This document shows positions 1-64,000 of a stretch of 64,000 nucleotides of DNA, piece after piece (positions within the stretch are counted from its first letter, which is position 1; the number at the start of each line of letters is the position of its first letter). The notes beneath the pieces are model-generated. The model searched no databases and had not been told where the DNA came from. It saw only the letters and a program-made list of their open reading frames with translations. This DNA is from Rhodosporidiobolus odoratus (taxonomy: Eukaryota > Basidiomycota > Microbotryomycetes > Sporidiobolales > Sporidiobolaceae), in the NCBI GenBank assembly GCA_034387635.1, contig JAOANU010000005.1, forward strand, positions 372,001 to 436,000, in the 5' to 3' direction. The position numbers and the translations under genes were made by a program.

Positions 1-1
1 C

Positions 2-2585
2 GTTCTCTCCCTCCTCGCCCTCGCTTCCTCCCTCCGTCAATCCTCCCTCTCCCTCCTTCCCTCTCTCGCAAAACGTCCCTCCACCACCTCGAACAGCTCG
101 CAGTCTCGTTACGCCTACGCCTGGAATGCCTACTGTCAAGCTAGGGTCGGGTGCGTCGTAGCCTTGAGGGCAGCTTGTGCCATGGCCGCCACGGGCGAGT
201 ACAGAGGCGGACGGATCGAGTTGAGGAGTTGCGCAATGCTCGCAGAGGTCGTCGTCGAAGGGCTCGAAGAGACCAAGGATGGCAAACCAAGTGGAGAGGC
301 AGAAGAGGCCTTGGCCAAAGCGGTGCGGTTTTTTCAGCTCCTCCTCGTTCTCTCTTTGGCGGTCGTCCTGACTAGCTTACTCGGCCCGCGTCTGCTCCGC
401 GGTCGTATTGAGTAGCTCTCAATAGCTCAATCAGTACGTGTCGCCTATCCTCTGACGCTACAAGATTCTGCCTCTTACAGACATCTTCCGCGCCTTCCAC
501 AGCACCCTTCCTTGCACCCATATCTCCCACCCGTCCAGCTTCTTCAACTCCGCCTCTCCATCGCCACCCAGAAGCCCCTCAAACACACGCGTCAACTCCT
601 CCGTCGCCTCTTGGCCTCCCTCCCTCCAACAGCCGCTCCTTCAACCACCGCCGCTCAAGCCGCCGCATACTACTCAGCGCAGACAATCGCTGCGACCTTG
701 CCGAGCAAAGAGGTGAGCGACGTTGAGCGCATGGCAGCTTGGCGAACTCTGGCGGAAACGGCGAGCGAACGAGGGGATGCAGAGGTCGCTTGTCTGGCTT
801 CGTTGAACGAAGCTCGCCTGGCCCTGGAAAACGCAGATTACGCTCGCACGTCCTCCCTTGTTGGGACGCTCTCGCCGACTTTGGGAGGAGACACGCCTGA
901 GACTGAGGGGGCAGGGTGGAGGGAAGCGAGGATTCTGTTCAGGTTTTTGAGGACGGTGTTGTTGGCTCAGGTCGGGGACATGAAGGCTGCGAAGGAATGT
1001 CTCAAGGAGACGCACAAGTTGCTTGATGCGCCTTCAACTTTGGGTGGGGCGAGTCAGGAAGGTGTGGTCCAGGTAATTGCGTTGTTCTACCCAGAGAGGG
1101 TGCTCGCCCCTAATGCACAGACTCACCTCATCTCAAACACCTGCAGGCGACAGTGCACTCTGCTAAGCCTCCCACATCCTCCACGACCTCCGCAGGATCA
1201 GTCACCCTGCCCTTCCCCGTCCCCTCCCATTCAACTCTCTACCTCCACACTTACCACCTCTCCACGACCCTCCATTCCGACGCTCTCGGTCGATCCCCCC
1301 GCTCCCTCCTCTTTGCAACCGAAGGTCTCCGACTCCTCTCGACCCGTTTAAACGCTCGAGATTCGCCCCATCCCGGAACAGCGGTGCCTACCCTTCGTTC
1401 TATCAACGATGAGTTGAGAGTGTGGGCGGGGGTCAAGGTGGCGGTTTTGGGGGAGAAGGTTAGGGTTGAGGTTATGAGGGGGATGTTTGGAGAGGCGGAG
1501 AAGGGGTTGGAGGAGGCGGTGGAGATTGCGAAGAGGTTTGGGATGTGGGGTGACAGTGAGGGAGGAGAAGGGGAGACAGAAAGGGATGGGGAGGAATCGA
1601 GGGAAGTCAAGGAGAATTTGACGTTGGGTTGGGGGTTGGTGAGACTTGCGAGGTCTGCTAGAGGTGGAGAGGATGAAACAGAGGCTAGGAGGTGCTTTGA
1701 GGCGGTTTGTTGGTCAATAGCTTCCTCCTCTCCTTCGACAACGTCGTCGAAATCTTCTTCCTCGACCTCGACCTCGACCTCTGCGGTAAACCCAAGGAGA
1801 CGACATACCCATCTCCTCTCTTCTCTCTCCCTCCTTCTTCTCCTCTTCTCCTCCGACACCACCTCCCGCCCCACCTCCTCACTCCCTCCCCTCACCGCAC
1901 TCCCCACTCAACCCTCGGCCCAAGCCAATCTAGCCCACCTCCTCGCCCAAGCCCTAACCGCCAAAGAAATCACGGCTACCAAAACGGCCCTCAGTGGGGC
2001 TCTCAGTTTGGCGAATGGGTTGCAGGCAAATTTTGTCAGGATGGGAGTTTTGGGAGTGCTGGGGGTTGTGTTTGGGTGGACTAGAGAGGGGGAGGTACGT
2101 TTTTTTTTCTTTTTCTTTTTCGGTTTTGCTTCATCCTTCTCCGCCGTTGTTTTCACATCCTCGACCTCCTCATCCTTCGTCTCATGGGGATCGTGTAGCG
2201 TAGCGCTGTTCTCATCATCCATGGATGGTGAGATGGAGAGAAAGTCTCGAGCTGACGCTACGGCTTGGAAACGAATAGGCCCTCAAGATGCTCCAATCTT
2301 GTTACAAACTCTCTTCCTCCATGGGTCCCTCGACTCGTCTCGTCTCTGTAGCCACCTCTTCTGCTTCACTCGCTTCGACATCGGCATCAGCGTCGGTCAC
2401 CACAAGTTCGTCCATCTTCCCCGGCGCTGCAGCGAGCGATATCACCCCGGCAGCGGTCAAGGGGAAAGAGAAGGAGAAGGGAAAGGAGGAGGAGGAGGAG
2501 GGACATAAGGTTTTGGTGGGTTCGGCGAGGTTACAAGGGTGGGCGGCGGAGAGGTTGCTCGGTATGTTTTCTGGGATCCCTCTTG

Positions 2586-2621
<36 letters not shown>

Positions 2622-2964
2622 CTCTCTCGGGCTCGGCTCTCCTCCCGTCCCATCAACATAATGGCTAACTCCCTCGTTCATACCTCCCTTTTCTCTCCTT
2701 CTCTCGCTCTCATGCCCCTCCCTTCCATTCTCTTACCCATTCCAACCTCGACTACCTCGCCACGACCCTGCGACTTTCGAATCTCGACTCTCGAATTCTC
2801 GATTGGTGGGGGCGTCACTCCACTTTTTTTCTTGGACCCGGGACGCGCGCATAGAATCCCTCAACTCGGACGCGAGAACCTTGTCAACTTGTCAGGGTCG
2901 AGCGATGAAAGAGGAGTATGAGAGAGTTGGGGATGCGTGTCGGAGGTGGGTTGAGGGGTTGTGA
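2..2964 (+). CDS. Cohesin loading factor Mau2/Scc4-like, 5' end outside window
   Basis: The product should be the TPR-rich partner of Scc2/NIPBL, which loads cohesin onto chromosomes in the nucleus. The reading frame is open from base 2, so the start codon lies upstream. Visible exons are about 2-322, 503-1072, 1147-2094, 2288-2561 and 2903-2964, joined by introns with GTGCGG, GTAATT, GTACGT and GTATGT donors. The order of helical repeats follows the Mau2 family: a block around 'YHLSTTLHSDALGRS', a block 'LRVWAGVKVAVLGEKVRVEV', then 'GALSLANGLQANFVRMGVLG' and 'MLQSCYKLSSSMG', which correspond to the conserved C-terminal TPR region. The last exon ends in 'MKEEYERVGDACRRWVEGL'. A serine-rich insert sits near base 1,730-1,790. 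The family call rests on remembered motif order rather than an alignment; another TPR protein is possible but less likely. Confidence 0.68.
2587..2618. repeat. (CT)n microsatellite
   Basis: A run of about 16 CT units lies inside the last intron (2562-2902) of the cohesin-loader gene. It is probably length-variable and lengthens the pyrimidine tract of that intron. Confidence 0.9.
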
Positions 2965-3301
2965 GTAGGGGATTCAAGGGGCCGGCGGGAGCGTTGAAGG
3001 GAGTGGAGGTTCAGTTAGGAAGAACGAAGAAAACCCAAGTTCTGAGTTTTTGCTCTTCTGTCTGAGCCCGATGGTTGCTTTAGTTTACGTACGTCTGGAG
3101 CACGACCGGAAGAGTATACGAGACTGGAGCCTTGAAGGCGAGATTTCGGTGGAAAAAAGGGGGTTTGAATGCAAATATAACTGAAGGTAGGGCGATTATA
3201 ATCGATTAGGATTACATATTGCTGGCTACAACTTGCATCCCCCACCTCCCGCCTCGCTGTCACTCTCAACAGAGCAAATACCGCCAACTTATCCACCCAG
3301 G
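2965..3301. other. Intergenic: 3' UTR and promoter
   Basis: This stretch lies between two same-strand genes. The second half is AT-richer (around 3165-3215) and leads into the alpha-mannosidase start. I see no further gene. Confidence 0.6.
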
Positions 3302-6300
3302 ATGGCGGATCCATTCTCGAAAGCACCGCTGTATCCACATGTCAACAGCGAAGGTCCAAAAGCTCAGCATTTCAGGGGGTCGACCCTCGGTTCGTTGACC
3401 TCTTCCCCACTCCACTCCATCCACTCCCTTATCCTTCGTCTCTCCTGCCTTACCTGGCACTCTGGTCTATTCAGGCTCTCACCGCCTATTCTTCAGGCGG
3501 TCGCACTGCGTCTCTGGTCCGAAGACGCTGCTTCTGACCCAACTTGACCCCACTTATAGGTCGACTGAACCAGTTCGAAGGAGGTCCTTTCCCCAATATC
3601 ACCGACGTACTCTTCCAGGACCGTATCGATGGTGACGAGAATGTAAAGCTGGAGGTGTGGAGCTGTCCGGGAAGGGAGAAGGTACGTTGTCGTTCTGTTC
3701 CGACGGTTCTTTTTCTTCTTCTTCTTCTTCTTCTTCCTCTCGGTGTAATGCTTTGCCTGAAGAGCGCGCTGATGTGGGGCTATCCGGCGTGTAGGTCCCT
3801 TTCAAGGAGGCGGTTAGGAAGCACTATAAGCCAGCTAAGAAGGGGGATATGTTTGGGCCCTCTTGGACCAAGTGAGTCTCCCGCGTGTTCATCCATCCTT
3901 CTGGCTTCCCTTGCTCTTTTTCGTCTACTTTGGCCGTGTTCTGGCTCGCCTACGTCCTTCAGCCTCGCACACCACCTCTCCCGAGACTAATGCTATCCAA
4001 ACCCGCGCCAGCCACTGGTTCCGCCTCACCCTCGCCCTCCCTCAAACGACCCCCTTTCAAGACGCCGAACGCGTCCAGCTAGAGTTCGACCCAGGATGCG
4101 AAGCTATGATCTTCGATCTCGAGGGGTGTCCTCTTCAGGGCATCACGGGCGGTTATGGAGTAGATCGAAGGGTTGAGTTTATCTTGCCCGAGGAGAAGAG
4201 GGGGTCGACGTACAAATGTAAGTACCGGGAGCTTCGCGACTTACTACCGTTCCCACTGTATATACCAATACTGATCGAGTGTGGACAACCATGCAACAGA
4301 CTACATCGAAGTCTCCTGCAATGCCATGTTCGGCAACGGTTTGGGCGACACCAACAACCCACCCAACAACGACCGTTACTTCCGCCTCGCTTCGGCCGAT
4401 ATCGTCGTACCTCGCATGGAGGCTTGGAGACTCCTTTGGGACTTTAGGGTGATCAAGGACCTCGCGAGAGAATTGGGCGAGAGGAGCGTGTTGGGGAATA
4501 CATGTATGGAGGTGGGGAATGGTTCGTCTCCCTATTCCCTACTCTGCCTTTTTCGCGAAGCTTGCTCGATCGGGTTCACGACTAATGTCTCTCGGCCGCC
4601 ATGCCCTCTTGTATTGCAATAGAGATCATGAACATCTTTCGGCCTTCAGACCTATCCACCCTCTCCACCTGTCGCAAACTCGCCTCAACCATTTTTGGTG
4701 GACCAGAGTGGGAGAAACTGGGTCACAAGGTCTATGGGAAGGATCCGAGTGAGGAGGGAGTGAAGGCGTGGGGGGCTCCGAATTGTCATATCGAGTACGT
4801 GTCGTCTCTTTCTTCCTTTCTTCTCTTTCGCTTGGTTCGTCTTGACGAATGCTGATGCATTTCTTTGTTGGCTTCGTTCATAGTACGGCTTGGTTGGTAT
4901 GCTTGTCTTCTCTTCGTCCTTCCGATCGCATAGGTAGAGCAGGCCGGACGAGAAAGCTGACCGACCCTTGCGTCCTCCTGCCTGTTCTTCCCGGTCTCGC
5001 GACATTCAGTGGCCCTTCTCAGTCACGCGTCAGAAAGCCGCCCGATCGTGGTCAACTCAACTTGACCTCATGGATCGCTATCCTGAACATCGGTTCGTGT
5101 GCAGTCAGGCTCAACAGATGAAGTGGGTGGAGGAGGATTACCCGTGCGTCCCGAACTACGCTGTCCCTCTACTTAGTTGTAGCATCTTCCAGTGCTGACC
5201 TAGTCGCGGTCAATGTCTGCACGGGGAGCACAGTCTGCTCTTCCAGAAAATCAAGCAAAAAGTCGAAGAAGGAAAATTCATCCCGATCGGTACGCCCTGC
5301 ATCCCCTCACTTCCCTCTACCACCCCACCTTACACAGCTCGAGAATATATCCTGCAGGGGGTATGTGGGTCGAATCGGACCAACTCCTCCCTACCGGTGA
5401 ATCCCTCGTCCGTCAACTCCTGTACGGTCAAAGGTATTTCAAGAGTCGTTTTGGGAAGATCAGTAGGACTTTTTGGTTACCTGATTCGTTTGGGTATAAT
5501 GCGGCGATTCCTCAGCTCGCTCGTTTGGCCGGGATGTGCGTTTTCCTCCCTCTCCGATCTCTTCCTACTCCTTGTCCGCCGACTTGTGGAGTACGCTGGC
5601 TGATTGAGCATGAGATGTTATGCAGGGACTTTTTCTTCACTCAGAAGACGAGTTGGAATCAGTACAACGAGTTCCCGTTGACTTCGTTCAGGTGGCAGGG
5701 GCAGGACAAGAGTCAGATTGTGGTTCATCTGTGTCCTTATAATACTGTACGTGGTCTTTGGCTCTTCCTCGATTCTCTCCCCCTGCGTTTGGTCAGAGCT
5801 GCGCGGACAGACTGTTGTTTCCCTTGGTTCGACTGCAGTACACCGCTCAAGCCTCCGTCTCTGACGTCCTCAACACGACCAAGAACCACAAGAGCCTTCA
5901 ATCCGGCGCTGCGACAGGTCTCTTGACGTGAGCCCTCTTCCTTCCCTCCCCCTCCCCCTCTCTGCGGTCATCCCTTAATGCATTCCCCCTCCCTCCCCCA
6001 ACTTGCAGCTTCGGCAACGGCGACGGCGGTGGTGGACCCCTCGCTCCCATGCTCGAAAACCTCCGTCGATGTCGAGCCGTTTCGGAGAATCTTCAAGTTG
6101 GAGGAGCTGAACTGCCCAAAGTTCAGATGGGCAATAGTGTGGACGACTTTTATGAGGATGTTTTGAAGAAGACGGAGGGGGGGAAGAGGTTACCTACTTG
6201 GTGAGGCCTGGGGTTTTCGCCTTCTCTTCTTTCTTGAGCTCATGTCTCTCATGCGGAGTGCGACTGATTTGTTGGTTTGGCGGTGGATGGTAACGCAGGA

Positions 6301-8749
6301 CCTCTGAACTCTACCTCGAGTTCCATCAAGGAACCGCCACCTCCCATGGATCCATCAAGCGGCATAATCGAAAGACCGAGGTCTTGTTGCATGATATTGA
6401 ACTTGCGGCGACTTTGGCGAGCGTGCTTGATGGTGGGAAGGGAGGTGGGAAAGGGAAGAAGAATGGAACGGGATTGAGTGGTTATAGGTTCCCGAAAGAT
6501 CAGGTCGATGCGTTGTGGGAGGATGGTGCGTTCTCTTCGCACTATTTCGCTTGCCCTTCTCAGGAAGTGAAAGAAGTCAATCATTCACGGCTGACCTTGC
6601 TCACGTCGAACAGCGCTCCTCTGTCAGTTCCACGAGTACGTTTCCTTCTCCATTCTCGGTGAAGAGTCATCGAGGCGACCTTCCCAACTCGAAAATTGAC
6701 TCGCTTGCCTTGCCCTTGTTAGCGTCCTCCCCGGCAGCGCGATCGGGATGGTCTACGAAGACGCCGAACGGATCTACGCCTCCATCTCCGAGAAAGGCTC
6801 CACCCTCCTTGAAGACGCTCTCTCCGCTCTGATCCCCAACTCCGTCTCACTTTCCGCCGCCTCAACCCAAACCGCAAGTGAACTAGTCGCGATTGATACA
6901 CTCGGCCTAGCGTCGCGCAGGGAACTGGTCAAGGTTCCTCTTGCGGTCGCAAGGGGATTGAGCGATGCGGCTTTGCAGAAAGCGGGAGGGGATGAGGCGT
7001 GGGTTTTGTTCGAGACGGGCGGGGATGAGATGGTACATTGTCCGGTGAGTGTTGCTGGGGTTGATGGGTTGCTTGGAAAGGATGGCGGTGCCAGAGGTAG
7101 GTTGCTTCACCTCGACCTGATTCCGGGCCTTAGGGGCCTTTCCAAATCGAAGAGCCTCGCTTACGGTTTCTGCCTCGCCGCTCTCGCAGCCAAGTCAACT
7201 GGCTCCACTTTCACGCTCTGCAACTCTTTCCTCGCCGTCACCGTCGACAAGAAAGGCCGTCTCACCTCCATCCTGGACAAAGAGCAGGGCCGGGAACTCC
7301 TCCTCGATGGTAAAACCGCCGGTTTCGTCATCTTCGAAGACACTCCCCTCTCCTTCGATGCTTGGAACGTAGACGCTTTCCACCTCGAAACGAGGGAGGA
7401 GGTCGATGCGGATCATGTTGAGGTCAAGGAGGATGGGCCGCTAAAAAGTAGTCTTACGGCCGTGTATCAGTTCGGGAAGAGTAAGATCAAGGTGAGCTTC
7501 TTTCGTTGCAACACAGGGTGGTCACTACACTGGACTTATCTTTCGATGTCACTGTGCAGGCCACCATCTCGCTGGATGCAGTCTCACCATCGTCCCGTGG
7601 AGACGCGCTCAGCCTCCTCCATTTCGACGTTCAAGTCGACTGGCATGAGCGCCACCGGTGAGCTCTTGCTTCCACCTCCCGGCCGCTATTGCTCGCGCTG
7701 ATAACGCATCTTGACCTCGAAAAAAGCTTCTTGAAATGGGAGCTACCCCTCAATCTAACCCCTCAAGGCGACGTCTGCACCTATGAGAACCAATTCGGTT
7801 ACATCCAGCGCTCTACGCAGCGCAATACGACTTGGCAACGCGCTCAGTACGAAGTTTGCGGTGCGTCACCCCATTTCTCCGTTCTCTTCTATTCTCTCGG
7901 AACTCGACTGATCCCGCTTGTTGCGGATGCTGATGGGCAGGACACCGCTACGCCGACGTCTCCGAGTTCGGGTACGGTGTGGCCCTCATCAACGATTGCA
8001 AGTATGGTCATGCGTGCGAAGGGAGCACGCTGAGGCTCTCGTTGTTGAGGGCGGCTACGGTACCAGATGCGGAGCAAGATCAGGGAAAGCATCAGTTCTC
8101 GTTCGCAGGTACGCTACAGTTTCCTGCTCCTCCTCTCCCTTTGTAGAGTGTGCTGACATCCCACACAACCTCGTTGATCGTATTATCCTTGGTTTGGCCA
8201 GTCCTTCCTCACCGCTCTTCCTTCCTCGAGTCGGACGTCCCCTCCATCGCTCGCGCCTACAACTACCCCTTGCACCTGCGCCGTATCACCTTATCTTCAG
8301 CAATACACACTCAGATTAAGGAATCGCCTTTCACCCTGCAAGGAGACCGCAACATCGTTCTCGACACGATCAAGCGCGGTGAGGATGACCACTTTGGCAA
8401 GGACAAGAATGGGGAGGGAGAAGGAGAGGAGAGCATTGTGCTCAGGCTTTATGAGGCTTATGGTGGAAGTGGGAAGGTCAAGATCAAGGTTGGATTGGGT
8501 GGGGGGAAGAAGATGGTCAAGGCGGTTATGACTGATGTGCGCCTTTCTCTGCTTGCTTACTTGCTTCGATCCAAGGTGACGGTACTGATCTTCTGCTTCC
8601 GCCCTCACTCTTAGCTGCTTGAGCGCGAGCAACAAACCCTCAATATCTCGGCTCAAGCCGCCTCGTCCGGCAACTCGGCTACGACGGTTGTCGATGTGCC
8701 CCGCTTCAGGGCATTCCAAGTCGTCACCGTCAAGCTCATCCTTGGCTAA
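3302..8749 (+). CDS. AMS1: Alpha-mannosidase, GH38 (vacuolar Ams1 type)
   Basis: This enzyme removes terminal alpha-linked mannose from free oligosaccharides in the vacuole; yeast Ams1 arrives there by the Cvt/selective autophagy route and has no signal peptide. None is seen here. The start is taken at 3302 ('[18 protein letters not shown]'). More than ten short introns interrupt a protein of roughly 1,100 residues. Diagnostic GH38 motifs occur in order: 'NCHIDTAWLW' (split by introns near 4795-5010, metal-binding His and Asp), '[15 protein letters not shown]' near 5,480 with the catalytic Asp nucleophile, 'QNYNEFP'-like text near 5,650, and '[19 protein letters not shown]' near 6,610-6,760. 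The C-terminal beta domains follow, ending in '[14 protein letters not shown]'. All key residues that I can check are present, so the gene looks intact. A CTT repeat near 3,712-3,736 is intronic. Confidence 0.93.
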
Positions 8750-9173
8750 GAAGCCTGCGATTCGTCTGTTCTCTTCTACGTCAAATCCTTCGGTTATGTT
8801 TACAGATCAGTACCTTTTCGACGGAAATTCGAGTGTGCCGGCGTGACTTTCTTGCCTGTAGTGAAACTGTGCAAGTCAGTACGTATGAGTCTCATTGACG
8901 CTAAGAGAGGGCAGAGGTACACACTTTGACAGGGGAGCGGAACTCGCGAGGTTGTTCTGCCGAAGGGGTGCAAGGTGCGCTTCCCCCTACTGCCATGACA
9001 TAAGCGCGTCTGGCTGACTCCCAATTGGTCAGGTACACCCTCGCATCCAGCCCGGCTGATCTGCAGGCCATCGGGGCTGTCGCCGCTCGATCCGGTTCCG
9101 GTCCTCCCTTCGCTCGCTTTTCTTCTTTTCTCGCACGTCCAAGCTTCTTTCGCCTCGGTACTCAACTAACAAG
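8750..9173. other. Intergenic: 3' UTR of AMS1 and MFS promoter
   Basis: Nothing but transcription-control space is visible between two same-strand genes. A pyrimidine-rich stretch near 9,100-9,150 immediately precedes the transporter start, as is usual in this window. Confidence 0.5.
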
Positions 9174-11974
9174 ATGTGGGACATCGTACGCGACTCGACG
9201 TTCGGCCAGCTCGTCAACTGGGCCTCATCTGGCCGTTACGCGAGCTACCCAGAACAGCGCCCCGACTTCCGCCCGTCGAAACGTTTTCTCGCCCGTCCGC
9301 TCGACTCGCCTACCTCGGAAGCTCCCCCAGAGGTCTCTACGAGTCGTACTCAAGCCCGCCGAGCCGAGACCGAGGCTACGCAGGTGACGTCCGACTCTTC
9401 GACTGAAGAAGCGGGTCTTTATCCCGTTCACCCCAAGCCGGCGCCGAGTATGATGGAAGCTGCTCTGATGAGGACGAGGAGTCAAGCTACTACGCATCGC
9501 GAAAGTGAGGGAGGAACGCAACGTCCACCGAGAATCCCGGAGGAGGAGAAGCCGTACCCTGGCTTGGTGGATTGGGAGGAGAACGATCAGGATAACCCGC
9601 AGTGCGTTCTGCTCTTACCCGTACCGTCGCGTGTGACTTACTGACGGTACACTGGGCGAGCAGAAATTGGTCGAAGGTGCGCATAACTCCATGTCTCTGC
9701 CAGCAGATTTCGTGACCTTCCCCCTTCCATCTCAACTGCTTCGCTGAACTTGTGCAGCCCAAGCGCTACTTCGTCGGAGCCCAGATCTCCCTCCTTACCT
9801 TCGCTGTCTATGTCGCGTCCGCCATCTATACGTCGTCTATCCCGGGCATCGTTGAGGATTTTCAGGTTTCGTCCGTAGTTGCTACTTTGGGCTTGACCCT
9901 TTTCGTGTTCGGGTGCGCCTCTCCTCCCTATCTACGCGGATAAATGCTTAAACTGGCTCTCAGTAGTTACGGCATCAGTCCAAGTACGTTGGACCTTCTG
10001 CCTCACCATGTTGACGAGCTGAGGACTCTCGTCTCCTCGGCCTGCAGTGATCCTCTCGCCCATGCAAGAAATGCCGTCCGTCGGCCGCAATCCACCCTAC
10101 ATAATAGGCCTCTTCCTCTTCGTTTTGTTCAACATGCCACCGCCGGTCGCAGGAGACAACCTCGTGGTGCTCTTCGTCTTCCGCTTCGCTTCAGGGTTTG
10201 TCGGAGGACCAGCGCTGGCCACGGGTGGAGCGAGCATGACGGGTGCGTCGTACTACTCCCTGTGACACCGATAGCACGGACGCTTGGGGTGCCGAAGGGC
10301 GGTCCGACTGATTGCACGAGCTGCCGTTCTCAACTTCCGGCATTCCACGTAGACGTTTTTCCGCCTCGTCAACAGGCCATGGCCGTCGCTTCCTGGGCTA
10401 TTGGAGCCGCATGCGGGTAAGCAGGTGACGCACCTCCTTCTTCATTGCTCAAGGCTGACTTTGTCGTTTCAACTAGACCGCTTCTCGGGCACGCTGCTTC
10501 TTCTTCTTCACCGACCCCACTCTAGCTCATATCAGCATCCCACAGACCTCCACTAGGGGGCTATCCTGCCTTCTTGAACGGCTGGCGCTGGCCCTTCTAC
10601 GAGATCGTCTGGCTCTCCGGCGCCACCTTTATCCTCCTCTTCTTCCTCCTTCCCGAGACCTACGCCGCTACAATCCTCCTCCGCCGCGCACAAAGGCTCA
10701 GACGGGCTACGGGGAACTCGCACATCAAGACGAGATGCGAGGTACAGATGACGGACCAGGTCAGGTTTTTTGACCTCCTCCTCGTCAACGCGAAGAGGGC
10801 GGTGAGGTTAAGCTTCGAGCCGGCGATCTTTGTGGCCAACATGTGCGTTCTGGCTCCGCTCCAGTGTACGTGCTCCCTGAATGCCGCTGACACCCTTTTC
10901 TCCCCGTAGCCACATCGCCCTCGTTTGTGAGTACCTTCCCCCTCCATCTCGGGCTTGCTCCTGGACACTGACCATTCTGTACATGTACTAGACGCGATAC
11001 TATACATTTTCTTCGAAAGTTTTCCACTTGTATCCACTGGCGTCCACGACTTCAACCTGGGAGAGACGGGTCTTGCTTTTCTCTGTTTTGCAGTCCCTGC
11101 TCCCTTTACCGTTTGTCCTCCTCCTGTAACCTCTGCTACCTCAGCTGACAGTGTCTACTCTGTGCAGTACTACGCCTACTACCTGTATCAGCGCCACGTC
11201 ATGGAACCTCGCATGGTCAACCCGAAACCAGGTCGCCCCTTTACAGTAGAAATGCGCCTCGAGATCGGAATCTTCGCCGGCTTGCTCATTCCGGCGGCGC
11301 TTCTGATCTTTGGGTGGACCGGACGTAACAAGAGTGTGCATTGGATCTGGCCAATGCTGGGCGCGGGGATCTACCTGCCTGGTTCGTCTGCTTGCTTTTC
11401 CCTCTTTCTGCCTTGTACAGTCGACTGACCTGTCTTTCTCCCTACGCATAGGTATCTACCTCAGTTTTCAGAGCATACTCATGTACATCGGCATCGCTTA
11501 TCCCGCCTACGCAGCTTCGATCTTTGCGGGTACGCCAAGTCCTCCTCGCTACTCTTCTCCGGCCTTCCACCGGTCGTCCGAGTCCACATCCTGCTTCACG
11601 ACCGACCCCAACTGATGCCACCCTTCTTCCTGCTTTTGTGCATGTTGCAGGTAACGACTTCTTCCGCTCTTGCTTCGCCGCACCTTTTCCGTACGTCGTC
11701 TCTTCTCCCTCTGCGCGATACCTGCCGCACTCTCTGCGTCTGTACTGAAGCGGCTCTCTCTTCACTTCATAGGCTAGCTGGCGACGCCTTCTTCCGCGCT
11801 CTTGGCCTCGGCGGCGGGAACACCTTCTTGGCGGGAGCTTCGCTTTTTACGACCGGCTTTCTCTATGTACGTCTGAACACCCTCATTCTGCCGATATACT
11901 GATGGCGCCTTTTCTGGCAGCTCATCTACCGTTACGGTAGCAAGCTGAGGGAGCGCAGCGACTTCTCGGGGTAG
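9174..11974 (+). CDS. MFS transporter, DHA1 family (drug/polyamine:H+ antiporter type)
   Basis: The product is a predicted plasma-membrane proton antiporter of the Flr1/Tpo group, which exports drugs, polyamines or other small molecules. The start at 9174 gives a hydrophilic N-terminus of about 150 residues, then 'YPGLVDWEENDQDNPQNW', the typical signature just before helix 1. Helices follow at 9,765-9,915, 10,040-10,250, 10,375-10,420, 10,590-10,670, 10,830-11,110, 11,250-11,390 and 11,450-11,930. Family motifs include 'RFASGFVGGPALATGGASMTD' in motif-C position and 'DAFFRALGLGGGNTFLAG' near the end. The N-half intron most easily runs 10419-10545, giving 'GPPLGGYPAFLNGWRWPF'. The stop is at 11972. 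The gene looks intact. Its 3' half is partly duplicated beyond the downstream transposon. Substrate cannot be told from sequence. Confidence 0.88.
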
Positions 11975-12289
11975 CAGGCGACGGGATATGCCGGGACCGT
12001 GGTAGAAACGCGTAGGCTTGGTTCGAATCTGTGATTGCTCTTCGCTCTTGCACCTCTCACATACATACGATACCTTCAATTGCAACTTAGGTAGTGCCGT
12101 CCCTTCGTGGCAGATAGCGTCGGGGTGGCTCTTTCGACCCATTCCTCGATCCCTGCTACCCGAACTCTTCAGCCTCTGAAACGCTTGGACGTGCCAAGGA
12201 TCGGTAGCTCTGCGATAGGTGCTAGGGACAATACCGGATAGACCGAAAGCGCCGAGTTGTGCGATGAGTAGGAACGACTGACGAGGATG
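11975..12289. other. Intergenic 3' of the MFS gene
   Basis: This is the transporter's 3' flank up to the left direct repeat of the transposon. No gene is seen. Confidence 0.5.
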
Positions 12290-12299
12290 ACCTTCTCAA
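12290..12299 (+). repeat. Left direct repeat of the Crypton
   Basis: ACCTTCTCAA is repeated exactly at 16041-16050. The two copies lie outside the inverted terminal motifs, so they are candidate recombination or target sequences. Confidence 0.55.
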
Positions 12300-12300
12300 A

Positions 12301-12366
12301 CCCGTCAGTCCGGACTCGGAATTTTTTTGGCAGGGCGAGTCCAGCCGAGTCCGACGGACTCACGGG
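12301..12366. repeat. Left terminal inverted-repeat region and hairpin
   Basis: It contains the palindrome AGTCCGGACT (12307-12316), extended as AGTCCGGACTCGG, and then GGGCGAGTCC (12333-12342). The right end repeats both in inverted order. The left end can also fold on itself, because CCGTCAGTCCGGACTCGG at its start pairs imperfectly with CCGAGTCCGACGGACTCACGG at 12345-12365. Confidence 0.65.
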
Positions 12367-12470
12367 TGAATAATCTGACTTATCATATAGTCTGCATGGA
12401 ATAACTTCGCTTATCATCTACACCTTACCTTCAATACCAGAGAGGGGAAACAGTCAAAGGGATAAGAAGC

Positions 12471-15294
12471 ATGCCCCCTTTCCCGCCTCTTCTCATCTTC
12501 CGCACATCATGCCTCCCGCTTCTTCTTCACGCTCGAGCAAAGGGAAGCGAGCAGCGCCGTACACAGCACCCTCAGCAACAGCCTCACCGTCTCGCTCGTC
12601 CGCTACGAGGGCTGCTCAGGGAGAGTTGCGGTTGGCCGAGGTTTCCTCGCCAGGTGTACGAAGAAAGCAGGGCTGCTCGCAACCCGAACACGATCAGGGC
12701 GTATGAGCGGAAGCAGAAGGCTTTCCAGGAGTGGTGCGATGGTTTGGGACTGGGCATGAGCGGGTGCGTTGAGTTTTTGATACCTGCTGTGAGCCGATTG
12801 TCGAGCTGATCTGCCTCGGCTTTCGACCTAGACGTGTTGTTACTGGCGAGAAGCTTGTAGCTTACCTGCGGGAAGTCGTCATTGGGCGTGCACCGCAGAA
12901 GCGCGGCCCAAAGTCGAAGAAATCGACTTTGACGAACAAGGGAGGGAAGGGCAAGGGCAAGGAGAAGTCGGCGTCGCTTCCCCCAGGGAACAATAGCGAT
13001 GAGGAAGACGAAGATGGCGCAGAGGATGGTGTCACAGCTGCTGAAGGAACAGATGGCATTGCTGCTCGTGTGTTACCTTTCCTCTGGGTTTTCTCGCTAT
13101 TTCCGCTCATTCTTGCTTTGATTGCAGCTATCGCCCAGAAGGTCATCTCAGGCGCCGTAGTCGAGCAAACTATATATGCCATCGTCGATCTATGGCGAGA
13201 GCAGCAGGCTCTGGGCATGAACACCTTCGAGAATCCGGGAAAACATCCGGCGGTCAGGTTGATCAAGGAGGGTTATGAGCGCTCAAAGCATCAGCGGAAG
13301 CGCGACGCTTTCACAGATCGAGGTATTGGTACGTGCTCTGCTCCTTCTGTGTACCGTGAAGGTTGTAGGACTAATCAGCACTGCTCATTTTCAGGCTCTC
13401 TACAAGATGGTTACACCACAACCGAACAATTCTCCGCTCTCCTCACTTCCTGCATGAAGCGCGACACAGCAGAAGGTCTGCGTGACCGCCTCGCTTTCTG
13501 TATCGGTCACTACGGTATGCTGCGGTCAAGCAATATCCTCGCCATCGAGCTCGCCGACACTTTTGCCGTTGATCTCCCCAAAGAAGGGCCCACTCCCTCG
13601 TTTGCCGTCGTAGTCATTCTCGATAACGGCAAGACCAACAAGGACGGAAGGACGGAGTACGCCGCTTTCACTCGGCATGAACAGGCGGAGGTATGCGGGG
13701 TTGGCGCTATGGGCCTCTATCTCTTTCAACGGTGCGGTCACGGTCACTGTCCCTGTCATTGAGTCTTGTACACTGACATGCTTGTATCGTCAGCCAGCTT
13801 CCAAGTTTCCCAGGAGTCCTTTCCACCCGACAACACCCAATTCCCTTCTTTCGCCACATCTGAAGATTGGTTTACTCTCAAGCTCCTTTTCTCCGGCACT
13901 AATCCCTTCGACCCCCTTCTCTATAAGACGTTCAACGCCTCTGTTCAACGCGCCAAGAAAGCCACAAAACTTCCCACCAAAGCCGTCACTCACATCTTTC
14001 GAGGCAGCGGGTCAAGGATGGCGGACTTGGGAGGGGCAGCCAAGGCGGACATTCGATCAGCAGGCCGGTGGAATGTGGATGCGGTTGATCGATGCTACTT
14101 GACGGGGCTAGCAAGAGAAGTGATCCGAGTTCATGCCGGATTTGATGCGAGAGGAGGAATGTACTTTTTGCAACGCGATATCGAGGTGCCCGAGGAGTTG
14201 CTGCGTCAAGTCTTTCCGGAAGCGGATGAGTGGTGCGTATTGAACAGCCTCCTGTCCTCCCACTTTCACGGACATTCCGGCCTATCCTTTGCCTCCTTTT
14301 ACCCGCCTCCTTCTTCCTGGCCCGTCAAGCAAACAAGTGCTAATATATGTCTCTCTTCCCTTTCTTCCCTCTCTTCCCTCTCTTCCCTCTGTCCCTGTTC
14401 TGCTTGTCCACTTCCGATGCCCGTAGGCTCCACCGCCTCGAAGAAGGCGATCGTGCCCTCCCCACCATCTCCGCAATCAACTTCCTCAGACTCCTGCTCC
14501 GCCTTCGCCCGGTCATCATCCAAGACGCAGCTTGCATCCGTGCCACCTATTCGACGCACCCTATCTTCCTGCACCCTCTTTTCTCTTCCCCCGCCTTCCT
14601 CGCTTTCGAACAGCACATGAAGCAGCATCTTTCGACGGTGCAAGACCCTTTTGCCCTTGAGCTTGAGCGTGTTCTTCCCCTCCTCACCAAGCACATCGAC
14701 ACTGGCTTCGACCATCAACGCCAGCAGCTTCTTCAGCTCATCAATATCGTCTCGACACTTTCTGAGAAAGTCGAAAAATCCGGTTCTAGCAGCCACAACC
14801 TCCTCTCGGACGTGCTCAACGGTCGCGTCGCTGTCCGACTACATGCTGAGACAGGTGGCGCTGATCCTGCGCCGTCCACATCTACCCCGACAGCTTCCAC
14901 TTCCGCTGCAGCCTTTCCCTCGACCTGCGCCTTATCCTCGCCTGTCGCCCATGCCCTTCCCCTTGAGCTCAACGGGGCGCTCAAGACTGTTGATGAAACC
15001 TGGCGGGAGTGGACAGAAGGTGTGGGTGGGCAGAAGAGTATTGAAGAGGCTTACCCGGAGGGAAGCGAGGAGTTGAAGAAGTTGCGGAAGGTGGACAAGC
15101 TAAGGAAGCAATGGGACAGGAAGAAAGCTGTGGTGGATAAGGTAAGGTGGATCATGAAGAAGAAGAAGGTTACTGGGGAAGTAGCGGTCAAAGCCCTCGA
15201 TACTTTTCGGAACCAACAGAAGAACAAAAGCCTCGACGCTCTCCGCAAGCTACTCAAAGCAGACTTTTCGCTTGACATCCCACTTCCTGTATAG
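12471..15294 (+). CDS. Crypton tyrosine recombinase with C-terminal GCR1_C domain
   Basis: This is the predicted transposase. Exons read 'NPNTIRAYERKQKAFQEWC' (SAM-like N-terminal part), a K/E/D-rich linker near 12,900-13,070, then an Ndc10/Crypton-like catalytic core. The core shows an early Arg in 'YGMLRSSNILAIEL' (13,515), the H-x-x-R motif in 'KAVTHIFRGSGSRMAD' (13,980), 'IRSAGRWN' and the candidate nucleophile Tyr in 'DRCYLTGL' (14,095), followed by 'HAGFDARGGMYFLQRDIEVP'. A coiled-coil stretch follows at 14,640-14,800. The C-terminus at 15,000-15,290 begins 'TWREWTEGVGGQKSIEEAYP', a GCR1_C signature. Introns lie near 12764-12831, 13071-13127, 13330-13393, 13732-13797 and 14233-14426. 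Starting at 12471 keeps one open frame; the ATG at 12509 would need a frameshift or a 13-base intron. No premature stop is seen within the chosen exons. Confidence 0.8.
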
Positions 15295-15982
15295 TCTTCT
15301 CTTCTTTCTGTCACTTTGAGTTTTCTTCCTTCTGTAGCTGCGGGCATTTGTCGTTGCAATCCTTTCTCGCTGTCGCTTTCTGTTCTTTGTCGGGTCCAAT
15401 CTTCATTCCCCTGCAGTAATGAGACTGTTGCGGGAGTTGATGCCAAACCTTCTAGTGCGGCTACGGGCGACAGTTGCACTGCATACCGCTTTGAAGGATA
15501 GCAGGATGCGGAACAAGGTCAAGAGCGGATGGGTGGCAGAGAGATCGGTCTGGGACGGCCCTCCGCTGCGCTGACATGAGCAGCAGGGGGTGTTTCCAGA
15601 GCTGAAAGAGGGACTAACACCGTGTCTGCAGGCGTAAGTCAGGTCAGAGTGCCATGACGAGGTCGTGAAGGGCAGCGCGAGCAGGACGAGGACGAAGCGC
15701 TGGTTGCGAGCTTGAAGTGCATAGTGAGAGGTCAGACGTACCTGAAGACTCCCAGAAGTACCCGCAGTGGGTATCCAATTCAGCACGAGTTGCAGTCGAT
15801 GAGAGAGACGGCGTAAACTCAAAAGCGGTGAGGTCAGGCGGTGCAGACGGGCAACAACATGCGGCGGTTACCACGCCTGTGTACCTTCTCTTGAGCTTTT
15901 TGATAGTGTAGATGTGCAAAGATTGAGGCTGAACAAGCGAGGCAACGAGCAAGAGAAGAGCGGACAGACTTATCCACACGCA
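15295..15982. other. Non-coding 3' part of the Crypton
   Basis: No plus-strand gene is recognised. On the minus strand there are splice-like signals (donor GTACGT near 15,741; a branch and acceptor CTGACTTACGCCTGCAG near 15,632) and an open stretch at 15,644-15,979 that has no ATG at its start. Confidence 0.4.
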
Positions 15983-15985
15983 ACC

Positions 15986-16015
15986 GGACTCGCCCAGAAG
16001 ACCGAGTCCGGACTC
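15986..16015. repeat. Right terminal inverted repeat of the Crypton
   Basis: GGACTCGCCC (15986-15995) followed by CCGAGTCCGGACT (16002-16014) is the reverse complement of the two motifs at the left end, with a slightly shorter spacer. A looser related copy, GCCGGACTCGAC, occurs near 16152. Confidence 0.65.
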
Positions 16016-16040
16016 TATGTGGGGGGGAGTAGATAATGTT

Positions 16041-16050
16041 ACCTTCTCAA
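16041..16050 (+). repeat. Right direct repeat of the Crypton
   Basis: This is an exact copy of ACCTTCTCAA at 12290-12299, in the same orientation. Confidence 0.55.
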
Positions 16051-16260
16051 CTCAGTTTCCGCCGTTGCTCCCGCCTCAGCAGCTGGCGATAGCGCCGCCT
16101 ACTTGGGCTACCGGTACGAGCCACGACTGTGACATAGATTTCCCTGACTCTGCCGGACTCGACTAGCCCTAGCCTCTACACACCTTGTCTCGAGCAAGCT
16201 CTTTTTTTCACACCTTGTTTTTTCGCTTGCTCCCCAAGTTTGACCCCTTTATGGGCTTCT

Positions 16261-16665
16261 CCACCGTGCGCAAAGGCTTAGAAAGGGGATCGTGAACTCG
16301 CACATCAAGACGAGATGCGAGGTACAGATGACGGACCAGGTCAGGTTTTTCGACCTTCTCCTCGTCAACGCAAAGCGGGCAGTGAGGCTGAGCTTCGAGC
16401 CGGCTATCTTTGTGGCCATCATGTGCCTTCCGACTCCGCTCCAGCGTACGTCTTGCGTCGATGCCGCTGATGAACTTTTCTCCCTGTGAACCACATCGCC
16501 CTCGTCTGTGAGGACTTTTTCCCTCCATCTTGATATTGCTCCTGGATACTGGCCATTCTGTGCATGTACTAGACGCGATACTATACATCTTCTTAGGATC
16601 GTTTCCACTCGTAGTCCATGGCGTTCACGACTTTGCACCTTTTCCGTACTTCGTCTTTTTTCCTG
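16261..16665 (+). pseudogene. Partial degenerate copy of the MFS transporter
   Basis: Bases 16261-16630 match 10681-11050 of the intact transporter in the same orientation, including two introns. Both read 'NSHIKTRCEVQMTDQVRFFD' and 'NAKRAVRLSFEPAIFVA'. The match then jumps to text similar to 11684-11700 (GCACCTTTTCCGTAC), implying an internal loss of about 630 bases. The copy has no start, no N-terminal half and no C-terminal end. One splice acceptor is destroyed: CCGTAG at the parent becomes TGTGAA. Because introns are retained, it arose from genomic DNA and not by retroposition. It probably derives from a tandem second transporter gene. Confidence 0.85.
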
Positions 16666-17071
16666 GCAACACTCTAGTTCGCCCACCATTACTATTATTC
16701 CCGCTCTCGCTTCAGACTTGCTGAAGATGCCTGAAGTGCGTCCCGTTGGTTGGTTTCGAAGGCGGAAATACCTGTCGAGAACCTGGACTCCCACAACCAG
16801 ATTTTTCCGCGCGAACTCTTCCGTTCCTTCGTTCGCTTTGTTCCGTTCACCAGAGCCTCTCAGACAGGGCACAGGGGCGCTGAACATGCTTACAAATGAC
16901 GCCAGTACGAGGGAATGCTGAAAGGACGTGAACATGATGCTGTAAAAGGACGAGATGTCGACGACACGGGTGCAGAACAAGAACAACGGGAAAAATGAGG
17001 ACGCTGAAAGCATAAGGCGAAGGAAAGTGGTACCGAGGCAAAGAATAGGGGAAGACGAGAGAAAGACCCCT
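16666..17071. other. Intergenic between MFS relic and RING gene
   Basis: It lies downstream of the minus-strand RING ligase and presumably holds that gene's 3' UTR. No gene is seen. Confidence 0.5.
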
Positions 17072-19649
17072 TCAACCCCGCGCCCCGCCGGTCAGGTTCA
17101 GCGTAATCCCCTTCTTCCTCCCCCTCTTCCCACCGTTCTTCCCACCGCCCGCCTCCCCTCCATTGACACTCGGCGACTCTCTCCCGCCACTCCCCTCGCC
17201 CGGCAAAGGTGAAGCAGGCGCCGCTCGTCGCCGACCGAGTTCCTCCTCGAACGAGCCCCACGCGTCGAATTCGTCTTCATCGTGGCGTGCGCCCCAGGTA
17301 GACGACGAATGCGTGGCATGTAGAGCTGAAGCGAAAGATCGGCGGGAGTAAGAGGAGGAAGAAGGCGCAGAGGGTGAAGTCGCTGGCCGAGAGGGCATCG
17401 TCGAAGGTGGAGCAGGGAAGGCGGCCGTGTCCTCCCAGGTCCCCTGACTCGCCCACGAGAGCGGGAGCTCGTTGCCGTTTTCATAGGTCGACTGGTAGAT
17501 AGGTATCGCCTCCTTGGCCTTCTCTTCTGCCTCCCTCGCGGCTTTGTCGTCCTTTCGTTCCCTTTCTCGCCGCTTTTGCCGCCGCGACCTGAGTTGACCG
17601 TCGAAGGGCTTGAGGGCACTTCGAGGAATCACAAACGAAAGGTCCGCCTCGACGAAGGTGGCTTCCCCGCCTAACGGAAGGTGTGAGAGCCACTTGCAGC
17701 GTTTCCGCAGCTCATGGGTGACAGAGCCGGTATCGCGTCCCTCGACGGAAACGGTAATGGAGGCAGGCATGGAAGAGTACGGCGCGTTGTCGGGCGCGAA
17801 GTGGGAGCGGAGGATGCGAGTGTCGAGAGGGGTAAGGAAAACGGGAGAGCCGGAGGAGGATTGATAGAAGTAGTAGGAGTCATCTGAGTTGGCCGGAGAA
17901 GCGCCGGCATGGGTCGAGGCTGGAGTGGCCTGTGATCGTGCGTGCTCGCGCTTACCGGAATGAGATGCCGACGGTAGGGAAGAAGATGTAGCTGCCGGCG
18001 CGTTATTTGAGGGAGAACAAGGTTGGAAAGAAGGCGCAGTAGCAGCGAGCCCCGCCTTCGGTGCGGAAATAGGTGTACTCGCCCCCGATCCGCCTGCTCC
18101 AGCTCGAGCAGCCAGGAACTCCATCGGTATTGGCGTATCGGCGACGGGCGGAATTGGCGGTGCAGTCTCGTTAGCGGCCTCGACTGCTGCCGACCGATCT
18201 GAAGACTCCGCCGTTGTCGCCACCCCGGAGACAGCTCGCTGCTCAATCTCCTCGATCTCCCGAAGAGCCCTCTTCCTTGCCGTCATCACTCCCGTCGTCT
18301 TCATCGTGTCCGTAGCTTCCATCTCAACCTGTACCCGTCGAATCGCCTCTTTGAGGAAAACGACCCCGAGTTGCTCATCTGTTCCTCGCATTCCCTTCGT
18401 GGCCTCAAGCTCCTTCTTTAGCTCGGCCAATTGTGAAAGGAGCTGCTCGCGGATGTATGACGGCTCGCCGAGGAGGAACTTGGCGAAAGAAAGGGCGGAG
18501 GGAGTGAAGTTCCAGGGCGGCGAGGGAACGGGCTGAGCGGCCGCGGGGTAGAAAGGGGACAGTGGAAGGGCAAGGATTGAAGCTGGTGGACGTCGTAACA
18601 AGGTGAAAGTAAGCCGGTCTCGAGGTTGGCGGGGTGGGCGATGCGGCAAGGAGGATGTGGTGGAAGACGGAGAAGTCGAAAGAGTGGATAGTTCTAGGGC
18701 TCGCAGGAGCTCGGGATCGAGATCGCCCGCATGAGCGAGCGGTGCTGATGAAGGCGTCAAATTCGAAGAGGTGCAACTCGTGGGAGACAACCAGCCGATC
18801 GGTTTCAGGTCCTTCGCGTAGATGGAACTGCAGAGTTTGAAGCGTAGCAGGGACAACAGGCGTCAGGAAGCTCCGCTGTGAAGGGGAGGAATAGAAGAGA
18901 GCGCACTCGTGACAGACGGGGCATTTCCTGAACCTGATTCCGGGATCGGCGAGCGCGAGGTAGTGCAGGACGCAAGGGTAGCAGAACGTATGACCGCACT
19001 TCGTCTGCGGGTTGAGGAGTCGGCATGCAGGGTTGTGAGGCGTGGGAAGGGTAGGGGGAGATTAGCGTAAAACGGCCGTGCGTACCATTCGTCCCGCGGT
19101 CGGCTCGCTCAGACAGATCGGGCAAGCGGGCTTTCCCCCTTCTCTGGCCTGCTCTTTTGCTCCTCCTTCACCTCCACCAACTGGCAGGAGGACTTGCAAG
19201 ATGTCTTCCCAATCGAGGTGGAGGTCTGGGTCGGCAAGGTGGGGAACATAGTCTGCAGGAAAAGCGCATCAGTACTGGTCAAAAGTGGGATCGGGTCGAA
19301 CAGAAACGCGAACCGCCGTCTGGCTTGACCACGAAGCGGAACGTGTGCACGAACGCGCCCCTCCCTAGGTAACCCGAGCCACCTCCACCTCCGGAATAAG
19401 CCGAGCGATTGCGGTTGTTGTGACGCCTCGGGAGATGACTAAGATTGCTCGTCGAGGATGGTGGAGCTGGGCGGGAGTAGGTGAACCCTAGCAGCTGTTC
19501 CGGCGCGAGAGAACGAGTCAGTGATGAGGAGAGTGGCGGTTCACTGCACCGTGTCAACCTACATGCGACAAGTCCTGCTGATCGCCCTTGCGACCACCCC
19601 TACGCACTGCTGGTGCTGCTTGCGACGCTCCGGATCCCTTTCCAACCAT
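17072..19649 (-). CDS. RING-finger E3 ubiquitin ligase, RNF10/Mag2-like
   Basis: RNF10 and yeast Mag2 ubiquitinate 40S ribosomal proteins on stalled or initiating ribosomes in the cytosol. The start at 19649 gives 'MVGKGSGASQAAPAVRRGGR', and an intron follows directly. Then come 'NLSHLPRRH', 'GRGAFVHTFRFVV', 'DYVPHLADPDLHLDWEDILQ' and the RING: 'PACPICLSEPTAGRM', an intron, then 'TKCGHTFCYPCVLHYLAL' and 'FRKCPVCHE'. This C3HC4 order and the upstream HFADPD-like motif are characteristic of RNF10. After the RING, 'AKDLKPIGW' matches the family. The remainder (17,072-18,850) is a helical segment at 18,250-18,480, 'YYFYQSSSGSPVFLTPLDTR', a basic and acidic coiled-coil stretch, and a low-complexity tail rich in Ser, Gly and Lys. 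Confidence 0.85.
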
Positions 19650-21544
19650 GTTTGTAGTGAGCGAAGTTGACGAGGTCGATGAGGGGGGAATGGGCATCGA
19701 GGGGGGAACTCGTTACCGGAGCAGGCGTAGGGCGTCGTACAAAGGAGATACGTAGATAAAAAGCTGAGCAGGCGGAATCGAAGTCCCCTAGTGAGTAGAC
19801 GAGGCAGGCGAGACGAGAGAGAGCGTCAGTGAGCAAAGGTAAGGGGATTACAATAAGAAAATAGCAACCGGAGTTTGATCACAAAATCATGACATCTTCG
19901 AAAAACGCAGATCTCCAATGCATACCACGCAGTTTAAGGTTTGTACATGAGAAGACGGAGAACTGATTTACAGTCTGCGAAATAGCACAAGCGGGCATAT
20001 ACAGTCAATACAAGAACGACCTGATCAAAAGTATTGCCGTTAGTGTATTCAGAACTGAGAAGGTCGCCCGGTCACTCACACTGCCGGGCCTTGCTTAGTA
20101 CACACGTCGATGTGTGTGCCACAGACGGCAGGAAGTGATGAGTAAGGCTCAGTCACAAGCGCTCGATCACGTCGTCGAGATCAGCTGGACAAAGCGGGAG
20201 AAGTGCAGAGAGTAAGCCGGGTGTTCGCACATTCGCAACACGCTGTAGCAGCCTTCCAGCGCCAAGGCGCAAGTCATTCCAGCGGTTCCCCTGTGACTTT
20301 GACGTCGCTTGCGCCGCTGGTAGCCGATGGTGAACAAGCAGCCCAGACGGGGTCAGCTGCTGGGTAAAAGACTACCAAGCCCTGCAGAGGGGTTGATACC
20401 GACGGGCGCGACGCCTGACCTTCCCGCCGCCAGCTGTATGTACTATTTTAAAATTGAGCTGCTTCACTACGGCCGAACGAGGCGTGCGGTTGAAGAGAAG
20501 GGGCAAAGCAATGCCAACTTGAGAAGGTCAAGGCAACCGGAAAGGTCCGGTCGAGGGAACGCTTCGCTGGGCAGCGGAAGCAAGCAGTGCGAGGACAATG
20601 ATCCGCAGCTATCTCCAAGCAGTTAGTAGACAGGCGGTGCTAGTCTCAGAGAGGCGGCACGCTGTCGAGTCTGTCCGCCGAAAGTGACCGGCATTGACAG
20701 CAGTCCAGGGCTTTCCTCTCAGGTTGTGCATAACGTTTATCTGGTCGGAGATGCTGTTGTATACTTACAAGTGCCTTGCTGTCACGGGCATGGCTGAACA
20801 GCTCTAGGCGAGGAAAGCATACGTGACCAGGTGTTTGCGCTTCGACCGCTGTTCATGTGTCTTTCCAGAGTATATCGTGCTCCACTCGCCGGGGCGGACG
20901 AGATAGCTGGTAAGGTCGTGTGTCTCCTGCTGCTGTGACCCCGTCTCGCGAGTGTCGGGGGGTCGCACCCGAAACGGCAGGTCTCACCGCCTACTTCATT
21001 GTGCGAAGGAAGAAGTGGAGGGCCCCGCTGCCAGGAGAAGCTGGTCAGTGGCACATTCCGAGGCAGTTCCGAGGGAGGATAGATGAGATACCCGCGCGAA
21101 GGTAGAGAACACCCGGGTACAGCGCCTCTGTTCGCTTATACGTTAAGCAGCCTTTTCCAGGCCCCCCCGCCTAATGAGACTGGCCGCCGCTATCTAGACG
21201 AGCCTGAGGGTCTCCCGCCTCACTATGACTGGCGAGCGCCGTCTTTGGCTGCCGCCGACCCCCCTCCGAGGAGGTTTGCGTGCTGCAGCGAGTCGGCAAT
21301 CGCTCGCGAGATGAGGGGTACCCCGGCTATGCTCGACAGGTTCTCTCCGTGCTGTCTCCCCCGACAATGAGGCTTCCGCGGTGCGACATGAGGTGGTGGA
21401 TCTTCTATCAGCCTGGAAGACACTTTTTTCTTGCGACGGCCTCTTCAAACCCTCGCCTTCTGCTCTCTCTTCTTCCTCTCCTTCATCGTTCCCACCTTGC
21501 CTTGTAGCTCTGCTCCTCCCCACTCCCGCTCTACCACCTCCACC
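19650..21544. other. Long divergent intergenic region, about 1.9 kb
   Basis: The region separates the minus-strand RING ligase from the plus-strand secreted protein. It is less pyrimidine-biased than other spacers, with an AT-richer part at 19,850-20,010. Short open frames (for example 20,327-20,626) have no recognisable motif or splice support. I found no tRNA-like B box with a matching structure. It may hold a non-coding RNA or regulatory DNA. Confidence 0.4.
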
Positions 21545-23246
21545 ATGCTCAAGAACGCCGCTTTCCCTCTTTTCATCCTCTCCGTATTGGGCGACTCCGC
21601 CATCGCCCAGCGCCTCGCCGACGGCAATTGCATCCAGACCGGCAGTATCTCGTCTACTCTCAAGTGGCAAGCGAGCGGTATCTTGGCTAGGGGACGTTGC
21701 CCCTTCCCTGTCCGAGCCATCAAGGACTGCTACATCTCGTTCGTCTTCTTCCGCTCCCCTCGACTCCATCTCACGGATCGCTAGCTGACTAGCCATCGCC
21801 TTTCTATTCACTAGCGAGCTTGCGGCCGACGGTAACTTCCAGGAGACAACCAAGGCCGACTACGAGGTATCTGGCAACGCCGCCGCCGTCAACAGTAGGG
21901 AGGTTGCCGACGACTCGGAGCCTACTGCAGAAGACCGCGCCCTACTCGACGACGAAGACCTCGATGCTTACTTCGAGGCATTCCCGGATCAGGTGTGCCT
22001 TCCTCCTTTTCATCCTCGCTTTCCCACCTTCTCACGCTGATCTCGTATCTTGCTTTCTGCCCACCCCAGGCTGAGCATCGCTACCAGGCGCTCGCTCGTG
22101 GCGCAGACTCGAGCTCGCTGACTGTTCGCTCCCGCACCCCCGGCTCCTTTAAGGTGCGTACTCGGCTTCACTTCATTCTCCTGGCTTTACTACACCTAAG
22201 GATTGACGCCTACTGCCGTCCAACTCCGTGCTCGTTACCAGGCTAAGCGTCAAGTAGACTCTCACGCGTCGGCTTCCTTCAAGCAACAACACCCTGGCTG
22301 CCCGAGCCACCGACTCCCGCCAGCGCAACGAGTTTCTCAGTTGGCCTGGTGCCCCGGCCGGCACTTCATGGAAGTACACTTGGAAGGTGAGTCGTCAGTT
22401 ACAGTCCCTATCTGTCCAGCCCTAGCCGTTTCAGCCAGAGACAGAAAAGCAGTGGCTGACCTGGCTTTGCACCTTTTCTCCCCGCGCTCGCCTTACAGAC
22501 CTTCCAAGCTCGTGGCGTTTCGACCGGCTCTCATTTCTTCCACGCTTGGCAGTGCGTTTATCTCTTGCTTTGCCCTCGACGGATGCGCTTTCGCTCCGAC
22601 TCCCGACCGACCTCTCACCTTTTTCTCCCCCGTAGAATCCTCCGCCGTGACGCGAACGGCGGACCAGTCGTCTCTCTTGACTACCTGAGTACGCTATGTC
22701 CCTCCTCTTTCACGGCTGAGCCCCGCCGAGAGTCCCCCATTGCTCGATACCTCGACCTCTTCGCAAGTCTCCTTGCTGACGCTTCTCCCTCCTTTCTTCC
22801 TTCCTAACCCCTCCACCCCACAGACGGCCAGGTTGTTATCGGAGACACCGTCGCTAAGTGCAAGCAATGCGCCAAGCTCAACGGAAGCTTCCTGTACGTC
22901 TCTTTCTTACCTTCAACCACTCGCCCTTCTTCCTTTCCGATCATCTCGATCCCGTACGTCTCTTCGAGTCTTGACTGACCCCCTCCGCTGTGCTTTTACC
23001 AGACAGAATTGGGCCGGCTCCGTGATATCCCACTCCCTCGCGGTAACCTACGGCCCCTCGGGCAGTATCTCCTACTCAGCCTTCGGACCGGATGACACCA
23101 CCAACCCTATCCTCACCTACTCTTCCACCAACCGTGACATGGGTTCTTCGGCTTCTCTCAAGTTCGGTAACTACCGCAAGTACACCGAGGGACAGACCAA
23201 GGCGACGGCTTACTTGGGAGACTTTACTCAGACTCAGCTTTCTTAG
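21545..23246 (+). CDS. Secreted protein, possible beta-jelly-roll polysaccharide-lyase fold
   Basis: The ATG at 21545 lies in a good context (CACC ATG) and begins a signal peptide ('MLKNAAFPLFILSVLGDSAIA', cleavage expected near AIA-Q). Several introns follow. An acidic propeptide-like part ('EDRALLDDEDLDAYFEAFPD') precedes 'FLSWPGAPAGTSWKYTWK', 'FQARGVSTGSHFFHAWQ', 'RDANGGPVVSLDYL', 'NGQVVIGDTVAKCKQCAKLN' and 'SLKFGNYRKYTEGQTKATA'. The spacing of aromatic and glycine residues, with the closing KFGNYR strand, resembles concanavalin-like jelly-roll polysaccharide lyases of fungi. I cannot name a family or substrate, and no catalytic residues could be assigned. Extracellular location is well supported; function is inference. 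Confidence 0.7.
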
Positions 23247-23748
23247 ACTCTCCTCTCCTCCCGATTCTTTCATCTTGGGCTCTTATCGTTCTTTCACCCC
23301 CTCACTTGTACTCACCTCGCAATAGCCTTCATGTCGCTTATCTTCTTACCTTACACCCCTTCCGGCCTGTATCTTCTAGATTTCCTCTTCCGCCATTCCT
23401 TACTTCCGTGTAGCAACTCCCGGAATGAACCGAAACTCCTTTGCAATACACCTCGTCTCTGATCGCACTACAGGCAGCTCATGTCGACCATTGTAAGTGG
23501 CCGCGACGAGGCCAGAAGACCACAAACCCGGATTGAGAAGGCCATCCTTCTCTTTATTTGGCTTCTTCTCTGTTCCAGGCTGCGCGTGATAATCCCGTAA
23601 GCGGCGCACCTACTGACCAACTACACAGAAAACAGGCATTGATTACCACAGAGCACGTATAGAAACAGACCAAGCCTCCATTAGCCGACTGATCCCGCAT
23701 CTCGCTCCCCTTCAATCCACGCCTAGTCCTGAAGCCGCCATATCGTAT
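23247..23748. other. Convergent 3' intergenic region
   Basis: It lies between two convergent genes and should carry both 3' UTRs and polyadenylation signals. No gene is seen. Confidence 0.5.
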
Positions 23749-25719
23749 CTATCTCGGTCCATCCTCTTCCTCCTCCCCCTCCAAAACCTTCCTCAACCTC
23801 TCCACCTCCCTTTCCAACCCCTTCCTCGTCCCCTCTTCCTTCCTCAACCTCCCCTCAAGCCCCTCACACCTCCCCCTAAGCTCCTCCAACTCTCGTTTGG
23901 TTTCTTGTGGATTGGGAAAGGTGGCGAGGACGTGACCCATTCGGGAGACGTAGGTGTGGAGGGTTTGGAGTTGCGTGGTTAGGGCGGTTAGGGCGGGGTT
24001 GGTCGTCGTTGAGTAGTGGTGGGAAGAGGTGGCAGTGGAGGTGGAGGAGCCGTTCAGAGTGGAGGAAGGAGGAAGAGGCGGGAGAGCGGACAAGTGAAGC
24101 TGGGGCGTTGGAGTGGGAGTCGCTGTAGGGTACGGAATCGTGACGGGCACCGGTGAGAATGGGGAGGGAACGGGCGTAGGTGCAGCAGAGGAGGCAGCAG
24201 GAACAGCGACAGGAGCAGGAACAGAGTTTTTCCTTGCGACCGATGGACTCTTTTTGCGACTCTTGGGAGGCGAGCGGGACGCACGGTCTGCGAGGGAACA
24301 TCACGGCCAAATCGACCAAGGATAGACATAAAAAGAATTTTTGGTCAATTCATGGAATGCGTTGGTAGATCAGGCAACTCGGGCAACGAAGAGAACGACA
24401 AGAGAGCGAGCGACGCACTCCGCTCGGCCTCGTCCTTGCCCTTTCCCTTCGCTCCACCTCCTGCTGCTGCTGCTGCTGCCTGGGCACCGACCGCTGGTTC
24501 TCCGACATGCACATCTCCACCCGCACTAGCCGGCCCCGGAATCGCCATAGGCACCTCTCCCTCCGACGTGCTCTCTCCACCTGCTCCGCCCGCTCCACCC
24601 TCCATAGCAAGCTTCTTCTTCTCCCCCTCCGGCCACCCATCCATCGCATAACTCCTGACCTTGAGCGTAGTCTTCCTCCTCTGCCTCCCCGTATCATTCC
24701 AAAAAATCGGTTCCGTATCGCTCTCCCTCGGTTGAGGTTCTTCGGGTCTCGGCGGCGGAGGCGTGTAGGGTTCGATCGAAGGGGCGCGGGGTTTACTCGG
24801 TTTGGCGCGTTTGGTTGGAGGTTGACCGTCGAGGGTTGAGGTGGTTGCGGTGCGGGGAACGGGGGGAAAGGGAGAGACCCAGGTCGTCGAGGTTAGGGGG
24901 TCGTAACCTTCGGGTTTCGGAGGAACGACGGGATCGGCAGGTGAGAGCGAGAGTTGCGAGCTGTTCGAGCGAGTGCGAGACTTGTAAGCGGGATGATGCA
25001 GGGGAAAGAAGGGAGAAAATACGCACGCGATGACAGCTTTGATACTCTCGTCTTCCTGTTGCCAGGCACGCAGGACACGCTTGAGCGTTTCGAATTCGAG
25101 GTAGTCGTAGCTGGGATGAGCAGAAGACAGAGTATGGTGGTAGGTGCGCGGCGGTCCTTCGAGAGCTGTGCGAGGAAGAAAAGGTGAGATGATGCGGCTA
25201 ACGAGGATAGCTTGAGCGTACTCGACGGGGCGCAGGTAATGACTACGCTTGCGATGGAGCCGGCAGTGGAAGAGGAATCGACCGTGACCTGGAAGAAGGG
25301 ATTGGTCAGTATAAGAGGCGGACAAGCAGGACAGGGTTGCGCACCAGCACCTCTCGTACGACCTTGACCGTGTCCCTGACGACAATGGTCGGCGATGCCT
25401 CGTGACCGTCCTTGACGGCTTCGACCTTGAAGCCGCCCTTTTTGCAGACGAGCCAGAGGGTTTCTCCTGGTTCAGGTTCTCTCCGGATGCCAGCTGCGCT
25501 CTCGACCTTGACGACGGGTACTCTTGCACCCTGGTCGAGTTGGCGGTCTTGAGGAGGGTTGCCAATGTAGAGTTGGCCTGAAGGAGAGGATTGGACGTGT
25601 GGGTGAAGAGCGGTATGTTGAGGCTGAGGTGAGGATTGAGCGGGGGTGGTGTTGAGCGAGGTGAGGGCTGATTGTGGATAGGGTGTCAGGTGACCATTGT
25701 ACATTGGAGAGGGTTGCAT
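23749..25719 (-). CDS. Unrecognised low-complexity protein with C-terminal coiled coil
   Basis: I do not recognise a family. The ATG at 25719 gives 'MQPSPMYNGHLTPYPQSALT', a Ser/Pro/Gln-rich start. A more ordered part follows: 'GETLWLVCKKGGFKVEAVK', 'PTIVVRDTVKVVREVLV', then after introns 'YDYLEFETLKRVLRAWQQED'. A proline-rich stretch with 'TKRAKPSKPRAPS' could act as a nuclear signal. Near 24,690 is 'EPIFWNDTGRQRRKTTLKV'. The intron with donor GTGCGT at 24418 and acceptor at 24288 joins 'KGKDEAER' to 'RASRSPPKSRKKSP', so the frame avoids the stop near 24,345. The last 70 residues (23,752-23,960) are a Leu/Glu/Arg coiled coil. The composition suggests a nuclear regulatory protein, but that is a guess. 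Confidence 0.65.
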
Positions 25720-25964
25720 GATGAGTTGGGAGAGGGTGTTGATGCAGGAGGAAGAGACGAAGACAGGCAAGAGGGAGAACTGAATGGGACAAGCTGAGGC
25801 GGGTGCAGGGACAGTCTATAGAGTGTAGTGGAGCGGATCAGGTGGGTCACTAGCTGCCCCAGTGACTGTGGGACGAGTTAAGAGTGTAACCTTGTCCCAC
25901 CTTGATCAGTTGTCACTTCTCCCCTCTTCCCTCACCTCAGTCACACCCCTAGACTAGCTGCAAG

Positions 25965-26997
<1,033 letters not shown>

Positions 26998-27105
26998 GCC
27001 CTCTCACGCCGTCCCCAGCTCTTCCTGGTCATCTCTCCTAGCAGCCATCCTGTTCATACACTCTCGGGCGTCTCTCCCTTGTCACTACGTCTCATTCGCC
27101 TCGTC

Positions 27106-27130
27106 TCGCCTCGCCTCGCCTCGCCTCGCC
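27106..27130. repeat. (TCGCC)5 minisatellite
   Basis: Five perfect tandem copies of TCGCC lie 3' of the E2 gene, with looser copies just upstream. Confidence 0.85.
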
Positions 27131-27482
27131 TATCTGCCCGTTCCCCCCGTCCCTGTTGCATTCCCTCCCCGTCCTTCGCCTTTCGGTCTCTTTGCCCCAG
27201 TTCTCCATGTCGCAGTCAAACCGTCGTTGTACTTCTCTGCTCAATCAACCCGTTCTCCTCGATATTTTTCTCTTTTTTTGTTTTTTGTTTTTCTTTGGTG
27301 TTTTCCGACTGGCGCGCGCGCGCATCCCAACCTCGCTTCTATTCTGGCCTTGCCCCTGGAAGTCGGTGCTATAGGCGGTGCGCGCAGGCGTTGAAGGCGT
27401 TGAAAGAAAAGCTAGTCATGACGCGCTCTCGCATCCTGCGAGGGAGCAGTGGACGAAATTGGTCGTCCTCGCCGTTGCTGGC

Positions 27483-27499
27483 GGGGGGGTCGGGGGGGT

Positions 27500-27531
<32 letters not shown>
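27483..27531 (+). repeat. Long G tract (7 + 7 + 31 G), G-quadruplex candidate
   Basis: Seven G, TC, seven G, TC and then about 31 uninterrupted G fall within 49 bases. Such a tract can fold into several G-quadruplexes and its length is hard to sequence reliably. Confidence 0.85.
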
Positions 27532-27533
<2 letters not shown>

Positions 27534-28443
27534 AGACGAGGCATGGCCAGCTTTGAGAAGGTCCAACGGGCCCGGAGAGAGGGGGAAAGCACCCGTTCCA
27601 AGAGTTGCTTGCCTCGACATGCGTATCTGCGCCGTCGACTAGAGGTTATAGTACAACGCTGCCCTTCTGCCCAACGTCGGAGCACGCGGGGAGGAATGCG
27701 CCAAACTGAGGAACCCTGCAGGATGTACCGGATTGAACTCGTCCGTGTGCTGATGGACGGAATGGTCAGCAACCCTGTGCCGAGCCATGGTTCTCCATTC
27801 CAAGGTTGAGTGGCGTCGCGGCAATGGTGGACAAAGGGTGCGGGCGAAAAAAAAAAAAGAGAGAAAGAAAAACGCACAGGGTGCAAGCGATCGTTTGCGC
27901 TGGATCCGGGGTGAGATCGCTGGGGGTTCTGGGTCGTTGTCGTCTCGTAGTCGAGCATTCTACCTTGGTGCTATGGCCCAGAGAGAACGAGAAAAGAAGA
28001 GCGGGGGTAAGGGGTACGACGCGTTTACGGAGGGGGATCAAGTCGAGAGTCAAACTCACCGGAACGCCGGCAGACATTTCCTGTGAGAGCGAGCAATAGC
28101 GAGATCAGGTTTCGTTCTGAACATTTCGGGCTAGCACGCAGTGGCTCTCGGCAGGAGAGAAGGAGACGAACATACAGGAAAGCCGGGTACCCACCCTTCA
28201 GCTTGTGAGGTGGCTTGGGTCGGAAGGACGCGAGGTGTACTAGTAGGGATGTTGAAGTTGCGGTGGACGACTGGCGCCGAGGTGTATGCCTGTTGCGGGG
28301 AATGCGAGCCAAGGAGGAAGGGGATTCAACATAAGCGCGAGCATAAACAGAAGGCAGATCGGTGATTATGGAACGTCGAAGTTACCGGCACGACATGTTC
28401 CCCTTCAAATACCGGTGAGCGAGAGCGACGTCTACTCCGGTTC

Positions 28444-28979
28444 TCAACGCCGCGGTACTGCTTCCTCGAAGTCGAATGACGCGCCGGGAGGCCATACCCA
28501 GAACTGGGCATGTTGGCGCATTGCTTCAAGGCATACTTTTCCTGTCATCGTGCGACGTTCAGTGTGCGGGTAAGAGGAGACTCGTAGACGGCAAAGACTG
28601 ACAGCCCTCTCGAAAACTTCCTTAGGAGCCAGCTGCCGAAGGCAAAACGACCAGTCAACGCCAGCTTTACTGATGTAGGTCAGGACTACTCGAGAAGACG
28701 TACCGCCTCGTCACCATAAGGAGCACCCAAGTTGATCTTTTCCGCCAGAAACTGGAGTTTCCCCACCACATAATCCTGCTCAGCCCGTGCGAGTTCTGTG
28801 TCCTTGGCAGCCAATTTTTCCCATTGGCGCCTGTAACGATCCCAAGCGTTGAGGTAGTCATCGGAATCTTGTGGGCTCCAGCAGCTCGTCGCAGCGAGCG
28901 TCAAGGCGTGCCTGGCGGCCATCCATTTGTCGTTGATTGTGAGAGGCTGAAGATGGTTGGGATGACGATCGTGTGACAT
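28444..28979 (-). CDS. Possible small hypothetical gene
   Basis: From the ATG at 28979 a frame reads 'MSHDRHPNHLQPLTINDKWM' and then 'DDYLNAWDRYRRQWEKLAAK', an amphipathic helical stretch with codon use like a real gene. A consensus donor GTACGT near 28,703 follows 'APYGDEA'. Splicing to the acceptor TTCGGCAG near 28,633 continues in frame as 'LAPKEVFERAVSLCRLRV', through 'VCLEAMRQHAQFWVWPPG', to a stop at 28444. The result would be about 155 residues. I recognise no family. The intron lacks a perfect branch motif near that acceptor, so the model is tentative. Without splicing the frame stops at 28686. Confidence 0.35.
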
Positions 28980-29909
28980 GGTGCGACGTGATCGAGCGGG
29001 CGACAGCGGCGGTTAGTGATGCGAACGGTGAAGCGAAGCAAGCAAGCGTCGGAACGAAGGAGCGAGAGGACAACTCCGAGCCTGTAAGATATCTGCAGCA
29101 TAGGCGTCCGCGGATTCACCGGGCCGTGAGCGATGATCCGGCTGTGCTTGACAAGTATTCCGTACAGCGAAGAGTTGACAGCGGTGGGGAGTCGTGACTA
29201 CCGTACGGTACCTATTGCTGTAGGATGACTTTAGCCTGCTGTGTTGCGGCAGTCCCCATACCAGCTGCGACTTGATGTAAGTACATCAGCACGGGCATGA
29301 GGCCAGAGGTGAAGGAGACTCAAGTCAGCGCGCACACAGGTAGAGGCGTGTTTACGGCGAGGCAGGACGGCGTGTCACTTGGCCTCCACGGTATGCCTGA
29401 GCTGACGGGAATGAACATGGATGAATATAGCGTGCGTGGTTGCGGCTTCTGCAGAGTGACGGGACGTAAAGCCTGTACGTAGCTGTATCCTTGAGCAAAG
29501 ACTGGCAAAGCGAGTGTGACAGACGAATCTGAAGGAGGCGGACGAGTGACTACATATAGTGAGACGAGGGGGAGGAAGGGGTTAACCACCACTTCACCCT
29601 AGACGCGAGACAGAACAATCAGCCGGGCTGACAGGCTGCCTGCACGCCAACGCTGACTCCACCCCATTCAGAGTCTGTCGCGACCGGTTTCAATTCTTCC
29701 TCCTCCCCCCCACCTCTTGCCCATCATCACTCTCGTCCGAAGATCTGTCTCTCAACCTGCCGACAAAAACTAGACCGGCCGGTAACCTTCTCTTCACTCT
29801 CAGGTAGCTCGGGTTCTGGTGCGCCATCCTCCTGATCCCTCCGCTGATTCCTCGATTACCGCTCTCAAACCTGTCCGAACCTGACACTCCATCTCTTCTG
29901 TAGGCTACC
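28980..29909. other. Intergenic, promoter of the DUF726 gene
   Basis: No further gene is supported. The last 250 bases become pyrimidine-rich, as is usual just before a start codon in this window. Confidence 0.45.
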
Positions 29910-32900
29910 ATGTCCGCCGACATCTGGGACGATGACGGCTGGGAAGACATGCCCGTCATCCGCTCCACCGACAAGGAAACGGCCACTTCCATCTTTGACG
30001 CCGACGCCCCCTCCGGCGACGAACAACGCAAACGCTCCCGGTTCGTTCAGCCTGCCACCTCGGTAGCGACCATTGAGCATGCTGGCGTCGGAGTCAGTCC
30101 AGCCGTGACGGGTAACGCGACTGGACGGGTGGTGGAAGCGGATGAGCAAGGCGGTGGAACGGCAGGATTGAGGGAGAAAGAAAAGGTCGACGAGATGGAC
30201 TATACCCGGCTCGAACTGGACGACGACCCCGACGAGGATGAGATTTCGATGCGAACTCAGTACCTCTTTAACGAGGACACGTCTATGACGCCGCTGTCGC
30301 AGATGCAGCAGACCAAGACGCTTCTTACCGAAGGGCAGAGGATCGCTTATGTTGGGTTGTCGAGGTTGGTAGCGAGGGAGATGGTTCAGACTTTGGCACT
30401 TGCTGCCAAGGGGGCAAAGGAGCTCGAACCGGCGAGGGAGAGCTGTCAGAACTGGGGGAACAAGATTATGGGAAGGCTGTATCGGCATATGGAAGTCGAT
30501 GCGCCTGGTGCGTCTCCCCTTGTCTATATATGTGGTATCGCGCTGATCCGTAACCGTGCAGAACAACGCATGATCGAGCAGCTTGCAGAGCATGGCGTCA
30601 CTGCAGAAGACCTCGTCCCCTCACTTGTCGCAACCTACACCGTCGACAATCCGGATTACGATCCCGAAGCGGCAGAGCTGGCAGCGCAGGAGCAGGAGGA
30701 GGCGGACATCACCTTCGAGTCGGAGGATCAGCGAACAGCGGCGCGAGAAAAGGCTGAGCAAGCACGGCAGCCCGAGGAAGGACGGTCGGGACCGCAAGAG
30801 CAGGAGTTACAGAACCGGTTAGGGGGTTTGGCAGTGAGACAGGCTGAGGAGACTGAAGACTTCTCGTCGCTAGGCTACGTGAAGCGGGAGGTACGGAAGA
30901 TTGAGCGAAGAGCGAGCGAAGGTGGATACGATTCTGTCTCTTCGCCCAACCGATCACCTGCACCCCGGACACCCGACCGCTCTACCTTCCTTCTTCCCAA
31001 ATCACCCCTCTCCCCTTCTTCACGGCATCGAAGTGCTTTCGACTCCTTCGACGCCGGCGATGGGGGTGATATCGGCGCCGCCCTCGATGAACCTCCGACA
31101 CCCAAACTTTCCACTCTTGACACCTCGCTGCCGCTTCCTCCTGCAACCGACTACCCTTCCGCCTCTTCTCCGGCACCGACACCCGATTCTCCCGTAGAAG
31201 AACCGTCAACACCCCGAGCCGGTTCAAATCCTCTACCTCCCGAGCATCCCTCAGCCTCGCCCTCTCACCCCAACGACTTGCATTCTCCTCTCCCGTCCTC
31301 TCTGCCCGGCGTTTCCGAGCACCTATCTCACCTCGACAAAACCGTCACCCTCGACATCCGATGGACCCTCCTCTGCGACCTCTTCCTCTCCCTCATCGCC
31401 GACTCAGTCTACGATGCCCGATCACGGGTTCTTCTCGGAAAAATGGCGGAGAAGTTGGGACTGGAATGGATGGATGTGGTCAGATTTGAGAGGAGGTTGA
31501 CGGAAGCGTTGGAGATCCAGGAGGCGGTTAAGGAGAAGGAACATGCTGAGGTTCTTGAGGGCAGACGGTTGAAGGATAAGCGGAAGAGGTACCTCATGAT
31601 GGGTGTTGCTACCGTCGGTGCGTCTGCCCTGTCGCAGCACTCGACACCCCGTCTCTCACGCTGATCTCTCCATTATTCGTGCAGGTGGCGGTCTCGTAAT
31701 AGGACTCTCAGCCGGTCTCCTAGCCCCCGTCATCGGTGCTGGTCTCGGTGCAGCCCTGACCACCGTCGGCGTTAGCGGCACAACAGGTTTCCTCGCCGGG
31801 ACCGGAGGTGCCGCTATCATTTCTTCGGGGGCAACCCTGACAGGGATGAGGATTGGTGGACAGGCTATGGCGAAACGGACGAGACATGTCAAGACGTTTG
31901 AGGTGCAGCCTCTGCATAACAATAAGAGGGTCAACTTCTTTATCACTGTTCCTGGGTGCGTTGCGCTTCTAGTTCTCCTCCCGAAGTGCTGGGCAGGGGA
32001 CGACGTCGCTTACCTCCTTTGTTCGCACAGCTTCATGAGCGGTCAACGTGACGATATTCGTCTACCCTTCAGCACCATCGACCCCGTCATGGGCGACGTC
32101 CTCTCCGTGCTGTGGGAACCGGAGATGATGGGAGATACCGGCGCCACTCTCAAGATTCTCACATCAGAGGTCTTGACCCAGGCTGGCCAGCAAGTGCTTG
32201 CAGCGACGGTAATGACGGCGCTCATGAGCGCTTTGCAGTGGCCCATGAGTGCGTTTCTTCTCCGGTCTGTGCGCTGCTAATGCTGTGGCTAATCCTGCTT
32301 ATGGTGCCAGTGCTCACCAAGCTCTCCTACCTCATCGACAACCCCTGGTCGAACGCCCTTGACCGAGCGCGACAAGCTGGTCAGGTCCTAGCCGACGTGC
32401 TCATCAATCGCCGCCTCGGCGTCCGTCCCGTCTCCCTCGTCGGTTTCTCCCTTGGCGCCCGCGTCATCTTCTTCGCCCTCATCGAACTCGCCAAACAAAA
32501 CGCCTTCGGAGTCGTGCAAGAGGTTTACCTCTTCGGCGCCACTGTTACCGCTTCCAACAAGGTCTGGCGACAAGTTCGAGGGGTCGTCTCTGGGAGATTC
32601 GTCAATGGGTTTGCGATGAACGATTGGGTACTGGGTTACCTCTTTCGAGCGACGAGCGGTGGGTTGCAGACGGTTGCGGGACTGCGACCGATTGAACATG
32701 TTCCCGACCTGGAGAATGTGGACGTCACGCACCTTCTCGATGGGCATCTTACCTACCGCTCGAGGATGCCAAAGCTCCTCGCCCACGTTGGGTTCAAGGT
32801 TACCGCAGATCACTTCGATGAACCCGATCAAGACCCCGACGCGCCAGAACGAGAAGTGCTCAGCAAGGAAGAGGAGGAAGCGAGGCGAGCGAAGAAGGAG

Positions 32901-33974
32901 AAGAAGGGGTTGGGCATCTTTAGGAGGAAGAAGAAGGATGAGGCGGGATCGCAGGCTATGTCGAGGGAGACCTCGAATGAGGAGTACGATCTTCCGCCTA
33001 GGATGACTACTTCTTCTTCGTCGACGTCATTGGCGGAGAAGGAATCGGCGTTAAGGTCGTCGAGGAACGCTTCGAGTGCGTCGCTGTCGAGCGCGGCATT
33101 GAGTGAGGACGACGAGCCGCGGCGAAGTCTGGACAAGGAGGAGAAGGAGGAGATGCGCGCGCCGCCACCGCCACTCTCCGCCGCTTCCCTCTCAGAATCG
33201 CCGGCAGCATCGCCAGTCGAAGCAGCCGCTCCCGCTGCTGCCCGCAAAGACTCGGACGACTTCGACGTCGATCAACTCCGCGCCCAAGTCGCTCAACTCC
33301 CCAAGCCCGCACCAGAACGTTCCGCCTCCGTCCCTCCCGAAGACTTCCCTTCCGCATCCGCCTCTTCTCCCAAAGACCCTGCCGATATCCCTCGCGCTCC
33401 ATCCGCTCCTCCCCCTGCCGAACCTCCACAAACCGACCTCACCCAACTTGACCAGGAGCTAGACCCTCGAGAACTCCTCCGGCGACAATGGAACGGCGAG
33501 AATGCCCCTACCTCGACTTCTACCTTCGCCCCTGTTGCACCTCCCGCCGAGTCGGGGTGGGGCGCCTCTACCAGCTCCCTACCCGACGATCATTACGCTT
33601 CTTCCTTCTCGTTTCCCTCGGCTCCTTCCATGTCCGAAACACCCTCGTTCACCTTTGGCGATACGAACGGTTTCCACTCGTCTACTTCCTCATCGCAAGC
33701 TCTTCAGGCTACTCCCAAGAATGACCTTCCCTCCTTCACCTTCGGCACTTCGACCACCTTCGACAATGCCGCTTCCCTCACCTTCGGCGGCGCGGACGGG
33801 TCTTTCTCTGCATGGGGTTCATCGCCCAATTCGAAGCCCTCGGCATCGAACTCGACGTCAACAGCCTTACCCACCAGCGACGCGCCTGATCCAGCGGGTA
33901 CCTACCTCTGGGGTGGAAGCGGTGGGAAGGGGAACTCGAGCTCGGGGACATTGGCGACGCAGAACCCTTGGTAA
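29910..33974 (+). CDS. DUF726 alpha/beta-hydrolase, TMCO4/Mil1-like membrane protein
   Basis: Yeast Mil1 (a putative lipase that binds the Apm2 adaptor) and human TMCO4 belong to this family. The start at 29910 gives 'MSADIWDDDGWEDMPVIRST', an acidic conserved opening. A long disordered Ser/Pro part (30,900-31,320) precedes the ordered domain. Glycine-rich hydrophobic segments ('GGGLVIGLSAGLLAPVIGAG', 'TTGFLAGTGGAAIISSGATL') at 31,685-31,850 form the membrane-like part. The hydrolase nucleophile elbow is 'VSLVGFSLGARVIF' at 32,435 (GxSxG), followed by 'VYLFGATVTASNKVW' and 'NDWVLGYLFRATSGG', with the likely His in 'LDGHLTYR'. Introns lie near 30508-30560, 31620-31684, 31957-32030 and 32250-32310. 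The C-terminal third (32,830-33,970) is low-complexity and charged, then Ser/Thr/Phe-rich with FTFG-type repeats. It looks intact. Confidence 0.88.
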
Positions 33975-34331
33975 GCTGGTAAACGGAGGTCCGCTTTGGT
34001 CCTTCCGGTGAGCGGACGCGCTTAGTAATGCATAGTAGCTAGTCTCTTTCCTCTCTCTCCTCTAGTGATCGTTCTTGCCGTAATCCTGTTGCATTTTCAT
34101 CTACACTTTTCGGTTCCTCTCATTCTAGCCTGTCTCGCAGATGAGCCGTGGGAGCTTCGTGGGCGCGTTCGAATATACACCTGCTTAGCTTGCAGCCGGC
34201 GCACGTCAGTAGCGCAAAGAACGGCTCCGCCCTGATTGAGAAGGTCATCAGGGGAAGAAGAGCTTGCTTTGCCGGACCTGCTGCGACAGATTATGAATCC
34301 CGTTGAAACGCTTCGATATCAACCTCCGATA
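33975..34331. other. Convergent 3' intergenic region
   Basis: It lies between two convergent genes. TC-rich DNA near 34,040-34,070 is the only visible feature. Confidence 0.5.
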
Positions 34332-35679
34332 CTACACCTCGTACACCACAGTCAGACTTCCTCCTCCCGGCGGACCCTGCCCTTCCGCCCCGCCGCTAAC
34401 ATACACTGCCGTGTCTCCCGTCAAACCTGCCACCAAGCCACCTACAGCCGCCCTCGCATGCCTCGTCGAGTGGATGTCCGAGTCAGTCGACATCGTGTGG
34501 CGATTGCCTCGGACGAGACCTGAAGGAGAGGCTTCGGCTTTGACAAAGACTTGGAGAACTCGTCCATTGTCTTTCTTGATCGAGGATAAGAGGGAGAGGA
34601 GAGACTCGGCGTCGACTTAACGAACAATATCAGCTCCTCGTGCGCAGGAAGTTAGAAGGTGCGGGGACGAGTGACGTACTGGCATCCTTCATGTAGCTTG
34701 AAACCGCCTTCAAGCCCTTCTTCCCTTCCTCCTTCAGGCCGCTGGGACCGTCCGCCAGCAAGAAAATATGGCACTCATCTAGCTCAGCGCCACTGGAACA
34801 GCTCGCCTTGGCACTCCACTTCTGCCCGCCGCTTCTCAGTCCCGCAGCCACCTCCGTATCGCTTCCATCCATTTCCTCCAAGGCTACTGCGATACCGAGT
34901 GCGGTAGCGAAGCGAGATTTGGCCATGGATTCGTAAGTGTCCGTTGTGACGGGCGTGAGACCTTTCGAACGGATGGAGGAGATTTTGAAGGAAGTGAGGA
35001 GAGGGCATTTGACGAGGACGAGGTGGACGGCTGAGGGTGAGAGCTTTGCTGACTCTGCCGAGCCAAGACAATCAGCCCTCGCCGAGTCCCGCATGTGGGG
35101 GACCAGACAAAGAAGTGCACACCCATCATTGCCTTTACAGTCTTTTGCACTTCCCTAACCTGAGCCTCCGTGCCCACCTCCTCCGGGTCAAACGTCTTCG
35201 TCTTACCTGCCATAGCTACCAGACCCGTTGGCTCGTCGCCCTTCTCGCGTACGATAAAGGTGACATGCGGGTTAAGGACGCCTTCGGTTCCACCGCTGAA
35301 CACCGCGATCGAGGTAGACGGGATAAGGGGGTGCCAAACTGCAGACGAGAGGGTCCGAGAGAAGCTGTGCCGAAGACATTCAGTGACGGATTTGCGTGAG
35401 AACGAGAAGCAAAAAAGACGTACTCGTTGACACAGCCGTTTCCTGCAGAGAGGACAGAGAAAAAATTGTAGAGCACTAGTATCAGTGTACCGGCACGTTT
35501 GGGGTCGCCAGGGGTGAAGCAGAGACATTATTTGGGAACAATCACTCACCTTCCGTCTTGCCGACTACCGCCAGTACATCCTCCGCTGCAAACCCCTCCT
35601 CGTCCTTCAATCGCTGCAATGGCGTCGTGTCCTCGGGTCCAGTCGTCGGATACTTGTAAACGCGAATAGAGTGGGCCAT
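34332..35679 (-). CDS. Cyanuric acid amidohydrolase / barbiturase family
   Basis: This ring-opening amidohydrolase family hydrolyses cyanuric acid (AtzD, TrzD) or barbituric acid. The fold is three repeated domains, each giving a Ser and a Lys to the active site. All are visible: domain 1 Lys in 'VGKTEGNGCVND' (exons joined by a GTACGT intron) and Ser in 'AVFSGGTEGVL'; domain 2 Lys in 'MAKSRFATALGIAVA' and Ser in 'CSSGAELDECHIFLL'; domain 3 Lys in 'VFVKAEASPSGLVRG' and Ser in 'VYVSGGAEGQGPPGGG'. The start at 35679 reads 'MAHSIRVYKYPTTGPED' and the end 'GGSLTVVYEV'. Four or more short introns are present, so it is a resident fungal gene. Length is close to the bacterial enzymes (about 360 residues). 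Barbiturate or cyanurate as substrate cannot be decided here. Confidence 0.88.
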
Positions 35680-37513
35680 AGTAGCTGTGTCGGTGCTATA
35701 AGGAGCAGGAATGAACGAAGCGGCGGAAGAAGAGGTCGAGCGGGTCGCCCGTGTCGGCCGCGGTATCGGCGGAGTTGGCTGATAGAGCTATCGCGAGCGA
35801 TAGTCTGACCCATAGCTCAGCTCAATGCTACATCCGTCAACTGCCGCTGTAAGCAGCCCATCATGCGTCGACGCCAGCCTAGCCGCGGGCCCAGCGACCC
35901 TCCGCTCGACCATTCTTCGATGAATCGAGGGAAGGGAGTGTGCTGACCTACCTAACCCTGTCTCAGCTGCTCGAGCGCCAGATACGCTGTGCATGAGGTG
36001 CTGGCTTCGGACTCGCGAGACACGAGCGGAGAGTGGCCGAAGAGACGGACGAGAACAGAGCGCGGTTCCAAATTTGTGGGCGGGCGTACTCAAGCGTACT
36101 CGCTTGGCCGGGGTCTTCCTTTTCCAGCCGCCCCGTCAAGAAGCATGCAAAGGTATCTCGTAAGCGCCGTGAAACGAGAGCTTAGTACTGAGGTGCTTTC
36201 GGATGCGCAGCAGCGAATGCAGAGTTCATACAATGAGGAGCAAAAGCATAGCAGCTTCAGGACCGTACCCATCGTCGAGGAATACGGAGCAGCACACGAG
36301 AGACACGTTGTCTGCGATGTGGTCGCGCAGCTGGGAACCGGGAACGCGCTGGCTATTTGAGAAGTCGAAAGTTGCAATAAGGTGAGGGAAGAAAAGCTCT
36401 GGTTTTCTAGAGCCTACTTATAGACCTTCGCCCGGTTAACTCAGAGCTTCGGATGAATGAATCCGTCTTCGCACTTGGCACAGCTTGCGGAGAGCGTTGC
36501 GAGGAAGTCATACATCATCACAGACTGACCTTCGCAACTCGGGGTTGGAGAATGAAGAACGCCGACCACAGCTTCGTCCTGCCTGCGATGGAAAGACAGA
36601 AAGACACGAGTGATAGGATGCAGCACGAGGTTCTCGGAGGGATCGTATTGAGAGCTTCTGATTGAAGTAGGCTCTCGGAGAAAAAAAGTGCAACTCTCGA
36701 GTTCGGAGACTGCCTGCTCAATCAGATGCGGTCTCTCCAGCGTCTCTGCTCTTCGCGACGCACACCTCACTGATCACACACTGCAGTGTCAGGCGCACCA
36801 GGCTCCACCCCGACGCTGCATTTCGCCTATCCAGCTCGAGACACAACGACCTTCTCAAGTCGCGGTTCGTCGCTCGTCCCCCTTTTCCTGCGACGGTTGC
36901 TCGCGGCTGATGAGCGGACGAGGGGTCGTTGGAGCTGTTCGTCCGCCATATGGTCTGGGAAGAGGAGCCAGGCGGAGGTCGGTCGGAGCAAGAAAAGGAG
37001 GTTGATCGCACTGACCCTCCCCATCCATTTCTCTTCCACTCTCCTGTCGCCTCCTCTTCACCCCTTCGTCGTCCCCCGGTCCTCCTCTCTCTCGCTCCTC
37101 CTTTTCCGATCCTTTTCACAGGTCTCCTACTCCTCTCCTCGTCCTTCGGCCTTCATTCACGCGTTTACCTCAATCCCCCTCGTAGTTTGACATTCACCTT
37201 CTCCTCTCTTCTCTACCTGCTCATCCTTCTCAAGCGCGGCAAATCCGCCTTTCTGTCAGCAGCTTCTATCCTCTTTCCTGCCCTGCCTGCCTCCGTTTCT
37301 CCCTTCCCATCTCGACTCTGAGCCGGTTCTCTGAAGTCCTACCTTCGTCGCCCAAGGTCAGCTTCCTTCTCTTTCTCTTCAAATCTGCCATTCGCTTGTT
37401 CGAGCGATATTTCAGTCAGCAGCCCGCTCACTCTTCTCCTCCTTACCTGCACAGCTACTCCTTCGCGTTTCCGCTCGTCCTCACCTTCCACTCGAACCTC
37501 CTCCTCCGTCGTC
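35680..37513. other. Divergent intergenic region, about 1.8 kb
   Basis: The region separates the amidohydrolase (minus) from the zinc-finger factor (plus). The 600 bases before 37514 are strongly pyrimidine-rich (CTCC/TTC runs), pointing to a long 5' leader for the transcription factor. Short open frames inside are without motifs. Confidence 0.45.
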
Positions 37514-39646
37514 ATGCAAGTCGAGCAGTCATCCACTCCCAGCCTCGCTCGTGCCCGCTACAGCGCCTCGCCTACCCTCGCCGAGCCTCAACCATCCCTT
37601 CCTAGCGCCTACGCCTTCCCTCCCCTTCCCCGTACCGCCACTGGCGACGAGCACCTCAAACAGCACCGCGAGGCCGCTTCGACCCCCGTCCCTCTCGACT
37701 TTACTCGCCCCCGCACTGGAGAAGCCAACTTCAGCTACGCCGCCCCGCCGCAGAACCAGCAAGGAGAGAGGCACGGTGACTCGCACCGTGCCATGCCGGA
37801 GGAGTACCAGCAACCTCGCTCGATGAGCCTCGCAGGACTGGTCGAAGAAGCGGTGCCTTACTTGAGGGAATCGAGAGGTGGAGCGGCCGGCATGGCTTCT
37901 GCGGCGGAGGTAGAAGGAGGTCAACAGGCGTCGACGTCGACTGGCGAGTACAGCTCGTTGGGCAGGGCCGTCGTCGCCGGAGGACCGTCCGTTCAGCGCG
38001 TCATGAGTTCGTACCCCTTCTCCGAGTACCTACCCAGCAGCGAGCAACAGCAGCACCAGGTCCCTCAGCATCTCCAGCAGGTGCACCCCGCTCACTACGC
38101 TGCGTACAATGGCCAGTACCGTCCTCACTCGTTCGGTACGGCGACCTCTACCGCTGGTCATCCCTTCTCTCGCGGTCCTGCCTACACCTCTGGTCCTCCT
38201 GGCCCTCCTATCCAGTGGGCGAAACCTCGAGCGAGCCAGGATGATTCCGTCGTCGGTCTCGCTTCCCGCCAATTCGGCGGCGCCCTCGCACCTCGGTTGG
38301 CGCAAGGTCTTTCGATGCACTCTCAGCAGCCGATGCTTTACGCCCCCTACCACCCACAAGTCCTCGGCGGCATGGTTAGGACGACCTCGAACCAGTCCGG
38401 CAATTCGACCTTCTCCGAGAACACCGAGGCGTCGCACCAGTCTGATCTCGGCAGCTCCGAGTATGAGGGTCAAGCCATCAACCCCAGCTACCTCGGTCAC
38501 TTCGCCACCGCATTGGAAAACGACAGCGGTTATTACTCGTCGCCTCAAGCCGGTGCCGATGGGTTCGTCCGTACGACCAGCGCAGGCGACCTCCATGGCG
38601 TCTCCAACCTCCGCCTCGACGGTTCTCCCATCATGGGTTCGTCTCGTCGCCGCACAGGCGACTCGAAAGACTCGGGGCGGGGTGGTCGTTCCCCTTCTTC
38701 CGGGCACAAGCAGCCGAAGCGTCGCGTCGCCTCGACCATCTTCCACCCTACTCCGCAGTCGATGCTTGCGCCTGGGGCTAATCACCCCTCTGCCGGCTCG
38801 CTCCAGTCGGCCAAAGGTCGTGGTCAGGCTCGTTTCCCCGGGACCAACTCGCCGGCGTTGCCTTCCGACGCTGAGTTTGCGAGTATGCCGACTAAGCGCT
38901 CACGTGGTCGTCGCCCGCCTACGACACCGGATCTCGACCTTGACATGAACGAGGATCCGAACATGCAGCCTACCGAGGCTCAGTTGCGCTATGTCGGTAT
39001 GTCGAGTCTTCCACTTGGTCTTCTGCCCTCGTCTTTTTACTGACTGTTTCCTGCGGGGTCTCTTCATTGTGTCAGGCACGACTAAGACTGGAAAGCCGAA
39101 GAAGATCTTCCTGTGCAAGGTGCCGGGGTGTGGGAAGTGCTTCAAGCGGAGTGAGCACCTCAAGCGCCATGTGCGGTCGATCCATACGAACGAGAAGCGT
39201 ACGCACTGTCTTTTCTTCATAAGCCCCTGCTCATCCGCCACCACGGACACTAGCGCACATACTGATGTCGCCTTCGTCCTCCCTTCTTGCCGGCGAATTC
39301 CTCCATGCCCGCCTGCAGCCTTCCAATGCCAGTGGCCAACCTGCGGCAAGTACTTCTCCCGTCACGACAACCTAAACCAGCACGTACGTCGGTTTCCTCT
39401 CTTTCCCTCCCGTTCGTCGGATTGACCCTGATTTCCCCATCCCATTCCTGCCACCATTAGCTTCGCATCCACCGCGAGCCGGGCGTCTCGGATGACCACT
39501 TCAGCGAGCAGCTTCGCCAGTGCTTCGGTCGTCGTCTTGACGAAGTCAAGCGCGAGGAAGCAATCAAGGAGGAGGAGGAAGGGCAGGAGGATGAGTTGCA
39601 GAAGGAAAGCGCGAAGGCCGAGGCCGAGGAGGATGACGAGTACTGA
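37514..39646 (+). CDS. C2H2 zinc-finger transcription factor, Msn2-like
   Basis: The protein has a long disordered N-terminus (about 500 residues) and a C-terminal pair of C2H2 fingers. The start at 37514 is 'MQVEQSSTPSLARARYSA'. A glutamine-rich stretch (38,040-38,085) and Ser/Gly/Pro-rich parts may be activation regions. A basic 'TKRSRGRRPPTTPDLDLDMN' precedes the fingers. Finger 1 is 'FLCKVPGCGKCFKRSEHLKR' plus 'HVRSIH'; finger 2 is 'FQCQWPTCGKYFSRHDNLNQ' plus 'HLRIH'. RSEHLKRH and SRxDNLxQH are the contact patterns of the Msn2/Nrg1/Com2 class, which read AGGGG-type sites. Introns lie at about 38996-39075, 39199-39321 (just before the linker's final Pro) and 39384-39460. The protein ends in an acidic coiled tail '...EEDDEY'. 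Confidence 0.85.
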
Positions 39647-40424
39647 ACGAGCTGGAGGAGATGAAGAAACAAGCAATTGAAGATGAAGCGGAAGGTGCGT
39701 TAACACTTCGAACCGTACTGGAAAAACTGCTGACGGGACATTCGTTAGCAGTCAAGTCTTTCTTCCTCCCGCCTCTCGATTGCGTCGGCATACAGTCGAC
39801 ACCCCCTATACCCTGAACCTTTCCGCGACCTTACCGATCCCCTCTCTCCTCGCCGCCCTATTCCCCTCGCCTCCCATAGCGCTTAATACCAACCACCCGC
39901 ATGCGTATCACCTACCTGCGACCCCTTCGATGCCCATATCCTGTCTACATTCCCTTACACGCTTGATTCCCCCTGCCGCGACCGTTGATCTCTTTGTGCA
40001 TGTTCGACCACCGCGCCCGTCCTCCTCCATCCACTTTTCCGCAATACACTGCAACCCTCTGTTCTGGCATCATGAGATTCCGCTTACCTTGTATCTGTTC
40101 ATCCCTCTCGTCTCTCTGTCCCCCTCTCCCGCCGTTGTCCATCTCGGTCCTGCTTGCGCGAAGGGCGGGTTGAAGGCTTTCTTGGTGTAGCTGGTATGCG
40201 TGGGCGAGTGGTTGTTTGACTGTGGTAATCGTAGACCCTTTAGTCCTTCGCGTCGTCAAGAGGAGCCAGCATTCGTATTAATAGCAAGAAAGCGGTACTG
40301 AGCGAGAGAACAAGTCGTTGCTCGCAAGGTTTCTGGTTCGTACGAGGACGGCTTGATCACTTCCGCTCGATATTGCTCCGAACGTTTGCCAGTGCACCAG
40401 TGACGCTGTAACAATAGCTCTGCC
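39647..40424. other. Intergenic; coding-like remnant after the stop
   Basis: Immediately after the zinc-finger stop, another frame reads 'NELEEMKKQAIEDEAE' and ends in a consensus donor GTGCGTTAAC (39,693), with acceptor-like TTCGTTAG at 39,743-39,750. It may be an alternative terminus or a UTR intron. The rest is pyrimidine-rich and shows no gene. Confidence 0.4.
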
Positions 40425-43400
40425 ATGGCTACCGCTGCCTCAAAGCCATCAGTCGCCGGTGTCGCCTCGTCCTCCTCATCAGTCGATAAGCATCCAGCGA
40501 CGCCCTCGCCGCCAATCGACGCCGGTGAATCGCAATCGGACTCAGATGAAGACGAAACAGCGACTGGCGAAGTACCAAGTACCGGCAAGAAGAAGAAGAA
40601 GAAACGACGAACGACCGCTCAAAAGCGTGAGGCAAAGAAGAGAACCCAGGAACAGGCTCAGGCTGTGTCGCAGGAGGCTGGAAAAGCTCAGGAAGAGCCC
40701 TACCGAGGGGTTTACGCTTATCTGGCTCGGAACAAGCATCTCAAGGTGTGCTTTCTCTTTCTACTTTTCCTTCCTCAACGCTCTTCAGCTGGACAGACTG
40801 ACCCTTACGCTCTGCTCCTGTAGTATATCTCCCTGTTCAACGGGCCTTGGATGTCCCTTTCTCAGCGAGATCTCGAGACCTATCAGGTGGTCAACTCGAA
40901 CGAGCGATCTCGCGCTTCACTCCGAGGACTCCTCGAAGATCCTCTCGCGTCTCAAGTCTCCGCCCTCTCGCTCACAGCCTCACCTTCGCGTCCTAGCTCC
41001 CCCTCTAAAGCAACCAGCCTACGCCACTCCGCCTATACACCTGGAAAACGCTTTTCCCAAGCATACCTCGACTCCGTCGCCTCCGACTCTATTCCTCCTC
41101 CCCTAGATATCGCCGTCTTTCGCAACACCCTCGAAGTTCGAAAACTCGTAGACGAAGCAGCGGACCTCGCACTTCGCGCCTCCTCCGGCATGAGTTCCGC
41201 TGAACTCGAAGCCTTGAACCGAAATCCTTTCGGAATGGGAGACTTGCATGGAGATGGAACGGGGTATGGAGGAGGCGGGCTGTATGGGAATGGAGGAGGA
41301 GGGGGAGGAGCAGGAGCAGGCAATGGAGGTCGTCGGAATCCGCCCATGTCGGCGTTGAGGCAGCATCGATTCCGAGTCCTGGCGGTAGCGAAGCTGGCGG
41401 CGGCTTATAGGATTGATGAGATTGCCGCGGCAGTGATTGTGATGCAGCAAGGGGAGAACCTGGAGGAGATTGCGGCAAAGGTCAGTAGGCAGGAACCGGG
41501 GAATCAGGATGCGCGTTATGTGGCGTATTTCTCCGAGAAGATCCCTTCACGGTGCGTACAGTTCCTTTCTCCTTGAGAACCAACACTGACCTTTGCTTTT
41601 CTGACAGCGCTCTCTCTCCGCCTAGCGACATCGAAGTCCTCGACTGGCTGCTCGCCTGCGACCCTTCCTGCCTCGCCTACTACCGTACGAAAGGCATCCT
41701 CCTCTGCACCTTCAAGCAAGACTACTCCGGCGCTATCCGCATTCTGACACAAGGACTTGCCGTGGCGAAAGCTGCACACGAAGCTGCGGCTGCCGGACCC
41801 CTCTTCTCAAAACCGACTCGAAGCAAGAAGAGCGCGAAGAACTCGAACCGCTCCGATTCCCCTTCTTTCGATTCACGACCCTCAAGCCCTGCCCGTCGAG
41901 GTAGCGAAGACTCGTCGCCTAGCTATGGCAAGACACCAGGAGACGACGTCGAGCGCACACTGCTGTTCCACCGCGGAATGGCGCATTTCCACCATGCTCG
42001 GCAGCAGATCGAGGATGCGGTCCTTACCTTCGAAGGCGTGACCCTTCCGCCAAATCGAAGAAATGACGAAGGCGGTGCCTGGACGCTGCGGAACCTCGGG
42101 CTAAAGGTCGCAGACGTGGAAAAAGGCCTATACGGCTCAAAGCCAGAAGCGGCGAAGGAGCAATACCGCGCCTTTCTGGGCGAATCGAACTTCAAGGATC
42201 GCATCCAAGCGTCTCTTCGCAAGGCTCTACGAGACCTTGACCGTTTCCTCGCCCACTTTCCGGTCTACGAACCACCTGTCGGTTCGCCCCTAGAACAACT
42301 CCCCCGCTTCGCCGGTACTTCAGGCCTTGACCCCCCTCGACCCTCTACCTTCGAAGAACCTCTGACCTTCCTCGGTCGTCGACTTGTTCACCATCGCGCC
42401 CTCTCCCCTCGCACCTTCTCCAGAGACGCTCGTCGTCCACCTCCCGTACATCCCTCTCGAGCTATCCTGACCTCTTTCCACCCCTTCCTCCTCGAGGCAC
42501 ACTGCACTCGACTCAGCGTTCTGACGCTGCTAGGCGACTTTAGCGCTGCTGCACACGGCCATGCCGTCCTCGTAAGGTTGACGGAACACCTGGAGGGGTA
42601 CCCACTCTTTTCCTCCCCTCGAGTCGGGTCTCAAGCCGAGTATGGTGAGTTGATCGAGCGGTTATGGGAGACATGGGGTAAGTCTCGCCCACCATCACAG
42701 CATCGGCGATCTAGTCCGGAGGAAGGTCATGAGGAGGAGGAGAGGGAGGAGACCGAACCTCTTCCTGAAGATCGAGCGCATGAAGGCTCTGCTGGTCCGG
42801 CCAATGGCGCTCTCCTGAGTCTCATAGCAATCAGCGATCTCTTCTCCCCCTCCTTCCGAAAAGCCTACATCGCTCGCGCCGAGGAGTGGTGGGAACAGGG
42901 AGGGAAAGTGGCTGAAGAAGCGCGGGAGAAGAGGGAGGCGGCGAACCAGGCGGCGATGGAGAAGACGAGTGGGACGGTAGTGACAGTGAAATCTATGATG
43001 GCGATGGCGCAGGCTGGGGTGGTAGGCAATGGTGACATGGGGAGTTGGGAGGAGGAGAGGGAGAAGGCAGAGGGAAGGATGAGGAAGATTGATCCGTCGT
43101 GTGCGTTTCTTTCCCTCTCGCTCAGTCTTTCCTCAATAAATTCGCGCTGACGCTATCACCGTCTGCCTTCTGCCTTATGGCTCTTCTGCGCCGACCGACA
43201 ACTATCTCTCCCCTCTCTCCCCATATCCGCCTATGACAATCTCGACATGCAGACGCCCCTCTTACCACCGCCCACACCGAACTCTCCCTCTGCTACCTTC
43301 ACGCCGCCGTCCTCCCGACCCTTGAAGCACAAGAAAGAGAAGAACTCGCCAAAGCCGCTGCGATGCGACCCGCTAGGAATGGTTACGGAAAAGGGAAGGG

Positions 43401-43677
43401 GAAGGGGAAAGGGAAGGCCGTCGACTCCGACGAAGACGGGAATATGCAAAGCACGAACGGCTGGAGGGAGAGTGTTGGAGGGAGCGGGAGCGGACGGGCA
43501 GGAGGGAGTGGAAGCGGGTCTTCTGCTCCTGTCGCATTCGATGCATTTGGGACTAGTGCTTGGGCGGGGGCATCATCAGCATCAGCACCGACGGCGCACC
43601 ATGTCGAAGGTGAGGAGGATGCGGCTGACAAAGGGAAAGGGAAAGGAAAAGGCAAGGGGAAGGCGAGGGCATTCTGA
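40425..43677 (+). CDS. Large conserved-looking hypothetical protein with helical (TPR-like) repeats and KGKGK tail
   Basis: I do not recognise a named family. The start at 40425 gives 'MATAASKPSVAGVASSSSS', then an acidic stretch and a lysine cluster 'GKKKKKKRRTTAQKREAKK', likely a nuclear or nucleolar signal. 'PYRGVYAYLARNKHLK' and 'ISLFNGPWMSLSQRDLETYQ' look ordered. Gly-rich DNA codes a linker at 41,240-41,330. Helical segments follow: 'RVLAVAKLAAAYRIDEIAAA', 'DIEVLDWLLACDPSCLAYYR', 'GAIRILTQGLAVAKAAHEAA', 'LLFHRGMAHFHHARQQIEDA' and 'SFHPFLLEAHCTRLSVLTLL', consistent with tetratricopeptide-like repeats. Introns lie near 40746-40822, 41552-41608 and 43101-43249. The C-terminus has two KGKGKGK-type runs (43,385-43,415 and 43,630-43,665). 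Confidence 0.78.
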
Positions 43678-44617
43678 GGTAGTTGTTTTGAGCAGTTCTT
43701 TTGTTGTTGTAGCATTCTCACTCGGGGGCTGAATCTTGCCCAGCCTGAACTATCTTGCCTAGCCTAAGCCTCAGTCTCGCTGTTGCGGAAGGAGGAAGAA
43801 GGAAAGAACGCCCTCGTGGTCAAGCTCTGACCAAGAAGACCTCGGGGAAGGCACCGGCGAGCAGGAAAGGTACCGGGTTCGCCGCGCGGCGAGTCTCCGT
43901 CAGTGCTATGTCGAGGATCTGCAGCCTTATGTAATCGCGTATGACGGGCCGCCTTGCTACCACCTTGCTACCGCCTCGATAGTGCCTCTTCGCCATCACC
44001 AAGAGGAGGAGCCAACAGGAGGTAGCGAGAAGCGATGACCGGGGTCGACTGGATTCAACTAGTTGAGCCGTATGAACACAGCTTCGAAAGGAATAGAAGA
44101 GACCGCATCATGGCGAGAGAAAGCGCAGCTGAACCGACAGTAACGAGAGGTTCGGCGAAGGCCTTGGTCGGGGACTTCGTGAGGGATGTACTGTAGAAAG
44201 CACCACGTCTGTTGTGTCTGAGTTTGCTGTGTTGCGAGATCGTGACAGACTAAGTCACTGCTCTTCGGTACTTGCCTGTTATTTCCGGAGTCGACATGTG
44301 GCGGAGAAGGCGTTGCCGCACCCGTGAAGCGAATGAGGTGAAGCTGCTCAGCGTGCCTCCCGTAACACCAGATGGCCTAATTTTCGGGTAAGAGGTTACC
44401 GTCGACCTCGATTTCTCTCCGTTCTGTAAAGCGTTGAGGCGAAGGTAGTGTGAAAGAAAGGCGCAAGCTGAAGCGACTAGCCCTTGAGATGGCTCCTGAC
44501 GGAAGACGACATCGACCGGAGTCTGTTATGCACTGATGCTTCGGGCTCGAATGGATAAGGTTCTTGGGCAGGTCGGGAAAGAAAAACGGCTCACGATGAT
44601 CGCATGGTGCCAGTCGC
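43678..44617. other. Convergent intergenic region, about 0.9 kb
   Basis: It lies between two convergent genes. No open frame with splice support or motif was found. Confidence 0.45.
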
Positions 44618-44995
44618 TTAGCGCAACGCCTGTTGCTCGAGCGGAGATGCGTAGGCCGTCCACCTTCCCGCAGCAAGCGCCAGAAAGCCTGTCGAGGTCA
44701 ACTCGGGTGTTAGCTCGGGAGGACAAGGATGCGAGAGTCGGAAAACGGGAGACCTACCCAACCCAAACAAGCTCGCCGCACCTTTTCCCACCTGAGTCTT
44801 GGCGGGCCCTCTTCCTACAGTCATTGCGTACGCCCCCACGGCAGCGAAAGTGACGGTCCCAGTGATGCGGCAAGTTTGGCAGTCGGTGTAGAGTGAAGGA
44901 GGGAGCGGAGACGGAGAGACGGCAGCTGATTGAGGGACTGCAGGGTTGGCATTAGGGCCTAACAAGGTGCTCGGAATGAGGTTGCTCATGCTCAT
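44618..44995 (-). CDS. DUF4536 small membrane protein (DMAC1/TMEM261-like)
   Basis: Human DMAC1 assists assembly of the distal membrane arm of complex I in the mitochondrial inner membrane. The start at 44995 reads 'MSMSNLIPSTLLGPNANPAV'. After about 35 residues comes the family signature 'DCQTCRITGTVTFAAVGAYA', a Cys-x2-Cys followed by a membrane helix. One intron (44689-44757, donor GTAGGT, acceptor GACAG) joins 'LFGLG' to 'FLALAAGRWTAYASPLEQ', the second helix. Total length is 102 residues, and both exons sum to a multiple of three. It is divergent from ASK1, with 207 bases between the two starts, so they may share a promoter. The small size means it is easily missed by gene callers. Confidence 0.75.
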   Translation of the reverse strand: MSMSNLIPSTLLGPNANPAVPQSAAVSPSPLPPSLYTDCQTCRITGTVTFAAVGAYAMTVGRGPAKTQVGKGAASLFGLGRSPVFRLSHPCPPELTPELTSTGFLALAAGRWTAYASPLEQQALR

Positions 44996-45202
44996 GGTAC
45001 ATCGTAAGCCGGCAGCCTCGGTAGGAGCAAGATCTGGTTCGCTTAACTCGACGCGTCTTGGATCTGCTGACCTCGCTAGAAACGAAAGCCGCAGCTTGCA
45101 CGCGACCGAGCATCGTGCAGTACCTGAGCTAGACGCGCCCGACTCTTCCTCGATCACGCCTCCCTTGTATCGCTCTTCTCCTCCTCGTTCAACTCGCTCA
45201 TC
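44996..45202. promoter_or_regulatory. Shared divergent promoter, DUF4536 gene and ASK1
   Basis: Only 207 bases separate the two ATG codons. The ASK1 side is a CT-rich leader (CTCTTCTCCTCCTCG). Confidence 0.5.
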
Positions 45203-47608
45203 ATGCCGCCGTTCCGCGACCCAAATCGGCTGTTCTACGACCCGGCCAACCCTGTCATGCTGCCCGAGGACGACATTATGCAGCTTTCCCCGCAAGAGCT
45301 GCAAGCTGCGACCGACCAACTCGACCAGAACCTAGTTCACCTCCTCCAGCGGGTCGAGGAGAACTTTGCTCGGTGCAACCAGATCGTTACCGAGAGGATC
45401 TTGCCGGCCGTCGAGCAGCACGGGGAGAACAGCGCTCGCATCTTCGAGTCGATCAAGGCGCGTTTCCGTTTCGCTTTCCCTTTCTTCCGCCTCGTCCATA
45501 CTGACTCTAGTGTCGCAAGCAGTTCTGGCGCCCCTTCTTTGAGACTGCAGCTTCTATTCGACTCGACCAGCCGTACGCAGATGATGCCACCTCGGTCGAT
45601 GCATCCGAAGAAGAGCCTTCCCAATTTACCGCATCGCCAAACCAAACCATCTCGGACGACGGCGACCTCACATACGGCGCCCACGCTCCATCGGTCGGTG
45701 GCACCCCTCGTGCTTCTCTCGCCCCCGGCTTTGCCGGCGAAGCGTCTACTTCCGGCATCCCCTCTGAACCGCAATGGAGCAACGACATGTCTCCTTTCCA
45801 GGCCCTACAGGACGACCTGAAGGGAGCTGGCGTTGTCGGTGGAGACTTCTCAGCTGTCAAGGCCGCCTTACCAGACGTTCAACGATTAAGGCTGCGGGAC
45901 CTTCCGCCCGATTCTCCCGACGTCCCGGAACCGCACTTCGAAACGGTCAACGTCGGGAATGTCCTGTCCTCAAGCGCAGAGTCCCCGTCGCAAGGTAAAG
46001 GTAAAGGTCGTGCCGTCGGCCAGTCCTTCGACCTTTCCTCGGCTGGGCCTTCCGAAACGTCCTTCACAACAGCCTTCCAGCATCAATCACCGGCTCGAGC
46101 AGCCCGCGCCGGAGGAGACAAGGCCCATTCAGCGCTGCTCAAGAAGATCCTCCACAAGAACATGGCCAGTCCTGCTCGGCCTCCTCTGCACCACGGTCCG
46201 GGCTCGTCGACTCCAGGACCTGGCACTGCCAAGAAACTGCAATTCCCGCCCGACGTCCCCAAGAACTGGGATGGCATCGCCAACCTCTCACAGACCTCTC
46301 TCGACGCTTTCCCTTCTCCGATCAAGCGGCGCACTTCGACCGCCTCATCCATGGCGGACGGATCTTTCGCCCACCCGCCTTCCTCGATTCGCTCGTACGG
46401 CGGAAGCTATATTTCTTCTCCCGCCCGCCCCCCTCGCCTCGACTCCTCCCTCAACGCCTCAACGTCTACCCTCCGCCGGCACCCCATCTCTTCTTCGGCA
46501 ACGGCTCCCTCGTCCCTCGCCTTCTCCCGCACTCCCGCCAAAGAAGCCGCGCGCCGCACCGCCCAAAACGTCTACAACGCCCTCGATCCGTTCGATCTCC
46601 TCGACTCCCCTATGCTCGAACCTCCATCGGCGCTCAAGAACCCCGCTACAGCAGTGTACCGCTTCAACCCTGCAGCGCCACCTCGAAGAGAACCTGACAG
46701 TCCGAGCGAGCGAGGGACGGTTCAACGACCTGCGTCTACACTCGGGAGGGAAGATCGGTCGACCGTCTCCGCGGGTAGAGCGGGAATAGGAGGGAATTTC
46801 TCCAGAGCTTACGGCGACGAATCGTGTGGGTCCCTACCCGCTCAACCTTCTTTCGCCAACGCTAGCCATACCCAAGCGCTTGACCTGGCGGCGATCGGCG
46901 TACCGGGCGCGCTACCACCTGCGGACGCATCGACCAGTCTTGCAGACTTTGGCGGGGGGACGACGGCCAACATCGATGAACTCCTTGCGGGACATACGAT
47001 GAACTTTAATCTGCATGGGCAGGCAGTGGAGGATTATGCTGGGATCGTTAATGATGACGATGAGGATGAGCTACCGCTGCAGGAGGGGGCTTCGTTCACC
47101 GATACGGGGTCGGCGGGACAGGTTGGAGGTGGAGGGGCGGGAGGAGGGAGGGCGATGGACAACACTTTTACGGCGACTCAGCAGGGGTATGACCACTATG
47201 CGCCTGTGCATGGGGAGGAAGACGATGAGGATGAAGAGGAGTTCAGGAGGGCGCGAGGGTTGCGCTTACCTGGGCAGGATGGACCGGAGGATACGCTGTT
47301 TGGCATGCCAACGGCGAAGGGAGGGCAGGGTCAGGCGGCGGCGAAGAGGGGCGTCTCGTTTGGGATGATGGGTGCGCGAGAACCGGAGGATCAGGAGGGC
47401 TACGAGGAGGAGGATAGCTTTGCGGAAGAGGCGAGACGCAGCGGGTTCAGGTTGCATGGGCTGAGCGAGATGGAGACGTTGCATGGAGGGGAGTTGCTAT
47501 CTAGCGGTGCGTCTTGTCTCCTCTCCCCCGTCCTTCTTCTAGTACTCACGTCGTCCTTTCGTTGCAGAACCATTCCAGGCAAGCCCGCTGGCCGGGAGGA
47601 ATCAGTAG
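45203..47608 (+). CDS. ASK1: DASH/Dam1 complex subunit Ask1
   Basis: Ask1 is part of the DASH ring that couples kinetochores to spindle microtubules. The start at 45203 gives 'MPPFRDPNRLFYDPANPVML'. The family core is near the N-terminus: 'QLDQNLVHLLQRVEENFARC', 'IVTERILPAVEQHGENSARI', then 'KFWRPFFETAASIRL'. The core is split by an intron at 45458-45522 with a GC donor (AAG|GCGCGT) and a normal CTGAC...CAG end; only this placement keeps frame and motif. The remaining 600 residues are disordered, with many Ser/Thr-Pro sites such as 'DAFPSPIKRR' that fit Cdk control. The Glu/Asp-rich C-terminal part (47,030-47,500) is followed by a last intron (donor near 47,506) and 'SEPFQASPLAGRNQ', stop at 47606. 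The protein of about 760 residues is much longer than budding-yeast Ask1. Confidence 0.87.
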
Positions 47609-47823
47609 GAATAGACGGTAGACAAGGGGTTTTTATCGCAATCGCCTTCAGACTTGCCGTTTCGCGTGTCCACTCTAGTTTTTCATTGCTTGGGAGTGTA
47701 CGAAAGAATATCCCGCTCTCAATGGCTGTAGACGAGATTCGATAAATTCTTCGCGTCGTCGTCGCGCCTCTCTTGCGCTTTTCTCATCTTGCACTTGTCA
47801 CGTCGTTCCGCATCTGTAGCGCT

Positions 47824-48712
47824 ATGTTCGGCACCGGTGCATCTGCTAAGAAGCCAGCCTACTCGAGTAACGCACGACATGGCGCCTCATCCACCTCTGC
47901 CCGCGCTCCTCCAGGACCGTCCCAACTCTCCCAAGACCAGCAACAAGAAATCCGAGAAGCGTTCGAGCTGTTCGACCTCGACAAGGACTTGAAGCTGGAC
48001 TATCACGAGTTCAAGGTGGGACTGCGCGCGTTAGGGTTTGACCTGAAGAAGCAGGAGGTGCTCAAGTTGATGAGGGAGCGAAATCATGATGAAGGCATCA
48101 GTGGGGCGACGAGCATAGGCCTGGAAGGGTTCATGGCAGTCTGTACGTCTGCCCGTCCCGTGTTCAAATACTTCTCGAACCTGCTCGCTAACCTTTTCCC
48201 CTTCACCTTTTCCTCCCTTTTCACCCACCGCGACGCGTTCTTCGCGCCTTACCCTCGCCCGCTTGGTCATTCGCCCCATAGCGGAACAACTGATACTCGC
48301 GCGTGACCCATTAGACGAGATTCGACGCGCTTTCAAGCTGTTCGACGAGGAGAATACGGGCAAGATCTCGTTCCGAAATCTCAAGAAGGTCGCACGGGAA
48401 CTGGGAGAAAACCTGACGGATGAGGAATTGTGCGTCAGTTTGCCTCAATCGACTCTCTCGCGCATTTGATCGAAGAGAGGACAGCGGAGAGTACCTACTG
48501 ACGTTCAAGTAATCGCAGAATGGCCATGATTGAGGAGTTTGACCTAGATATGGATGGCGAGATCTCGGAAAGCGAGTTCATCAAGCAAGTCTTTCGCCTC
48601 TGCTCTCCCTTTCTTCATCTTGCGTCGGGCGAGATGGAGCAAGCTCCCCGGCCATATAACTGACTCTGCACCCTTTCCTTCTGCTTGCAGGATTATGAGC
48701 GACGACCTATGA
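47824..48712 (+). CDS. CDC31: Centrin (Cdc31-like) EF-hand protein
   Basis: Centrin is a calmodulin-like protein of the spindle pole body, also used in mRNA export and nucleotide-excision repair complexes. The start at 47824 reads '[20 protein letters not shown]', a longer N-terminal tail than calmodulin. EF-hand 1 is '[13 protein letters not shown]' and EF-hand 4 is '[13 protein letters not shown]', both with good calcium ligands. EF-hand 2 ('[17 protein letters not shown]') is irregular and EF-hand 3 is '[13 protein letters not shown]'. The centrin signature '[20 protein letters not shown]' is intact. Introns lie near 48144-48281, 48430-48518 and 48586-48690. The short last exon ends 'IMSDDL'. 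EF2 appears degenerate, as in several fungal centrins. Confidence 0.92.
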
Positions 48713-49045
48713 TACCCGCTATAGTTAAGTGTTGTAGTGCGGAGAAGTACCCTGTAGCAACAGTGTAGAATTACTGGCAAGCTGAATGAAGATCCACTCC
48801 GACTCCGGCCGTTTCCCCGTGTCGCGACAGGCTTTTGACGCATCGGTATGCTTCCCTGTCTCAACAGGGACTCACGTTCCGCTCAGCTAACTAATGTCGG
48901 CGCGCCGGCAGTGATAACAAACGCTTCGACTACGAAGTGCCACCGGCCTTCCCAGCTCTCTGCTTCTCTTCTTCCTTCCTCTCACTTTGCATCTTCGACA
49001 TACTTCCCTCTCTCGCCATCTTCGCGGGTCTCGATCCACAGTGAT
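48713..49045. other. Intergenic, same-strand genes
   Basis: It holds a 3' UTR and a CT-rich leader. No other feature is seen. Confidence 0.5.
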
Positions 49046-49782
49046 ATGCCTCGTCAACGCACCACGAGCTCGCACACCCTCGCGCCGGCGACAGGCTTCC
49101 CTGCGCAGCTTGAAAACCGAAACGAGGATTCGGAACCGGAAAATAGGGAGAGACTGCCGCAGATTCTGTGGGGCACTAAACGGATACCGAATGAAGGATC
49201 TACAGGTATATAATCGGGTTTCCTCGCTTGTCGCAAATCGCAGTAGGTGACAATCCTGTTTTTCTCCCTTCCTCCAGCTCGCGACTATCTAGGTGCGTTT
49301 CCGGGCTTTCGACGAAGGGTACAATCTCACACTGACAGCTCGACGGCTCGCAGCGCGCGAACGTAACTTTCTGAGCTGGATCAAGTTAGCGACGACCCTC
49401 GCAATCATTTCCGCGGCCCTCCTCATCCGATTCCAGTTCGGCAAAGCGGTCTTTATGCCTCAATGGGAAATCAACGGTGAGATACCGGTGCGCCCTTCCA
49501 CCCTCAGGCCGTTTCGCGTTCTACTGATCTTCTGATACCCGTTCTCTGTCCTTTTCTTCCCTCCACTCTTTTCTTCTGTCGCGGCTGCAGCTCGGCATCC
49601 TCTTCTTCGTCGCCACCCTCGCCTGTCTCGGCGTCGGCACTCACTCGTTCTACACCTCGACAACAGGCTACTCGCAGAACAAGGCGTTCGTGTACGCAGG
49701 GAAAGCGGTGGATGTGCTTGTGGTCGGGATAGGGTTGCTGGTCGTTGTGGCCTGCGTGTTACTGTTGGCGGCGGATCACTAG
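49046..49782 (+). CDS. DUF202-domain membrane protein
   Basis: DUF202 proteins (bacterial YidH, and the same fold in yeast Vtc1-type proteins) are small three-helix membrane proteins. The start at 49046 gives 'MPRQRTTSSHTLAPATGFPA'. The family motif ARD-x-LA...ER-x-FLxWI appears as 'TARDYLARRLAARERNFLSW' after splicing. It uses a 15-base microexon at 49278-49292 between introns 49206-49277 and 49293-49338. The three helices are 'LATTLAIISAALLIRF', 'LGILFFVATLACLGVG' and 'VDVLVVGIGLLVVVACVLLL'. A fourth exon begins near 49,591 after a GTGCGC donor. The protein has about 160 residues. A vacuolar or other endomembrane location is likely for fungal members, but is inferred. Confidence 0.8.
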
Positions 49783-50146
49783 GAGAAAGGAGAGTAGGTG
49801 TGCCGGGCGGTGTATATCGCGGAGGTGTTGTAAGAACGGCCGTTCGTGCAGGAGCCATTCGAGGAGGGCCACTCGACGAGGAGCACGCTGCAGGCTATGC
49901 GCTTGCATCGGGCATTTGACTATAGGCTTCTGGCTCCCACGAAGTCCTTTATAGCGCTGCTACCGGTTGTCGAGGGAAGAACAAGCTTCATCAGTTTGTC
50001 GTCGTTCGCGGCTCTTCCTTCGACGTCTATAGGCACAGAAAGGCCAAAAGACAAGCTCGACCACCGTAAGGACTTCTCGAGGGCCCTCTGTTGTATAGCT
50101 GACCTCAACAGCTCCCGTCTACAGACACCTCGCCCTTCGTTCCGTC
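49783..50146. other. Intergenic, same-strand genes
   Basis: It contains a 3' UTR and the thioredoxin promoter. No gene is seen. Confidence 0.5.
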
Positions 50147-51517
50147 ATGTCAATCACGGACATCAAATCGCTCGCCCAACTCGAAGACCTCACCACGGAT
50201 GAGGCAAAGGTGTCCGTAATTGACTTCTGGGCAACTTGGTGTGGGCCGTGCCGCGTGAGCCATCCTCCCACGAAGTTCTGTCGGAGTGGGGCTTACCATT
50301 TTCCCTTTTCTCGCAGGCTATCGCACCCGTATTCCAGCGTTTAGCGAGCCAGTATGCAGGCAAAGTGCAGGTGCGCCTCCCGCTTGATGATCGGTGAGGC
50401 AGGAGCTGATGAGGAGTCTAACACGGTCGTTTGCTTTCGCTCGCTTTTCTGGGCGCAATGCAGTTCCTCAAGGTGGACGTTGACCAGGCCCGCGATGTAG
50501 CGGCTCGCTACCAGGTTTCTGCTATGCCAACCTTCATCGTCATGAAGGGTAGCTCAAAGGTGGACGAGGTGCGCTCTACCTATAAATATGTTTCTTCGCA
50601 GCCGCATCGATTGATTCTCGCAACGTCCAATGCAGATGAAGGGCGCGAACCCTGCTGGACTTATGGCTCTGGTCAACAAGCACGCGCCGACGGGCACACC
50701 TGCGACCTCTGGCTCAGGGACGAAGGAAAAGGGCTTGGAAGGCTTCGTATGTTCATTCCTCTTCGCAATCTCAGATTTGTATACCTTGATGCCCATGGAA
50801 CTTGGCATCGCAGTCTGTCATCAACTCGAATATCGACTATAGCCAGGTCCACTGCTTGAACGAAGCGGGTGACCATTCACTGAAGGAGATGCTGCGTGGT
50901 GGAGGCGACAAGTGGCTCGAGTCGGATGCGGACGAGCAGCTTCTGCTGCAAGTACCGGTGCGTCTCTGCTCTTATGATAGCGTCCCCGCGCGACAATTCG
51001 CCTCTATCGACACTTCGCTGCTCTCGTACTCGCCCTTCCCGTGGGAGCTCTCACTCACGCTCTTTCTGATTGTTCACATAGCTCAACCAAGCCACCCGGA
51101 TCCGCGCCCTTCGCTTTTCGACCCTTCCCTCTTCTCTCCAATTTGCCCCCAAAACGGTCAAGCTCTTTGTGAACCAGCCGTCGGTCGACTTTGACTCTGC
51201 CGAATCCCTCGAACCGGCTCAGGAGATTGTCTTGACTGAGGAGCAAGCGAAGGGGATTAAGAGCGTCGAGTTGCGCTTTGTGCGGTTCCAGAACTGTAAC
51301 CATCTCTCGGTAAGCTTCCCTTCGTGGTCGCCTTCTTTTCTTGCCTGCTTCTCGTCCTCCTTGCTTTGCTGATCCTTACTGCATTGCGCTACAGATCTTT
51401 GTGGTCGACAACCATGGCAGTGAAGACATCACTAGGATTGACAAGCTTGAGCTGATCGGTTTGTCGGGAGAGGGAATGAAAATGGAGGATCTGAGAAAGG
51501 GCGAGGAGGAGGACTAA
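50147..51517 (+). CDS. Thioredoxin-like protein with PITH domain (TXNL1-like)
   Basis: TXNL1 is a cytosolic thioredoxin that binds the 26S proteasome lid through its PITH domain. The start at 50147 reads 'MSITDIKSLAQLEDLTTDEA'. The thioredoxin active site is 'FWATWCGPC' with the intron just after it. 'QFLKVDVDQARDVAARYQVS' and 'AMPTFIVMKGSSKVDE' complete the fold, including the cis-Pro (MPTF). A linker 'APTGTPATSGSGTKEKGLEG' leads to the PITH domain: 'NSNIDYSQVHCLNEAGDHSL', 'WLESDADEQLLLQVP', 'PKTVKLFVNQPSVDFDSAES', 'VELRFVRFQNCNHLSIFV' and 'EDITRIDKLELIG'. It ends with an acidic '...RKGEEED'. About seven introns are present and the length of roughly 320 residues is normal. The gene looks intact. 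Confidence 0.93.
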
Positions 51518-51747
51518 GTCGAACAATATTCGTTGCATTATGTACAGACGTTGTCCCCCTCCGATCGCATGAGCGTGATTATAACCTCAGCTGGACTCGG
51601 TACTTAAGAGTAGAATCACAAGTGTTCCACGATGAGAAATGGCGTTGACCGCCCTTCGCGATCAGCTTGCTCCTTCTTCTCGTCCAGTCCCCACAAACGT
51701 CGCTGTTAGCACCTTCGGCCTCCTTCGTCTAATTAGAGACGTCCAAC

Positions 51748-52238
51748 ATGTACCGCTCAGCACTTCAGACCGCTCGCCACGCCCTGCCTGGCCTTTCCAC
51801 GATTGAAGCCCCACTTGTTCTTCGCGCCCTCTCCAGCTCTGCACAGAGGGCGAACTACAAGGTGAGCACCCTCTCTACAGGACGGCAGTCTTGCTCGAAT
51901 TGATCCGGCAGGTGTGCTCAGCCCAAAGAACACGCTGGCCGCAAGGAAGATGGCGGAAGAGATGCTCGAGTGTCTTCCTCCCACGGTTAGTATCTCGCTC
52001 CTTTCTACCCTGTCTCGATGGCTGAGCCTGTCATACTGAGCTAGGCTTCGGTTCCGACCCCTCGCACGCCTCGAAAGAGGGTCACAAAGGCGGCAAAGTC
52101 GGCGGGAAAGCCTCTGGCGACGGCAGTTCGACGGGCAAGTCGACTCATACGCAAGGACATGGGCATGAGCACGTGTACAAACCTTCGGAGCATGTGGGGG
52201 TGAGGAAGGATGGAAAGAAAGATGACAGGATGAAGTAG
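51748..52238 (+). CDS. Small predicted mitochondrial protein, unknown function
   Basis: I do not recognise the family. The ATG at 51748 starts an Arg-rich, acid-free presequence 'MYRSALQTARHALPGL', ending in 'RALSSSAQRANYK', a typical matrix-targeting and cleavage region. The rest reads 'GVLSPKNTLAARKMAEEMLE' 'CLPPT', then after an intron (donor GTTAGT near 51,985, acceptor ACTGAG) 'LGFGSDPSHASKEGHKGGK' and a His/Lys/Gly-rich tail 'GHGHEHVYKPSEHVGVRK'. Joining the presequence to the second part in frame needs a 19-base intron at 51862-51880 (GTGAGC...CTACAG). A normal-sized 49-base intron (to 51910) would shift the frame into arginine-rich nonsense. The product would be about 125 residues. 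Confidence 0.6.
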
Positions 52239-52512
52239 GTGCGGAGGTGCGTCGAGTTCTTTTCTGCTTTTTTTTTGCTGCTTCAGTCGCTGACATCCTC
52301 GTCTGGCAGACCTGACCCCTTGCGACATCGTTACTTCGTTATCAGCCTAGGCCAGGAGACAACGAGTAGCCCGGTTGTATGGCGTGACGAGGCAGCTTGT
52401 ACAAATTATGAGTATGGGTCCGAAAGAGCGGTGAAAACATGAGCTCTCTACCCAACCCTATGCGCAGCACGAGACAGAGTACAACAAATGCACTGCAGTC
52501 AAGCGCTTGTAG

Positions 52513-54395
52513 CTACTCTTCGTCTTCGTCGTTGTCTGGCGGAGGCACCACGCGTTTCTTACCGGCCGAGCGGGTGGACTTGCGAGTACCGGACGGTGAC
52601 CCTGAAGCGTTCGAGTCTGCGCGAAACGTACTATATCAGGTCGAGTCCGGACGACGGAAGTGACCTTTCTGCCGCAGGTAGCAAAGAACGAGAACAAAGT
52701 AACGCACCCTCGTCCTCATCATCCTCCATCAACTCGTCCTCGTCCTCCTCCTCACTTTCCTGCGCCCTCTTCTTCCTCCCCTTCCCCTTCCCATTCGCAC
52801 TCGTCGTTCCTTTCTTACCCTTTCCCTTGCCTTTTTTACCCATCGCAGGCGCTTCCATATCGACGTCCATTTCGCTCGTCGCGAAGTTTTGCGTGAGCTC
52901 CTCATCTTCGTCTTCGTCTCCGAGTCCCAAAGCTGCGACACCGACGGGTTTGCCGATGTACTTCCTGGTTTGAGGGTCTCGTGGCCAGATTCTGCCAGTG
53001 AATAGACGAGACAAAGAGCATGTCAGTGACTAGCGGAAGGAGCGACTTCGACTAAGCCGAGCGCTAGCTGCAGCCTGAATGGCTGAAATGGCGCATCAGC
53101 AAGGGCAAGGGGGAAAGTAACGCACTGCTCGCATGGGTGGGCATTTTCCTTGTTCAATCGATCTGGGCACCTTCCGTCCTCAATCTGCCTGGCAACACAG
53201 TAGGTATGCAATCGGATCCCGCAGTCCTCGTTCGGACATACGTAGCCCTGTACATTCGATGATTACCATGATCAGTCATTTCCCGCTACATCTGGGGCGC
53301 AGCACAGAGAGCAAGGCGGTTTAAGCGAAGAACATACACTGGTAACTATGTTCAGGCAATAGCTGCAGTCGACGACGGCGCGGTAATGAGGATCATCATC
53401 GTCGTGGTCGTTGTATGTTTCGCGGAGCTTGGCGGAGAGTTCGATGAGAGAACGCGGCGAAAGTAGAAGACGGTTCGTGCGGTCGTGCAAGCTAAGCCAG
53501 CCTGCGGAATAGGCGAGAAGCATAAACACTGTGTACTAGAAGAGATGTGTGTTTCCAGGTTGAAAGTAGTGCACCTTTGGCAATGAAGCTCTTGATTAGC
53601 TGGATTGCCTGAGATTTGGTGATCGGAGGTTTGGCCAGGCGCGCCGCGTCGAGTTGAAGGATGCTGTAGGAGAGGTTCGGTGCCGTGATGATCTTGTCCA
53701 TCTGTGCGAGGTGTGCCATAGTAAGAAACATGATGCGCTCGAAGAGCGCTTTAGAGACAAGCGCACTATGGCCTTAAAAAAGACAATGTCGTGCGCGCCG
53801 TATTCGGTAGCTTGTTTTGCAGGTTCGTCTTGAATCGTATTGACCTGCACAAGCGGAGTGGGGCGTGTCAGCGGACAGGGTACCCAGCAGGAAAGGGAGA
53901 TGGGAACGTACGAGAACATACATGACCTGGCCTGTTTCCTGGTCGCGGGTGGTCTTGATGTCGAGACCGCACAGAGTCAGGCCTGGCTCGAGACTCGCAA
54001 CGAAGTTCTCGATAGTTTCTGGTTCATTGACTGTGAAGGGTTGGGAGGAAAACGGGACAAGGAGGGGATAAAAAAGGTCAGTATGGTAGTACAGCCGCAG
54101 AAGGGGCAGAGGCCTGGCTACGGCATATGTGAGATGGCGAGGATTCAAGATGGAGGTGCTTACCTTTGCACAACTCGACACACTTTGCATAAACCTCCTT
54201 GGCCATGTCAAAAGTCATTGTCCTCCTATTCATCAAGACTTGCAAGAAGAGGTGCCTGCAAGTCTTCTTTGGGTTCTGTATGTCCAGGTCATCGAGTTCC
54301 TTCTGGTAGTTGGTGTTCGTCGAGTTGGCTTCGTCGCCGGCGGGAGAAGCGTCGCGCTTCTTGCGATTTTGCGAGGCGGATCCGCGGGGTGCCAT
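52513..54395 (-). CDS. NSE1: Smc5-Smc6 complex subunit Nse1 (RING-like)
   Basis: Nse1 forms the Nse1-Nse3-Nse4 module of the Smc5/6 complex, which is needed for recombinational repair, and has a variant RING. The start at 54395 gives 'MAPRGSASQNRKKRDASPAG'. The winged-helix part reads 'LFLQVLMNRRTMTFDMAKEV', 'PETIENFVASLEPGLTLCGL', 'TTRDQETGQVMYVLVNTIQD', 'QATEYGAHDIVFFKAI' and 'PPITKSQAIQLIKSFIAKGW'. The variant RING is 'CSYCLNIVTSGYVCPNEDCG' then 'IRLHTYCVARQ' with later Cys residues. The tail (52,640-52,980) is long, acidic and Lys/Gly-rich. The last intron runs from the GTGCGT donor near 52,711 to about 52,607, giving 'GSPSGTRKSTRSAGKKRVVP' and a stop at 52513. Eight or so introns are present. 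The basic and acidic C-terminal extension is longer than in yeast Nse1. Confidence 0.85.
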
Positions 54396-54683
54396 AGTGG
54401 ACGAGTGGTGACGCTATGGGGTTCCCTCGTATGCGCAGATAGGTGTTCAGCTATTAAAGCAGATGGTTGAAGCCGGAATGCGTTGAGACGCGTCCAGCCG
54501 CGACAAGCGATATCAAGAATGCAGGGATGCGAATATCTATCTGAGAGGTGACGGTATACAGAGTCGTACACGTTACGAAATAGCTCCAGAGCTCACGAAG
54601 CAAGACGGCACGACGAGAGAGAAACAATACATTTCTTTGTTTTCCCCTTTTTTTTTTCCTTTTCCTCCGATGGACCTTACCTT

Positions 54684-56295
54684 TCAACCTGAGCGGTCGG
54701 CTCTCAGCCTCACCTCCATCAGCTTCTCCTTCAGTTTCCCCTCATTTCCAATTCTCCGCCAGTGCCCGGTCTCTTCGAGAAACCGCACCTCAACCTCCCT
54801 CTTCCCGCATTCCCTCAAGATCCTTCCAATCGCCCACTCGAACGCGCCGTTTTCCCACGTGCCGCAGGAGTCGACATTCCAACTCGCCGGCAAGGTAAGG
54901 CGCAGCATTTGACTTAGCGGACTGGGAGCGGTCATATCAAGGGGTGGCGAGGGCATTGGAGAGGAAAAGGGCGAGAGAACGTTCGGGGTGCTTGGTGAGG
55001 AGGAGAGGAGAAGAGGGGTATGACTGGGAGACGTCGAAGCGTAGAATGGAGAAGTCGACGAGGAGTTTATAGCAAGGGAGAGGATGGCTTCGGAAAGGGC
55101 TTGTACTGCTGCGAGGTGCGGTTCAAGGGTGTCTTCCTCGGCGTGTTGAGGTGGGAGCAGCGTGACTTGAGTGAGGTTGTCCACGGGAAGGCTGTCCAGC
55201 AGGTCGGAAGTGACCGCCGTAACGGGCAGGGAAAGGCTTCGCAAAGACGTGCATTTTCCGACGAGGTCGAAAGGGTCTGCCGAGGGTAGGTCGCGGCGTA
55301 AGGCGTTTGCATCTGAAGCGTCTGATGATTCTCCGTGGATGTGGAGCAGTTCGAGCTGCTCTGCCAAGCCCGACGGCTCATAAGGTCCGAGGTCGGCAAA
55401 GTTGACTTGGTCTTGCAACCTGCACCCGTCGAGCTCGAGGGCTGCAAGACGAGGAAGCATGCCATGGGAGAGGAACCGCGGAGCGGTCAAGGAGTCGAAC
55501 TTGACTTGGTGGAGGGACAGACTCTCGAGGGATGGAAGGGTTGTCGTGAGAGGGTGGTAGCGGGAGATGCTGGTGCGGTCGGACAATAGACATGAGGTCA
55601 ACGTCATATGGCGCACGTCTGTAGCGATACGACGTTAGTACACCAGACAAGTAGAGACGGGGGCGGACAGAGGAGGAGTAAGGAGGTCGAGAAAAGTACA
55701 CACTCTCTGCGCCAGCGAAATCCGTCAAGGAGAAGATGACCAGTCCCCTAAGCTCAAGCTCCTCAACCTCAACGCACGACTCCATGATCTTCGACAGCCT
55801 CATGGTCAAAGTCTGCTTGTTGCCCTCGCCTCCCCCGTCCAATACCACCTTTTTCACCGATCTCGCCAGGCGCTTATTCCTCTGCACACTTCGGATGAAG
55901 AGGCTGATTTGAGCGGACAGGTAGAGTACCGGACAGGTGTAGAGATAGGTGCGCATGCGCATGCATGTTGCGCGGCATAGTAGTGCGAGAGTACAAGCCG
56001 AACGGCGGGAAGAGCTCGAGGCGAGGTCGATGATGTACAAGACGAGCTCAGCGGGAAGCGACGTCGGCGGCTTCGCAAGCGGCTTTGAGGCGGTCTTGAT
56101 GCGCTCTCGGCTGTAAAGGAAGGCTGAGTGAGCGTGTGGCATCTTGGCGGGCAAAAGCGGGAGCGATGAGAATCGGCAGCGTACGCTTGCGGCTTGACAG
56201 GCGAGGTCTTCGCCTGCCCCGACGACCGTGAGCCCAACAGACCCTTCCAGCAGCCCATTGACAGCGCACGATGAGATCGAAGGGAGGACGGACAT
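54684..56295 (-). CDS. F-box/leucine-rich-repeat-like protein, unknown function
   Basis: Composition and spacing suggest an F-box-like start and leucine-rich repeats. 'PTSLPAELVLYIIDLAS' near 56,050 resembles an F-box (LPxELxxxI). 'SVKKVVLDGGGEGNKQ' and 'CVEVEELELRGLVIF' are LRR-like strands. After an intron (about 55620-55702) come 'LPSLESLSLHQVKF', 'LPRLAALELDGCRL' and 'CTSLRSLSLPVTAV', spaced as irregular LRRs. A Ser/Pro-rich insert lies at 54,920-55,080. The C-terminus 'WENGAFEWAIGRILRECGKR' to 'MEVRLRADRSG' is ordered. The start is uncertain: 56295 is the first plausible ATG in the open frame, and 56142 is an alternative. A ubiquitin-ligase adaptor role is only an inference from the F-box-like segment. 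Confidence 0.65.
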
Positions 56296-56691
56296 AGGAG
56301 AGAAATCGGCCGGGAGACCGGGGCAATTCAGATTGATTCGAGTTACATAAGACCCCAATGTTTGCAAACGACTGACAGAACAGCTTGTATGTATGCCGCA
56401 GCCTCCGTTTAGTCACAGGACAGGATCGAAGGCAAGCAGGCAGAAGACGCAGAGATGAGCGGCCTTTTCGATCCTTCCTCTTCTTGGCCTCCTTGGCCAG
56501 CAGGAAAACGGTCCCCGGCCGCCGAGGTGGCCAGGCTGCACTGGCATCGAGGGTAAGGTAGACTTGCTGTTATGTGCACTGCGTTTGAGGTAAATCTATA
56601 ATCGTATGGGTGATGGGAATGTACAAAAGAAAACTCTGCCCCTCCTCATGCCTTCTCTTTCGCCTCGTTCGCCGTGACCATAACCGATCGT
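56296..56691. other. Intergenic, 3' of PFK and 5' of the LRR gene
   Basis: No gene is seen. It carries the promoter of the LRR gene and the phosphofructokinase 3' UTR. Confidence 0.5.
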
Positions 56692-59600
56692 TTAAGCCGC
56701 CGTCGGAACGATGCTCGTGTCCAGCGGCTCATTCTCGAGGTTAACCCGTCCGCACAACACATCGACCAACTTCTGCATCGGCTGCCACCACTGAACCTTA
56801 CCACGACGGTTCTTGAAGTCACTCGCGGCGATCATTTCCTGCATCGGCACGAAGCGGATACCGGCGCCTTGGATGACGATGGTAGCGGAGCCGGGGGTGC
56901 GGGCGATGTTCTGCTCCTCGAGCCAGTCGATGCACTTGACGGTCAAGCGGACGGCACGGGTACGGTCGCGAGGGGAAGGGACACCGCCCTGAAGAGTGTG
57001 GCCGAGGGCGACGAGGCGCGAGTCGAAGAGATCCTTGCCTTCGTCGGCAAGGATGTTGGTGATGACCTCGGTGCTGTAGGTCTTTGAAGCCTTTTCGGAG
57101 CTGCAAAGCGAACACAGGTAAGTTATGTCACTGATAGGTCACGCAGAGAGAATTTGCAAGGCTGGTAAGCGAAGAAGGTACGCACCGAATCACGAGACGA
57201 CCCTCAGACTTGCCCTTGACATCCTGAGAGTAGCGCTTCTTGAGGAAGTCGACGTCGGAAGTAAGCTTCTTTAGGGTAATGCCAGTCTCGGGAGTGTAAA
57301 CGAGGTTGGCGCCGGTCTACGCAGAGCGGACGATAGTCAGTAAGACTGAAAAAAAGTGGAGGCCCAGGCGAAGAAGGACGTACGGCAAGAGCACCAAGCA
57401 TGGCGATGTAACCACATCCCGCACCCTGAGTCTCGACAACGAAGACCCTGTTCCTGCTCGCCGTCGCGGACTGCTTGATCGCGTCGCAAGCATCGACCAA
57501 GACGTTGATCGACGTGTCGGAACCAATCGACCACTCGGTAATGGGGACGTTGTTGGAAATGGTGGCGGGAAGGTGGACGACGGGGATCTTGAGAGCCTTG
57601 TAGCGATCCCTAGCCTTGTCAATCTGCTCGAGTGCGACCATGGCCTCGAAACCACCAATGACAAGGAGCGAGTCGATCTTGTACTCGGCGAGCTTGGCCG
57701 CGATGCCCTCCATGTCGGTTTCCGGAAGGGTACGGTTCGTCCCGAGCTCGGAACCACCACGCGTACCCCACTGGTCGACGCGGAGCCAGGAGAGCTCAGC
57801 GACGTTACCTTCTAGGAGACCGACGAAACCGTTGTAAATCGCAACGGGAGTGTGACCGTGGCAGAGCGAGTATCGGACGGCGGTACGGATGGCAGCGTTC
57901 ATACCACCAGCAGGAGCACCAGTGCTGCGCGCGGGGGATTGAGCAGGTCAGCTCGGTACGGGTGAAGAATAAGGATGGAAGAAGGACGACTTACCAGACA
58001 ATACCAATACGCATCCTCTGGGCCTCGGGGACGCGGTACTCGGTGTTGAGTCGGGTAGTGGCGCGGAAAGCATGCAGGCAGTCCTCAAACTCGGGGTCAC
58101 GAAGAGCAAGGGCGCCGGTAAAGTTCTTCGCCTCGATCTCCTTCGCGACTTGCTGGGTCTGTTTAGGCAAAAGACTGAGCATCGCCCTCACGGAGTGCAA
58201 AAGGAGGAGCGTACCTTGGCGACGGCTTCCATCAAGGGCTGGCGGGTGATCTTGTTCTCCGCAATACCGATGACAGGCGAAGGGGAGTCCGGAGTGGAGG
58301 AAAGGACAGCCTCAACCGCCTCGGCACCCTGCAGGGTAGCCTTTGAGACGAGAAGTTCGTGGTCAGCGGAAGTGAAGGAACAGACTGATTGAGAAAGGGC
58401 AGGGAGACATACGAGAATGCGGTCGTAGGCGACGGGGTTACCACCACGCTGAGTGTGTCCGAGGGTGGTGACACGGGTGTCGAGTCCAAGACGCTCGGTA
58501 AGGACGTCCTTGATCTCGTTCGGGGTGATGGGGTTGAGCTCAATGTCGTGAGCACCCTCGGCAACAATGACAATCGTCTTTCGCTTGCCCTCGTTACGGT
58601 GCTGCATCCGACAAGCAACGTCAGCTGACAAACTCAGCAGGAGTTCAGGACTCAGCGAGAGCGACCTACACGACTGAGCACGTCGCACATCGAAGACTGC
58701 CAGTCCGCCTTCGAAGGAGGGCGTTCGGGAATGAACATGTAGTCGGCTCCCGTCGCGATAGCAGCCATGAGTGCCAGCCATCCGCAGTGACGGCCCATGA
58801 CCTCGATGACGAAAGCGCGCGAGTGGGAGGAAGCGGTGGAGGAGATGGAGTCGACGGCCTCGCAGATACGGTGAAGGGCGGTAGTAGCGCCTGTCGAAGA
58901 GACTACATCAGCACGAGCATCGATGGGTCAGAAGCGCCAGACGCACCAATGGTCATGTCCGTTCCAGCCATGTCGTTGTCGATGGAACCGACGAGACCAA
59001 CAATGTTAAGGTGCTTGTAAGTGTCGAACTGCTCTTGCGAGATGTCGCCTGCTCGATAGTGACTAGTCAGCGCGAATCTTTTATACCTGGCGAATGAGAA
59101 ATTGACTTACCCCTCTCGAGCAATGCAGCAATGTGCTCCGGCCATTCTGCCCTCAGCTTGTCGGCACCGGTAAGGGATCCATCACCACCGCAAACGACGA
59201 GAGCGTCGATGCCGTGGCGGACGAGGTTGAGAGCGGCAGTCCGTCGGCCCTCAAGGTCGCGGAAAGCAGCGCAACGAGCGGTACCGATGAGGGTACCACC
59301 AATGGACGCGAAGCCACGGACGTCGTCCCAGCCGACCTGCATGAAGCCGAGAAATTAGTCAATACCTCACCGCGCAGAACGGGTGCGAAAAGACTTACGC
59401 GGATAATGTACCGTCCCTTGAGAGTCTGCTCACCCTCGCCCTCCTTCAACAGCTCACCCTCACCGTAAGTTGCGACGAAACCTCCTCGCCTGGACTCCGG
59501 GACCGGTGCATCGTCGGTGAGCGGGGCGCTGTCGCCGACCTCTTCAGTCGGAATGCGAGCGTCTTCCGAGTTGCCGCGAACGAGACCCTCCCAACCTTCA

Positions 59601-60141
59601 CGGACGACGTAAGCTTCGCAGCCGCTGTTTCGATCGACAAAGAGAGGTCAGCTCGGCTCTTCACACCTCGCCTGTGCCCTGGGCATAACAATGCGACCCC
59701 TGACCTCCACGACCACTCTGCCTCATCACCAGGCGCATCTTGATCAATGACTGACACACGTCGTCCTCATACAGGAGCTTCACAGCGGGCTCAGGATCAC
59801 AGCACAGCTCCACAGGCATCTCTGGCGCTTGCCCTCGCGCTCTCGTGTGTGCTACTCCCCGTCATCGTTCTCATCTTGACCGAAGTGAGAGAGAGCGACG
59901 CGTACCGAGCAATAGCCATCTTGACAACCGCCCTGACGACGGCGTTCATACCAGCACTGTCACCTCCACTAGTCAAGCATGCCAACCTAGTCTTCCGCTG
60001 AGTGGGAGAGATGGGTTGAGAGCGGTCGACGAATGGAGCGGGAGTAGATGATCCTGACAGGTGAGGCGAGTTGGGAGCTGTGCTGGCGGGAAGCACCTTT
60101 TCGAGCTGCTGTGCGAAGCGTTCCAGATTGTTGGCAGACAT
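56692..60141 (-). CDS. PFK1: ATP-dependent 6-phosphofructokinase, eukaryotic two-domain type
   Basis: The enzyme phosphorylates fructose 6-phosphate at the committed step of glycolysis. The start at 60141 reads '[20 protein letters not shown]'. The N-terminal catalytic half has '[20 protein letters not shown]' (ATP site), '[15 protein letters not shown]', '[16 protein letters not shown]' (catalytic Asp region) and '[20 protein letters not shown]' (substrate site), with '[14 protein letters not shown]' after it. The C-terminal regulatory half repeats the fold in altered form: '[19 protein letters not shown]', '[14 protein letters not shown]', '[20 protein letters not shown]' and '[19 protein letters not shown]'. 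About nine introns are present and the protein is roughly 900 residues. Basidiomycetes often carry a single PFK gene, so alpha/beta assignment is not attempted; the symbol is nominal. All key motifs are intact. Confidence 0.94.
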
Positions 60142-62193
60142 GGCAAGTAGTGTTGAAGGAGAACAGGGAACCAAAAGCTGACAGCTGTCATTCGCCCGAC
60201 CCTCCGCAAAATCTCGAACTCGACTGGATCATTTCGTGTCCGACTGCCTTGGCTTGGCCCCTTGAAGCATTTCCTGAGTACGACCGCAGCAAGGAGGACT
60301 TGAGTACACGGCGATATCTGGCAGTCTCTTGCGTTCGTCGGGGACAGGAGCGGAAGAAAGAGGCTCACAAGGGGGACGAGCGATCGAGAAAAGAAAAGAG
60401 GAAAAGACAAGCTGCCACTACGGAAGTGCGGGCGAGGTTGCATGAGCCCTTGGCGAAGAAGGCAGAACCAATGGCCAGCAACGAAAAAGGAGAAGGGACA
60501 GTTCGGCGGGAGAGAGGAGAAAGAACGAACGAGAGAAAGAAAGGCCTGCGTCGAGGTTCGCAGCGCGAGACTCCAGCCGCGACCTCATGCCACTATTTTC
60601 CCTCGAGCCAACTTCGGATTGTTCGTAGAGGCTCTGCAAGCACGCTGTGGCTACTCGTGACCCTGTTGCGGCCGCTGACCAGCGCCTGGAGCGCGCTGGC
60701 CTACCAGGCGGGGGCGTTGTGCGGCTGTGGCTGCCGTTGTGCGTCTATACTTGAGCGAGCAGCAAGCTAAGCAGCAACAGTAGACGAGGTAGCGCCAGCG
60801 TGCCGCTATTGCCCGACTTTTCTTTTGACCTTCTCAAGTTGGTTACGAGACGGACTCTTGCCACAAACGCGGTCGGTACTATTCTCGCTAGTCGCAGTCG
60901 CTATCGGGACATTGTAACGATTGAAGCGGTCCAATGCCAGGAGCATGAGCTTGGTACAGGCTTGCTGAAAAAATTCGACTGCCTTCTTTCTGCTGTGGCT
61001 TGTCCCGACTCTGCCGCACCACTTCTCACCTGCTCTGACAGCAGAGCCGTACCGAACGAGGCGTTTGCAGACCTCTGCTCTTGAATTTTGGGCATGGCGC
61101 CATTGCAGCGGCGCAGCCTGGAAAACGTAGCCGCCCTGTCGTGCCAGCCCTACCGCTGGTCATCACCACCGTCCGTTCTCCTCATCGTCAGGAGGGTTCA
61201 GGTGGACGACAGTCACTGCCCTGGCTTTTCCTCCTCCAGACAGCCGGAACCTTCGAGATTCCTTCGTCTGTCGTATGTACTCTTTACCCAAGAAGAATAA
61301 CAGGTGGTCAGGCAGGTGAGCGTAAGCTGGACAGGTCTGAGAGAACAGCGCTGCCATGGTCCTGTTACCGTCACAGCTGAACCTCTTCATTCTTTCCCGG
61401 CTGCCCTTCCCTCCTCCTGAAGTGGATCTCGCATCGCCAAGCCCCTAGCAGCTCAGTATCGCCGATAAGTGAGCTGAACATGTCACTGTACGTGGTAGCT
61501 GAAGGGACGCCGGACGGTCTTCAAGCGGGGTCAGTTCAGTAGAAGGTGAAAAGGCGAGGTTGGGTTTCCTTCACTGCGTCTCCTTTGTCCCTCCCCTCGG
61601 CGAACCTTTGCGTCGTCACCGACGCGTTCTTGATCCTCCCACTGGACGCTACGTGCCTTGTCAAGCGAGCAGGTATCACTCGAGGCGGACGCCGACCTTC
61701 TCAACCTCGACATCTCATGGCGAAGAGCACCTGTGGCTGGAGAAGGGTCTTGCAGCATCTGGCCCCAACTCTAGAGAGTGAACGGCCCGCGTCCCCCGCC
61801 TTCCAATCTACAGGCTGGATAGACAGCTTGTACATAGCGAGAGAATTTGTGTTACAAGCTGACAAGCTGCTGTACACCCAGCTCCTCCTCAGCGCAATAG
61901 CTGAAGTAAAGAAGAAACACCCAACATCTGGCTTTCATTCGCGTTCGTTGTTGTGCGAACGAGGCGAGAGAGAAAAAAGCGGTACACAAAGGAGATTCAG
62001 ATTGAGAGGAGAGAAGTGAACGAAAAGCTGCTACTACGAGAAAACAGGTGAGATAGTGCTAGACGGAGACGAGGGAGGTAGGAGACAAGGAGGAGGACAG
62101 GACGAAACGCGACGGGGCATTTGGCGGGAGAGAGAGGCGGAAAGAAAGAAAGGAATGCCCCGACGACCTTTTTACTGCAAGAGTCCCGGCCGT
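60142..62193. other. Long region upstream of PFK, about 2 kb
   Basis: It lies 5' of the minus-strand phosphofructokinase and 3' of the next minus-strand gene. A purine-rich, AGAAAG-type stretch (60,340-60,550) reads as pyrimidine-rich on the PFK sense strand and is probably its leader. No supported gene was found in 60,800-62,150. Confidence 0.45.
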
Positions 62194-64000
62194 TTAAAAG
62201 CCAAAGCCCCTCGAGCTAGCATCAAAGTCCTTCGCGGAGGCTCCGTACGCGCCCTGGGGCTGCTGACCTTGCTGCTGCTGCTGCTGAGTAGCACCCGAAG
62301 CGCCGAACGCCTGCTGGCCGTATGCGTTGTACGCCGGCTGCTGCTGCTGAACCGGGTAGCCGGCACGAGCAGCAGATTGGGCGACGCCAACAGACGAGGC
62401 AGCGCCACCCTGCTGCTGCTGCTGCTGCTGCTGCTGGGGACGACCGAAGGCTTGCTGGGTACCGGGGGCTGCGGGGGCTCCGTAGCCGTAGCCGGGGAAC
62501 TGCTGGGCGAGGGCGCCGTAGTTGGGCGGGACTTGCTGGAAGGCGCCGTAGCTGACGAGTCGAAGGGAAAGAGAGCGATGCGGGAAGGAGGGAAGGAACA
62601 GGGAAACAAGGCAAAGGAAGAGTGGGAGAAGAAGGAAAAATCAGCTCGGTGCAGGAGACAAAAGGAGTGAAGAAACCAAGACGTACCCGTAGTAGCCGTA
62701 GGGGGAGGCGTAAGGGTTGTAACCCATAGCACCGTAGAACGCCTGAGCCTGTTGCTGCTGAGCGTTCTGCTGGCCCTGAGCCTGACCCTACGCAACGAAA
62801 CCGAGGTCAGTGCCTTACAAAAAGGCCGAGCACTTGACGCCAAGGAGGGGAGGGAATACAGGCGGAGGAAGAATGCGAGGAATGAAGTCGAAATTGATAA
62901 GAATGGACGTAGAGCCATGACGCACCTGCTGACCCTGCTGACCCTCCTCCGGCCTACCCTGCTGCTGCTGCGGCAACGGGCTCGGAGCCTGGTACCCACT
63001 TCCCGGCGCCGCGAGTTGAGCGTACGAGTCGTAGAATCCACCAGCCTGACCAGCGGCACGGAACGCATCATTCTGCGCCTGCTGAACGCCGTGGCCGAAC
63101 GCACCGGCTCCGTACAGGGACGAGTAGTCGGTGTTACCGCCGGCGGAGCCGAAGGGAGCGCCAGGAGCCTATGGGAACAGATTAGAGCGTCAGCACTCTG
63201 CGGTTCGATGGAAAAAGGAAGAGACAGCGCACGATCGAGTTGAAAGCGGCGTAGGGGGACTGCTGAGCCTGCTGCGGCTGCTGCTGAGCAGCCGGAGCGG
63301 GAGAGTGGGACGCAGCAGCGGGGTGCTGGAAGTACGGGCTCGAGACGGCCTGGGCGGCAGGGGAAGGGTCTTGGGGCTTGAAGGGCTGGTAACCTTGGTC
63401 CTGAGCGGCGAGTTGCTGCGGGACGGCCTGCTCCTGCGGCTGCTGGTGCTGCGGTTGTCCGTAGGGGGAGGGCATGGCGGGGTAGCGGGAGAAGGCCGAG
63501 GATTGGTTCTGGAAGAGGTTGGGGGGCGCCTGAGAGAAGGCGGTTTGAACGCCCTGCTCCTGCTGCTGAGGGATAGCGGCTTGTTGAGGAGCCTGCGAAG
63601 GGGTCTCGACGACGGGGACGGGGGGCGCGGGCTGGGAGAAGCCAGGAGCCTCCTGCTGGAAAGCGGGCTTCTCGAGAGCAGGCGCGGCCTCCGGCTGCGA
63701 AGCCTCGGCGGAGCCGAAGGAGGGCTTCGAGCCGTCGAGAAGGTCGAGAGAGCCGAATTGAAGGCTCATGCGCTCGACACCAGCAGCATTGGGGAGGACA
63801 ACAGCCTCCTGCTGGGCACGCTTCGGGGGAAGACCCGGCGGGCCAGCCCCGAATTGGTTCTGCTGCTGAGTCGCTTGCGACGCAGGGGGAGAAGGAGCGG
63901 CCTCGGGGGTAACCTCGATCGGGCCGGCGGTGGCAACGTCGTTGGGAGGAAGGTGAGCCGCAACCTCGGACTTGAAGGCGGCATCCTGCTCAACCGGAGC
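62194..64000 (-). CDS. Glutamine-rich protein, Def1/UBAP2L-like, N-terminus outside window
   Basis: The stop is at 62194 and the gene runs off the right edge. Exons read 'PPNDVATAGPIEVTPEAAPS', then 'VERMSLQFGSLDLLDGSK' near 63,740, a motif like the QFGSL segment of UBAP2/Lingerer proteins. After that nearly everything is Gln/Ala/Pro/Tyr/Gly: 'YGAMGYNPYASPYGYYG', 'QQFPGYGYGAPAAPG' and several runs of 5-9 Gln. Introns lie at about 63172-63236, 62789-62930 and 62560-62690, with donors GTGCGT-, GTAGGG- or GTACGT-like. Yeast Def1, which drives RNA polymerase II turnover, and human UBAP2L share this layout of an N-terminal CUE/UBA domain and a Q-rich tail, but the N-terminal domain is not in view. 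Other prion-like RNA-binding proteins remain possible. Confidence 0.5.
62280..62450 (-). repeat. CAG/CTG trinucleotide runs coding poly-Gln
   Basis: On the plus strand several GCT/CTG runs appear, at 62269-62286, 62338-62349 and 62411-62435. On the coding minus strand they read CAG and encode glutamine tracts of up to nine residues. Confidence 0.85.

What the first reader, a model, noticed from the sequence alone, without database searches (positions are those of the whole stretch)
12290..16050. Complete-looking Crypton with inverted terminal motifs and a 10-base flanking direct repeat
The recombinase has the H-x-x-R, late Tyr and GCR1_C signatures of fungal Cryptons. Unlike the usual description of Cryptons (no terminal inverted repeats), the ends carry AGTCCGGACTCGG plus GGGCGAGTCC in inverted order, and both lie just inside an exact repeat ACCTTCTCAA. 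This may define the true ends and the recombinase binding sites of a distinct Crypton subgroup.
Basis: partly seen in the sequence, partly recalled or inferred. Interest (0 to 1): 0.85.

Follow-up and report, generated by a model that had tools for sequence, protein, structure and literature searches.

The report
Crypton inserting at abundant host motif
A jumping gene in a red-yeast-like fungus lands in the same ten-letter DNA word, give or take one letter, and that word belongs to one of the most frequent short motifs in the fungus's own genome, so it seems to have tied its landing site to a host signal that lies mostly outside genes.

Summary
Window 12290-16050 is one of 8 near-identical full-length CryptonF copies; two lie in tandem and share one repeat. 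All 8, and 4 copies of a second family, end at ACCTTCTCAA (GCCTTCTCAA at the left end of two). GAGTCC boxes cluster in the terminal 110 bp of both families.

The surprise is outside the element. ACCTTCTCAA occurs 1,703 times in the 24.8-Mb genome against 72 for the reversed word; shifts of TGACCTTCTCAA are the three most frequent non-simple 10-mers in a 221-kb sample. The element's own version, TTACCTTCTC, is at background (163 vs 147; TGACCTTCTC 1,515 vs 124). Flanks of the 11 testable insertion sites match the host motif. The motif is rare in predicted exons and perhaps favours gene 3' flanks (second part tentative).

Best reading: a CryptonF whose circular form recombines, by tyrosine recombination, with a host motif that offers about 1,700 landing sites, probably mostly harmless. 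New variant of a known kind. Circle, box binding and host role of the motif are inferred.

The parts
12290..16050 (+). CryptonF element, fam1, window copy (3761 bp with both core repeats)
   Evidence: 8 full-length copies with identical ends
12290..12299 (+). left attachment core ACCTTCTCAA; preceded by host TG
16041..16050 (+). right attachment core ACCTTCTCAA; preceded by element TT, followed by host sequence
12307..12319 (+). left subterminal box AGTCCGGACTCGG
   Evidence: box core also in fam2
12333..12342 (+). left subterminal box GGGCGAGTCC
12347..12361 (+). two further GAGTCC/GGACTC half-boxes (12347, 12356)
15986..15995 (-). right subterminal box, inverted GGGCGAGTCC
16002..16014 (-). 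right subterminal box, inverted AGTCCGGACTCGG
12471..15294 (+). recombinase gene, six exons (12471-12763, 12832-13067, 13128-13328, 13395-13731, 13798-14232, 14427-15294); start codon uncertain
   Evidence: manual splicing gives one open 789-codon frame; the self-trained gene model placed the same five introns but started at 12756 and added further introns after 14500
13205..14598 (+). NDC10_II / tyrosine recombinase domain, split over exons; R 13523-13525, K 13631-13633, HxxR 13991-14002, Y 14096-14098
   Evidence: Pfam; conservation in 12 relatives; residue roles assigned from family knowledge
14965..15210 (+). GCR1_C DNA-binding domain
   Evidence: Pfam
20519..20528 (-). unoccupied host motif core (TG before it)
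27553..27562 (-). unoccupied host motif core (GG before it)
34236..34245 (-). unoccupied host motif core (TG before it)
36849..36858 (+). unoccupied host motif core (CG before it)
60828..60837 (+). unoccupied host motif core (TG before it)
61695..61704 (+). unoccupied host motif core (CG before it)

Best explanation
This is a CryptonF DNA transposon. Its tyrosine recombinase excises it as a circle (inferred) that carries one ACCTTCTCAA flanked by clusters of GAGTCC boxes, and recombines the circle with the same word inside a host motif, roughly TGACCTTCTCAAnYYGG. The crossover lies to the right of the first base of the 10-mer, so the left copy keeps the target's first base and the right copy the element's. 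The result is a 10-bp direct repeat, with the core of the host motif present on both sides. The GAGTCC boxes are most likely recombinase-binding (arm-type) sites. Shown: ends, copies, tandem pair, match of the target sites to the host motif, box clustering, domains and residues. Inferred: circle, strand exchange, box binding, and the role of the motif in the host.
Confidence: 0.83

Rival explanations
1. An ordinary CryptonF with a longish direct repeat; the abundance of the word in the genome comes from base composition or codon usage and is a coincidence.
For: Coding occurrences exist: five of 49 rows are exonic, three of them without the preceding G.
Against: Reversed control 72 vs 1,703; changing one base before the core (G to T) drops the count to background; 2 of 45 G-preceded rows are in predicted exons while 51% of the window, and 27% of all sampled loci, is exonic; the insertion flanks carry the extended motif.
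Confidence: 0.06
2. The 1,700 genomic words are scars or solo ends left by this or related transposons rather than a host motif.
For: Several sites lie in 3-kb stretches without a predicted gene, a few contexts are duplicated (L022/L023, L047/L048), and fam3 and fam4 show only a left end by exact pattern.
Against: Element right ends carry TT before the core and that word is at background; contexts of 35 sites are mostly unrelated beyond the motif; exact end patterns occur only 13 (left) and 12 (right) times.
Confidence: 0.06
3. A classical DNA transposon with terminal inverted repeats, the 10-mer being a target site duplication.
For: Inverted boxes near both ends and a flanking direct repeat.
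Against: The repeat has the same sequence at every fam1 site, whereas a duplication would vary; boxes sit at different distances from the two ends; two fam2 copies have unequal repeats in the way recombination predicts; the only gene domains recognised are NDC10_II and GCR1_C.
Confidence: 0.02
4. A remnant of a tyrosine-recombinase retroelement (DIRS, Ngaro, PAT type).
For: Tyrosine recombinase present.
Against: The three main ORFs give NDC10_II and GCR1_C and no reverse transcriptase; 8 copies of 3,754-3,770 bp with the same ends.
Confidence: 0.01

Closest known systems
CryptonF elements (Crypton-Cn1 of Cryptococcus neoformans and relatives; Kojima and Jurka 2011, PMC3212892, passages read)
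   Same: A gene with tyrosine recombinase plus GCR1_C domains, direct repeats at both ends, no repeats inverted at the very ends.
   Different: 10-bp core instead of 4-6 bp, clustered GAGTCC boxes at both ends, and a core that equals an over-represented host motif.
Another Crypton in the same genome (C2:339515 onwards, tandem 4,883-bp units)
   Same: NDC10_II and GCR1_C, tandem copies sharing one terminal repeat.
   Different: Repeat is only AAT; no exact ACCTTCTCAA (one one-mismatch version inside each unit) and no GAGTCCGGACTC within two mismatches in the 10 kb read.
Ndc10/Cbf2 and Gcr1 of budding yeast
   Same: Same recombinase-like fold and GCR1_C (derivation from CryptonF according to PMC3212892, passages).
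   Different: Those are host proteins without the catalytic site (same source); this one keeps R, K, HxxR and Y.
Starship giant transposons (PMC12506042, passages read)
   Same: Tyrosine recombinase, direct repeats at insertion, recognised through empty sites.
   Different: Far larger (Sanctuary 170-196 kbp) with cargo; repeats variable in length and conservation (6-bp consensus ATWHCT for Sanctuary).
Target-specific elements such as Dada (PMC8869645) and Ty elements at Pol III genes (PMC5911963); search listing with start of abstract only
   Same: Insertion tied to a repeated host feature, which limits damage.
   Different: Different enzymes and targets (tRNA, snRNA and other Pol III genes); here the target is a short, mostly non-coding motif.

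Membership tests
CryptonF | Tyrosine recombinase domain with the R-H-R-Y residues | tested here: met
   NDC10_II over three ORFs; THxxR invariant, GK, W and Y nearly invariant in 12 relatives, present in the window protein; residue roles assigned by me
CryptonF | C-terminal GCR1_C domain | tested here: met
CryptonF | Direct repeats at both ends, no repeats inverted at the very ends | tested here: met
   8 of 8 copies; the repeat is 10 bp, longer than the published 4-6 bp, and subterminal inverted boxes are extra
CryptonF | No reverse transcriptase or DDE transposase | tested here: met
   Pfam on the three main ORFs shows neither; the shorter ORFs were not scanned
CryptonF | Circular extrachromosomal intermediate | not testable with these tools
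   tandem copies that share one core fit it but do not prove it
CryptonF | Groups with fungal Crypton proteins in a tree | not tested
   only similarity: 72% to R. odoratus, 32-36% to Tilletia and 29% to Talaromyces proteins
Tyrosine-recombinase retroelements (DIRS/Ngaro) | Reverse transcriptase/RNase H | tested here: not met
   not found in the three main ORFs
Starship | Large cargo behind a captain gene | tested here: not met
   3.76 kb, one gene recognised

The most novel reading that the evidence does not exclude
The Crypton has made the binding motif of an abundant, unidentified host DNA-binding protein, one that marks gene 3' flanks and other non-coding DNA, into its attachment site. It then lands where coding sequence and promoters are mostly spared, and it leaves the motif core on both sides. 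This would be a safe-harbour strategy for a tyrosine-recombinase transposon, and the element would serve as a natural label for a so far undescribed genome-wide motif of Sporidiobolales yeasts.
Probability: 0.45. Interest if true: 0.85.

Novelty: new variant of a known kind. Interest (0 to 1): 0.72.

Why it matters
The boundaries of Cryptons are described as difficult to characterise (PMC3212892, passage), and how they choose sites is little known. Here twelve full-length copies from two families in one genome give exact ends, a 10-bp core, a crossover interval and candidate binding boxes, so the reaction can be tested directly. The link to an extremely frequent, mostly non-coding host motif would make this a tyrosine-recombinase element with built-in safe targeting, and it points to an unknown host DNA-binding factor.

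Tried and rejected
Role of the motif. Coding-potential profiles showed a dip at the motif but no clear orientation; a convergence test was weak (upstream genes on the same strand p = 0.02, downstream 0.91, combined 0.09). A self-trained gene model then placed the motif mostly outside exons and often near 3' ends. In the motif-centred loci, random intergenic positions are also nearest to 3' ends in 77% of cases, so the 3' preference (19 of 22) stands only against the window background (51%) and I treat it as tentative. The first version of that model drifted to weak splice sites and was replaced. The motif itself contains TGA, which could bias predicted gene ends.

A host GCR1_C transcription factor as reader of the motif: all 14 GCR1_C hits lie in Crypton copies (8 fam1, 4 fam2, 2 on C2), so none was found by that search. 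A paralogous empty site in the window: the duplicated stretch 10676-11052 / 16256-16633 does not reach the insertion point. The motif in print: the listed papers for ACCTTCTC with promoter (20 of 761 listed) and for TGACCTTCTCAA or its complement (20 of 38 listed) include none on fungi by title. Sequence search of PDB chains found nothing at E 0.1. Pfam on 20 ORFs near motif sites gave a family at E 0.01 or better for 8, one of them below its cut-off, with no common class; of 10 further window ORFs, 2. The right ends of fam3 (C7) and fam4 (C1) were not found.

Full report
What was checked. A search of the window's own assembly (G000, 24.8 Mb, 45 contigs) with 12290-16050 found 8 full-length matches at 99-100% identity and 11 shorter ones. 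All 8 begin and end exactly at ACCTTCTCAA. The 14 outer flanks of 1 kb at their 7 loci show no similarity to one another. Two copies on C15 are in tandem and share one 10-mer; they differ by 1 substitution and several indels, so they are unlikely to be an assembly duplicate. Pairwise the eight differ by 0-10 substitutions, which suggests recent spread.

Second family. Four further elements (C4 twice, C15, C5) are about 65-70% identical in the aligned coding pieces and end in the same word; three of them differ by 5-8 substitutions and the fourth by about 625. In two of the four the left repeat is GCCTTCTCAA and the right ACCTTCTCAA. Since all four right ends have A, the G most likely comes from the target. 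This is what recombination between a circle and a target gives if the strands are exchanged to the right of base 1. Left ends alone were seen on C7 and C1. Between fam1 and fam2 the first 30 bp keep 26 identities and the last 66 bp keep 58, while the 80 bp after the left end keep 39.

Boxes. GAGTCC/GGACTC occurs at element positions 23, 48, 58, 67, 1525, 3697, 3715 and 3721 in the window copy and at 17, 23, 48, 59, 79, 3696, 3714 and 3720 in the fam2 copy of C4; the rest of the window has 27 in 60 kb. The clusters stand at both ends of two diverged families, several in the same places. I infer that they are binding sites of the recombinase; no binding was shown. They are subterminal and unequally spaced (AGTCCGGACT starts 17 bp from the left edge and ends 36 bp from the right edge), so 'terminal inverted repeat' is not the right name.

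The host motif. ACCTTCTCAA occurs 843 + 860 times in the genome; the same word read backwards 38 + 34 times. Forty rows were read (30 loci from the first 330 kb of contig 1 plus the window; two rows are the element's own ends and a few are repeated). They share TG before the core and YY..GG after it and little else (34 sites after dropping repeats and the element's ends). TGACCTTCTCAACTTGG with up to 3 mismatches: 1,319 vs 75. TGACCTTCTC: 1,515 vs 124. The element's right end has T instead of G before the core, and TTACCTTCTC, element ends included, is at background, 163 vs 147. In 221,214 bases with the ascertained sites and the elements cut out (loci L023, L024 and L039 dropped as duplicates, simple words filtered out), the three most frequent of 131,711 non-simple 10-mers are GACCTTCTCA, TGACCTTCTC and ACCTTCTCAA with 20, 17 and 15 occurrences. 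So the excess belongs to a host motif and not to element ends.

Insertion sites are members of that motif. With a weight matrix from 34 genomic sites, the host bases around the core at 11 insertions score 4.09 on average, the genomic sites themselves 3.44, random window positions -3.11 +- 3.01; none of 5,000 resamples of 11 reached 4.09. G before the core: 12 of 13 (p 2.7e-6); pyrimidine at the second base after it: 11 of 11. The exceptions are C7 (A before the core) and C8 (score -2.41).

Where the motif lies. With the self-trained gene model, 45 rows with G before the core (two sites appear twice because loci overlap) fall 34 intergenic, 9 predicted intron, 2 exon; of 4 rows without G, 3 are exonic and 1 intergenic. 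The window is 51% exon and 23% intergenic, yet its 6 unoccupied sites are all intergenic; the sampled loci with the window are 27% exon. Of 22 intergenic sites with a predicted gene end within 1.5 kb, the nearest end is 3' in 19 (p 0.0009 against one half); random intergenic positions give 51% in the window but 77% in the motif-centred loci, so this point is tentative. The motif is on the gene's strand in 12 of those 19, so no clear strand rule, which fits a DNA-level signal. Of the 11 insertions, 8 are intergenic with a predicted gene nearby and the nearest end is 3' in all 8 (two of these narrowly); 2 fall in predicted introns; 1 has no predicted gene in its 1-kb flanks. An earlier, cruder test was inconclusive.

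Contrast inside the genome. A distant Crypton on C2 lies as a tandem of 4,883-bp units that share only AAT; the 10 kb read there has no exact 10-mer (a one-mismatch version lies inside each unit) and no box within two mismatches. So the 10-bp core is a property of this lineage and not of every Crypton in the host.

What is known. Kojima and Jurka 2011 (PMC3212892, passages) describe Cryptons without terminal inverted repeats and with 4- or 6-bp terminal direct repeats, integrating as circles by analogy. Library searches for Cryptons with direct or inverted repeats, target sites, circles, 10-bp repeats or targeting (12 of 110 papers listed, no paper found) showed me, by titles and abstract starts, no case of a Crypton core equal to a host motif. 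I read passages of two papers only, so this is no proof of absence.

Verdict. A real CryptonF lineage with well-defined ends, a longer core and terminal box clusters; what is new is the tie to an extremely frequent, mostly non-coding host motif. The most likely gain is landing sites that are many and mostly harmless (inferred). What reads the motif in the host is unknown.

Noticed in passing
whole genome; window sites 20519, 27553, 34236, 36849, 60828, 61695: TGACCTTCTCAAnYYGG is among the most frequent non-simple words of the genome (about 1,500-1,700 copies of its 10-mers), rare in predicted exons; its host reader is unknown.
   Followed up: partly
L052 (C2:338500-348490) with L053: A second, distant Crypton type in tandem, 4,883-bp units sharing a 3-bp AAT repeat.
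   Followed up: partly
fam1 copies, e.g. window 13791-13794: The copies differ more by small insertions and deletions than by substitutions; several look like short tandem duplications unique to one or two copies (judged by eye).
   Followed up: no
window 10676-11052 and 16256-16633: 84% identical duplicated stretch on either side of the Crypton; from the ORFs it looks like part of a membrane-protein gene and a fragment of it, not checked.
   Followed up: partly
L017:6135-6167: The fam2 insertion on C4 sits at a host motif whose core is repeated 23 bp further on.
   Followed up: no
P0012: NDC10_II protein in a record named Solirubrobacteraceae bacterium MAG, 31 member sequences; perhaps fungal contamination of bins, not checked.
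   Followed up: no
C10:713969-714205 and C7:971681-971866: Two more NDC10_II matches outside the described families; their surroundings could not be fetched.
   Followed up: no
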